Origin: Clostridia bacterium
Lineage (GTDB): Bacteria > Bacillota > Clostridia > Oscillospirales > CAG-272
Reading direction: 5' to 3'
Length of the DNA stretch: 44,259 nt
Assembly (NCBI GenBank): GCA_017397175.1
Contig: JAFQKA010000027.1
Span: forward strand, 1 to 44,259
The translations under genes were made by a program, and so were the position numbers. Below are positions 1-44,259 of the stretch, piece by piece. The notes under the pieces were generated by a model. That model did no database searches, was not told the origin of the DNA, and saw nothing but the letters and a program-made list of their open reading frames with translations. Within the stretch, counting starts at the first letter, position 1. Each line of letters starts with the position of its first letter.

Positions 1-51
1 GAATATTGCCTACCAATAGCGGTGAACCTCACAACAAATCCTACCCCTAAC

Positions 52-89
52 ATTTAAAAACAAAAGGGCAGTCCCCGAAGGGACTGCCC
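52..89 (-). terminator. Rho-independent terminator of the SLH protein gene
   Basis: A perfect 10-bp stem (arms 66-75 and 80-89) closes a four-base loop that reads TTCG on the minus strand. It is followed on that strand by a T-rich tract (65 down to about 52). It lies about 30 bases after the stop codon of the SLH gene. Confidence 0.9.
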
Positions 90-121
90 AAAAGTTATTT
101 AACTAACTTTTAGTTGTTTGA

Positions 122-3100
122 TTACTGTACTGCGTAACCTGTGGGAACGCCGTTAACCATTGTGTAAGCAACTTCTGCACCAACTGCGAGCTTGGAGATA
201 TCTGTTGTAACAGTTACCTTATCAGCTGTAATAGTGATGATTACGAAGCTGGGAGTTACACCGATGAGCTTACCAGCGTTTGTGAACTCGTAGTAACCAA
301 CTGTGGAGCCGGATACGAGCTTACCAACGTAGGTGTCAGTTGTCCAGTTAACGTTGTTAGCACCATATACATGGAATGCATCTGCGAGAGTCTTAGACTC
401 ATCAATACCGAGTACTCTGTCTTCAATAACAACATTACCGAGAACGAGGTCGAGCTCGAATGCGAATGTCTTTTCAACATTCTTGCAAGCTACGAGGTCG
501 TAGAGGTTAGTGTATGTGTAGAGAACTACGCCATCTGTAAGAGCAACAGTCTCAAGCTTTGTATCGGATGTGATGAGGTAAGCAGCGTCAACGAGCCACT
601 TGAAGCCCATAGGACAGTTGTTTGTATTCTCGTTGAATGCCCATGTATCCTTGATTGTGGAGTTGAACCATGTGCTGTCAACATCAAGGAACTTACCAAT
701 GTACTCAACATCGCCGATAGCGATCTCGTTGATGGAACGAGTCTTGTCAACTACCATGATCTGCTTAGCGTTAGCAGCGATAATGAATGTATCAGCTGTG
801 AGAACGATCTGATCACCATTGTCAGGCTTGCCTGTGAATGTGAAGATACCGTCTTCAGCAACGAATGTGAATACAGTTTCGTTAGTTACAACGATGTTTT
901 TAGCCTTGGAAACGATGGACTCGTTTCTTGTGTTAGTAGCGAACTGACCAACAGCGATGCCGTTTACAAACTCGATTGTGCCTGCCTTTACGCAGTTAAC
1001 GTTGTTCTTAAGAGCTGTAGCGTAGCTTACGAGAGCTGCGTTGTCAGCGTCAACGTCTGTAAGAGCGAGGTTGCCTGCTGTGCCTGTGCCTGTGATAGCA
1101 TAGAGCTCAGGTGTACCGGTTACTGCACCGTTGATCTCTTCCATGATGTTGATGCGGAGCTGCTTAGCATACTCGGAAGTAGCCATGATAGCTGCCTTTC
1201 TTGCATCATTGAAGTACATACCGTACTGGTTCTGGTCAGGATTTGCGTAGAGAGCATCGATTGTGTCGATGAATGCTTCCCACTCCATGTTGTCGAATGT
1301 GTGGATCTTGTCGCCGTTCTCGTTGTAGATAACGTCGATCTTAACTGTTGTGTAGTTGCCGGAAGCATCTGTGAGCGCACGGTCAACTACGAGAGATGTA
1401 CCCTCGATAGAGAATACAGCGTCAGCCCAGTCGAATGTAACGAAGTTGTAGTTACGAACGATGGAAGGCCAAGCATAGAGTGTGTAACCAGCAAGGCTGT
1501 AAACTCTCATATCCTTGTATGCGCCGTTAGACTCGAGAACTGTCTGGAATACGTTCTCCCAAGTTGCAACGCCGCAACCAGCTGCAACGAGAGCAGTAGG
1601 CATTCTCTCTGCTTCCTCGAATGCAAGGAGGCCGGAGATACCCTTGAGGTTAGCGTCTGTGAGCTTGTTGATGTTTGTGAATTCCTTGCCACCAACTGTA
1701 GCAGACTTGATTTCCTTTGTGAGAGCATCGTTTACAACCTTTGTAACCTCACCCTTGAAATCATCACGACCGAACTTTTCAACGGTCTTGATATCCATGG
1801 ATGCAGGATTTACAGTGTAAACATAGATTGTGTTGTATGTGGTTGAGAGATCGGTATTCCAAGCTGCCTTCTTGTTGCTGTCGACCTTGTCGCCATTTGC
1901 GAAGTAGCCGGGTCTCTGGAATGTGTAGTCACCTGCTGTGGAGGGAACTACGAAGTAATCACCGGAGGTGATGTAGTTACCAATGTAGTAAGGCATATAG
2001 ATAGCGTAGTCGTACATACCGTCACGGTTTGTATCGAACATTGTTACTTCCTGGAACATATTGTCCTTAATGTCAGCAACGGATGCTACGCCCTGGAATG
2101 CAACACCGGTAGTTATAGCAGCGGGGTTGTATTCCACAAGAATGAGGTCGTAAACCTTTGTGGGGTTCTTAGACTCAAGGTCTACGTAGTTAACTGTCCA
2201 GTCATACTTCTGACCGTCAACTACAAGGTAGTTTGCATCGTTAACTGCGATCTTGTCCTCGGTCTTACCGTAGTCTCTGTAAGTTGTGCCTTCGTACTCA
2301 TCAACCCAAGCGAGCTTTTCGCCCTCGAATGTGAGGTCGTAAACGTAACCGATCTTTGTTGCAAGATCTGCGCCGAGGTCATCAGCAAGCTCTGTTGCAA
2401 GAATTGTTCTGTCAACGAGCGCGCCCTGAGCATCTGTTGCGAATGTAACGTCATCCTCAAGTTCTGTGAATACAACGTAGTCACCGTCTACACAAGTATT
2501 TGTGTTGCCGTTGAACTCGAGTGTGAACTCAGCCTTGTTGCGAACTTCTGTTACAGAAGTAAGCATGTACTTGCCTGTGGAAAGGTTGAACTTGTTAGCA
2601 AATGTGTTGGGAACGAGTGTGGGCCAAGGCCACATACCTGTCCAAACGAGCTCCTCATACTCTACTGTGAGCGCATTGTAGAGAATTGTAGCTGTTACAC
2701 CACGGATTGCCTTCTCATTGTACTTAACGCCGGAAACACCGTCTGTAAGACCCATGAGGTTAGCTGCATTGATAAAGCCTTCGGGATACTTGAAATCCTT
2801 TGTAGCCTTGTAGCCCAGCAGAGCACGAACTACCATTGTGAGCGCTTCCTGGTATGTTACGTTGTCCTTAGGACCGTAAACGTCAGCAGAACGACCGATG
2901 ATAACGCCTTCATCATAAGCGTATGCGATTGCTGCGATGTTTACTGCGGGACGATCAGCGATGTCCTTGAAAGGTGTGTCGTTAACAAAGTTTGCCCAAG
3001 CGTCGTTAGAAACCTTACCGGTCATAACACGAGCAACAAACATTGCCATCTGCTCACGAGTTACGTCGTCCTTCTCGCCAAGCTCGTTAGCGCCGTAACC

Positions 3101-3244
3101 CTTGTAGATGCCGAGCTTTACAAGACGCTCAAGAGCAGTTGTGTTGTATGTAACTTCTGCAGCACTTGCAGGAACTACTACAACTACACTGATGAGCATC
3201 ATGAGAGCGAGCACCAGAGCAAGAATTTTGTTAAAATTCTTCAT
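122..3244 (-). CDS. SLH-domain surface (S-layer-like) protein
   Basis: A secreted 1040-residue wall protein. Residues 1-29 form a typical signal peptide (basic N-terminus, Leu/Met/Val core, cleavage near ASA-AE). Residues about 30-205 hold two to three S-layer homology motifs: the TREQMAMFVARVM segment near 64-76, then VTYQEALTMVVRALLGY near 127-143, plus a weaker third unit. SLH domains are known to bind pyruvylated secondary cell-wall polymer. The remaining ~830 residues are beta-rich, Thr/Val/Asn/Asp-rich and not recognised; they presumably form the exposed layer. Codon choice is strongly biased, as in highly expressed genes. The start ATG follows AAGGAG at a good distance, and a strong promoter and structured leader lie upstream. 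The gene stands alone. A major S-layer protein is likely but inferred; an SLH-anchored adhesin is the alternative. Confidence 0.9.
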   Translation of the reverse strand: MKNFNKILALVLALMMLISVVVVVPASAAEVTYNTTALERLVKLGIYKGYGANELGEKDDVTREQMAMFVARVMTGKVSNDAWANFVNDTPFKDIADRPAVNIAAIAYAYDEGVIIGRSADVYGPKDNVTYQEALTMVVRALLGYKATKDFKYPEGFINAANLMGLTDGVSGVKYNEKAIRGVTATILYNALTVEYEELVWTGMWPWPTLVPNTFANKFNLSTGKYMLTSVTEVRNKAEFTLEFNGNTNTCVDGDYVVFTELEDDVTFATDAQGALVDRTILATELADDLGADLATKIGYVYDLTFEGEKLAWVDEYEGTTYRDYGKTEDKIAVNDANYLVVDGQKYDWTVNYVDLESKNPTKVYDLILVEYNPAAITTGVAFQGVASVADIKDNMFQEVTMFDTNRDGMYDYAIYMPYYIGNYITSGDYFVVPSTAGDYTFQRPGYFANGDKVDSNKKAAWNTDLSTTYNTIYVYTVNPASMDIKTVEKFGRDDFKGEVTKVVNDALTKEIKSATVGGKEFTNINKLTDANLKGISGLLAFEEAERMPTALVAAGCGVATWENVFQTVLESNGAYKDMRVYSLAGYTLYAWPSIVRNYNFVTFDWADAVFSIEGTSLVVDRALTDASGNYTTVKIDVIYNENGDKIHTFDNMEWEAFIDTIDALYANPDQNQYGMYFNDARKAAIMATSEYAKQLRINIMEEINGAVTGTPELYAITGTGTAGNLALTDVDADNAALVSYATALKNNVNCVKAGTIEFVNGIAVGQFATNTRNESIVSKAKNIVVTNETVFTFVAEDGIFTFTGKPDNGDQIVLTADTFIIAANAKQIMVVDKTRSINEIAIGDVEYIGKFLDVDSTWFNSTIKDTWAFNENTNNCPMGFKWLVDAAYLITSDTKLETVALTDGVVLYTYTNLYDLVACKNVEKTFAFELDLVLGNVVIEDRVLGIDESKTLADAFHVYGANNVNWTTDTYVGKLVSGSTVGYYEFTNAGKLIGVTPSFVIITITADKVTVTTDISKLAVGAEVAYTMVNGVPTGYAVQ

Positions 3245-3403
3245 AGTTTTGTTTCTCCTTCAAAAAAATTAATTTTTTTTAAGTGAAATCGGCTGTCTTC
3301 AATCTGCCGCCACGTCGAATCGGGTTGTCGCTCATACCCGACTTAGCTGTCATCGGATATCAATCCGATCCGATGGCATGAACATCCGACAGTCTATCAC
3401 TGT
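3245..3403 (-). promoter_or_regulatory. Structured 5' leader of the SLH gene
   Basis: About 160 bases separate the predicted transcription start from the SLH start codon. On the minus strand the leader can form a perfect 8-bp hairpin (arms 3351-3358 and 3368-3375) and a 6-bp hairpin (arms 3320-3325 and 3336-3341). These are followed by an A/T-rich stretch and the AAGGAG ribosome binding site. There is no U-tract after either hairpin, so it is not an attenuator of the usual kind. An mRNA-stabilising leader, as on other S-layer transcripts, is the simplest reading. I do not recognise a known riboswitch. The rest of 3439-3694 holds nothing I can identify. Confidence 0.5.
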
Positions 3404-3409
3404 GCTTAC

Positions 3410-3438
3410 ATCTTACCACAACTGCATTTTTTTGGCAA
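3410..3438 (-). promoter_or_regulatory. Promoter of the SLH gene
   Basis: On the minus strand: -35 TTGCCA, 17-bp spacer, -10 TAAGAT, with an extended TGTGG just before the -10. The start of transcription would be near 3403. Confidence 0.75.
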
Positions 3439-3694
3439 TAGGTTTTGCTTATGTGTAATTTTAACGTAATAATAAACAGGGTTTAATATTTCGAGGCATG
3501 TTTTGCCCCGCTTATATATAATAAATGAAGGGTTTTGCCGGCTGTGCGAAGAACTATTCCCTTCACGGAGAACGGCGGCACCACCGGTCTTCTCTCAAAT
3601 GGGTCGAAACTTCATTCGAATCTTATATACTGATCCCGAAAAGGTTTTTCAAAAACGCTCCGCCATTTTCACTCTAAAAATTTACAATGCGGTG

Positions 3695-3723
3695 TAGACA
3701 AACGCCGAAACTTGTGATATAAT
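3695..3723 (+). promoter_or_regulatory. Promoter of the hisS operon
   Basis: -35 TAGACA, 17-bp spacer, -10 TATAAT, preceded by TTGTGA (extended -10). The transcript would begin about 33 bases before the hisS start, too short for a T-box leader. Confidence 0.8.
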
Positions 3724-3762
3724 ATTAAATTGAATAATTATTTTCACGCGAGGAAATGTAAA

Positions 3763-5055
3763 ATGGAACTTTTATCAACACAGCCTTACAAGGGCACAAG
3801 AGACTTTTATCCCGACGACATGAAGCTCCGCAACTGGTTCTTTGGTAAGATCAGACGCGCACTTGAGCTGGCGGCCTTTGACGAATACAACGGCCCTATG
3901 GTTGAAAGCCTCGACCTTTATATAGCAAAGAGCGGCGAGGAGATCGCCTGCGAGCAGACTTATAACTTTGAGGACAGAGGTGGCAGACGCCTTGCCATTC
4001 GTCCCGAAATGACGCCTACCGTGGCACGTCTCGTTGCGGCAAAGTGCGCGGAGCTGAATATGCCCCTCAAGTGGTTCAGTATCCCTAATCTCTACCGCTA
4101 TGAAAGACCCCAACGCGGCCGTCTCCGCGAGCACTGGCAGGTAAACGTCGACATATTCGGCTGTGATACCTTCGACGCGGATCTTGAGGTCATCTCAACC
4201 GCTATCAACCTCATGAAGTCCTTTGATGCGGACGAGACCATGTTCCGCGTTCACATCAACAACCGCCGCTTCTTCAACGACGTAATCTCCGCCATCTGCG
4301 GAACCGACGCCGAAGGAAGCCGTAAGGTCTCAAAGGTCGTTGACCGCCGCAACAAGGTCACGCGCGAAGCCTACGTCAAGGATCTGACCGAACTTGGTAT
4401 TTCCGAGGATAAAATTGCCAAGATCGACGCATTATATACAATGACGGTAGAGGAAGCTACCGCACTCTGCCCCGAATCCCGCGGCTCCGAGGAGCTTCTC
4501 TCACTTTTTGAGGCTGTACGCGCAATGGGTATCGAAAAATACTGCGTATTTGATTTCGGTATCATTCGCGGTCTCGATTACTACACGGGAACGGTATTTG
4601 AGGTGTTCGACGAGGCACCCGAAAACAACCGCGCCATGTTCGGCGGCGGACGCTACGACAACCTGGTAGGCCTTTTCCTCAAAAAGACGAATATCAGCGG
4701 CGTAGGATTCGGATTCGGCGACGTAACCCTTGAAAACTTCCTTGTAACTCACAAGCTCATTCCCGACATCTACAACATAGGCAAAAAGGTGCTTGTAGCA
4801 CGCTTTGAGGAAGTCCCCGTTGAAAAATACACGTCAATCGTTGACTCCCTCCGCGAAAACGGAATCGTGAGCAGTCTTTACATCGGTACGAAAAAGTTCG
4901 GCAAGCAGCTTGATTACGCCATCAAGGGCAAGTATACCCACGTGGTCATCATCGGCGGCAACGAGCTTGAGACGGGAATCGCCAAGATAAAGAACCTGTC
5001 CACTCACGAGGAGACCGAGTGTCCCATCGACAAGATCGGTAAATATTTTAACTAA
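3763..5055 (+). CDS. hisS: Histidyl-tRNA synthetase
   Basis: Class II aminoacyl-tRNA synthetase that charges tRNA-His, acting in the cytoplasm. The 430-residue length is normal. Visible signatures are YKGTRDFYP at the N-terminus, RPEMTPTVAR, the motif 2 arginine segment RYERPQRGRLREHWQ, the histidine-specific RGLDYYTGTVFEV, and GGGRYDNLVG of motif 3. These separate it from the HisZ paralogue, which usually lacks an intact RGLDYYTG block. The ATG at 3763 was chosen because GAGGAA lies seven bases upstream; an in-frame TTG at 3730 lies where the transcript should start. It is first in a run of co-directional genes. Confidence 0.96.
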   Translation: MELLSTQPYKGTRDFYPDDMKLRNWFFGKIRRALELAAFDEYNGPMVESLDLYIAKSGEEIACEQTYNFEDRGGRRLAIRPEMTPTVARLVAAKCAELNMPLKWFSIPNLYRYERPQRGRLREHWQVNVDIFGCDTFDADLEVISTAINLMKSFDADETMFRVHINNRRFFNDVISAICGTDAEGSRKVSKVVDRRNKVTREAYVKDLTELGISEDKIAKIDALYTMTVEEATALCPESRGSEELLSLFEAVRAMGIEKYCVFDFGIIRGLDYYTGTVFEVFDEAPENNRAMFGGGRYDNLVGLFLKKTNISGVGFGFGDVTLENFLVTHKLIPDIYNIGKKVLVARFEEVPVEKYTSIVDSLRENGIVSSLYIGTKKFGKQLDYAIKGKYTHVVIIGGNELETGIAKIKNLSTHEETECPIDKIGKYFN

Positions 5056-5076
5056 ACACTCCGAAAGGACGAAAAT

Positions 5077-5619
5077 ATGACCTACATTTTTCTCGCACAG
5101 GGCTTTGAGGAGATCGAAGCCCTCACACCCCTCGACCTTTTGCGACGCGCGGGTGTAGAGGTAAAGACCGTCGGCATCGGCGGCAAAAGAATAGTCGGTT
5201 CTCACGGCATCGCCGTTGAGGCGGACATGGACGAAAGGGATTTTTCGGACAGTATGCCCGACATGGTAGTTCTGCCCGGCGGAATGCCCGGAACAAAAAA
5301 TCTTCAGGCAAGCGAGACTGTCATGACCGCAATCCGCCTCGCTGTTGAGTGCAACGCTTTCATTGCCGCTATCTGCGCCGCGCCCATGATATTGGGACAG
5401 CTGGGTATGATGCGAGGTATGAAGGCAGTCTGCTACCCCGGATTTGAAGAATATCTTCCCGAAAGCGAAATTCTGAACGTCCCCGCCGTCCGTGACGGAA
5501 AGATCATCACAGGCGCGGGAATGGGCGCGGCTCTCGATTTCGGACTTCTGCTTGTGTCCGCTCTGCGCGGAGAAAAGGTGGCCGAAGAGCTTCGCCACTC
5601 TGTCATCGCGGACAGATAA
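5077..5619 (+). CDS. DJ-1/PfpI (ThiJ) family protein
   Basis: A 180-residue single-domain protein of the DJ-1 superfamily, flavodoxin-like alpha/beta fold, cytoplasmic. The nucleophile-elbow cysteine sits in AAICAAPMIL (about residue 100) and the partner glutamate in GFEEIEALTPLD (about 10-15). Both are the conserved DJ-1 residues. Relatives act as glyoxalase III or protein/nucleotide deglycases, or as oxidative-stress sensors; the sequence does not decide between these. It starts 21 bases after hisS, behind a GAAAGGA ribosome binding site, so it is probably co-transcribed with hisS. Confidence 0.92.
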   Translation: MTYIFLAQGFEEIEALTPLDLLRRAGVEVKTVGIGGKRIVGSHGIAVEADMDERDFSDSMPDMVVLPGGMPGTKNLQASETVMTAIRLAVECNAFIAAICAAPMILGQLGMMRGMKAVCYPGFEEYLPESEILNVPAVRDGKIITGAGMGAALDFGLLLVSALRGEKVAEELRHSVIADR

Positions 5620-5643
5620 TTTTAAAGACAACACGAGGTGCCT

Positions 5644-6552
5644 ATGCTTGAAAGATTCAAACCGAATATAACGGCGCCAACTCTCACGGCAATAGCGTTC
5701 GGACTTTTGCTGATCGCGCGGATAACGGGCGTGGCAGACGGCTCGGGCAACGATTTTCTGAGCGTTATCATTTTGCAGCTGCTCATTCTTGCCTTCCCCG
5801 CCATTCTTTACACGATACTCCGGGGAAAAGCTCTGAAGGGCAGGCTCCGCATGAAGGGCTTTGGCGGCGACCGCATAGTTCTTATCATCTGGGGCACACT
5901 TCTGCTCATCTGCGGCTCCCTTCTGCTCAATATAATCTTTGCCGACGGCTTTTCCGAAAAAAGCTTTGCTTTATACGATGCTTATACCGTAAAAAATCAG
6001 GGTGCGGACGGCATGGCGGTTTCCATTCTTGCTTACGCGGTCCTGCCTGCCGTATGCGAAGAACTGCTTTTCCGTGCAGTGCTCTGCGCCGAGTACGAAA
6101 GATTCGGTGTCGGCACGGCAGCGATCATCACTTCAACCTTTTTTGCCATGCTTCATTTCAAGCTGGCGCTGTTCCCCGTCTATTTCTTTGCGGGACTTCT
6201 GCTTTTTGCGGTAATGTACGCCTGCCGATCCTGCATAGCTTCCATGATCGTGCATTTCTTCTTTAATCTGTACGGCCTTTACGGTCAGTCCTTTGCAAAC
6301 GAGATCTTCAACACCACGGGAAGCACCGAGCTGTTTCTCATAATTCTTGTAAGCTGTGTCGCCGTTTTCCTGATCTGCTTTTGCGGACAGGCGGCGAGAA
6401 TCTATAAAAAATACGCCGAGAAAAATATACCCTCGGATTATCTGCCGCCCAAAAAGCGCATAGGGGATCTTCATTTTCCCGAGGTGTTTCTGGCACCGGC
6501 GGCAATCGTTTGTTACCTTATCTTCTTCGTTGCGGTGTTTATCTACCGTTGA
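5644..6552 (+). CDS. CPBP-family intramembrane metalloprotease
   Basis: A 302-residue polytopic membrane protein with about eight hydrophobic segments. It carries the CAAX-protease/bacteriocin-processing (Abi, Rce1-like) signature: EELLFR with the paired glutamates, a histidine in FFAMLHFKLALF, and HFFFNLYG. These match conserved motifs 1-3 of PF02517. Bacterial members process or protect against peptides or act in signalling; the substrate here is unknown. The ATG at 5644 was preferred over a GTG at 5638 because GAGG at 5635-5638 would overlap the GTG. The gene follows the DJ-1 gene by about 24 bases and is probably in the same operon. Confidence 0.9.
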   Translation: MLERFKPNITAPTLTAIAFGLLLIARITGVADGSGNDFLSVIILQLLILAFPAILYTILRGKALKGRLRMKGFGGDRIVLIIWGTLLLICGSLLLNIIFADGFSEKSFALYDAYTVKNQGADGMAVSILAYAVLPAVCEELLFRAVLCAEYERFGVGTAAIITSTFFAMLHFKLALFPVYFFAGLLLFAVMYACRSCIASMIVHFFFNLYGLYGQSFANEIFNTTGSTELFLIILVSCVAVFLICFCGQAARIYKKYAEKNIPSDYLPPKKRIGDLHFPEVFLAPAAIVCYLIFFVAVFIYR

Positions 6553-6589
6553 CTAAAACCGCACAGTCCCGATGAAAGGAGACCTTTGC

Positions 6590-8350
6590 TTGTGCAAAGA
6601 CGTTGATATCATGAACAATCAGAACAACGGATCAAGTCAAGGCGGGCAGGTGGGAAGACCTGCGTCTGTACCGCAAAACGAAGTACAGCGCCCGACCCAT
6701 AACCCTCCCCAAAGACCTGTATCCATGCAGGGTCAATCCCCTCAGGCAAGACCCGCGCAACCAAACGGAACTATCCGACGCCCCGTGCAAGCCCCCGCAC
6801 CGCAGGCACCCCGACAGGGTATGCCTACCCAGGGACAGCCAAATGCTCCTCAAAGACCCGCGGCTATGCAGGGACACCCGACGGCAGGATCCATACCGCC
6901 TGTCAATGCTGCTCAGCGCCCCGCGCAACAGGGCAACGCACCCCAGCACCCCCTGCAATCGGGCAATTCGGTCAGCCGACCCATTCAGGCTGCTCCTCAG
7001 CCACAGATCCAAAGACCTGCCCAGACACGAAGTGCGCAACAGGGTCAGCCAACCCCCGCGCCCGTTATTCGCCGCGCGGCGGTAAACCAATCGGCCAAGG
7101 CGAAATCCGCACCCGCGCAACCAAGATCAAGCTCGAACACACGAATCATAGAAAAAGACGAGATCGAGCGTCAGCAGGCGCTTCTTTTAAAACAGGCGCG
7201 GCAAAAAAGCGCCGAGCGCTATGACAGCGAGGACGATGACGACGAGGAGGAATACGGATCCTCCGTTTCAAACGCCGTAAAGAGCATCATCAAGGCGGTG
7301 CTGTATATCGTGCTTGTGGCCGCGGTGGCAGGAATCCTTTCCTATTACGTCATCGAGTTCGGCAACGATATGTATGCCTTCGTCAAGAGCGACGAGCAGG
7401 TGGAGATCGAGATCCCCGAATATGCGACGGTAGAAGAAATATCGACCATTTTGGGTGACAGCGGAGTTATAAAATACCCCAATCTCATGATAATCTACTC
7501 GAAGCTCAAAAATATCGACGAGACCTACAATTTCAAGGCAGGAACCTACACCGTAAACGGCATGATGAACTACGACGAGCTTCTCCTTGAATTTGTGGAC
7601 AAGCCTTCAACCGAGACCGTCCGAATCACCATTCCCGAGGGCTACACGGTAGACGAAATGATAACCCTGTTTACCGAAAACGGTATCGGCACGCGTGAAG
7701 GATTCATCGATGTCATCAACAACTACGATTTTGATTACGACTTCGTCCGCGCCATTGATATGAGTAAGCATCCGGGCAGGATCTACCGTCTTGAGGGCTA
7801 TCTCTACCCCGACACCTACGACTTTTACGTGAGTAGTAAGGAATCGGTGGTCATCAACAAGATGCTCCGCCGTTTTGACCAGATCTTCTCCGATTCCCTT
7901 GAGGCAAGAGCGCAGGAAATGGGCATGACCATAGACGAGGTCATGAATCTCGCTTCTCTTATTGAGAAGGAAGGCCGCTATTCGGCGGATTACGAAATGA
8001 TTTCCTCAGTCTTCCACAACCGTCTCAACAATTCCGCAAACTACCCCAAGCTGGAAAGTGACGCGACTATTATGTACGCTATCCAGGTGCGTGACGGCGA
8101 AAGAAAGAACGCGCTGACCAAAGAGGATCTCGAATACGACACCCCCTACAACTCTTATCTCTACGACGGACTGCCTCCCGGACCTATCGCAAACCCCGGC
8201 TACGAGGCGATCACCTGCGCCCTTTATCCCGCAAACTCCAAATACTACTTCTTCGTTTCGGACAACTACGGCAACACCTATTACGGAAGAACTCTTGCCG
8301 AACACAATCAGAACCGCGCAAAAGTAGACAGGATAAACAATCAGGGATAG
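6590..8350 (+). CDS. mltG: Endolytic peptidoglycan transglycosylase MltG, with long disordered N-terminus
   Basis: Membrane-bound lytic transglycosylase that cuts nascent glycan strands. The first ~190 residues are a Pro/Gln/Arg/Ala-rich low-complexity tail. An acidic patch follows, then one membrane helix (around 236-257). The extracellular part carries a LysM-like subdomain and the YceG catalytic domain. Diagnostic motifs are LASLIEKEGRY with the catalytic glutamate, FHNRLNN, LESDATIMYA, DTPYNSYLYDGLPPGPI and NPGYEAI. Cytoplasmic low-complexity tails occur on some Gram-positive MltG proteins, but this one is long. Start choice is uncertain: TTG at 6590 lies eight bases after AAAGGAG, an ATG at 6611 has a weak site, and an ATG at 6572 precedes the AAAGGAG. 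The gene probably ends the hisS operon. Confidence 0.9.
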   Translation: MCKDVDIMNNQNNGSSQGGQVGRPASVPQNEVQRPTHNPPQRPVSMQGQSPQARPAQPNGTIRRPVQAPAPQAPRQGMPTQGQPNAPQRPAAMQGHPTAGSIPPVNAAQRPAQQGNAPQHPLQSGNSVSRPIQAAPQPQIQRPAQTRSAQQGQPTPAPVIRRAAVNQSAKAKSAPAQPRSSSNTRIIEKDEIERQQALLLKQARQKSAERYDSEDDDDEEEYGSSVSNAVKSIIKAVLYIVLVAAVAGILSYYVIEFGNDMYAFVKSDEQVEIEIPEYATVEEISTILGDSGVIKYPNLMIIYSKLKNIDETYNFKAGTYTVNGMMNYDELLLEFVDKPSTETVRITIPEGYTVDEMITLFTENGIGTREGFIDVINNYDFDYDFVRAIDMSKHPGRIYRLEGYLYPDTYDFYVSSKESVVINKMLRRFDQIFSDSLEARAQEMGMTIDEVMNLASLIEKEGRYSADYEMISSVFHNRLNNSANYPKLESDATIMYAIQVRDGERKNALTKEDLEYDTPYNSYLYDGLPPGPIANPGYEAITCALYPANSKYYFFVSDNYGNTYYGRTLAEHNQNRAKVDRINNQG

Positions 8351-8397
8351 TTTTTTGGTAATTTTTTGTGAAATGATAAAAATTTAACGCAAAGCTA

Positions 8398-8426
8398 TTG
8401 TCAAAGCAAAAATTTTGTGGTAAAAT
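8398..8426 (+). promoter_or_regulatory. Promoter of pgk
   Basis: -35 TTGTCA, 17-bp spacer, -10 TAAAAT, with extended TGTGG before the -10. No terminator hairpin separates mltG from this promoter, so some read-through into pgk is possible. Confidence 0.75.
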
Positions 8427-8468
8427 ATCTAATTGGAAAATAATTTATTTGAAAGGTGGACTTTTAAA

Positions 8469-9776
8469 ATGACTTATAACAAGAAAAACATCGAAGACAT
8501 CGACGTTGCCGGCAAGACCTGCCTTGTTCGTTGTGACTTCAACGTTCCTATGAAGGACGGCAAGATCACATCCGACAAGAGAATCGTCGGTGCTCTTCCC
8601 ACGATCAAGTACCTTCTTGATAAGGGCGCAAAGGTTATCCTCTGCTCTCACATGGGCAAGCCCCACAGCATCTTTACCGAGGGCTTCGGTCTGACAAAGA
8701 AGGAAAAGAAGGCTGTTGAAGCTCTCCCCGAGGCTGAGCAGGCTGCAGCAAAGGCTGCTTACCTTGAGAAGGCTCTGGGCGACAAGAAGAAGCTCACACT
8801 CAAGCCCGTAGCTGACAGACTCAACGAGGACCTTGGCGGTAAGGTTACATTCGCTGAGGACATCATCGGCCCCGACGCAAAGGCAAAGGTTGCGGCTCTC
8901 AAGGCAGGCGAGGCTGTTCTTCTCGAAAACGTTCGTTTTGACGCACGCGAGACAAAGAATGATCCCGAATTTGCACGTGAACTGGCTTCCATGGCTGACA
9001 TTTTCGTAAACGACGCGTTCGGCACGGCTCACCGCGCACACGCTACAACTGCAGGAGTAGCTGACTACCTCCCCGCTGTTTGCGGATACCTCATTCAGAA
9101 GGAGATCGGCGTTATGGGTAAGGCTCTTGAGGCTCCTGAGCGTCCCTTCGTTGCTATCCTTGGCGGCGCTAAGGTTTCCGACAAGCTCAACGTTATCAAC
9201 AACCTTCTCACAAAGGTTGATACACTCATCATCGGCGGCGGTATGGCTTACACCTTCTTGGCGGCAAAGGGCTACGGCGTAGGCAACTCCCTCCTCGATT
9301 CCGAGAAGATCGACTATTGCAAGGATATGATGAAGCTGGCTGAGGAAAAGGGCGTTAAGCTCCTTCTTCCCGTTGATACAACTGTTGCTGCTTCCTTTCC
9401 CAATCCTATCGACGGTCCCGTTGACGTAAAGGTCGTTCCCTCCGATGCGATTCCCGCTGACATGGAAGGCCTTGACATCGGTGACAAGACCATTGAGATC
9501 TTCGCTGATGCCGTAAAGAACGCAAAGACTGTTGTTTGGAACGGTCCTATGGGCGTATTCGAGAACCCCACTCTCGCAAAGGGTACAATGGCTGTTGCAA
9601 AGGCTCTTGCTGAGTCTGATGCTATCTCCATCGTTGGCGGCGGTGACTCCGCAGCGGCTTGTGAGCAGCTTGGCTTTGCTGACAAGATCACACACATCTC
9701 AACCGGCGGCGGTGCTTCCCTTGAATTCCTTGAGGGCCGCGACCTTCCCGGTATCAGCTGCCTCGAAAGCAAGTAA
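8469..9776 (+). CDS. pgk: Phosphoglycerate kinase with an insertion
   Basis: Glycolytic enzyme that transfers phosphate from 1,3-bisphosphoglycerate to ADP. At 435 residues it is about 35-40 longer than usual. Family blocks are intact: RCDFNVPM (about 21-28), the hinge and substrate segment [33 protein letters not shown], the nucleotide loop WNGPMGVFE and GGGDSAAA near the C-terminus. The extra length comes from a charged, Ala/Lys/Glu-rich segment (about 68-107) between CSHMGKP and LKPVADRL, absent from the Bacillus enzyme. Start chosen at ATG 8469 with AAAGGTGG upstream. It is followed by a hairpin repeat and tpiA. Confidence 0.96.
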
Positions 9777-9785
9777 TAGATTTTT

Positions 9786-9836
9786 TATGGGGGCTTTTTG
9801 AAAAAAGCCCCCATACCCCAAAAACTTTTAAAAAGA
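9786..9836 (+). repeat. Short copy of the dispersed hairpin repeat, pgk-tpiA gap
   Basis: Contains the first two modules of the repeat described at 38668. A GC-rich stem of about 12 bp has its G-rich arm at 9786-9799 and its C-rich arm at 9802-9815. A CCCC...AAAACTTTTAAAAAG segment follows. There is no proper U-tract after the stem, so it may be a weak terminator or an RNA-processing/stabilising hairpin between two glycolytic genes. Confidence 0.7.
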
Positions 9837-9893
9837 GGACTTGATATGGCTTCAAATCCTCACTTTGAATCTTACAAAAAGGATGTTATTAAA

Positions 9894-10661
9894 ATGAATA
9901 ATGCAAAGAGACGCACTGTCATTGCGGGCAACTGGAAGATGAACTTCACACCCGCTGAGGCAGTAGCTTTTATTAACGAGATCAAGCCCATGGTCGAGGG
10001 CAAGAACAACTGCGACATTATCTTCTGCGCTCCTTACGTGGACATCGCTCCCGCAATGGAGGCCGCAAAAGGCTCTAACATCAAGATCGGCGCAGAGAAC
10101 GTACATTTCGAGGAAAAGGGCGCTTACACAGGCGAGGTTTCCGCAAAGATGCTCACATCTATGGGTGTTGAGTACGTTATTATCGGTCACAGCGAGAGAC
10201 GTCAGTATTTCGCTGAGACAGACGAGACCGTAAACAAGAGAACAAAGGCTGCTCTAGCCGCAGGCATGAAGGTTATCCTTTGCCTGGGTGAGGTTAAGGA
10301 CGAAAGACTTAACGGCATCACAAACGAGGTCGTTTCTATGCAGACAAAGCTGGATCTCAAGGACGTTACAGCTGAAGAGTTGAAGAACGTTATCATCGCA
10401 TACGAGCCCGTTTGGGCTATCGGCACAGGTCTGACCGCTACTCCCGAGCAGGCTGACGAGACCTGCGGCGTTATCCGCGACACGGTTGCATCTCTCTACG
10501 GCAGAGACGCGGCTGAGGCTATGACGATCCAGTACGGCGGTTCTATGAACGACGCAAACGCAAAGGAGCTTCTTGATAAGGTAAACGTTGACGGCGGCCT
10601 TATCGGCGGCGCTTCTCTCGTTGCTGCAAAGTTCACAGCAATCGTCGACGCAGCACAGTAA
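9894..10661 (+). CDS. tpiA: Triosephosphate isomerase
   Basis: Interconverts dihydroxyacetone phosphate and glyceraldehyde 3-phosphate in the cytoplasm. Visible signatures are AGNWKMN with the substrate lysine, the catalytic histidine in IIGHSERRQ, the catalytic glutamate in IAYEPVWAIGTG (including flexible loop 6), and the phosphate-binding IQYGGSMN and GGLIGGASL. From the ATG at 9894 the protein is 255 residues, the normal length. An in-frame ATG at 9846 has a better spaced GAGGA site and would add a 16-residue tail; I keep the family-length start but cannot exclude the longer one. It is co-directional with pgk, as in many clostridial glycolytic clusters. Confidence 0.96.
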   Translation: MNNAKRRTVIAGNWKMNFTPAEAVAFINEIKPMVEGKNNCDIIFCAPYVDIAPAMEAAKGSNIKIGAENVHFEEKGAYTGEVSAKMLTSMGVEYVIIGHSERRQYFAETDETVNKRTKAALAAGMKVILCLGEVKDERLNGITNEVVSMQTKLDLKDVTAEELKNVIIAYEPVWAIGTGLTATPEQADETCGVIRDTVASLYGRDAAEAMTIQYGGSMNDANAKELLDKVNVDGGLIGGASLVAAKFTAIVDAAQ

Positions 10662-10668
10662 AATTACA

Positions 10669-10838
10669 AGGGGGCTTTTGAAAAAGCCCCCTTTAACCCC
10701 CAAAACTTTTAAAAAAGGGGATTTGGTTCAGACGTTCTGTCTTCATAAAATCCATACAAAAAACGATGGCGTTTAGCCGTCGTGTTTATATTTGTAGTTT
10801 GGGGAGTCCAGGCCCCTTTTCAAAGGGGCTTGGAAAAT
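10669..10838 (+). repeat. Long copy of the dispersed hairpin repeat, after tpiA
   Basis: All four modules are recognisable. They are: a GGGGGC/GCCCCC hairpin (10670-10692); CCCCC...AAAACTTTTAAAAAAGGGG; a stem around 10760-10784 with GATGGC/GCCGTC arms; and a final block containing GTCCAGGCCCC...GGGGCTTGG (10806-10833). Closest relative in the window is the copy at 38668-38832. Its third hairpin ends in GTGTTT rather than a T-run, so it is a poorer terminator than the equivalents in the other copies. Confidence 0.75.
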
Positions 10839-11019
10839 ATCGGCTTTTTCTTTTGAGAACTTTTCTTTTGCGCCTGTGGCATCAAAAGAAAAGTGGGGAA
10901 CCGACTGCGGATAACCACGCCCGAACGTGAGAACAAACGATTACACCCTCTTTTTCTTTGGCGGCAAAAGGCGCTGTGAAAAGCTTGACCAAAACTTTTA
11001 AAAGCAGAGAGCATAATAC
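10839..11019. other. Non-coding stretch with an 11-bp palindrome
   Basis: No convincing gene. A perfect inverted repeat has arms CTTTTCTTTTG (10862-10872) and its complement 12 bases later, next to GTGGGGAACC. The rest is T- and A-rich low-similarity sequence. It may be the decayed end of the adjacent repeat element. Short open frames here have no ribosome binding site or recognisable product. Confidence 0.5.
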
Positions 11020-11049
11020 AAAAAAGACAGCTGAACGCTGTCTTTTTTT
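11020..11049. terminator. Bidirectional terminator between tpiA and the permease gene
   Basis: Perfect GACAGC/GCTGTC stem (11026-11031 and 11037-11042) with loop TGAAC, flanked by A-runs on the left and T-runs on the right, so it works on both strands. It overlaps the stop codon of the minus-strand permease gene. Confidence 0.88.
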
Positions 11050-12169
11050 ATAAAAAGTATGCTATCGCAGTCAAAATTATCAAAAACGCAAAGTTAAACG
11101 CCGAGAAAACGGCGATATAATGCCCCGTCCGACCGGGATTGTGCTTGATATACTCACGGAAAGTAATAAGGCTTGCAAGGGAAGAAATAAGCGTTCCCGT
11201 GCCACCGATATTTACGCCCAGAAGCAGCTCGCGGTAGTTATCGGTGAACTGCGAGAGCAATATTGCCGAGGGCACGTTCGAAATAAACTGACAGGAAAGT
11301 GTGCTGAAAAGAAGCGTGCTTCTATCAAGAAGTGCTGACAAAAGGTCTCGAACAACCCCGATCCTTGCCATGTTCCCTGCAAAAACGAAGAAGAAAACGA
11401 AGGTCAAAAGCAGAGGATAATCCACCATCTCAAGTGCCTTTTTGTCAAAAAACAGAAGTGCCAACGGAATGATGACAAGTCCAAGCCAATAGGGGATCAC
11501 GCGGAAAACAATGACGATGGAAAGCGCAAACAGAGCCAGATATACGGCAGTTCTGCGAGGTTCCAGCCTTATGGTCTCGTCCGAGATCTCAAGAGGCTCG
11601 GGACGAACGAAGATCACGCAGCAAAGAGTGATAAGTGCCACCGACACCGCAAACGGTACGGCCATAATTGACATAAATTCGCCCGTGGGAATGTTGAATT
11701 TCGTATAGAGATAAAGATTTTGGGGATTTCCAAAGGGGGTCAGCATGCCACCGAGATTTGCAGCGATATTCTGCATTACAAAGGTGAACGCCATGTATTT
11801 CTGCTTGCCCGTTGTGGTCAGAACAATGTAGCCCAGGGGCAAGAAAGTGAGGAGTGCCATGTCGTTGGCAATAAGCATGGAGCCGATAAATGTGATATAT
11901 GTCAGTGCCAGTACCGAGAGCCTTGCGGTCTTGCAAAGCTGCACGATTTTACGCGCGAGCATGTAGAAAAATCGGATGTTTTTTAAAGCGCAAACGATCG
12001 CAAGTGTGCAGAAAAGGCAGGTTAAGGTTTTAAAATCAAAATAATGCGAATACTCGGTGTCGGGAGGAACCAGGAACATGGTCAGCACCGCCGCCGCAAA
12101 GGCGATAACAGTAACGACGTTCTTTTTCTCGAACTCAACTATTTTCTTGTAAGCCGCATGACGGTTCAT
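11048..12169 (-). CDS. SLC13/ArsB-type anion permease
   Basis: A 373-residue integral membrane protein with about ten to eleven hydrophobic segments, resembling the ion-transporter superfamily members of the SLC13/citrate transporter (PF03600) and ArsB groups. Supporting segments are NDMALLTFLPLGYIV, the NLGGMLTPFGNPQN hairpin-like motif and the C-terminal repeat SNVPSAILLSQF...NIGGTGTLISSLAS. The paired N/P-containing half-repeats are characteristic of the fold. Substrate (dicarboxylate, sulfate, arsenite or other anion) cannot be read from the sequence. No arsenic or citrate genes are adjacent. Start chosen at an ATG behind AGGAGGAA. It has its own promoter and is monocistronic. Confidence 0.82.
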   Translation of the reverse strand: MNRHAAYKKIVEFEKKNVVTVIAFAAAVLTMFLVPPDTEYSHYFDFKTLTCLFCTLAIVCALKNIRFFYMLARKIVQLCKTARLSVLALTYITFIGSMLIANDMALLTFLPLGYIVLTTTGKQKYMAFTFVMQNIAANLGGMLTPFGNPQNLYLYTKFNIPTGEFMSIMAVPFAVSVALITLCCVIFVRPEPLEISDETIRLEPRRTAVYLALFALSIVIVFRVIPYWLGLVIIPLALLFFDKKALEMVDYPLLLTFVFFFVFAGNMARIGVVRDLLSALLDRSTLLFSTLSCQFISNVPSAILLSQFTDNYRELLLGVNIGGTGTLISSLASLITFREYIKHNPGRTGHYIAVFSAFNFAFLIILTAIAYFL

Positions 12170-12209
12170 GTTCTTCCTCCTGTTGCAAATCGAATTTTTA
12201 TCCTGTGAT

Positions 12210-12238
12210 ATTATACAACCGCCAACCCTTTTTTGCAA
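12210..12238 (-). promoter_or_regulatory. Promoter of the permease gene
   Basis: On the minus strand: -35 TTGCAA, 17-bp spacer, -10 TATAAT. The leader to the start codon is only about 35 bases. Confidence 0.75.
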
Positions 12239-12334
12239 GAGAAAAAAGCCTTGAAAATCCGCCAAACTTTTGCCTCGACCAAAAGCCCCGAATCATCAAA
12301 ATATACAAAATCCGACACAGAACACGATCCCATA

Positions 12335-12367
12335 GCATAAAATGGAATAGAACTGTGCATTTTATGC
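12335..12367 (+). promoter_or_regulatory. Inverted repeat in front of the ZIP gene
   Basis: A perfect 9-bp inverted repeat, GCATAAAAT (12335-12343) and ATTTTATGC (12359-12367), spans 15 bases. It ends directly against the GGAGG ribosome binding site (12368-12372). The left arm contains TAAAAT, a possible -10, but I see no good -35. It could be an operator for a metal sensor or an RNA hairpin that masks the ribosome binding site. Confidence 0.45.
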
Positions 12368-12380
12368 GGAGGTTTTTCAA

Positions 12381-13130
12381 ATGATAGTTGTAATTTTGGC
12401 GGCGTTCGGTGTCGGCGGTGCCACCATGGCAGGCGCCCTGGCAGGGTTTCTATTCAAGAGGATACCAAGCCGCTTCAACAACATAATTTTAGGATTTGCG
12501 GCTGGGGTCATGCTCTCGGCGTCCGCCTTTGGATTGATCCAGCCTGCCCTTGACGGTGGAGGCTTGTTCCGCGCCGCCATAGTGACAGCGGGAATTTTAG
12601 CGGGCGCGTTCTTTCTCAACGCCGTGAACAGATTTGTCCCCTGCCTTGAACGGTTTGCCTTGGGACAGTCGGGCATTGAACAGTCACAAAAGCTTGATTC
12701 CGTAATGCTTTTCGTACTTGCCATTGCCGTTCATAACCTTCCCGAGGGGATCGCCGCGGGAGTCAGCTTTGGAACGGGCAACACAGCCGACGCGTTGGCG
12801 GTGGTTTGGGGCATCGCGTTGCAGAACATTCCCGAGGGAATGGTCATAATCGCACCCCTGCTCGCGGCGGGAACAAGCCGCACAAAAACTCTTGCCATTG
12901 CCCTGTTTACGGGCGCGGTAGAGGTGGTTGGTACCCTCGTAGGATATCTTGCCATAGGACTTATGCGCGAAGCTCTCCCCTTTGCCCTCGCCTTTGCGGG
13001 AGGCACCATGCTCCATGTTATCAGCGACGAAATGATTCCCGAGATACACGAGGACGGTGGCGACAAGTCCTCCACCTACGCCCTGCTTTTCGGATTTTGC
13101 TCCATGATCCTCATTTCGGCTGTTATATAA
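12381..13130 (+). CDS. ZIP-family divalent metal transporter
   Basis: A 249-residue inner-membrane transporter of the ZIP (GufA/ZupT-like) family, importing Zn2+ or related divalent cations. About eight membrane segments. Diagnostic metal-binding motifs are HNLPEGIAAGVSFG in TM4 and NIPEGMVIIAPL in TM5, with a further HVISDEMIPEIHEDG segment carrying His, Asp and Glu ligands. No signal peptide beyond the first membrane helix. The start ATG is fixed by GGAGG eight bases upstream. The 9-bp inverted repeat directly before the ribosome binding site suggests metal-dependent control. Ends in a strong bidirectional terminator. Confidence 0.93.
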   Translation: MIVVILAAFGVGGATMAGALAGFLFKRIPSRFNNIILGFAAGVMLSASAFGLIQPALDGGGLFRAAIVTAGILAGAFFLNAVNRFVPCLERFALGQSGIEQSQKLDSVMLFVLAIAVHNLPEGIAAGVSFGTGNTADALAVVWGIALQNIPEGMVIIAPLLAAGTSRTKTLAIALFTGAVEVVGTLVGYLAIGLMREALPFALAFAGGTMLHVISDEMIPEIHEDGGDKSSTYALLFGFCSMILISAVI

Positions 13131-13190
13131 AAAAGAGACTGCTTGAGGCACACTCCGTAAGGAAGTGCGCCTCAAGCAGTCTCTTTTTTA
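13129..13190. terminator. Long bidirectional terminator
   Basis: An extended hairpin with an outer perfect stem of about 20 bp including A/T pairs (arms 13129-13149 and 13170-13190). An inner extension is interrupted by one mismatch and one bulge, and the loop is GTAA. A-run left and T-run right make it functional for the ZIP gene (+) and the methyltransferase gene (-), whose stop codon lies inside it. Confidence 0.92.
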
Positions 13191-14045
13191 TTTTTTGCGT
13201 TCCCCCGAAATCGAGCATACCGCCATTTTTACGAAAAACTCGCGGAATCCGGGAATCTTCGCCAAGGGCTTCAGGATCGAACGCAAAGGAACCTCGCTGT
13301 ACCAAGCAGGCTTGATGCCCATATCCCTCAGCATTTTCTTGAAACGCTTGAGGGTCATTTTGTTGATATATGTGTATCTTGTAACGCCGTCCTCGCCCTC
13401 AGTAAATCGGAATGCCAAGCGTGTATCACGGTCGGGCAGATCTGCCACAAGCTCTTTGTATGCCTCGATCAACGCTTTTTCCGAGAAGAATGCGTGCACC
13501 CAAGGCATATTGACAGCATCGCTCATATGGAACCCGAAAGGGTGGTAATAGGGCGGAAAGTTAATATAGATCCTGCCGTCGGGACGGATCAGACGCAGAG
13601 CCTCGCGCAATGCCGCCTCGGGGCGGTCAACGTGCTCCATGAAATCGTTCATGATAATGGTGTCAAAGGAATCGTCCTCAAAGGGCAGCTCGTATGCCGA
13701 CGCGCAAACGAAAGTGAATCTGTCGCTATACCCAAGCTGAGATGCCAGATCGTTTGCTTCATCCTCATAGTGGGCAACGATTTCCGCGCCCGTCACGTGG
13801 CGCGCGCCGCATTTCACGTAATACAGGCTCTTTCCCGCGGCACCACAGCCCATGTCAAGCACGTCCTTGCCCTCAAACATTTCGCTTTCGGTGTACTTTG
13901 ACATAAAATGCTTTACCGTTTCGTGACCCTTTTCAAACTGCCAACGGGCATAGGTCATGACCCCGTCGTTTTGCATATTGAACGGGTGGAGCTGCTTTTT
14001 GAATATTTTATTGGTCGCTTTTATCAGCTTTACGGATATACTCAT
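13188..14045 (-). CDS. SAM-dependent class I methyltransferase
   Basis: A 285-residue cytoplasmic methyltransferase. The Rossmann SAM-binding motif I is VLDMGCGAAGKSLYY. It is followed by the acidic motif II region (TGAEIV), FVCASAYELPFEDDSFDTIIMNDFMEHVDRP-type post-motifs (split here across motif III) and LRLIRPDGRIYINFPP. This is the Methyltransf_11/UbiE-like pattern. The substrate is unknown; small-molecule or lipid/glycan targets are both possible. The start at 14045 follows a TGAGG site; an upstream in-frame start inside the preceding gene is less likely. It lies seven bases after the aldo-keto reductase gene and is almost certainly co-transcribed with it. Confidence 0.88.
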   Translation of the reverse strand: MSISVKLIKATNKIFKKQLHPFNMQNDGVMTYARWQFEKGHETVKHFMSKYTESEMFEGKDVLDMGCGAAGKSLYYVKCGARHVTGAEIVAHYEDEANDLASQLGYSDRFTFVCASAYELPFEDDSFDTIIMNDFMEHVDRPEAALREALRLIRPDGRIYINFPPYYHPFGFHMSDAVNMPWVHAFFSEKALIEAYKELVADLPDRDTRLAFRFTEGEDGVTRYTYINKMTLKRFKKMLRDMGIKPAWYSEVPLRSILKPLAKIPGFREFFVKMAVCSISGERKK

Positions 14046-14052
14046 AAAAACC

Positions 14053-15195
14053 TCATCTGTCAAAGAGTTTTTTCGCCTTTTCCATTCTGTCAACGATCTT
14101 CACGCCAAAGGGACAACGGGTCTCACAGCCGCCGCAGCCAATACAGTCAGCGGCATTTGCGGACAGGCAATGATAGTGAGAAACCACCGACTGTGCAGGC
14201 TCATCACACATAGCCGCCAGGTCATAGAGCTTGTTGACCATGGCTATATCAATCCCTGCCGGACAGGGAGTGCAATGTCCGCAGTAGGTACACTGGCCGT
14301 TGTATGCAAAGGATGGCGCGTTGGCAAGAACGGTAGCATAGTCCTTTTCGGTCTCGGCGGCATCGCAGTAAGCAACAGCCTCGCGCACCTGCTCCTCTGT
14401 CTGAAATCCCGCAATTACGGAAGCTACCGCAGGTCGGGTAAGTGCATAATGAATACACTGCGCCGCCGTGAGAGCCACCCCAAAGGGAGACAGAGACGCG
14501 TCAAAAAGCCGTCCGCCGCCAAACCCCTTCATAACGGTGATTCCCACGCCCTCACGCTCGCAAAGACGGTAAAGCTCGTCGCGCTCGGGGTCGATCCCGT
14601 TAAAATCTCCCTCGTATTTCTCCGCGAAAAGGTCGTCCACGTTTTCGCTGGCAGGCTTCATATCAAAGGCGGGATTTATGCTGAACATGAGCATATCCAC
14701 CTCGCCCGATTCCACCGCCATTTTTCCTATCTTGGGGTTATGAGTACTCATTCCCACGTATCGGATAGCACCGCTTTCCTTCAAGCGGTGAACGTAATTT
14801 ATAAACTCGCTGTTCATCACTGTATCAAAGTCCTTAGCTTCGTCCACGTAGTTTATAACACCGATATCGACGTAATCGGTGCCAAAGCGGCGGAGCTGAT
14901 CCTCAAATGCGGGACGGACAAGATCAACGTCACGGGTACGCACGTACTGCCCTTTCCAGGTAGATCCTATATGCCCCTGAATTATCCATTTGTCGCGCTG
15001 ACCTTTCATAGCGTAGCCCAGATTCGAGCGGATCTCGGGCTCGCTCATCCAGCAATCGAAAATATTTATTCCCAGATCCGAGCAAAGGTGCATTATTCTT
15101 TCAACGTCCTCTCTGGGATGACGTTCAAGCCATTCGGGACCAAATCCGATCTCGCTGACGTTCAGATCTGTTCTGCCAAGCTTTCTGTATTTCAT
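14053..15195 (-). CDS. Aldo/keto reductase with C-terminal ferredoxin domain
   Basis: A 380-residue oxidoreductase. The N-terminal ~290 residues form the aldo/keto-reductase TIM barrel, recognisable from YRKLGRTDLNVSEIGFG, INIFDCWMSEPE, the VGMSTHNP strand and the C-terminal VASVIAGFQTEEQV cofactor segment. Two 4Fe-4S motifs follow, CTYCGHCTPC (302-311) and CIGCGGCETRC (351-361). This ferredoxin-linked AKR type is common in anaerobes. The canonical AKR catalytic tyrosine position in strand 2 (usually D-x-A-x-x-Y) reads DCWMSEP here, so classic aldehyde reduction is doubtful. It leads a two-gene operon with the methyltransferase. Confidence 0.9.
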   Translation of the reverse strand: MKYRKLGRTDLNVSEIGFGPEWLERHPREDVERIMHLCSDLGINIFDCWMSEPEIRSNLGYAMKGQRDKWIIQGHIGSTWKGQYVRTRDVDLVRPAFEDQLRRFGTDYVDIGVINYVDEAKDFDTVMNSEFINYVHRLKESGAIRYVGMSTHNPKIGKMAVESGEVDMLMFSINPAFDMKPASENVDDLFAEKYEGDFNGIDPERDELYRLCEREGVGITVMKGFGGGRLFDASLSPFGVALTAAQCIHYALTRPAVASVIAGFQTEEQVREAVAYCDAAETEKDYATVLANAPSFAYNGQCTYCGHCTPCPAGIDIAMVNKLYDLAAMCDEPAQSVVSHYHCLSANAADCIGCGGCETRCPFGVKIVDRMEKAKKLFDR

Positions 15196-15308
15196 TTTTT
15201 GTCTCCGTCAGGTAAAAATATTCTTAAAATTGAAGTTTGCCGTCAGTGGCGTTATGTAAAATCCAAAAACGCATATTTTTGTATTTTACACTATGGAATT
15301 CACTGAAA

Positions 15309-15337
15309 ATTATATCACTTTCGTCAAAAAATGTCAA
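15309..15337 (-). promoter_or_regulatory. Consensus promoter of the aldo/keto reductase operon
   Basis: On the minus strand: TTGACA, 17-bp spacer, TATAAT, with AGTGA just before the -10; both boxes match consensus perfectly. Leader about 107 bases. The rest of the 320-base gap (15338-15452) shows no gene. Confidence 0.85.
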
Positions 15338-15452
15338 TAGATTTCCCCCGTGACCGTTGTTTTTTCAGCAAGGTAAGGAATTTGCCCGCGGTTTTGATCA
15401 GGCGAGTAGAGATATCGCAAAAACAAGTTAAGAAATCTAAATACTTTTTAAA

Positions 15453-15488
15453 TATATCGTGATATACTGTGATTGGATATACTATACT
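15453..15488 (+). promoter_or_regulatory. Candidate operator/promoter of the glycosidase gene
   Basis: An inverted repeat TATATC-GT-GATATA (15453-15466) overlaps a TATACT -10-like box. Two more TATACT boxes follow at 15478 and 15483. No convincing -35 is present, which fits a regulated promoter needing an activator. This is suggestive only. Confidence 0.35.
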
Positions 15489-15516
15489 AAGTTAAAATTT
15501 CAAAAGGAGAAACCTT

Positions 15517-16917
15517 ATGGAAAGACTTATCAAGATCGGAGATGTAAAGGGCAAAAGCTCCTCCGAAATAAAGCATTCAAGAATAGGCATCGGCTTTGAG
15601 AAGCTGGATCGTGAGCTCCACGATCCCGAAATGGCATATGACAAGATGGCGGAAACGGGCATCAAGTGGGCGAGGATCCAGTCCGGCTGGGCAAGGACCG
15701 AAAAGGAAAAGGGCGTTTACGATTTCGCATGGCTTGACTCTGTTGTAGACAACCTGCTCTCCCGCGGCATCGAGCCCTGGATCGACCTTTGCTACGGCAA
15801 CGGCCTTTACAGCGAAAAGGCAAAGGAATTCTTCGGCGCGGTGGGCGTTCTTCCTATTGACTGCGACGAGGCAAAGCAGGGCTGGGCAAATTACTGCACG
15901 GCTATCGCAAAGCAGTATCGCGGCAAGGTCCGCTACTACGAGGTGTGGAACGAGCCTGACGGAGATTGGGACTGGAACCGCGGTCCTGACGGCCGTTCTT
16001 ACGGTCAGTTTGCCATTGCAACCGCAAAGGCACTTCGCGCAGGTGACCCCGACGTAAAGGTCATCGGCGGCTCTCTTTGCCAGGTTACCTCAGGCTTTTT
16101 GGCCGAAGCCTTTGAGGAGGGCATGGCTGATCACGTTGACGCCATTACATATCACGAATATACCCCCGACGAGAGAAGAGTTCCCACCCGCGTGCGCTCT
16201 CTCCGCGGACTTATCAATATGTACAACCCTGAGATAAAAATCATTCAGGGCGAAAGCGGATCTCAGTCCAGAAGCGACGGAAGAGGCGCTCTGCACTATG
16301 GCGCGTGGACCGAGAGAAAGCAGGCAAAGCAGCTTCTCCGCCACACAATGGTCGACCTTGAATCCGAGGTTGAGTTCATTTCTTACTTCTCCTGTGTTGA
16401 CATGATCGAGGGACTTAACGGAGTTGAGGGTAACGTGGAAAGCTATCGCGACTACGGCTATTTCGGAATTCTTGGCGCAGAGTTCGGCGAGGACGGCATG
16501 GCAAAGAGCGAATACAAGCGCAAGCCCTCCCACCGCGCACTTCAAACGATATGTGCATTGTTCTCAGAGGACGTTCACACAGAGCCTCTGCCTATCATGA
16601 TGGTTCCCCGTCAGTCCAAGAGACTGCTGTCCCACGATTCCGATCACACCACTACCACAACCATCTGCTTCAAGGACAACGACGGAAAGTGGGCTTACGT
16701 TTATTGGGCGCCCACGGACATTATGACCACCGATTATGAGGGAACGGTCACTTTGCACCTGGCGGGCATCAAAGAAAAGCCCCATCTGGTGGACCTGATG
16801 GACGGTTCAATCTACGAGATCCCCGATTCTATGATCGAGCCTCACCCCAGAGGCGGATACTATATAGTAAATCTTCCTTTAAAGGATTATCCCATGGCTT
16901 TGACCACATTTTGTTAA
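15517..16917 (+). CDS. Clan GH-A glycoside hydrolase, GH39-like
   Basis: A 466-residue retaining glycosidase with a (beta/alpha)8 barrel. The acid/base glutamate is in YYEVWNEPDGDW (Glu146). The likely nucleophile is in KIIQGESGSQS (Glu246), after the usual ~100-residue separation. The C-terminal ~100 residues look like a small beta-sandwich. This resembles GH39 beta-xylosidase/iduronidase-type enzymes and some GH5-like proteins; exact family uncertain. There is no signal peptide, so it should act on imported oligosaccharides in the cytoplasm. Start fixed by AAAAGGAGAAACC before the ATG. No transporter or regulator is adjacent; the gene is monocistronic between its own leader and a strong terminator. 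Confidence 0.8.
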   Translation: MERLIKIGDVKGKSSSEIKHSRIGIGFEKLDRELHDPEMAYDKMAETGIKWARIQSGWARTEKEKGVYDFAWLDSVVDNLLSRGIEPWIDLCYGNGLYSEKAKEFFGAVGVLPIDCDEAKQGWANYCTAIAKQYRGKVRYYEVWNEPDGDWDWNRGPDGRSYGQFAIATAKALRAGDPDVKVIGGSLCQVTSGFLAEAFEEGMADHVDAITYHEYTPDERRVPTRVRSLRGLINMYNPEIKIIQGESGSQSRSDGRGALHYGAWTERKQAKQLLRHTMVDLESEVEFISYFSCVDMIEGLNGVEGNVESYRDYGYFGILGAEFGEDGMAKSEYKRKPSHRALQTICALFSEDVHTEPLPIMMVPRQSKRLLSHDSDHTTTTTICFKDNDGKWAYVYWAPTDIMTTDYEGTVTLHLAGIKEKPHLVDLMDGSIYEIPDSMIEPHPRGGYYIVNLPLKDYPMALTTFC

Positions 16918-16918
16918 A

Positions 16919-16957
16919 AAACTTGGGGTGCTTTTCAAAAGCACCCCAAGTTTTTTG
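16919..16957. terminator. Bidirectional terminator (related to the repeat hairpin)
   Basis: Near-perfect stem with arms ACTTGGGGTGCTTTT and its complement around 16921-16950, flanked by A-run and T-run. It separates the convergent glycosidase and GTPase genes. The GGGGTGCTTTT arm matches module 1 of the dispersed repeat. Confidence 0.92.
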
Positions 16958-16959
16958 TT

Positions 16960-19554
16960 TTAAACGGTACCGGAACGGTTCAATCTCTCCACCTCATCGA
17001 AGATCTCCGCAGCGACCTTTCGCACCTCGTCGTAAAAGGCGCGCGCCGAAACTCTCTCCGCGCCGTGACCGAGAACGATTATCTGCTCAAGGTTGTCCGA
17101 CGTCGCCACGCGCACACGGTATTTTTTTCCGATCTCATAGGTCACGCGCTCGATATATGCGTCGGCAGTCTCCGCCTCCTTGGTGTAGACCACGCTTATC
17201 CCGCCCTCTTTTTCGACCGAGCCTCGTCCGCCTGCCACCTTGTAGGCATCAAACACAAGAATCAATCCGCAGCCGCGATAGCCCTGATAGTTGCAGAGAA
17301 TGTCGGTCAACAGCTTTCTGGCAAGGTTCAGATTGTCCTGCGCAATCTTTTTCAGATCCTCCCAGGCGAAAATTATGTTATATCCGTCCACCAAGACAAA
17401 TTCGGGTAAAACGGCAGTCTCTTTTTTAGGCTTTTTCGTCGTTTTTTTCTCATCATAGTCACGCCTGGTAGGGCCGTCACTGACTTTTTTGCGACGAATG
17501 GGACCGTAAGTCTTCTCAAAAATGCTTACAAGCTCACGATCGAGTGCCAGCGCGTCGGCGTAGGACACACCTCGGCGGCGTCGGGTCGCGGGAAGCGCAT
17601 CCGCGCTTTCCGCAGGCTCGGGCTCGTTGTCATCATAGCCTTCAAGGTGCATATATTCCTCTACCTGATCCCATTTTACGTTGAAGCCCGCACCGCCCGA
17701 GCAGAACACCGAATCGGGACTGTTTCGCAGGTCCGATTCGGGATCGTAACCCGACGCCGCCACGATCTCATCCTGACGTGCGGCAGGTCGGTATCCCGAG
17801 AGAGTCAGAAAAATTCTTCCCTCTCCCTTAGTGTAGGCGGTCAGCTCCTTTGGATATTCCCGAAGCTCGGATACAGCCGCGCTTCCTGCCAAAGTAGTCT
17901 CGCTCTCACCCGCGTCCTTTATTTCAAAGTCTCCGCCCATGCGGTTAATATCGTTCATGAGCCGTCCCACCGCCTCGGCAGGAACGCTTATTTCAAAGTC
18001 ATAATATGGCTCAAGTAGCACCGACTCGGCTTTCATCAGCCCCTGCCGCACCGCGCGGTAGGTCGCCTGTCGGAAATCACCGCCCTCGGTGTGCTTTAAG
18101 TGTGCCTTGCCCGAGATAAGCGTTATTTTCATATCTGTGATCGGTGCGCCCGTCAAAACTCCGCGGTGAGTTTTTTCCGCCAGGTGCGTCAGCACCAATC
18201 TCTGAAAATTCTGTGTCAGGATCTTGTCCGAACAAAGCGTGTCAAAAACAAGCCCGCTGCCCTCTTCTCCCTCTTCAAGGAGCAGGTGTACCTCGGCATA
18301 GTGGCGCAGAGGCTCAAAATGCCCCACACCCTCTACCGAGCCGCGGATCGTTTCCTTATATACTATGCGCCCCGCGCCGAAATCTATCTCCGTGCCGAAT
18401 CGGTCGCGCACCGTGCGCCGCAGGACCTGAAGCTGAATCTCACCCATAACGCGGACTCCGCTCTCCTGCGCCCGCTCGTCCCAGCTTACCGCCAGCAGAG
18501 GATCCTCCTCGGACAGCAGTTTCAGGCGGTCGTAAACGATCGCCGGTGCTGTGCCGTCAAGTATTTTGACGCTGTATGACAAGATCGGCTCGATCTGAGG
18601 TCTCTCACCCTCCATTTCAAAGCCAAGTCCCTGCCCCGCGTATGTCGAGTTAAGTCCCGTAACTGTGCAAACGTCTCCCGCCGTCGCTTTTTCGGCGGTT
18701 ATAAATTTCTCGCCCGAATAAAATCTTATCTGATCGGTCTTTTCATCGCCGATCATCATTTTTGACGCAAGCGTTCCACCCGTAATTTTCAAGTGGGTCA
18801 GTCTTGCGTTTTTTGCGTCTCTGGTGATCTTGTAAACCCGCGCGCCAAAAGTGTCGGGATACTTTTTCGATTTGATATACTTACAAAGTCCCGCGGCAAA
18901 CTCCTCAACGCCCTCGTTTTTCAGTGCCGAGCCGAAAAAGCAGGGGATTATACGTCTGCCCAAAATTGCGTTCTGCAAATCCTCGGTCTTGACCTCACCG
19001 CTTTCAAGGAAGCTGTCAAGAATATTCTCGTCAAGGCTCGCCACCTCCTCGCCAAAATCAGGTGAAGATGTATCCGAAAAATCAACGCACGCACCGTCAA
19101 GAGCGTTTCGCAGACTTCTCATAACGGCGGCCGTTTCATAAAATGAAATATCCATTTTATTGACAAAAATGAAGGTAGGCACGCCGTGATGGCGGAGCAG
19201 ATTCCAAATAGTTTTCGTATGGGACTGCACGCCCTCACTTCCGCTGACAACAAGCACCGCGTAATCAAGAACCGCCAGCGTTCTTTCTGCCTCACCCGAA
19301 AAATCCACGTGACCGGGAGTGTCGATAAGAGTAATGTCCGCCTCGGGGAAGGAAAGCATCGCCTGCTTTGAAAACACGGTGATGCCGCGCTCTCTTTCTA
19401 TTTCATTGTTGTCAAGGAAAGCATCGCCGCGGTCAACGCGGCCGATCTTGCGCAAAGCTCCCGCGCAAAAAAGCAGAGCCTCGGAAAGAGTAGTCTTTCC
19501 CGCGTCAACGTGGGCAAGTATGCCGACGGCGGCTTTTTTTCTTTCGTTTTCCAC
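16960..19554 (-). CDS. Tet(M)-like ribosomal GTPase fused to a Rae1/YacP NYN ribonuclease domain
   Basis: 864 residues. Residues 1 to about 640 are an EF-G/Tet(M)-type translational GTPase: GILAHVDAGKT (11-21), RGIT (56-59), DTPGH (79-83) and NKMD (132-135), then domains II-V ending near FEISVPAEAVGRLM. A Lys-rich linker (about 640-716) leads to a C-terminal NYN domain (717-864). That domain closely resembles Bacillus Rae1/YacP: VLVDGYNIIFAW (Asp723), VFDAYK (Asp769), ETADAYIE (Asp798) and ATSDNLEQ (Asp820) keep the acidic active-site pattern. Rae1 is known to cut mRNA in the ribosomal A site. A ribosome-docking GTPase that carries its own mRNA nuclease is the inference; tetracycline resistance is not supported by context. 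GTG start behind AAGGAGG, nine bases away. Monocistronic. Confidence 0.9.
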   Translation of the reverse strand: MENERKKAAVGILAHVDAGKTTLSEALLFCAGALRKIGRVDRGDAFLDNNEIERERGITVFSKQAMLSFPEADITLIDTPGHVDFSGEAERTLAVLDYAVLVVSGSEGVQSHTKTIWNLLRHHGVPTFIFVNKMDISFYETAAVMRSLRNALDGACVDFSDTSSPDFGEEVASLDENILDSFLESGEVKTEDLQNAILGRRIIPCFFGSALKNEGVEEFAAGLCKYIKSKKYPDTFGARVYKITRDAKNARLTHLKITGGTLASKMMIGDEKTDQIRFYSGEKFITAEKATAGDVCTVTGLNSTYAGQGLGFEMEGERPQIEPILSYSVKILDGTAPAIVYDRLKLLSEEDPLLAVSWDERAQESGVRVMGEIQLQVLRRTVRDRFGTEIDFGAGRIVYKETIRGSVEGVGHFEPLRHYAEVHLLLEEGEEGSGLVFDTLCSDKILTQNFQRLVLTHLAEKTHRGVLTGAPITDMKITLISGKAHLKHTEGGDFRQATYRAVRQGLMKAESVLLEPYYDFEISVPAEAVGRLMNDINRMGGDFEIKDAGESETTLAGSAAVSELREYPKELTAYTKGEGRIFLTLSGYRPAARQDEIVAASGYDPESDLRNSPDSVFCSGGAGFNVKWDQVEEYMHLEGYDDNEPEPAESADALPATRRRRGVSYADALALDRELVSIFEKTYGPIRRKKVSDGPTRRDYDEKKTTKKPKKETAVLPEFVLVDGYNIIFAWEDLKKIAQDNLNLARKLLTDILCNYQGYRGCGLILVFDAYKVAGGRGSVEKEGGISVVYTKEAETADAYIERVTYEIGKKYRVRVATSDNLEQIIVLGHGAERVSARAFYDEVRKVAAEIFDEVERLNRSGTV

Positions 19555-19586
19555 GGCATCTCGCCTCCTTTTTCTCAGATGGGTAA

Positions 19587-19615
19587 ATTATACACTATTT
19601 TTTGCAATTTATCAA
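19587..19615 (-). promoter_or_regulatory. Promoter of the GTPase-nuclease gene
   Basis: On the minus strand: TTGATA, 17-bp spacer, TATAAT. Leader only about 25-30 bases, so there is no room for the long attenuating leader typical of tet(M). Confidence 0.75.
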
Positions 19616-19646
19616 GTGTAAATCCGCACGCTTTTTGCGTTTTGAG

Positions 19647-19675
19647 TTGACACTTAGCTCAAAATGTGCTATGAT
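19647..19675 (+). promoter_or_regulatory. Promoter of the rimO operon
   Basis: TTGACA, 17-bp spacer, TATGAT, with ATGTGC before the -10. Divergent from the GTPase promoter; the two -35 boxes are about 30 bases apart. Confidence 0.8.
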
Positions 19676-19713
19676 AAGATGTAAAAATATCTTACCGGAA
19701 AGGCAGATGTAAA

Positions 19714-21033
19714 TTGAAGATCGGATTTGTTTCACTCGGCTGTCCAAAAAATCAGCTTGACGCCGAGGTGATGCTCTACTATCTGGCACAGGCTGGCTAT
19801 GAAATAACCGCCGAGGAGACCGAGGCAGACATCGTTATAATAAACACCTGCGCCTTTATTGAAAGCGCAAAAAAAGAGTCTATCGACAACATTATTGACA
19901 TCGGTTGGCTCAAGGAAAACAAAAATTTAAAAGGGATCGTCGTCACGGGATGTCTCTCCGAGCGCTACCGCGACTCTATCTTTGAGGAGCTTCCGGAGGT
20001 TGATGCGGTTTTGGGCGTCGGAAGCATTCACAACATCGTGGACGCCGTAAAAGCAGTTGCCGAGGGAAAGAAATATTCCTCCTACGAGGATAAAAACACC
20101 GTGGAGCTTGGCGGTGACAGAGTGCTGACCACACCCGACCACGCGGCGTATCTGAAGATAGCCGAGGGCTGTGACAACCGTTGCACCTATTGCGCTATCC
20201 CCTCTATACGCGGAAAGTTCCGTTCCCGTCCCATGGAAGATCTTATCCATGAGGCAAAGGATCTTGAAAATCTGGGTGTCAAGGAGCTTACCATCGTGGC
20301 GCAGGACACCACACGCTACGGAATCGACCTCTACGGCGAATACAAGCTCCCCGAGCTGCTCCGCCGTCTGGCAAAGGAAACGAAGATAGAATGGTTCCGC
20401 CTGCTCTATTGCTATCCCGACAAGATCACCGATGAGCTTATAGCGGAAATTCGTGACAACGACAGAGTTGTAAAATACATAGACCTGCCCTTGCAGCATA
20501 TCTCAGACCGTATATTGAAGCGCATGAACCGCCACGGCGACAGCAAAATGATCCGCGAGGTGCTCGGAAAACTTCGCCGCGAAATTCCCGACATCGTTAT
20601 CCGCACCACCTTTATCGTGGGCTTCCCGGGTGAGACAGAGGAAGATTTCGAGGAGCTTTGCGCTTTCGTGGACGAGGCAAAATTCGACCGCATGGGAGCC
20701 TTTGCATATTCACGCGAAGAGGACACCCCCGCATACGATTTTGAGAATCAGATCGACGAGCAGGTAAAACAGGACAGAGCCGACGTTATTATGGCTCAGC
20801 AGTACCGCATAAACGCAGAGCGCAACGAACGCTTCCTGCACAAGACCTTAAAGGTTCTGGTCGAGGACTACGACGTGGTAGCCGAGACCTACTACGGCCG
20901 CTCCTACATGGACGCGCCCGAAATCGACGGAAAAATATATTTCCAGTCCAAGAGAAAGCTCAAGCCCGGCACCTTTGCCAACGTAAAAATTGATGAGATC
21001 GGAGACTACGACCTGATCGGTCATGCTCTGTAA
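19714..21033 (+). CDS. rimO: Ribosomal protein S12 methylthiotransferase
   Basis: Radical-SAM enzyme that adds a methylthio group to an aspartate of ribosomal protein S12. The 439-residue protein has the N-terminal MTTase domain with three cluster cysteines (SLGCPKN, INTCAF, VTGCLSE). The radical-SAM motif is AEGCDNRCTYCAIP (CxxxCxxC). The C-terminal TRAM domain ends near residue 439. The SLGCPKNQLDAEVM start and the CAIP motif favour RimO over MiaB. TTG start at 19714, because no in-frame ATG exists upstream of the conserved N-terminus; the ribosome binding site (AAAGG) is a little far. First gene of the pgsA/csaB operon. Confidence 0.95.
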   Translation: MKIGFVSLGCPKNQLDAEVMLYYLAQAGYEITAEETEADIVIINTCAFIESAKKESIDNIIDIGWLKENKNLKGIVVTGCLSERYRDSIFEELPEVDAVLGVGSIHNIVDAVKAVAEGKKYSSYEDKNTVELGGDRVLTTPDHAAYLKIAEGCDNRCTYCAIPSIRGKFRSRPMEDLIHEAKDLENLGVKELTIVAQDTTRYGIDLYGEYKLPELLRRLAKETKIEWFRLLYCYPDKITDELIAEIRDNDRVVKYIDLPLQHISDRILKRMNRHGDSKMIREVLGKLRREIPDIVIRTTFIVGFPGETEEDFEELCAFVDEAKFDRMGAFAYSREEDTPAYDFENQIDEQVKQDRADVIMAQQYRINAERNERFLHKTLKVLVEDYDVVAETYYGRSYMDAPEIDGKIYFQSKRKLKPGTFANVKIDEIGDYDLIGHAL

Positions 21034-21051
21034 AGAAAGGAATTTGATAAA

Positions 21052-21657
21052 ATGAAAATGAATTTGCCAAACAAGCTGACGGTGCTCCGTCTTATTATGG
21101 TTCCGATCATTATGGTCGTTATGCTCCTGCCCCTGAATACCATTCTGTGGGGCGTGCTCTCCGCTATTATCTTCGGAGCGGCTTCCTTTACCGATATGCT
21201 CGACGGTAAGATCGCCCGCCGCGACAATCTTATAACGGATTTCGGAAAATTCCTTGACCCTCTGGCTGACAAGTTCATGGTCATCGGTGCTATGATGATG
21301 CTCATCTTCCGCTACGAGGGAGTTCTGCAGGTCTGCCTTACCATCGCGGTGACCGTCGTGGTCTTCCGCGAGCTGGCCGTAACCTCCATTCGTCTTGTCG
21401 CAAGCGGAAGCGGAGTGGTCGTTGCCGCAAATATGCTGGGCAAGATCAAGACAGTTTCCCAGATCGTGTTTATTCTTTGTGCAATGCTTGAGCCTGTGAT
21501 ATTTGAGGTAGCCTCGATGATCTCGGGCATGGATCTGGTTAAGTACGATTACCACGTGCTCACCTACGCATCCATGGCAGTATCCACCTTCTTCGCCGTT
21601 CTCTCCGGCGTAAATTATCTGAAGACCTATTGGAAATTCCTTGATCCCGAAAAATAA
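21052..21657 (+). CDS. pgsA: CDP-diacylglycerol-glycerol-3-phosphate 3-phosphatidyltransferase
   Basis: A 201-residue membrane enzyme of the CDP-alcohol phosphatidyltransferase family, making phosphatidylglycerophosphate. The family signature DGxxAR...GxxxDxxxD is intact as DMLDGKIARRDN...DFGKFLDPLADKF around residues 44-70. Six membrane segments are visible. The N-terminal NLPNKLTVLRLIMVPI is typical of PgsA. Starts 18 bases after rimO behind AAAGGAA. rimO-pgsA adjacency is common in Firmicutes, often followed by cinA and recA; here those are replaced by envelope-sugar genes. Confidence 0.95.
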   Translation: MKMNLPNKLTVLRLIMVPIIMVVMLLPLNTILWGVLSAIIFGAASFTDMLDGKIARRDNLITDFGKFLDPLADKFMVIGAMMMLIFRYEGVLQVCLTIAVTVVVFRELAVTSIRLVASGSGVVVAANMLGKIKTVSQIVFILCAMLEPVIFEVASMISGMDLVKYDYHVLTYASMAVSTFFAVLSGVNYLKTYWKFLDPEK

Positions 21658-21674
21658 TAATTGCGAGGTTAAAA

Positions 21675-22478
21675 ATGAAATTTATTTACGGAGTTTGCAT
21701 CGGTAAAGATGCAAGCAAGGTCGAGACGCTAAAAAAGATCGGCTGCGATTTCTGCGAAGTCGGCTTTTCTGCTTTGGCGGACGCCCCCGAAAGCGACGTT
21801 CGGACTATGGCTGATCAGTGCAAAAAGCACGGGATCAAATGCCTCAGCGCCAACGGCTTTATTCCTGCAAGGATCCGCTTGACAGGTCCTGACGTTGATG
21901 ATGCGGTAACCCTCAAATATCTCGAAGAATCCTTTGAAAAGCTGTCCGTTCTCGGTCTGAAAAGCGTGATCTTCGGAAGCGGCGGAGCAAGAAATATCCC
22001 CGAAGGCTTCTCTCGCGAGGAGGCAAAGGCGCAGATAGTTCATTTTTTGCGCGACCTGGTTGCTCCCTTGGCTGAAAAGTACGGCGTGGTCGTCGGCATC
22101 GAGGAGCTGAACGATAAGGAATCAAACGTGCTCAACACCTGCGCGGAGGCAATGGAATACGTCCGCGAGGTAAACAGTCCTTATGTAAAACTTCTGGTTG
22201 ATTTGTATCACGTTCTTCTGATGAACGAAAGCGTCGAAAGCCTTGCTGACTACAAGGGCGATATCAGCCACGTTCATATTGCAAGTCCCTCCCAAAACCG
22301 CCACGTTCCGTCCCCCACAGACCCCGAGGACTACGAAGAATTCTTCCGCGTACTGAAGGCGGCGGAATACGAAAGCGGTGCCATTTCCCTTGAAGGCAAC
22401 TTCGGCGGCGATTTCGAGGGAAGTGCCCGAGTTGCTATTGAATATTTGCGCTCGGTAGAGGCAAAGATCAACGTATGA
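21675..22478 (+). CDS. Sugar phosphate isomerase/epimerase-like TIM barrel
   Basis: A 267-residue cytoplasmic protein of the xylose-isomerase-like/AP-endonuclease-2 barrel superfamily. Supporting features are the CDFCEVGFSALAD first strand, GIKCLSANGFIP, VVGIEELNDKESNVLNT with a metal-ligand Glu, LLVDLYHVLLMNES with Asp and His ligands, ISHVHIASPSQNRHVP, and ISLEGNFGG with the last Glu. The metal site therefore looks intact. The substrate is unknown. Its stop overlaps the next gene's start by four bases, implying translational coupling with the GT4-CsaB fusion, so a role in supplying or modifying a wall-polymer sugar is a reasonable inference. Confidence 0.87.
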   Translation: MKFIYGVCIGKDASKVETLKKIGCDFCEVGFSALADAPESDVRTMADQCKKHGIKCLSANGFIPARIRLTGPDVDDAVTLKYLEESFEKLSVLGLKSVIFGSGGARNIPEGFSREEAKAQIVHFLRDLVAPLAEKYGVVVGIEELNDKESNVLNTCAEAMEYVREVNSPYVKLLVDLYHVLLMNESVESLADYKGDISHVHIASPSQNRHVPSPTDPEDYEEFFRVLKAAEYESGAISLEGNFGGDFEGSARVAIEYLRSVEAKINV

Positions 22479-24730
22479 AAATATTAATGTGTGCCATGGC
22501 TCTTGACATCGGCGGCGCGGAGACCCACGTGCTGGAGCTGTCAAGAGCTCTTTGCAGCATGGGACATAGCGTCACCGTGGCGTCAAACGGCGGTGCTTAC
22601 GTGCGCGAGCTTGAGGCTTGCGGGATAAAGCACGTCAGAATACCGCTTCACACAAAGGCTCCCTCCCGTGTGATAAAGTCCTATTTTGCTCTGAAAAAGT
22701 TAATAAAAAAAGAAAAGTTCGATATTGTACACGCTCACGCCCGCATTCCCGCATTTGTTTGCGGACTTCTGCATCCCGTCCTGCATTTTCGATTTGTCAC
22801 TACTGCCCATTGGGTCTTTGACGTGAACGCCCTTTGGAAAAGGATCGCATACTGGGGTGAAAAGACGGTGGCGGTCAGCGAGGATATAAAGCAATATCTT
22901 ATCGACTCCTACGGCGTTTTCTCCGACAACATTTCGGTCACGATCAACGGTGTGGATATGGTCAAGTTTTCGCCCGACACGCCGTCAAGCAGTGTCGCGC
23001 AGGAGCTTGGACTCCCCCAAAAGCGCAAGACCATAGTCTACGTCAGCCGAATGGACACCGACCGCTCCCTGGTCGCACGACAGCTTTGTGAGATCGCACC
23101 TGCTTTGAAAGAAAAGCACCCCGATCTGCAGATAGTCGTGGTGGGCGGCGGCAACGACCTTGACTACGTCAAGTTCTTGGCAGAAAAGGCGAACGAAACA
23201 ATAAAATACGAAAAATTCGTCCACACAACGGGCGCCAGAACCGATATTAATAATCTGGTTGCTCTGGGCGACGTTTTCGTGGGCGTTTCACGCGCCGCAC
23301 TTGAAGCCATGAGCGCATCAAAGCCCGTTATCGTCGCGGGAAACGAGGGATATATCGGTCGTCCCGAGGGAGATATGTACGACACCGCCGTTGCCACCAA
23401 CTTCTGTTGCCGCGGCTGTGAGGCGTCAACTCCCGAAAAGCTTTTGTCCGACCTTTGCGACCTTTTGGCTCTGCCCGAAAACGAGCTTTCTGCCATCGGC
23501 GAAAAAAACAGAGAAATTATCCGCGAAAATTATTCCGCCTCGCGCATGGCGACGGACTGCCTGACAGTTTACGAGAGCCTGCGCCCATTCGAATACAAAA
23601 AAGAAAACGACGTTATCATCTCGGGCTACTACGGCTTTGGAAATATGGGCGACGATTCTCTGCTTACCTCCATCGCCGCTCAGCTTCGTCAGATCGACCC
23701 CGAGATCAGAATAACCGCCTTGACCAAGGACCCCAAAAAGTCGCAGATCAAATACGGCGTTCGTTGCATAAACAGACTGAACGTTTTCGCTGTCAGACGT
23801 GAAATGAAGCGATCAAAGCTCCTTATCAGCGGCGGCGGATCCCTGCTCCAGAACAACACCAGCGAAAAGTCCCTCAATTACTATATTGCTGTGATCAGGC
23901 TGGCAAAGAGGCTGGGGTTGCCCGTAATGGTCTATTCAAACGGAATCGGGCCAATTTACGGCGAGCGAAGCGTGGCAAAGGTGAAAAAGGTGCTTGAGGA
24001 AGTGGACCTTATCAGCCTACGCGAGCCTTCCTCCTTTGAATTTCTCCAAGAGATCGGACTTCGCGCAAAGAAGGAGATCAAGGTCACAGCCGACCCTGCC
24101 CTTACCGTCCTTCCCATTGACGCGGCGAGACTTTCCTACATTGAAAACAGGCTGGGAATCGACACAAAAACGAAAAAATATTATGCCCTCTCGGTCAGAG
24201 AATACGAAAATCTCAAAACAGGCGGCGAGCTTTCAAAAACGGAATTTGTTCGACGCATCGCTGCGGCCATGTCCGAGATATACGGCCGCACGGGGCTTCT
24301 CCCTTTGGTCGTATCGGTTCAAAATATCGTCGATGATGAAATCAGTAGCGCGGTCTGTCTGCAATTTGAAAAGCTCAGCGGCCAAAAGGCGATCCTGGTT
24401 CAAGGGCTTAGCGCAAGAGAGCTGACGGCACTTCTTTCTCATATGGAATTTGCCGCGGGAATGAGACTTCATATGCTCATTTACGCTACAAACGCCCGTA
24501 TTCCCGCCATCGGAATTGCCTACGACCCAAAGATCAGCGCGTTTCTTGAATATTCGGGACACGAGAAGCCTATCGACATCGGCAATTTCACCGCGCAGGA
24601 CATCGTTTTGCGCGCAGAGCACACTCTGGCCTGCCGCCGTGAGCTTTGCGAAAAGATCGGTTTCCGTCAAAGGGAACTTTCCGATCTTGCGCTTTTTGAC
24701 GCGCGATCCGCCATAAAATTTATCAAATAA
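22475..24730 (+). CDS. csaB: Glycosyltransferase-CsaB polysaccharide pyruvyl transferase fusion
   Basis: 751 residues, two enzymes in one chain. Residues 1-375 are a GT-B fold family-4 glycosyltransferase: CAMALDIGGAETHVLELSRAL, FDIVHAHAR, INGVDMVKFSP, VVGGGNDL and the acidic VSRAALEAMSASKPVIV. Residues about 379-751 are a CsaB-type pyruvyl transferase: ISGYYGFGNMGDDSLL (382-397), LLISGGGSLLQN (449-460), SNGIGPI, SVREYENL and GMRLHMLIYA with the conserved Arg/His. CsaB is known to pyruvylate the secondary wall polymer that SLH domains grip. The GT4 half may add the acceptor sugar. Cytoplasmic/peripheral membrane. Ends at a strong terminator. Confidence 0.92.
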   Translation: MKILMCAMALDIGGAETHVLELSRALCSMGHSVTVASNGGAYVRELEACGIKHVRIPLHTKAPSRVIKSYFALKKLIKKEKFDIVHAHARIPAFVCGLLHPVLHFRFVTTAHWVFDVNALWKRIAYWGEKTVAVSEDIKQYLIDSYGVFSDNISVTINGVDMVKFSPDTPSSSVAQELGLPQKRKTIVYVSRMDTDRSLVARQLCEIAPALKEKHPDLQIVVVGGGNDLDYVKFLAEKANETIKYEKFVHTTGARTDINNLVALGDVFVGVSRAALEAMSASKPVIVAGNEGYIGRPEGDMYDTAVATNFCCRGCEASTPEKLLSDLCDLLALPENELSAIGEKNREIIRENYSASRMATDCLTVYESLRPFEYKKENDVIISGYYGFGNMGDDSLLTSIAAQLRQIDPEIRITALTKDPKKSQIKYGVRCINRLNVFAVRREMKRSKLLISGGGSLLQNNTSEKSLNYYIAVIRLAKRLGLPVMVYSNGIGPIYGERSVAKVKKVLEEVDLISLREPSSFEFLQEIGLRAKKEIKVTADPALTVLPIDAARLSYIENRLGIDTKTKKYYALSVREYENLKTGGELSKTEFVRRIAAAMSEIYGRTGLLPLVVSVQNIVDDEISSAVCLQFEKLSGQKAILVQGLSARELTALLSHMEFAAGMRLHMLIYATNARIPAIGIAYDPKISAFLEYSGHEKPIDIGNFTAQDIVLRAEHTLACRRELCEKIGFRQRELSDLALFDARSAIKFIK

Positions 24731-24731
24731 C

Positions 24732-24761
24732 AAAAACGACGGTAAAACCGTCGTTTTTGTT
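24732..24761 (+). terminator. Terminator of the rimO-pgsA-csaB operon
   Basis: ACGACGG/CCGTCGT stem (24736-24742 and 24748-24754) with loop TAAAA and a T-run. Confidence 0.9.
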
Positions 24762-24781
24762 GTTTAAAAAAGAAAACTCGG

Positions 24782-24810
24782 TTGACATATTTGCCAAATT
24801 GTGCTAAACT
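24782..24810 (+). promoter_or_regulatory. Promoter of the SGNH-YitT-GDPD-GNAT operon
   Basis: TTGACA, 17-bp spacer, TAAACT, with TTGTGC before the -10. Leader about 63 bases. Confidence 0.78.
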
Positions 24811-24879
24811 TAATGGAGCAGACGAGACCTTTTGCCGTCTCGGAAATTTCGTATAACTGCGCTTGCAAAGGAGAAAAAT

Positions 24880-25971
24880 ATGATAAACGTAAGATCCTAT
24901 ACATCAGAAGATCTTGAGATATCAAACGAAAATATATTAAATTGCGAGGGCTTGAAATTTTATAACTTCAAGTCAGAGCCTTTCCGTATCTACGGACTCT
25001 ATGACGCCCAAAACCCCGAGAGAGACCGCCATTGCCGTATGCCCGCGGAGGTTGCGGAAAAGGTCAGCGAGGGCGTGAAGAACCTCAATTATAATATGGC
25101 GGGAGGGCGCGTGCGTTTCACCACCACCTCGAATTATCTGGCATTGAAGTTGACCCGAAGCGAAACCGAGGTGAGCCCCAAATTTTCTTTCCTTGCCCGT
25201 GGTGGCGTTGACGTTTACATTCGTCGCGGCAAGGTGTCCGAGCCTATTTTTTCGGGCATTTTCATGCCTACCGATACAAGTCTGGACATCGAGTCTCTCA
25301 TAAAGCTTCCCGAGGGCGAGAAGCAGATAACCCTGGTTCTGTCAAATTACAGCGGTCTGAACGACCTTTTCATCGGTCTTGACGAAAATTCTACCCTCAC
25401 CGCTCACCCCGATTACACCGTTGAGAAGCCCGTGCTCTTTTACGGCTCGTCTATTACCCAGGGCGGCTGCCCTACAAGACCGGGCATGTCCTACGAGAAC
25501 ATCATCTCCCGCCGCTATGACGTAAATTATATAAATCTCGGCTTCTCCGGCAATGCAAAGGCCGAGGACGCGATCATCGACTATCTGGCGGGGCTGGATT
25601 TCAGCGTATTCGTCTGTGACTACGATCACAACGCCCCTAACGTTGAGCACTTGAAAAACACTCACGAGAAGCTGTATCTGAAAATACGTGAAAAACATCC
25701 CGACGTGCCTGTGATCTTTGTGACCAAGCCCGACTTCTGGCTCAAGTGGGGTGAGTGCGAGCGTCGCCGCGACATAATATACAACACCTACATAAACGCA
25801 AAAAACAGAGGCGAAAACGTAATTTTCATCGACGGATATTCCCTTTTTGCAGGACAGAACCGCGAGGACTGCACCGTTGACGGCTGTCATCCCAACGATC
25901 TCGGAATGTTCCGCATGGCCGAGGTCATCGGCAAGGCGGTAGAGTTTGCACTGAGGGAAATCAACGTTTGA
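24880..25971 (+). CDS. SGNH/GDSL-type hydrolase with N-terminal accessory domain
   Basis: A 363-residue esterase-like protein. Residues about 1-175 form a beta-rich accessory domain of the kind found before SGNH_3 hydrolases. The C-terminal hydrolase has block I FYGSSITQGG (nucleophile Ser), block II LGFSGNA (Gly), block III CDYDHNAPN (Asn) and block V DGCHPND (Asp and His). A complete catalytic set is therefore visible. No signal peptide, so deacylation of an imported or cytoplasmic carbohydrate/metabolite is likely; relatives are carbohydrate acetyl-esterases. ATG at 24880 follows AAAGGAG. First gene of a four-gene operon with 13-bp spacing to yitT. Confidence 0.88.
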   Translation: MINVRSYTSEDLEISNENILNCEGLKFYNFKSEPFRIYGLYDAQNPERDRHCRMPAEVAEKVSEGVKNLNYNMAGGRVRFTTTSNYLALKLTRSETEVSPKFSFLARGGVDVYIRRGKVSEPIFSGIFMPTDTSLDIESLIKLPEGEKQITLVLSNYSGLNDLFIGLDENSTLTAHPDYTVEKPVLFYGSSITQGGCPTRPGMSYENIISRRYDVNYINLGFSGNAKAEDAIIDYLAGLDFSVFVCDYDHNAPNVEHLKNTHEKLYLKIREKHPDVPVIFVTKPDFWLKWGECERRRDIIYNTYINAKNRGENVIFIDGYSLFAGQNREDCTVDGCHPNDLGMFRMAEVIGKAVEFALREINV

Positions 25972-25984
25972 TTTCGGAGGAATA

Positions 25985-26836
25985 ATGAGAAACAAATTCA
26001 AAGATTACGCATGGATGACCGTCGGCGCCCTGCTGATGGGCCTTGGAGTATACTTTTTTGAGTTTCCAAATCACTTTTCAACAGGCGGCGTCACGGGAAT
26101 TTCAATTCTTTTGGCAGAGGTCTTCCCCGCCGTCAGCCCCGGACTTTTCATGCTTGTGATAAACGTCCTTTTGCTCATAATCGGCTTTATCATAATCGGG
26201 CGCGATTTCGGATTCAAAACGGTCTATTGCAGTCTGCTGATATCGGGCGTTTCCTATGTTCTTGAATTTATCTATCCCCTAACGGGTCCGCTGACCGATG
26301 ACACCCTGCTTGAGCTTGTGTTTGCGGTATTCCTGCCCGGTGTGGGCGCCGCTATCATGTTCAACGTCAGCGCAAGCTCGGGCGGCACCGATATCGTGGC
26401 AATGATAATTAAAAAATACACGAAGCTGAACATCTCAAAAGCCCTTTTCATGGCAGATATCGTGGTAGTATGCCTGTCGGCGTTCGTTTTCAACGTCCAG
26501 GTCTGGTTCTACTGCGTCGTGGGCTTTTTGTGCCGCGTGCTGGTGGTCGATAACGTCATCGAGAGCATGAACACCTCAAAATATTTCACGATAATCACCA
26601 CACGCGCCAAGGAGATCGCCGATTATATAACCGTAGACCTTGACCAGGGTGCCACAATGTCAAACGCATACACGGGCGTATATACGGGTGAACAGAAAAC
26701 GGTCATTCTCACCGTCGTTCGCCGCAGGAACGCGGTCTTACTGCGCCACCGGATCAAGGAGATAGATCCCGACGCATTCGTGATCATAAACAACAGCATG
26801 GATATTATCGGAAACGGATTCCGGGAAATAGTTTAA
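25985..26836 (+). CDS. YitT family membrane protein
   Basis: 283 residues. About five to six membrane segments (roughly 9-175), with the family's GVYFFEFPNHFSTGGVTGIS opening and SSGGTDIVAMIIKKYT loop. The soluble C-terminal DUF2179 domain (about 200-283) contains KEIADYITVDLDQGAT. The function is not known for the family; a transport role is often guessed. GGAGGAA ribosome binding site fixes the start. Second gene of the SGNH operon. Confidence 0.93.
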   Translation: MRNKFKDYAWMTVGALLMGLGVYFFEFPNHFSTGGVTGISILLAEVFPAVSPGLFMLVINVLLLIIGFIIIGRDFGFKTVYCSLLISGVSYVLEFIYPLTGPLTDDTLLELVFAVFLPGVGAAIMFNVSASSGGTDIVAMIIKKYTKLNISKALFMADIVVVCLSAFVFNVQVWFYCVVGFLCRVLVVDNVIESMNTSKYFTIITTRAKEIADYITVDLDQGATMSNAYTGVYTGEQKTVILTVVRRRNAVLLRHRIKEIDPDAFVIINNSMDIIGNGFREIV

Positions 26837-26847
26837 GGGAGAAAAAA

Positions 26848-27582
26848 ATGAACACTATTCAAATCGCAAAAAAGAACGTGAAAATGATCGCCCACAGAGG
26901 CCTCAGCGGAATCGAAGCGGAAAACTCAAACGCCGCTTTTGTGGCGGCAGGCAACCGCTCGTATTTCGGTATTGAGACCGACGTACACGTTACCCGCGAC
27001 GGCAAATTTATCATTCACCACGATGACAGCATCAAGCGCATGACGGGTATTGACAAGATCCTCGAGGAGACTGACGCGGTAGAGCTTTCTCTCGTTCGTC
27101 TGTACGACCGCAACCACGAAAATCGCGAGACTGAGGAGACCCGCTCCGACCTTTCCCTGCCAACGCTTGGCGAGTACATCAGCATCTGCAAAAAATACGG
27201 CAAGACAGCCGTTCTTGAGCTGAAGCGCAGAATGACGACCGAAAGTATTGCAGGTATCGTTGAGGAGATCCGCCGTCTTGGCTATCTTGACCATACCATC
27301 TTCATCTCCTTCAGCCTCATGAATATGCAGGACGTGCGCCGTATGCTGCCCGATCAGAAGATTCAGTACCTTGTAAGCGCATGGGATAACGACCTGCTTG
27401 AGGTCCTCAAAAAAGACAGACTGGATCTGGATATTGCAGGCAGTCAGGTGACCCCCGAGCTTGTAAAGCTCCTGCACGACAACGGCATCGAGATAAACTG
27501 CTGGACGATTGACAGCCCCGAAAGTGCCGCAAAATTGGTTGAAATGGGCGTTGACTACATAACGTCGAATATTCTTGAATGA
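26848..27582 (+). CDS. Glycerophosphodiester phosphodiesterase
   Basis: A 244-residue TIM-barrel GDPD that releases sn-glycerol 3-phosphate and an alcohol from glycerophosphodiesters. Catalytic motifs are AHRGLSGIEAENS (general acid/base His and metal Glu), GIETDVHVTRDGKFIIHHDDSI (metal Glu/Asp and second His), and AVLELKR. C-terminal INCWTIDSPESAAKLVEMGVDYITSN is typical. No signal peptide, so cytoplasmic phospholipid turnover. It sits 11 bases after yitT, and its stop overlaps the GNAT start by four bases. Confidence 0.94.
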   Translation: MNTIQIAKKNVKMIAHRGLSGIEAENSNAAFVAAGNRSYFGIETDVHVTRDGKFIIHHDDSIKRMTGIDKILEETDAVELSLVRLYDRNHENRETEETRSDLSLPTLGEYISICKKYGKTAVLELKRRMTTESIAGIVEEIRRLGYLDHTIFISFSLMNMQDVRRMLPDQKIQYLVSAWDNDLLEVLKKDRLDLDIAGSQVTPELVKLLHDNGIEINCWTIDSPESAAKLVEMGVDYITSNILE

Positions 27583-28109
27583 GTGAGATAAAAATAAGAC
27601 CCGCCGCAGAGGGAGAAGAAAAAAAGATCGGTGAGATCTACGAGGGCGCAAAAAGATTTCAGCGTCAGACGGGAAATATGCACCAATGGACGGGCGCATA
27701 CCCCGGCGAGGAAAGCGCGCGTGAGGATATTGCAAACGGCAAGCTTTACGTCATCGAGCAGGACGGCGAGATCCACGGCGTGTTCTTCTTTGATTGCGGC
27801 ATTGAGCCGACATATCTGAAGATATACGACGGACAGTGGCCCTGTGATCTGCCCTACGGCTTTATTCACCGAATAGCAGGCGACGGCGCGGTTCACGGAA
27901 TAGTCCGCCTTGCCACAGAGTGGGCACTCGAACGATGCGACAGAGTGCGGATCGACACCCACAGGGATAACTCGGTAATGCAAAAGGCTCTCGTCTCGGC
28001 AGGATATAAATATTGCGGAATAATCCACCTTTCATCGGGCGACGAGAGACTTGCTTTTCAAATCGATGCCCATGAAAAGGATGTTGGGACCCTGACCAAA
28101 ACACTTTAA
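27579..28109 (+). CDS. GNAT family N-acetyltransferase
   Basis: A 176-residue acetyltransferase of the GNAT fold. It opens with IKIRPAAEGEEKKIGEIY. A weak acetyl-CoA pyrophosphate-loop region lies near residues 90-115 (GDGAVHGIVRLATEWALERC). The motif B-like end RIDTHRDNSVMQKALVSAGYKYCGII resembles the YjgM/RimI-like small-molecule group. Substrate unknown. The ATGA overlap with the GDPD gene indicates translational coupling. Last gene of its operon. Confidence 0.87.
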   Translation: MSEIKIRPAAEGEEKKIGEIYEGAKRFQRQTGNMHQWTGAYPGEESAREDIANGKLYVIEQDGEIHGVFFFDCGIEPTYLKIYDGQWPCDLPYGFIHRIAGDGAVHGIVRLATEWALERCDRVRIDTHRDNSVMQKALVSAGYKYCGIIHLSSGDERLAFQIDAHEKDVGTLTKTL

Positions 28110-28133
28110 AAAGTTGCCAACAAAAAAAGAACA

Positions 28134-28168
28134 GAAAAAACGTACCCGTGTAGGGTACGTTTTTTCAT
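28134..28168. terminator. Bidirectional terminator between GNAT and mrp
   Basis: Perfect stem AAAAACGTACCC/GGGTACGTTTTT with loop GTGTA, A-run before and T-run after. Serves both converging operons. Confidence 0.92.
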
Positions 28169-28171
28169 TTT

Positions 28172-28996
28172 TTATTTAAAAGCAGCTTCAAGCAGGTCTG
28201 CCGCGGGGTCGAGATAATCGTTCTCCATCAGCTCGATCATGCCGCGGTCGCAAAGTGCCGCCAATTTCGGATCCATGGGGATCCTGCCAAGGAGAGGATA
28301 TCCGAACTTCTGACAGATCTCCTCAATGTGGCTGTCGCCAAAGACCTTTATCTCTTTGCCGCAGTCGGGGCACTTGACGTAGCTCATGTTTTCAACAACT
28401 CCGAGCACGGGAATGTTCATCATGCTTGCCATATTTGCCGCCTTCTGGACGATCATGGAAACCAGCTCCTGGGGGCTGCTTACGATGATGATTCCGTCCA
28501 GGGGAATAGACTGAAACACGGTAAGAGGAACGTCGCCGGTGCCGGGAGGGCAGTCAACGAACATAATATCAACGTCGTTCCAAATGGTGTCCTTCCAGAA
28601 CTGCTTTACTGTGCCCGCAATAACGGGTCCGCGCCAGACGACCGGCTCTGTTTCGTTGTCCATCAGCAGATTTACCGACATTACGTCGATACCCGTGGTG
28701 GAGGACGGAGGGATAAGTCCTACGTCGTTGCCCGTAACTCTTTCCTTTATACCAAAGGCCTTGGGGATAGAGGGACCTGTGATGTCCGCGTCAAGGATAG
28801 CACACTTGAAATCGCGTCTCTGCATATTGACCGCCATCATAGATGTGACCAGAGACTTGCCGACACCTCCCTTTCCGCTGACAACGCCGATAACGTGCTT
28901 TACGGAGCTTAATTCGTTCAATGCCTCGATGAGGCTGTCAGGCTGCTTTGAAGCGCATGCGCTGGAGCAGCTTGAACAATCGTGAGTACAACCCAT
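28172..28996 (-). CDS. Mrp/NBP35-type P-loop iron-sulfur carrier
   Basis: A 274-residue ATP-binding Fe-S cluster carrier (Mrp/ApbC/Nbp35 family), cytoplasmic. The N-terminus has a cysteine cluster (Cys3, 7, 10, 14) like Nbp35. Then come the deviant Walker A SGKGGVGKS (40-48), ILDADITGPSIPK, FVDCPPGTGDV, and the C-terminal YVKCPDCGKE with the bridging CxxC. The long N-terminal Cys motif is a feature of many archaeal and clostridial Mrp proteins. It hands clusters to apo-enzymes; radical-SAM and ferredoxin proteins in this window are plausible clients (inference). Last gene of a five-gene minus-strand operon. Confidence 0.95.
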   Translation of the reverse strand: MGCTHDCSSCSSACASKQPDSLIEALNELSSVKHVIGVVSGKGGVGKSLVTSMMAVNMQRRDFKCAILDADITGPSIPKAFGIKERVTGNDVGLIPPSSTTGIDVMSVNLLMDNETEPVVWRGPVIAGTVKQFWKDTIWNDVDIMFVDCPPGTGDVPLTVFQSIPLDGIIIVSSPQELVSMIVQKAANMASMMNIPVLGVVENMSYVKCPDCGKEIKVFGDSHIEEICQKFGYPLLGRIPMDPKLAALCDRGMIELMENDYLDPAADLLEAAFK

Positions 28997-29031
28997 TTTA
29001 TGTTACCTACCTTTTTATATTATAAACTGTT

Positions 29032-29748
29032 TCAAAGGGCAAAACCGCCGTCAATGGCGATCGTTTGTCCCGTAATAAACGCGGCTTTTTCCGAGGAAAG
29101 GAAGAAAGCAAGCTCTGCCACCTCCTGTGGTCGACCGATACGACAGAGAGGCGTCTCGTCTGCCAGAGCTTCGAGGGTCTCGGGTGTGAGAGACGAGTTC
29201 ATGTCGGTGTCAATTACCCCGGGTGCTATACAGTTGACGGTGATACCCGAAGGGCCAAGCTCCTTTGCAAGAGCCTTTGTAAGACCTATCAGTCCTGCTT
29301 TTGAAGTTGAATAAAGTGCCTCGCAGGAGGACCCACAAATGCCCCATACCGAGGAAACGTTGATTATTCTGCCGCAATGCTGTGCCACCATGAATTTTGC
29401 CGCCTCGCGGGCGCAGATCATGGCAGAGGTGAGATTTGCGGACAGGATCTCGTCGATCTGAGAATCGCTTTCATCGGTGAAAAGGGAAAAATGGCAAACG
29501 CCCGCGTTGTTTACGAGCACGTCAATGCCACCCATAATCTCCGCCGCCTTTTTTACGGCATCAGATGCCTGTTTTTTATCGGCCAGATCCGCGCATATGG
29601 GCGCGGCGCCTGTTTCTTCTGCCAGCTTCTGAGCCTCGGCACGACTGTTCTTATAAACGAAACAGACCGCCGCGCCCTCGTGAGCAAATTTTCTCACACA
29701 CGCGGCACCGATGCCTCTCGAGCCGCCCGTTATAAGTATCTTTCTCAT
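29032..29748 (-). CDS. Short-chain dehydrogenase/reductase, FabG-like
   Basis: A 238-residue NAD(P)H-dependent classical SDR. The cofactor motif is TGGSRGIGAA (8-17), followed by NNAG, the catalytic Ser in INVSSVWG, YSTSK (Tyr and Lys), and the C-terminal ITGQTIAIDGGFAL. This pattern is closest to 3-oxoacyl-ACP reductases, but no fatty-acid genes adjoin it, so a different keto or hydroxy substrate is possible. One base separates it from the upstream aminotransferase, so the two are tightly co-expressed and may act in one short pathway. Confidence 0.92.
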   Translation of the reverse strand: MRKILITGGSRGIGAACVRKFAHEGAAVCFVYKNSRAEAQKLAEETGAAPICADLADKKQASDAVKKAAEIMGGIDVLVNNAGVCHFSLFTDESDSQIDEILSANLTSAMICAREAAKFMVAQHCGRIINVSSVWGICGSSCEALYSTSKAGLIGLTKALAKELGPSGITVNCIAPGVIDTDMNSSLTPETLEALADETPLCRIGRPQEVAELAFFLSSEKAAFITGQTIAIDGGFAL

Positions 29749-29749
29749 A

Positions 29750-30913
29750 TTACAGTGTTTTTATGAACGCCTCAATGCGCTCAAGTGCCTGATCAATGTG
29801 CTTGATGGAATAAGCGTAGGAAATTCGGGCAAATCCCTCGCCGTCGTCACCGAACGCAGTACCCGGAACGATGGCACAGCGCTTTTCGTTCAAAAGCCGC
29901 TGACAAAATTCCTCGCTGGAAAGACCAAACTTTCCGATGTTGGGGTAAGCGTAGAACGCGCCCTCCGGCTCAAAGCACTCAATGCCCATATCCGCGAAAT
30001 TCTTCAGCAGATAACGGCGTCGGCGGTCGTATTCCTCCTTCATGCGCTCAATATCCTCGTCCCCGTTCTTTACTGCCTCGATTGCCGCAAATTGGCTCGT
30101 TGTTGGCGCGCACATAATGCAGTATTGGTGGATCTTCAGAATTTGCGCGAAGATCTCGCACGGTGCGGCGATATAACCCATTCTCCAGCCGGTCATGGCG
30201 TAAGCCTTTGAGAAGCCGGATGCGATGATCGTGCGTTCCCTCATATCGGGCAGTGTTGCGATCGACACGTGACGGCGACCAAAGGTCAGCTCGGCATAGA
30301 TCTCGTCGGAAAGGATCACTATGTTTGTGTCGCGGACAAGTGCCGCGATATCCTCAAGCTCCTCTTTGGTCATTATTGCACCGGTGGGGTTGTTGGGGTA
30401 TGCCAAAACTATCATCTTCGTCTTTTGCGTGATAGCCTTTTTGAGCATTTCGGGATTGACCTTGAATTTGTCCTCGTAGCGGGTCTCAAGGATCACGGGA
30501 ATGCCGCCTGCCAAACGCACGATAGGCTCATAGCATACAAAACATGGGGTGGGGATTATCACCTCGTCCCCGGGAGTTACGCAGGCGCGGATGGCAAGGT
30601 CGATAGCCTCCGATCCTCCGACGGTCACAAGAACCTCGTCTCCACTGTATTTCAGATCAAAACGGCGGTCGAGATATTTTGCGATCTCCTCACGGAGCTG
30701 CGGAATGCCCGCGTTTGACGTGTAATAAGTCTTGCCTGCCTGGAGGCTTTCGATCGCCGCCTCGCGAATATGCCAGGGCGTGACGAAATCAGGCTGACCG
30801 ACGGTCAGTCCGACCACGTCATGCATTGAATCAAGCAGGTCAAAAAATTTTCTTATTCCCGATGGCTTGAGACCCGTTGCCACGGGAGATAAGACCTTTT
30901 CGTAGTCGATCAT
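29750..30913 (-). CDS. Pyridoxal-phosphate aminotransferase, class I/II
   Basis: A 387-residue fold-type I aminotransferase. It has GLTVGQPDFVTP, the PLP-ring region YPNNPTGA, the Asp-Tyr pair in LSDEIYAELTF, the Schiff-base Lys in SGFSKAYAMTGWRMGY, and the substrate carboxylate Arg in FARISYA. This resembles the PatA/AspC Ib group acting on aspartate, aromatic or N-acetyl-LL-diaminopimelate-type donors; specificity cannot be assigned. ATG at 30913 overlaps the lrp stop by four bases (ATGA), preferred over a TTG two codons earlier. The adjacent Lrp regulator makes amino-acid responsive control likely. Confidence 0.94.
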   Translation of the reverse strand: MIDYEKVLSPVATGLKPSGIRKFFDLLDSMHDVVGLTVGQPDFVTPWHIREAAIESLQAGKTYYTSNAGIPQLREEIAKYLDRRFDLKYSGDEVLVTVGGSEAIDLAIRACVTPGDEVIIPTPCFVCYEPIVRLAGGIPVILETRYEDKFKVNPEMLKKAITQKTKMIVLAYPNNPTGAIMTKEELEDIAALVRDTNIVILSDEIYAELTFGRRHVSIATLPDMRERTIIASGFSKAYAMTGWRMGYIAAPCEIFAQILKIHQYCIMCAPTTSQFAAIEAVKNGDEDIERMKEEYDRRRRYLLKNFADMGIECFEPEGAFYAYPNIGKFGLSSEEFCQRLLNEKRCAIVPGTAFGDDGEGFARISYAYSIKHIDQALERIEAFIKTL

Positions 30914-31386
30914 AAGCAATTTCCTCGTTCGTCCTTTACGGCAGGACCGTAGGTTATGCCCTTGTCCTTGTACGTGCGGAGCACAAAATGAGTGGAGCAG
31001 GACTGAACGTCCTCCAAGATCGAGAGCTTGTGGGTCACAAAATAAGCAATATCGCGTATCGTTCTGCCCTCAATAATAACCGCAAGGTCGTAAACACCGC
31101 TCATGAGATAAAGAGAGCGCACCTCGGGGTAATTGGAAAGCTTTTCAGCCACCTTGTCAAATCCGAAATCGTGCTTGGGCGTGATCTTGACCTCAATGAT
31201 CGCATTTACGAACTCGCGGTCGGTCTTGTCCCAGTCGATAATTGTTTTGTATGCAAGAATGACGCCTTCGCGCTCGTATTTTGCGATAGCGGACTTTATG
31301 TCGTCTTCGGTCATGTCAAGCATGGCGGAAAGCTGTTTTGTGGTATAGGTTGCGTTCTCGTCAAGAAGTTGTAACAATTTATCCAT
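30910..31386 (-). CDS. Lrp/AsnC family transcriptional regulator
   Basis: 158 residues. N-terminal winged helix-turn-helix (about 1-50: NATYTTKQLSAMLDMTEDDIKSAIAKYE across the helix pair), then the RAM/AsnC ligand-binding domain (about 60-145) with VNAIIEVKITP and SLYLMSGVYDLAVIIEG. Members bind amino acids and regulate their metabolism. Translationally coupled to the aminotransferase, so it most likely senses that enzyme's substrate or product. Starts nine bases after the MutS-like gene. Confidence 0.92.
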   Translation of the reverse strand: MDKLLQLLDENATYTTKQLSAMLDMTEDDIKSAIAKYEREGVILAYKTIIDWDKTDREFVNAIIEVKITPKHDFGFDKVAEKLSNYPEVRSLYLMSGVYDLAVIIEGRTIRDIAYFVTHKLSILEDVQSCSTHFVLRTYKDKGITYGPAVKDERGNCL

Positions 31387-31394
31387 GTTTATTA

Positions 31395-33011
31395 TTATCC
31401 TTTCGATTTCAGATTTTTCATAATGCTGTCGTAGGTCAGACCGTACTTTTGGGCGATGTCCCGGGCATAGCTCTTTCCATCCGGCTTTGCGCGGACGATC
31501 TTAAAGGATCGCTTGCCCTCCTCGATTCCCGCAACGAGGGTGTCGATCTTCGAGCCGCCTTCGACTGCCACCTGCTCGTTTACCGAGTCGATGGCACCTG
31601 CAAGCTCGTGCAGATGAGTGGAGAAAAGACAGCGACAGCCCACACGGGCAAGACCGTGGAGCACCTCGGCGGCAATATAAGACGCCTCAAAGGAGCCTGT
31701 GGACGAGAGGGACTCGTCAAGCAACACTAAGCTACGGTCGGTTATCTTCTCAAAAATTGCGGTCAGACGCGCACATTCCTCACCGAGACGTCCCTTGTCG
31801 ATGGTATCGTCGGATCCTGTGGGGAAATGAGTGTAGATCGCATCGGCGGGGCTGATGGTCGCCTTTTCGGCAGGCACGAACATTCCCAGCCGCATCATGA
31901 CCTGCGCCAGACCCACCGCACAGGTTATAACAGATTTACCGCCGCGGTTTGGTCCGGTCAGCACGAAAATAGAGTAATTCCCGTCAAATTCCACGTCGTT
32001 TGGAACGATCTCGTCGTCGATCTTGAGGGCAACGCAGGGGTTGTAAAGCCCGTTTGCCACGAAAAGTCTTGAATGGATGGGGGCTATTTCGGGAGTGCAG
32101 AGAGGACAGCCCTTTCCCTTCAGTTCTGTCATCATAGCCGTTGCACGGCTGACGAATTCTATCTCAGGCATAAGATTGAGCAGGAAATCGGTGTTTTCAA
32201 GCACGTAGGACTGCACTATGCGCTTCCAGGAGCGCAGGGACGCACGGTAGACGTCGTTAATGGCAGAGTTGAACGCCAATGAAAGGGCGGTCTTTTGTGT
32301 GTCCGATTGCTTTTTGCCGAAGGGGACGATGTTTGCAATGCAGGTGTATCCGTCGTCCTTGAAGTTGAGACGGAGTATCTTTTCAAGCACGTCACCCGAA
32401 CGGAAGGGCTCGGGATTGATGGAAAGAACTCCCGCCTCGGTTGCCCGAAGCTGAGCATCAAGATTTACGCCGATAGTCACCGAACGGATCTCGCGCACCC
32501 GCGCAGTCAGTTCGGTGAGCTTTTTGTTCAGCTCCTTGTAATAATCGCTTTCGGAAAGCTCTGCGATCTTGTCCGCAAGAGTTTTGAATGCCTCGCTTTT
32601 CAGCTTGTCGCGGATCGGAAGCAGTCCGCGGGAGAGCACGTCGATACTTGAGATGTAAAGCTCGATCTCGGTCATGCACATGAGATAATCCTCGGTATTT
32701 CCGCTGTCCGATTCGAGGCGGCGAAGCTCGCCGATGTCCGAAAGGACGGGAATGAGCGAGTTGAGTGTCTTTGAAAGGGACGGGCACTCAAGCATATCCG
32801 AGAACATTTCACGACGATATTTCATAACAGCGGGATCGCCTGTGAGGTATTCGTTTATATCGCTGCTGCGAAGATCGAGGATCTCCGTCAGACCAAGCTG
32901 CTCCAACTCGTAAAGGGAAATGTCGGGCGCGTCGCTTCCCGCATAGTGGGCGGCGGCGGACTCGGGGGTGGGATAGAGCAGGCTGAAATTTGTCAGATCG
33001 TTCATTTTCAT
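31395..33011 (-). CDS. MutS-related ATPase (core/lid plus ATPase domain only)
   Basis: A 538-residue protein with the MutS domain III-like helical core and lever (about 20-310) and the MutS ABC-type ATPase domain (about 340-538). It lacks the mismatch-reading N-terminal domain and any C-terminal Smr domain. Walker A is TGPNRGGKSV, where MutS normally has GPNMGGKST. The signature region DDTIDKGRLGEECARL, Walker B SLVLLDE and STHLHEL are intact. This is a MutS-family branch of unknown function, not canonical mismatch repair. Start at 33011 or two codons later at 33005, after AAGGAAAGGTG. It leads a five-gene operon and has its own strong promoter. Confidence 0.88.
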   Translation of the reverse strand: MKMNDLTNFSLLYPTPESAAAHYAGSDAPDISLYELEQLGLTEILDLRSSDINEYLTGDPAVMKYRREMFSDMLECPSLSKTLNSLIPVLSDIGELRRLESDSGNTEDYLMCMTEIELYISSIDVLSRGLLPIRDKLKSEAFKTLADKIAELSESDYYKELNKKLTELTARVREIRSVTIGVNLDAQLRATEAGVLSINPEPFRSGDVLEKILRLNFKDDGYTCIANIVPFGKKQSDTQKTALSLAFNSAINDVYRASLRSWKRIVQSYVLENTDFLLNLMPEIEFVSRATAMMTELKGKGCPLCTPEIAPIHSRLFVANGLYNPCVALKIDDEIVPNDVEFDGNYSIFVLTGPNRGGKSVITCAVGLAQVMMRLGMFVPAEKATISPADAIYTHFPTGSDDTIDKGRLGEECARLTAIFEKITDRSLVLLDESLSSTGSFEASYIAAEVLHGLARVGCRCLFSTHLHELAGAIDSVNEQVAVEGGSKIDTLVAGIEEGKRSFKIVRAKPDGKSYARDIAQKYGLTYDSIMKNLKSKG

Positions 33012-33057
33012 CACCTTTCCTTGTGGATTTGGGGTGGAAACACTTATAGTTCTTATC

Positions 33058-33086
33058 ATTATATCACAAACCTATAAAATTTGCAA
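33058..33086 (-). promoter_or_regulatory. Promoter of the MutS-like/Lrp operon
   Basis: On the minus strand: TTGCAA, 17-bp spacer, TATAAT, with TTTGTGA before the -10. Confidence 0.82.
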
Positions 33087-33113
33087 TATTTTTTGAAAAA
33101 ATAGGACTTCGAC

Positions 33114-33142
33114 TTGATTTTGATCGGAATGACGGTTATAAT
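33114..33142 (+). promoter_or_regulatory. Promoter of the uronate-isomerase-like operon
   Basis: TTGATT, 17-bp spacer, TATAAT. It is divergent from, and only about 30 bases away from, the MutS-like operon promoter, so the two may share regulation. Confidence 0.75.
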
Positions 33143-33179
33143 TAGGGTAATAATTGTTTCCGTACAGGAGATCTTACAG

Positions 33180-34256
33180 ATGAAACTTGAATTTTTTGAG
33201 GCTTGCAGCAGGATAGATCCCGACAAACTGCAAGAAGACCGCCGTCTGACCAATATTGCTCAGATCCTGCTTTCGGGCGAGGGATACGTGACAGGTGCCA
33301 TGCGATATTCGGGCGCGGACGAAAAATATATTTCGGGGGACGCCTCGGACTTTGAAAAATTCCGCGAGCTTTGCCGCGTCTATCCGCTCTTTGAGGGAAA
33401 TGCGGCGCAATATGTGTGTCGAGAGATCCTTGAAAGGCTTTTCGAGATCAAGGATGGGCTTTGTGAAAATAATTGTGAGGAGATATGGAAGAAAACGTCG
33501 GATCATCTCATGGAAAGTCCTATTACGACGACCGATCTGATCTCACGCTTTGACGTGTCCAAAACGGGGATTCTGACCGATATTTCTGCCGATCTTTCAG
33601 CATTTGATAGGCTTTCGGAGAGGGTCGTTCCCGTTCTTTGTCCCGATTCTGTTTTTGAGGTTGACAGGCGAGGCTACAAGAAAAAATTTGAGGCTTTCAA
33701 AAATGCCTTCGGAGAGAATTCTTTTGGCATTGAAAAAGCCTTTGAGACCCTGACCGAAAAATTCATCAAAAAGGGCTGCTCTCTTGCGGTCCTGCATGGC
33801 TTGACAGACGGCGATCTCGGCAAGAGCGACTATTATCATGCCGAGAATGCACAAAAAAAGGCTGTTGAGACCGATGGAAATATTCCTGCCGACGATGCTC
33901 GTGATTTTCGACGGTACGCCTGCGGCAAATTCCTTGAAATTTGCCGTCAAAAAAGACTTGACGTCCTGCTTGAATTTTCCGCACCGTCCCTCAGGATCCT
34001 GCCCGATATATTGGTTGAATCCCCGGTGGAACGTCGCATTTGGCTGAATTTCTCGGGAAATGAGCACCCCCTCGTAAAGGACGGCTTTATTGATCTTAGG
34101 ACTGATCTGCAGGCGCAGTTTTCCGCCTATGCCAAGCGCTATGCTATCGGCAATCTGCCGACGTTTTTTGTGGGAACGGCAAGTCCTGCCGAGCTTTGTT
34201 TGCACGGTTTTTACCGCCGTCAGCTCGAAAAATACCTGAAAGATCATGAAAAATAA
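33180..34256 (+). CDS. Degenerate uronate isomerase (UxaC-like) protein
   Basis: 358 residues against ~465 for the family. Residues 12-110 follow the glucuronate isomerase pattern clearly: IDPDKLQEDRRLTNIAQILL, GAMRYSGADEKYISGDAS, and the CEEIWKKT helix. Residues about 112-175 match the ...LISRFDV...RVVPVLCPDSVFEVD region. But the metal-binding N-terminal HxH (normally D-x-H-x-H) is replaced by FFEACSR, the usual TTDDP reads LTDISAD, and the SDHGL block reads AVLHGLT. The middle and C-terminal parts are shortened. It therefore looks like a pseudoenzyme, with an unknown, perhaps binding or regulatory, role. ATG at 33180 follows CAGGAG nine bases upstream. It overlaps the next gene by 11 bases. 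Confidence 0.72.
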   Translation: MKLEFFEACSRIDPDKLQEDRRLTNIAQILLSGEGYVTGAMRYSGADEKYISGDASDFEKFRELCRVYPLFEGNAAQYVCREILERLFEIKDGLCENNCEEIWKKTSDHLMESPITTTDLISRFDVSKTGILTDISADLSAFDRLSERVVPVLCPDSVFEVDRRGYKKKFEAFKNAFGENSFGIEKAFETLTEKFIKKGCSLAVLHGLTDGDLGKSDYYHAENAQKKAVETDGNIPADDARDFRRYACGKFLEICRQKRLDVLLEFSAPSLRILPDILVESPVERRIWLNFSGNEHPLVKDGFIDLRTDLQAQFSAYAKRYAIGNLPTFFVGTASPAELCLHGFYRRQLEKYLKDHEK

Positions 34257-35151
34257 GCCTTGTACACTCTGTCCACGCGCCTGCGGGACAGATCGCTCAA
34301 AAAGCCTCAGCTATTGCGGCGTTCCCGACAGTATCCTTATAGCACGAGCCGCTCTCCATATGTGGGAGGAACCGCCGATAAGCGGAGAGCGCGGGTCGGG
34401 AACCATCTTTTTCTGCGGCTGTAACATGGGATGCGTTTTTTGTCAGAACCGTAAGATCTCCCGCCCGAGGAAGGATATGGGGCGCGTCTTCGACGAAGAC
34501 GGTCTGTGGAAGATCATGCTCGCCCTCCGAGAAAAGGGCGCGCACAATATAAATCTCGTGACCCCCACTCACTATGCGGATTCGATCGCACAAGTCCTCC
34601 GCACCCACAAGGGGGAACTTGGTATTCCCGTGGTCTACAACTGCGGCGGATACGAGAGCGTTGAGACGTTGAGGTCGCTTGAAGGCTTGGTGGATATATA
34701 CCTGCCCGATTTCAAATATTTTTCCTCCGAACTGTCAAAAAAATATTCAAACGCGCCCGATTATATGCAGGTGGCATCTGCCGCTCTTGATGAAATGCTC
34801 CGTCAGCAGAAAAAGTGCGCTTTTGATGATAAGGGGATCATGCAAAAGGGTGTTATAGTCCGCCATTTAGTGCTGCCCGGTTGTCGGAAGGATTCTATTG
34901 AGGTCCTGCGTAAAATTGCCGAGATCCGCGGAGATCGTGATTTGCTGATCAGCATCATGCGGCAATTCACCCCCGATTTTCTGCCCGGGGGTGACAAGTT
35001 CTCTTCACTTCGCCGCCGTCTTACAAGCTTTGAATATGAAAGCGTTCTGAAGGTGGCAGACGAGCTGGGACTTGAAGGCTTTTCTCAGGGTGCCGATTCT
35101 GCCTCATCTGACTTTACACCGAATTTTTCCGAAAATTTTATTGAAAACTGA
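34246..35151 (+). CDS. Radical-SAM protein of the PflA-like COG1313 group
   Basis: 301 residues. An N-terminal cysteine pattern (CTLCPRACGTDRS, then YCG) precedes the radical-SAM motif CGCNMGCVFCQN (CxxxCxxC, about residues 57-68). Then come GAHNINLVTPTHY, YNCGGYES and DIYLPDFKYF. This is the family annotated as pyruvate-formate-lyase-activase-like, COG1313; its substrate is not known. The N-terminal CxxC...C set may bind an extra cluster. It overlaps the UxaC-like gene by 11 bases, so the pair is coupled. The C-terminus past about 275 is Ser/Phe/Asn-rich and unconserved. Confidence 0.9.
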   Translation: MKNKPCTLCPRACGTDRSKSLSYCGVPDSILIARAALHMWEEPPISGERGSGTIFFCGCNMGCVFCQNRKISRPRKDMGRVFDEDGLWKIMLALREKGAHNINLVTPTHYADSIAQVLRTHKGELGIPVVYNCGGYESVETLRSLEGLVDIYLPDFKYFSSELSKKYSNAPDYMQVASAALDEMLRQQKKCAFDDKGIMQKGVIVRHLVLPGCRKDSIEVLRKIAEIRGDRDLLISIMRQFTPDFLPGGDKFSSLRRRLTSFEYESVLKVADELGLEGFSQGADSASSDFTPNFSENFIEN

Positions 35152-35223
35152 ATAAAGTACCTGTCCGTGTGCCAAAATAAAGGCGAAGAAACAAATACAT
35201 CTTCACCGAAAGGTAAAAAAACG

Positions 35224-35239
35224 TGCCGCCGTGGCGGCA
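35224..35239 (+). promoter_or_regulatory. Small hairpin before the DUF378 ribosome binding site
   Basis: TGCCGC/GCGGCA stem with a four-base loop, ending just before ACGGAG. No T-run follows, so it is not a terminator; it may modulate translation or RNA stability. Confidence 0.35.
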
Positions 35240-35253
35240 GAACGGAGTTTATT

Positions 35254-35469
35254 ATGGTTTTAATGGACAGAATTTGCCTGGCGCTGAGCATTATCGGCGG
35301 CCTCAACTGGGGTAGTATCGGACTTTTCAAATTTGATCTTGTTGCCTGGATCTTCGGCGGTCAGACCTCTCTTTGGTCGAGAATCATTTACACGGTAGTC
35401 GGTCTTGCCTCCGTGTGGTGCATTTCCCTGCTTTTCAGAGACACCGAGGAGCTTGGCGAGAGACGCTGA
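35254..35469 (+). CDS. DUF378 family small membrane protein
   Basis: A 71-residue protein with two membrane helices. The family signature CLALSIIGGLNWGSIGLFKFDLVAW is split here into ALSIIGGLNWG and GLFKFDLVAWIFGG, followed by SRIIYTVVGLASVW. It is related to Bacillus YuzA; function unknown. The ATG at 35254 follows ACGGAG, and an in-frame ATG upstream would add a basic tail without a ribosome binding site. About 100 bases after the radical-SAM gene. Confidence 0.85.
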   Translation: MVLMDRICLALSIIGGLNWGSIGLFKFDLVAWIFGGQTSLWSRIIYTVVGLASVWCISLLFRDTEELGERR

Positions 35470-35480
35470 GGATACGGTAG

Positions 35481-35598
35481 GCGGGGTGCTTTTGAAAAAG
35501 CACCCCAACCCCCGAAAACTTTCAAAAAGGGGAATATTTACGGACATATTACTCTCATACATCGTATAAACGGCGGCTGAACACCGCCGTTTTTTGTA
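35481..35598 (+). repeat. Dispersed hairpin repeat, copy after DUF378
   Basis: Module 1 has GGGGTGCTTTT and its complementary arm (35483-35506). Module 2 is AACCCCCGAAAAC...AAAAAGGGG. Module 3 is a strong terminator hairpin (35567-35596). Module 4 is missing. The bases between modules 2 and 3 (ACGGACAT...) match the copy at 38668. Confidence 0.75.
35567..35596 (+). terminator. Terminator within the repeat, upstream of SRP RNA
   Basis: ACGGCGG/CCGCCGT stem (35570-35576 and 35584-35590), loop CTGAACA, T-run 35590-35596. Ends the UxaC-like/radical-SAM/DUF378 transcript. Confidence 0.9.
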
Positions 35599-35667
35599 AA
35601 AAAGACGATTGCCGTGAACCCGTATGGCGGTCTCGCATGGCACATTTCGGAAAATTTCAAAAAAGAC

Positions 35668-35696
35668 TTGAAATAACGGCAAATATCTGTTATAAT
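35668..35696 (+). promoter_or_regulatory. Promoter of SRP RNA
   Basis: TTGAAA, 17-bp spacer, TATAAT. Transcription would start near 35703, at the foot of the SRP RNA closing helix. Confidence 0.85.
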
Positions 35697-35702
35697 GATA
35701 TA

Positions 35703-36012
35703 GTTTCAAAAGGCTGTGAAATAAGGCCATACTATCCGGGGCAGTAGCGGAGCCCTGTACCTGAAATCCGCTATAGCAGGGGCGAATTCCTTTTTTGAGG
35801 GATGATCTTGGTGTGATTTCTGCGCTTTTCCCTGTGTTGAGAAGTGGGTCTTGCGCAATCGGGAGCTGTGAACCATGTCAGGTGGGGAACCAAGCAGCAT
35901 TAAGCAGTGTACCCGGTGTGCCGCGAGGTCGCCTGCTTTGAGCAGAGAGAGGCGCGTGAGCCGCCTGTGATTCTCGATCTTAAGGTGTATGGTCTTATTT
36001 TGCAGCCTTAAA
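35703..36012 (+). ncRNA. ffs: Signal recognition particle RNA, large Gram-positive type
   Basis: About 300 bases, the size of the Bacillus scRNA with an Alu domain. The 5' Alu part includes GGGGCAGTAGCGGAGCCCTG and CCGCTATAGCAGGGGCGAA. The Ffh-binding S domain is GTGAACCATGTCAGG, then an apical GGAA loop closed by GG/CC, then AAGCAGCATTAAGC. The 5' segment 35710-35732 pairs almost completely with the 3' segment 35987-36009 (23 positions, two or three mismatches or wobbles), forming the long helix 5. It pairs with Ffh for membrane targeting. Gene order SRP RNA-dnaX-ebfC-recR matches Bacillus. Confidence 0.95.
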
Positions 36013-36035
36013 TTTTAGTTTTTTAGGAGGTAAAT

Positions 36036-37661
36036 ATGCATCAGGCATTGTACAGAAAATGGCGGCCGACTACCTTTGACGACGTGTGCGGTCAGGATCA
36101 TATTACCTCCGTGCTCAAATATGAGTGCCAGAACGAGAAATTTTCTCACGCTTATCTTTTCTGCGGCTCGAGAGGAACGGGCAAGACCACCTGCGCCAAA
36201 ATTCTGGCAAAGGCAGTGAACTGCGAGGATATACAAAACGGAAATCCCTGCGGCAAGTGTCCGTCATGTCAGGCGATAGATAACGGAAGCGCCATCGACG
36301 TGCTTGAAATGGACGCCGCTTCAAACAACGGCGTTGACAATATCCGAGATATTCGGGACGAGGTGGTATATACACCTTCAATGCTCAAATACCGCGTTTA
36401 CATCGTAGACGAGGTGCATATGCTTTCAAACAGTGCTTTTAACGCGCTGCTGAAAACTCTGGAGGAGCCGCCGTCTCACGTGGTCTTCATTCTGGCCACC
36501 ACCGAGATGCACAAGCTCCCGTCCACCATCATTTCCCGTTGCCAGCGTTTTGATTTCAGAAGAATCTCAGTCCCCGTTATCACGGCGAGATTGCTGAAGA
36601 TCGCAGAGACAGACGGAATCGACATCACTCCCGACGCGGCGGCACTTATCGCAAAAATAGCTCAGGGCGGTATGCGAGATGCGGTGAGCCTGCTTGAGCT
36701 CTGCTCGGGAAGCAGACAGAAAATAACGGTTGATCTGGTAAACGAATCGGTGGGCATCAGCGGCCGTGAAAGTATCCTGAAGCTCGCCCGCGCCGTAAAC
36801 GGCAAGGATTACGAGACCATCTTCTCCGAGGTCGCAACCGTTGCCGCGTCCTCAAAGGACGTAGCCGTATTTTGGCAGGATCTTCTGAACTTTTACCGTG
36901 ATATGCTGGTCACAAAGACCGCGCGCGATGCGGCGAAATATCTTGATCTGACCGAAAGTGAGGCTCAGGAAACAGCTGACGTGGCGGCGCTTTTCACACG
37001 CGAAACGCTGATCTACCATTGCAAGCTTATCGACCGCGCCTACGGCGAGATGCAAAAGGGAAACTGTGCCAAGAGACTTTGCGCGGAAATGACCCTGGTT
37101 CGTATGTGCGATGAAAAATTGGATTCCTCAAACGAGGCTCTGCTTTCAAGGATCTCCGCTCTTGAGGAAAGAATAAAGAGCGGCAATTTTGCACCCGTGG
37201 CCGCACCTGCACAAAAAATCGAAGCCACGCCTATGCCAAAGGTCGAAAAGGCCGAGGAGATTCGGGAAAATCCCAAAGAAAAGGCCCCAGAAGAGCCAAA
37301 ACCCGTGCATGAAAGCACGCAAACACCCCCGAAAGCAAAGCGTAACCGCCCTCTGCCCTTCTGGATAGACGCGGTGGACAAGGTTTGCGCCGCGGATCCT
37401 TCCCTGATCGGCTTTTTGCGGTCGTCAAGGCTCTATCGAGGCGAGGACGGAAGCTATCATCTTCGACTTGACAGCGATTTTGCGGTACAGATGATGAAAG
37501 CAAGAAAGACCGCAACGGAAAAGCTGGCGGCGATCATCTCTCAAAACGAGTGGAAGACCGTAACGGCGGCGAACATCATATTTGACGTATCCAACCAAAT
37601 GGAGGATTTCGACGAGGCCGAGGACGCACTCGACGAGATCTTGGGCGAAGTGAACGAATAA
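36036..37661 (+). CDS. dnaX: DNA polymerase III subunits gamma/tau
   Basis: The clamp-loader ATPase of the replisome, 541 residues. Features: YRKWRPTTFDDVCGQD, Walker A GSRGTGKTT (about 45-53), the four-cysteine zinc module (CEDIQNGNPCGKCPSC), Walker B VDEVHMLS, LLKTLEEPP, and sensor 1/SRC finger STIISRCQRFDF. Domain III follows to about 370. After a Pro/Lys/Glu-rich linker (about 395-440) comes a short C-terminal domain, which is shorter than in E. coli tau. No obvious frameshift slip site was noted. AGGAGG precedes the ATG. First protein gene after the SRP RNA; read-through from ffs may help transcribe it. Confidence 0.96.
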   Translation: MHQALYRKWRPTTFDDVCGQDHITSVLKYECQNEKFSHAYLFCGSRGTGKTTCAKILAKAVNCEDIQNGNPCGKCPSCQAIDNGSAIDVLEMDAASNNGVDNIRDIRDEVVYTPSMLKYRVYIVDEVHMLSNSAFNALLKTLEEPPSHVVFILATTEMHKLPSTIISRCQRFDFRRISVPVITARLLKIAETDGIDITPDAAALIAKIAQGGMRDAVSLLELCSGSRQKITVDLVNESVGISGRESILKLARAVNGKDYETIFSEVATVAASSKDVAVFWQDLLNFYRDMLVTKTARDAAKYLDLTESEAQETADVAALFTRETLIYHCKLIDRAYGEMQKGNCAKRLCAEMTLVRMCDEKLDSSNEALLSRISALEERIKSGNFAPVAAPAQKIEATPMPKVEKAEEIRENPKEKAPEEPKPVHESTQTPPKAKRNRPLPFWIDAVDKVCAADPSLIGFLRSSRLYRGEDGSYHLRLDSDFAVQMMKARKTATEKLAAIISQNEWKTVTAANIIFDVSNQMEDFDEAEDALDEILGEVNE

Positions 37662-37692
37662 AAATTACCAAACATAAAGAGAGGACTAAAAA

Positions 37693-38034
37693 ATGAGAGC
37701 GAACATTCCAAAATCCGCAGGCCCGCAGAATATGCAGGCAATGTTGAAGCAGGCACAGAAGATGCAGGAGGATATGGAAAACCTCCAGGCAGAGCTTGAC
37801 GAGCGCGAATACGACGTCAGTGCCGGCGGCGGAGTTGTTACGGTTAAGATCAGCGGCAAGAAGGAGATCCTTGCAATCGACATCAAGCCCGAGATCATCG
37901 ATCCCGACGACCCCGAGACCCTTTCCGATATTCTCGTGGCGGCAGTAAACGAAGCCATCAAGCGCGTTGAGGATACAAACAGCGCCGAGATGCAGAAGGT
38001 TACGGGTCAGATGAACCTGCCCGGACTGTTCTGA
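37693..38034 (+). CDS. ebfC: YbaB/EbfC nucleoid-associated protein
   Basis: A 113-residue dimeric DNA-binding protein. [16 protein letters not shown] (about 15-30) opens the family, followed by [29 protein letters not shown] and [17 protein letters not shown]. It is conserved between dnaX and recR in most bacteria. Its stop codon shares one base with the recR start (TGATG), so the two are coupled. Confidence 0.96.
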
Positions 38035-38633
38035 TGGCAGAATACATAGAACCCCTGCAGAGACTTGCCGAGCAGTTCGGCAGGCTTGAGGGTATAGGAC
38101 GAAAAACAGCGTTGCGCTTGGCTTTTTCGGTGCTTGAAATGTCGGGTGAGGAAGCGGCGGACTTTGCTCAGGCAGTCATTGACGCAAAGACCAAGATCCA
38201 CCTTTGCCCCGTGTGCCAGAACCTGACCGACGCCGAAAAATGCAGCGTTTGCGCAGACGAAGGACGCGACCGCTCGGTCATCTGCGTAGTAGAGGATCCG
38301 CGGGCTGTCATGTCTATCGAAAAGGTACGGGAGTTCAAAGGACTTTATCACGTGCTTCACGGTGCCATTTCTCCCATGAACGGAATCACCCCCGAAAAGC
38401 TGAAGATAAAGGAGCTTTTGGCGCGTTGTGAGGATCCGCAGGTCAGCGAGATCATCGTTGCCACGAACCCCAACGTTGAAGGGGAGGCCACGGCTATGTA
38501 CCTTTCAAGATTATTAAAGCCCCTTGGCATCAAGGTCACGCGACTTGCCTACGGAGTGCCCGTGGGAGCCGATCTTGAATATGCTGACGAAGTCACCCTG
38601 TTCCGCGCCCTTGAGGGCAGACGGGACGTATAA
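38034..38633 (+). CDS. recR: Recombination mediator RecR
   Basis: A 199-residue DNA repair protein that works with RecO and RecF in loading RecA at gaps. Helix-hairpin-helix [15 protein letters not shown] (about 18-32), four-cysteine zinc finger [16 protein letters not shown], Toprim motif [15 protein letters not shown] and the C-terminal [24 protein letters not shown] are all present and full length. Third gene of the dnaX operon. Confidence 0.97.
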
Positions 38634-38667
38634 GGATGCAGGGGAACGGAATTCGAGGGGACGGAAT

Positions 38668-38832
38668 GCGGGGTGCTTTTGAAAAAGCACCCCAACCCCC
38701 GAAAACTTTTAAAAAGGGAATCTAAGACGGACATTTTACCCACATAAACCATAAAAACGATGGTGTTCAGCCATCGTTTTTTTCTTTTTTAGTTTAGGGG
38801 GTCCAGGCCCCTTTTCAAAGGGGATTGGAAAA
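38668..38832 (+). repeat. Dispersed hairpin repeat, full copy after recR
   Basis: The clearest full-length copy. Module 1: GGGGTGCTTTT arm and complement (38670-38693). Module 2: AACCCCCGAAAAC...AAAAAGGG. Module 3: terminator hairpin with CGATGG/CCATCG arms. Module 4: TTTAGGGGGTCCAGGCCCC...GGGGATTGG (38792-38828). Module 4 alone also makes a CCCC/GGGG hairpin. Between recR (+) and the lipoprotein gene (-), it is the only candidate terminator for either. Confidence 0.8.
38752..38790 (+). terminator. Terminator within the repeat, after recR
   Basis: AACGATGG/CCATCGTT stem with loop TGTTCAG and a long T-run. Its A-run on the left also allows action on the minus strand. Confidence 0.88.
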
Positions 38833-38865
38833 CAGGGATATTCCGATGCCCTTCCTCATTTTCCA

Positions 38866-40536
38866 TTATTCCACACTCACATTTTTGCACCCCGTATACA
38901 CGGGATCTGCCGTGTTGCCAATCAGAGTGTTGCCCGAAAATTCAAGGGTGTCCGTGAGGATCGCGTAAAGAGCGGGCGCGCCTGCATTGTCAAAGATGCT
39001 GTCTGTTATTTTTACCGTCCCGTGGAGCGTGCCGCTGCCCTTGACCGAGCCGCTGTGGCTGTTTGTGACCATGATCGCGCCGCGGCAAGCGTCCGTTTTC
39101 ATACTGCACACGTTTCTGATCTCAAGTCCGCTTATCTCGACCTGCTCGGAAGGGCCCATCTCACCCCAAAAATCAATGTCGGGTGAAACGATTATCGCCG
39201 CCAGACCCAGATTTGAGATTTTACAGTTTCTGATGGTTGCATTTTTTGATTGTACGAGGAACGCCCTTGCACGTCCGCCGTCCACCTCTACGTTTTCGAT
39301 CTCGAGATCGGGACAGGTAGACTTGTTTCGTGCAAAGCACCCCGCCTTTATCTCACCGCTGATATTTTCGAGGGTCAGCTTGCCGCTTTTTGCGGACTTT
39401 GCTTTTCCCGTGGCTATGAGTTTGTATGTCTTGTCATAAAACTCTATCTCGTCTCCCGCGCGGCTCCAAAGGGCGTCAAGAGCACCGCCGTAGAAATATT
39501 CAAGGCTTACGGTGCTACCGTCTGCCGCCGTTACCTTTGGCGCGATGGAATGAACGTTCAGCGCATCGTCTCCAAGTCCCTTAAAGGTGCTGTTTTTGAG
39601 AGTGATCTTTCCCCGCAGACCCTTGATATGGATCGAATCCACGTTCGTTCCCCAAAGCCATTCAGCCCCCCGGGGAGGTGCTATGCAGAAGGAATCAAAG
39701 GTGAAATTTTCGTTGTCAAGGGGGGCGTAAAAGGTGGCTGTGGGAGACGAATACGAGCGGATATTTTCAAATTTCAGCTCTTTTGTGGAGTTTACAAAAA
39801 TCGTGGGGCCGGCATAAGTGCCCAGAGTGAACCGTGCCACGAGAGTATCGCCTGCAGAGCCGAAGCTACCCGAAATCGTGTAAAGATTACCCTCAAGTGA
39901 CGCGGCAAAACCATCGTCGGGCGCGTAAAAATCCCCTTTTGTGTTGCCGTCTTCGTCTATGACGTTCACCGCCATGATATATTCGTCCCCTGTCAAGGGG
40001 ATTTTTGAGGATCCGTCGGTAAAACGGCTGTCTATCTCTATCGTTGTGGCTTTTGCATCGACGGAAACCACCTTACCGCAGACCTGGGTGTATGCGGCGT
40101 AGTCAAGGTCAAGGTTTTTGAAGGTGATCCCTTGGCAGCTTGTGAGACGGATAGTCACACTTTTTGAGGCAGAGGCGGTGCTTTTCTTTATCGTCGGGTC
40201 GTAGGAAGCGTTGATCAAGGTTGCATTTTCACCCTCAAAGGTCACGTTTTTTAGACCGTAAAGGTTCAGGCAACCGCTGTTCGAGCTGAGATAATAATCT
40301 CCCTCGGGGAAAAAGACCGTCGCGTTTTTCTTTGCCTTTTTGAGCAGGGACGCCAGCTTTTTGACGTTCTTTTCCGCTTTTTCGGGCGCATTTGGTACTA
40401 TTTCGTATTTACTTACGTCGTATTTCACTGTTTCTTCCTCCTTGCCGCCGTTTTGGATAGGTCCGTTATCCTTATTACACCCCACTATCAAAAAAAGTGC
40501 GACGGAAACAAGAATAAAAGCAAATAATCTTTTCAT
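38866..40536 (-). CDS. GH110-like parallel beta-helix lipoprotein
   Basis: 556 residues. Type II signal peptide with lipobox LIVGC (Cys20), then a short Gly/Glu linker and a right-handed parallel beta-helix with many NxxF/L-type rungs. The motif NVDSIHIKGLRG (Asp300, His303) followed 23 residues later by LGDDALNVH (Asp323, Asp324) resembles the acidic catalytic site of GH110 alpha-galactosidases; the assignment rests on motif memory. It would sit on the outer face of the membrane and act on alpha-linked galactose or a similar glycan. ATG at 40536 follows GAGGTGG. It has its own promoter and is paralogous to the next upstream gene. Confidence 0.8.
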   Translation of the reverse strand: MKRLFAFILVSVALFLIVGCNKDNGPIQNGGKEEETVKYDVSKYEIVPNAPEKAEKNVKKLASLLKKAKKNATVFFPEGDYYLSSNSGCLNLYGLKNVTFEGENATLINASYDPTIKKSTASASKSVTIRLTSCQGITFKNLDLDYAAYTQVCGKVVSVDAKATTIEIDSRFTDGSSKIPLTGDEYIMAVNVIDEDGNTKGDFYAPDDGFAASLEGNLYTISGSFGSAGDTLVARFTLGTYAGPTIFVNSTKELKFENIRSYSSPTATFYAPLDNENFTFDSFCIAPPRGAEWLWGTNVDSIHIKGLRGKITLKNSTFKGLGDDALNVHSIAPKVTAADGSTVSLEYFYGGALDALWSRAGDEIEFYDKTYKLIATGKAKSAKSGKLTLENISGEIKAGCFARNKSTCPDLEIENVEVDGGRARAFLVQSKNATIRNCKISNLGLAAIIVSPDIDFWGEMGPSEQVEISGLEIRNVCSMKTDACRGAIMVTNSHSGSVKGSGTLHGTVKITDSIFDNAGAPALYAILTDTLEFSGNTLIGNTADPVYTGCKNVSVE

Positions 40537-40569
40537 GATCCACCTCAAAAACAAAAAAATCTTACATAA

Positions 40570-40598
40570 AATATAGCATAAATTTTTACGGGTGTCAA
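40570..40598 (-). promoter_or_regulatory. Promoter of the lipoprotein gene
   Basis: On the minus strand: TTGACA, 17-bp spacer, TATATT, with TATGC before the -10. Confidence 0.8.
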
Positions 40599-40641
40599 CA
40601 AATTGTTTGACCGCCCATAAAAGGAACGATCACTCTGAAAC

Positions 40642-40675
40642 AAAAAAAGACGCATGGCGTCTTTTTTTGTTTTTT
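40642..40675 (-). terminator. Terminator of the cytoplasmic beta-helix gene
   Basis: GACGC/GCGTC stem with A-run and T-run extending the pairing on both sides (40642-40668) and a tight ATG loop. Separates the two paralogues into independent transcripts. Confidence 0.85.
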
Positions 40676-42272
40676 ATTTTTCGTAATTGTTCTCGCAGAC
40701 CACGTTCGTACAGCGTTCAATGAGAATGTTCTGTCCGTCGTTGCGGCAGTCGATAAACTCGTTGTTTTGCACCGTGACACCGTCGGTCATCTGCACCAGC
40801 ACCGCCACGCCGTTGATCTTTTCAAAACGGTTGTTTTCGATTCGAATATTCTTGTGAACGGGAGGTATGCTCTGATGATTTTCCCCGTTTATCTGCACGT
40901 GGATCGTGCCACGGCCATTATTTTTCATGGCAGTACGGCAGTCACGGAAGACGTTGTTTTTGACAGTCACGTTTGAAAGAGGTCCTGCCTCAAGCCAATA
41001 TTCAAAGGCGGAGGAAAGATAGACAGAGCAAGGCGAGGAATTGTTGAACTCGCAGTCCTCGATGAGCAGATCGTCCGAGCCTTGCAGACACAGGGCCCGG
41101 CCGCGATTGCGTGTGAAGGTACAGCGGCGAATGGTCACGTCGGGGTAATATTTGTCGTTTGTGATGAAATCGCCTACTTTTATTTCAACGTCGCTCTTTT
41201 CAAGGGTAATATCTCCGCGGTCGGAATCCGCTACCGTCACCTTGCCTTTAAGCTCAAGGGTCGCAGGGTCGTAAACTCGGAGCAGGTCGCCCTTTGTGCT
41301 CCAATATTCTGAAACCACGCCGTTCACCTTGTCGTAGATGAGGGTCAGACCGTTTTCGCAAAGAGACGTTACCGTCATGACCTGGGTATGTACGTTCAGG
41401 TGATCGTCGCCTATACAGTTGAAATCGCAGTCCTCCAATATCAGCTTGCCCGCAAGTCCCGTCAGATGGATACCGTCGCTGTTTATGGCGTATGGCCGGT
41501 GATCCCGATCCTCGGAGTCAAATTTTACACGTCTGAACGTAAAATCACGGCAGCAAGGCAGAATCAGGAAGGCAAAGCCCGCGTAGTTTGTCATTTTCAC
41601 GTCCTCAATGAGAACGCCCGTACACTGTCTGAACACAAAGGCCACCAAGCCGTAGTAAGAATGGGACACGTTGCACTTTGAGCCGGCCTTCAGCCATTTT
41701 ACGCTTCTCGAATAGACGCGAGCGGTCTTTTCGTCCAGCATCTCGTGAGGGCAGTTCAGCTTTTTGGGCGCGGTACAGGGGATTTCGCCCGCGATCACCG
41801 TGCGGATCTCGGGATCGGGTTCGGTATTTACCCAATGATATCCCGTAGGCAACCAATCATCTTCAAAGATCATTCCGCCGATAAACTGTTCTTTTCCTGT
41901 CAGAGGGAGGGTGCTGTTCAGCTCAACGTCCGCATAGTCATCTGTGACGTTCACGATCACACCTGCTGTGTTTACGGGGACGGAGGAAGCGATCTTAAAG
42001 CCGCGGATCGTCAGATCCCGGCAATCAAGCAGTTCAAAAACACCCGAGCCGCCCTCGGCTCCCGTCTCGCGGTCAAAGTAAGGAGCAAGGGTCGCGCCTG
42101 CGCCGTTGAGATCAAGGCCTTTTTTGCCTTTTACGTTTACCGTTTTTGAGAGGGGATAAATCCCCGCTTCGAAGCTGATCGAAGCACCGTCGGGCGCGTC
42201 CGCGATCATTTTTTCAAGAACGGGAGACGCGTCTTCCCCGATCATATCGAGTGTGATTTTGACGTTTTCCAT
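40674..42272 (-). CDS. GH110-like parallel beta-helix protein without signal peptide
   Basis: 532 residues, paralogue of the lipoprotein gene downstream. Same architecture: PDGASISFEAGIYPL opening (pectate-lyase-like rung), GLDLNGAGATLAP, long beta-helix. The motif NSDGIHLTGLAG (Asp266, His269) lies exactly 23 residues before IGDDHLNVH (Asp289, Asp290), as in the paralogue. Multiple Cys residues and no signal peptide suggest a cytoplasmic location. Repeated N-x-F/NNxF rungs continue to the C-terminus. Likely an alpha-galactosidase-type glycosidase; inference. The start follows AAGGAGCAGTAAA. It has its own promoter, located in the gap after noc. Confidence 0.78.
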   Translation of the reverse strand: MENVKITLDMIGEDASPVLEKMIADAPDGASISFEAGIYPLSKTVNVKGKKGLDLNGAGATLAPYFDRETGAEGGSGVFELLDCRDLTIRGFKIASSVPVNTAGVIVNVTDDYADVELNSTLPLTGKEQFIGGMIFEDDWLPTGYHWVNTEPDPEIRTVIAGEIPCTAPKKLNCPHEMLDEKTARVYSRSVKWLKAGSKCNVSHSYYGLVAFVFRQCTGVLIEDVKMTNYAGFAFLILPCCRDFTFRRVKFDSEDRDHRPYAINSDGIHLTGLAGKLILEDCDFNCIGDDHLNVHTQVMTVTSLCENGLTLIYDKVNGVVSEYWSTKGDLLRVYDPATLELKGKVTVADSDRGDITLEKSDVEIKVGDFITNDKYYPDVTIRRCTFTRNRGRALCLQGSDDLLIEDCEFNNSSPCSVYLSSAFEYWLEAGPLSNVTVKNNVFRDCRTAMKNNGRGTIHVQINGENHQSIPPVHKNIRIENNRFEKINGVAVLVQMTDGVTVQNNEFIDCRNDGQNILIERCTNVVCENNYEK

Positions 42273-42315
42273 TTTACTGCTCCTTGCTCTCTTTCGTAAA
42301 ACTATCTATATTGAC

Positions 42316-42343
42316 ATTTTAGCACGAAAAAAAGAAAAATCAA
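42316..42343 (-). promoter_or_regulatory. Promoter of the cytoplasmic beta-helix gene
   Basis: On the minus strand: TTGATT, 16-bp T-rich spacer, TAAAAT, with CGTGC before the -10. Confidence 0.68.
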
Positions 42344-42355
42344 TAACCAAAACGC

Positions 42356-43294
42356 TTATTTTTTTGCATGATATGATTGAGTGTCTTGTCTGTCATAGCT
42401 TTTTGCCACCTTTATTTCGATCACGTATTCGTTTTCAAGCTCGGTGCGCGTGGACGAAATGTCGATCCCCGCGGATTTTATGGTATCCACCGCGTGATCC
42501 ACGCTGTTAAAAAACAGTCGGATATCCTTTATCACGGGCTTCATTTTCGGCTTTGAGAGGGATCTTTCAAGCTCTGCCTTTTGCTTTTCCTCGCTGAGTA
42601 CACGGTCGATATACTGCTCGGTATTTGATACGTTCATTCTCCATTTTATAACGTGCTCCGCGGCTTTTTTTCTAAGGATCGGATCGGTTATTTTCAGCAG
42701 TGCTCTGGCGTGGCGCTCGGTAAGACCCGACGAGAGAATAAACTGCTGTTCATCTTCGTCAAACCTGAGAAGCCGGAGCTTGTTGGCAACTGCAGATTGC
42801 GTCAGAGACAGCCGTTTTGCCACCTCCTCCTGAGTCAGGTCAAAGGAGTCGATGAGGCGGCGGATCGCCTTTGCCATTTCAAAGAAATTGAGATCTTGGC
42901 GCAAAAGATTTTCCACCAGAGCAAGCTCGGCGGATTTGCGCTCGTCCGCCTCGAGGATCACGCAGGGCACGCTTGTCATTTGAAGCATAACGGCGGCGCG
43001 GAAGCGTCTTTCACCTGCGATGATCTCAAAGCAACGGCCGTCCTGTGCGTTTTCGATCACGCGGACGGTCAGGGGCTGCAGTATGCCGTACCGTCGGATC
43101 GAATCCGCCAGGCGCAATGCGGCGTTTGATTCAAAATTTATTCTCGGCTGAGCGCGGTTCGGACGTATTTTTTCGGTGGCTATCCACACTATCCTCGAAC
43201 TGTCATCGCCAGGATCGGGCGGCCGTCGATGCAGGCGGATACGTTGGGGTGCGGTCTTGTCCCCGTCGACCGGGGTTTTCAGTGCTTCTGTCAT
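42356..43294 (-). CDS. ParB/Noc-family DNA-binding protein
   Basis: 312 residues. N-terminal CTP-binding domain with IRPNRAQPRINF, GILQPLTVRV and the GERRFRAA box II. Central helix-turn-helix DLTQEEVAKRLSLTQSAVANKLRLLRF. The C-terminal ~100 residues form a dimerisation region with a charged VIKDIRLFFNSVDHAVDTIK segment. No parA (soj) gene is adjacent, which favours Noc (nucleoid occlusion) or an orphan ParB over a plasmid-type partition protein. The first ~30 residues are a basic/disordered tail, as Noc proteins often have a membrane-targeting N-terminus, though an amphipathic helix is not obvious here. AAGGAAGG precedes the ATG. Confidence 0.9.
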   Translation of the reverse strand: MTEALKTPVDGDKTAPQRIRLHRRPPDPGDDSSRIVWIATEKIRPNRAQPRINFESNAALRLADSIRRYGILQPLTVRVIENAQDGRCFEIIAGERRFRAAVMLQMTSVPCVILEADERKSAELALVENLLRQDLNFFEMAKAIRRLIDSFDLTQEEVAKRLSLTQSAVANKLRLLRFDEDEQQFILSSGLTERHARALLKITDPILRKKAAEHVIKWRMNVSNTEQYIDRVLSEEKQKAELERSLSKPKMKPVIKDIRLFFNSVDHAVDTIKSAGIDISSTRTELENEYVIEIKVAKSYDRQDTQSYHAKK

Positions 43295-43593
43295 TTTTTG
43301 TTCCTTCCTTGTCCTTTATTTTGCTCTGTAATTCTATCACGGACAAGCCGCCGATCGGGTCGAGTTTGGGCGTTGCAAATTTTGCACTTTTGCGTATAAC
43401 AGAGAAAATTTTTGTTGGGAATTTGCGGGTGAGGGTCGGTTTTGTGTATCCCGCGCATAAAAATCGGGAGAAATATCACGCTGTGTGTGGGAATAGGAAG
43501 ACAAGTTTTTTTAATGATGTTAAAAAGAATGAGAAATTTCGGGTTTTTTGAGAGTTTTTTTGCAAAATTCCATCAAAAAGTTCGTTAAACTTC
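43295..43593. other. Intergenic stretch between noc and the oxidoreductase gene
   Basis: No gene recognised. On the minus strand CCGTGATAGAAT (about 43333-43344) could be an extended -10 for noc, but the -35 is poor. The right half is A/T-rich. No parS- or Noc-box-like 14-16 bp palindrome was seen. Confidence 0.4.

Positions 43594-44259
<666 letters not shown>

Follow-up and report, generated by a model that had tools for sequence, protein, structure and literature searches.

Our analysis of a 44,259-nucleotide stretch of DNA from a Clostridia bacterium of the CAG-272 lineage (contig JAFQKA010000027.1; we call the whole stretch "the window") concerns a single open frame at 16960..19554 (-), which begins with a GTG codon and encodes an 864-amino-acid translational GTPase fused to an NYN_YacP (Rae1-type) nuclease domain. 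Pfam recognizes in it a G domain (GTP_EFTU, residues 9–228, E 3.9e-48; 18871..19530 (-), in agreement with the group consensus), EF-G domains III–V (residues 322–593; 17776..18591 (-); EFG_III, EFG_IV at 395–510 and EFG_C at 512–593) and the nuclease domain (NYN_YacP at 720–858, E 1.7e-46, 158.7 bits against a cut-off of 24.6); EF-G_D2 falls below its cut-off (23 versus 27 bits). The original prediction that one chain joins a ribosome-type GTPase to a Rae1-type nuclease is borne out by both Pfam and PDB sequence searches, and the G motifs lie where it had placed them (residues 11–21, 56–59, 79–83 and 132–135). The GTPase part (residues 1–638) is an intact protein of the EF-G/Tet type, and the NYN domain follows it after some 75 residues of flexible linker. 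Domain IV carries at its tip loop 1, GVGHFEPLRHYAEV (residues 409–422; 18289..18330 (-)), which hardly varies among members of the family, fused or unfused, and loop 3 with the next helix, HLKHTEGGDFRQATYRAVRQGL (residues 485–506; 18037..18102 (-)), where Tet(O) has YSPVST. A family-specific C-terminal hairpin, DSVFCSGGAGFNVKWDQVEEYMH, lies within residues 594–638 (17641..17775 (-)), and the unfused sister proteins discussed below stop at it or shortly past it.

The linker (residues 639–717; 17404..17640 (-)) has mostly pLDDT values below 50 and includes a conserved helix of the ELxxIFxxTYG type. An AlphaFold model made with a 32-row alignment (mean pLDDT 82.7, pTM 0.61) is mostly confident for residues 1–640 and 718–860, has pLDDT below 50 at 642–666 and 683–713, and places a low-confidence helix at 660–683 between these two disordered stretches. 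Since the model is confident in both parts and disordered between them, the protein is predicted to consist of two folded units joined by a flexible tether; how the GTPase and NYN parts sit relative to each other is uncertain at this pTM. Of 46 fused proteins subjected to linker measurement, 45 (all except L051, which was missed) have linkers of 68–202 residues, with a median of 78; Lys, Arg and Pro are abundant in the stretch preceding the NYN domain, and most linkers retain the ELxxIFxxTYG-type helix.

An AGGAGG ribosome-binding site can be read from the sequence at 19564..19569 (-), and a near-consensus sigma-70-like promoter (TTGATA-17-TATAAT) lies at 19587..19615 (-), 32 nt upstream of the GTG, so that the gene does have the promoter of its own and the short leader that had been proposed; there is no space for an attenuator between promoter and start. 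Strong promoters were found in 20 of 37 fused rows scanned, 12 of them at 17–47 nt from the start and 8 at 70–210 nt, and in the latter a leader is possible. In the window the fusion gene and rimO have back-to-back promoters in 19587–19675, that of rimO being TTGACA-17-TATGAT.

The nuclease half (residues 718–864; 16963..17403 (-)) matches the solved structures of Bacillus subtilis YacP/Rae1 (5MQ8, 5MQ9) with an E value of 3.4e-22 in the PDB sequence search. It is the same domain (PF05991) with the same four aspartates, Asp723, Asp769, Asp798 and Asp820, which we take to be the active-site residues with a catalytic role and which are present in 61/61 fused and 27/27 free domains; widespread loss of these acidic residues would have spoken against the nuclease assignment, and it is not seen. 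The motifs that had been read as those of Bacillus Rae1 stand as far as the active-site residues are concerned, but FDAY does not, as B. subtilis has FDAH; the FDAY tyrosine occurs in 61/61 fused domains versus 6/27 free ones. The B. subtilis protein differs in being free (the 5MQ8 chain has 181 amino acids), whereas the window domain is part of a GTPase chain, and its gene is not at the site of the free clostridial copies, which lie mostly between rlmB and sigH. Rae1 is described in PMC12320835 and PMC10100781 as a translation-dependent endonuclease that cleaves mRNA in the ribosomal A site. In a tree of NYN domains (38 of 88 rows, hand-picked; the duplicates or pieces L001, L032, L187, L189–L192, L194, L195 and L197 and matches shorter than 110 amino acids were dropped) the fused domains form one clade (98–99) that includes a free copy from genome G243; those of L075 and L076 sit on a long branch away from the other fused ones, and a single origin of all fused domains, these two included, is not rejected (p 0.62–0.66). 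The G243 copy (L235:6790-7359 (-), L066) is a free domain closest to fused ones and lies away from the rlmB-sigH position; the same genome also holds an unfused GTPase. It nests among fused domains, yet this nesting is not compelled (p 0.567), and it is likely a split-off from a fusion.

The relation of the other half to Tet(M) and EF-G, also part of the original prediction, is evident over the GTPase part, where the whole window protein matches TetO, TetM and EF-G with E values of about 1e-66 to 1e-64 in the PDB sequence search. With EF-G it shares the fold and the ribosome-type GTPase motifs, and differs in its domain IV loops and in having about 25–29% identity to the rows taken as EF-G; the EF-G equivalog model TIGR00484 gives 276.9 bits against a cut-off of 659.4. 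With Tet(M) and Tet(O) it shares the domain order and the GTPase motifs, and differs in its domain IV tip loops, its own C-terminal hairpin and its score on the ribosomal protection (RPP) model NF012153. That model is its best NCBIfam match, but the window protein reaches 400.2 bits; together with two more fused and two unfused members it spans 398–456 bits, under the cut-off of 775, and the clostridial control RPP L178 scores 1000.8. When 73 members are compared, 36 domain IV positions reach 95% identity or more, and the residues of GHFEPLRHY and KHTEGGDFR are counted among them. Pro509 in loop 3 of Tet ribosome protection proteins enters the tetracycline site (PMC8161019); the family has KHTEGG in loop 3, a place taken by YSPVST in Tet(O) and by HDVDSSE in EF-G, and the tetracycline-displacing proline loop is absent from its domain IV. 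By these sequence tests the family is not a member of the resistance (RPP) family, and with neither the RPP score nor the Tet(M) loop 3 in place, the earlier label "Tet(M)-like" fails in its functional sense. By analogy with Tet proteins and EF-G the GTPase would nevertheless probably work on ribosomes. L176 and L180–L183 are another clostridial Tet-like group, with loop 3 sequences such as HHVHTHPLDF; L176 and L180 score 606 and 557 bits on the RPP model, also under 775.

The fusion is common in the class. Among 391 genomes drawn evenly from Clostridia, a search with NYN_YacP (up to nine candidates per genome scored) gave a match in 249, of which 248 are above the cut-off (G248 was dropped for a match under it). 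These comprise 129 genomes with clear fusions, 12 with fusions in pieces and 107 with free Rae1 only, leaving 143 without an NYN domain above the cut-off. Fusions were called by a match reaching at least residue 840 in 126 of the 129, and by a shorter match plus frame length in G001, G081 and G367; for fused and unfused counts the two best candidates per genome were scored, so that a weaker second copy may be missed. With clear fusions in 129/391 genomes the window gene is not a one-off assembly error. Pieces included, the fusions span 77 genera and 27 families, and a phylum-wide set of 398 genomes yields 30 with a match at E 1e-100, of which 23 are fused, 6 unfused and 1 of another kind. G133 has two fusions, and G136, G201 and G242 have second NYN matches below the cut-off. 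Free Rae1 frames are 160–217 amino acids long, with one of 342. Fused and free forms nearly exclude one another, as had been suspected: a single fusion genome of the 129 (G330) also has a free copy, versus 107 of the 250 genomes that lack a fusion (Fisher p 1e-22, kinship ignored). Both forms occur, in different genomes, in five families and three genera: g34 (2 fused, 2 free), g39 (6 fused, 1 free) and g101 (2 in pieces, 1 free). The home genome, 72% complete, holds this one NYN domain. In the single-contig genome G221 an in-frame TAG splits the fusion gene (L172) between matches to query residues 265 and 271.

The position that free rae1 occupies shows what accompanies the fusion. In 45 free-rae1 loci, from 43 of the 107 free-Rae1 genomes plus G330, the order is rlmB-rae1-sigH in 38; 5 have one of these neighbours and 2 (one gene, that of G243) neither. 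We examined 20 fusion genomes, hand-picked from families likely to hold sigH, and found sigH in 20/20; in 17 rlmB adjoins sigH with no rae1, across gaps of 59–570 nt, and in the remaining three (all of genus g123) sigH is present without rlmB within the flank. When the fused/free label is mapped onto a sigH tree of 62 rows, one genome supplying two of them, it must change 10 times, with 4 or more of these changes on well-supported branches; the figure of 10 is rough because the tree has long branches. The swap of free rae1 for the fusion seems to have happened several times, and to concern many gut bacteria. Because the slot is closed, the fused chain seemingly substitutes for Rae1, and repeatedly so; this is the strongest evidence for its role. 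In the home genome no rae1 or sigH lies within the flank of about 1.5 kb around rlmB; the frame that follows rlmB there, where rae1 would stand, is acidic and 487 or more amino acids long (L265:1-1461 (-)).

Unfused sister GTPases, mostly of 640–655 amino acids and terminating at or just past the family hairpin, are present in 23/391 genomes, 15 of which have free Rae1 and 8 no NYN domain. With two candidates scored per genome, fused and unfused forms were found together in 0/141 fusion genomes, and the unfused form in 23/250 others (p 5e-5). In a GTPase tree (46 of 92 rows, hand-picked; the partial loci L086, L091 and L098 were dropped) fused and unfused proteins form one clade (100/100) that is sister to clostridial Tet-like rows, five in number (97/88), one of which is above the RPP cut-off; the window GTPase thus lies in a sister clade and not inside the RPP clade. 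The fused GTPases form one clade (100/99), which also holds unfused copies of Bifidobacterium and Collinsella (the latter from a 7-kb contig). One fusion event fits this tree, since the fused rows form one clade with unfused copies nested in it, and loss of the nuclease later, outside Clostridia on the actinobacterial branch, is a well-supported reading of it. A second loss is probable in Ligilactobacillus; the five nearest rows to the Ligilactobacillus salivarius megaplasmid copy are all fused, in a placement without strong support. We had considered that unfused copies in fusion-bearing families might be truncated fusions, and rejected this as most fall outside the fused clade. As unfused copies nest among fused ones and 8/23 of their genomes have no NYN domain, the GTPase seemingly shed the nuclease and needs a job of its own. 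Free Rae1 accompanies the unfused GTPase in 15/23 genomes versus 92/227 of the others (p 0.027, ignoring kinship), which we regard as weak Rosetta-stone support. The L. salivarius megaplasmid copy (L267:4007-5926) is annotated as a TetM/TetW/TetO/TetS family protein, and Ligilactobacillus accounts for 33/38 matching plasmid records (12 of the 38 being among the matches listed).

The architecture has been noted before. The parts of Atkinson 2015 (PMC4342817) available to us describe ten Clostridiales species whose Tet proteins have gained an RNase domain of the YacP-like NYN type, and suggest a new antibiotic-resistance mechanism via RNase activity; the window protein, which pairs a Tet-type GTPase with such a domain, fits that description, and the difference is that the fusions are read there as possible resistance, with no displacement of rae1 mentioned in those parts. 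The fusion is therefore real and widespread, and its architecture has been in print since 2015. Leroy 2017 is said to have described Rae1, later than Atkinson's paper, and Condon 2018 reportedly treats its distribution. Titles and abstract openings in the Rae1, YacP and NYN_YacP literature gave no other report of the fusion or of rae1 loss, and the Condon and Leroy papers may mention the fusion. As far as these searches show, what is new here is that rae1 is lost where the fusion occurs, that the family stands apart from the resistance proteins, that an unfused sister exists and that public records label some members as resistance proteins.

We believe, with a probability of roughly 0.65, that the gene is the GTPase-equipped Rae1 of its lineage, which displaces free rae1 and docks on, then cuts at, stalled ribosomes. 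In EF-G and Tet proteins domain IV occupies the ribosomal A site. PMC8161019 likewise has Tet proteins overlapping the EF-G site there. Domain IV and the Rae1 domain should then compete for the A site, making it unlikely that both halves act at once on one ribosome and favouring their successive use. That the protein binds ribosomes and cleaves there, and that it docks, leaves and then cuts, is our inference. The GTPase would sense ribosomes whose A site is empty or blocked and insert domain IV, whose tip loops are particular to the family and hardly vary; hydrolysis of GTP would free it from the ribosome; and the long, flexible, basic linker would keep the nuclease near, to enter the vacated A site and cut the mRNA there as Rae1 does. 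Alternatively, the nuclease could act on a neighbouring, collided ribosome. The GTPase perhaps clears or translocates the stalled ribosome, cutting being the second resort, and its survival without the nuclease does suggest a useful act of its own. A more specific version, to which we would give somewhat less than even odds, has the GTPase actively readying the stalled A site (by translocation or removal of a blocker) and handing it to the nuclease of the same chain; this pair would have supplanted free Rae1 repeatedly, and in the 15/391 genomes that hold an unfused GTPase together with free Rae1 the two may cooperate in trans. The GTPase would be an aid to Rae1 and not a need, since 92/107 free-Rae1 genomes lack it, and the job itself appears dispensable, as 143/391 genomes have neither form of the nuclease. 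As to origin, a GTPase of the EF-G family, belonging to a separate subfamily whose sisters are the Tet RPPs, would have gained the C-terminal Rae1 domain, most simply once, and the fusion would have spread through Clostridia, partly horizontally (as its patchy distribution suggests), repeatedly ousting rae1 from the rlmB-sigH slot.

That each half occurs alone, the GTPase in 8/23 of its unfused genomes without any NYN domain and Rae1 mostly without the GTPase, could also mean that the chain carries two jobs, those of an ordinary Rae1 domain and of a GTPase with an unrelated task on the ribosome, the fusion serving only to fix their ratio or to retain both at the ribosome. The long, disordered linker and the shedding of the nuclease on the actinobacterial branch, and probably in Ligilactobacillus, agree with this; but the fused chain persists in 77 genera of 27 families (counting fusions in pieces), most linkers keep their helix, and one split-off NYN domain is suspected (G243), so we find two independent jobs unlikely.

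More improbable still is the reading suggested in Atkinson 2015, in which a ribosome protection protein that confers tetracycline resistance has gained an RNase. It gains from the RPP model being the best NCBIfam match, from the sister position of RPP-like proteins, from the TetM/TetW/TetO/TetS names that some members bear in public records, and from the 8/20 strong promoters far enough from the start for a leader. The scores of the window and four other members, however, are little more than half the cut-off that the control RPP passes; KHTEGG replaces the loop whose proline enters the tetracycline site; an attenuator has no room at the window gene, and 12/20 strong promoters are similarly close to the start; and resistance leaves the loss of rae1 unexplained. 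To a GTP-dependent nuclease for rRNA or tRNA maturation we give the least credence of all: the older proposal for the NYN domain, cited in Atkinson 2015 (PMC4342817), speaks for it, but the free homologue as later characterized, in the sources given above, is a translation-dependent mRNA endonuclease, and the fusion occurs exactly where free rae1 is missing.

To our knowledge, how Rae1 enters a stalled ribosome is an open question. If the fused chain acts as a GTPase-equipped Rae1, it offers a candidate helper GTPase for this step, and a single protein with its point mutants would suffice to test the matter. The resistance labels in public records (Agathobacter rectalis, Ligilactobacillus salivarius) are probably wrong and a different, perhaps housekeeping, family is suggested; such mislabelled members would bear on resistome counts.

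The original prediction had also drawn on the divergent rimO gene. Among 52 loci (36 fused and 16 unfused), rimO, pgsA and a GH39 gene are near the family gene in the window only, and the rimO neighbourhood is a matter of chance. The commonest neighbour family is of the ABC type, in 11/52 loci at scattered positions (antisense frames over the gene excluded), and with no consistent neighbour across the 52 loci we rejected rimO and the other neighbours as functional context. Anti-phage defence was rejected likewise, there being no PADLOC match, as was viral carriage, none being confirmed in viral contigs. The home genome gave seven weak tmRNA matches, none above the cut-off, at its 72% completeness. 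The fusion is present at full length in two "Bacteriophage sp." records marked unverified (L270, L271; MT835563.1 and MT835514.1), which are probably mislabelled pieces of chromosome because the surrounding frames, judged by their starts, look bacterial. Elsewhere in the window, at 22475–24730, one frame combines glycosyltransferase domains (Glyco_transf_4, Glycos_transf_1) with a polysaccharide pyruvyl transferase domain.
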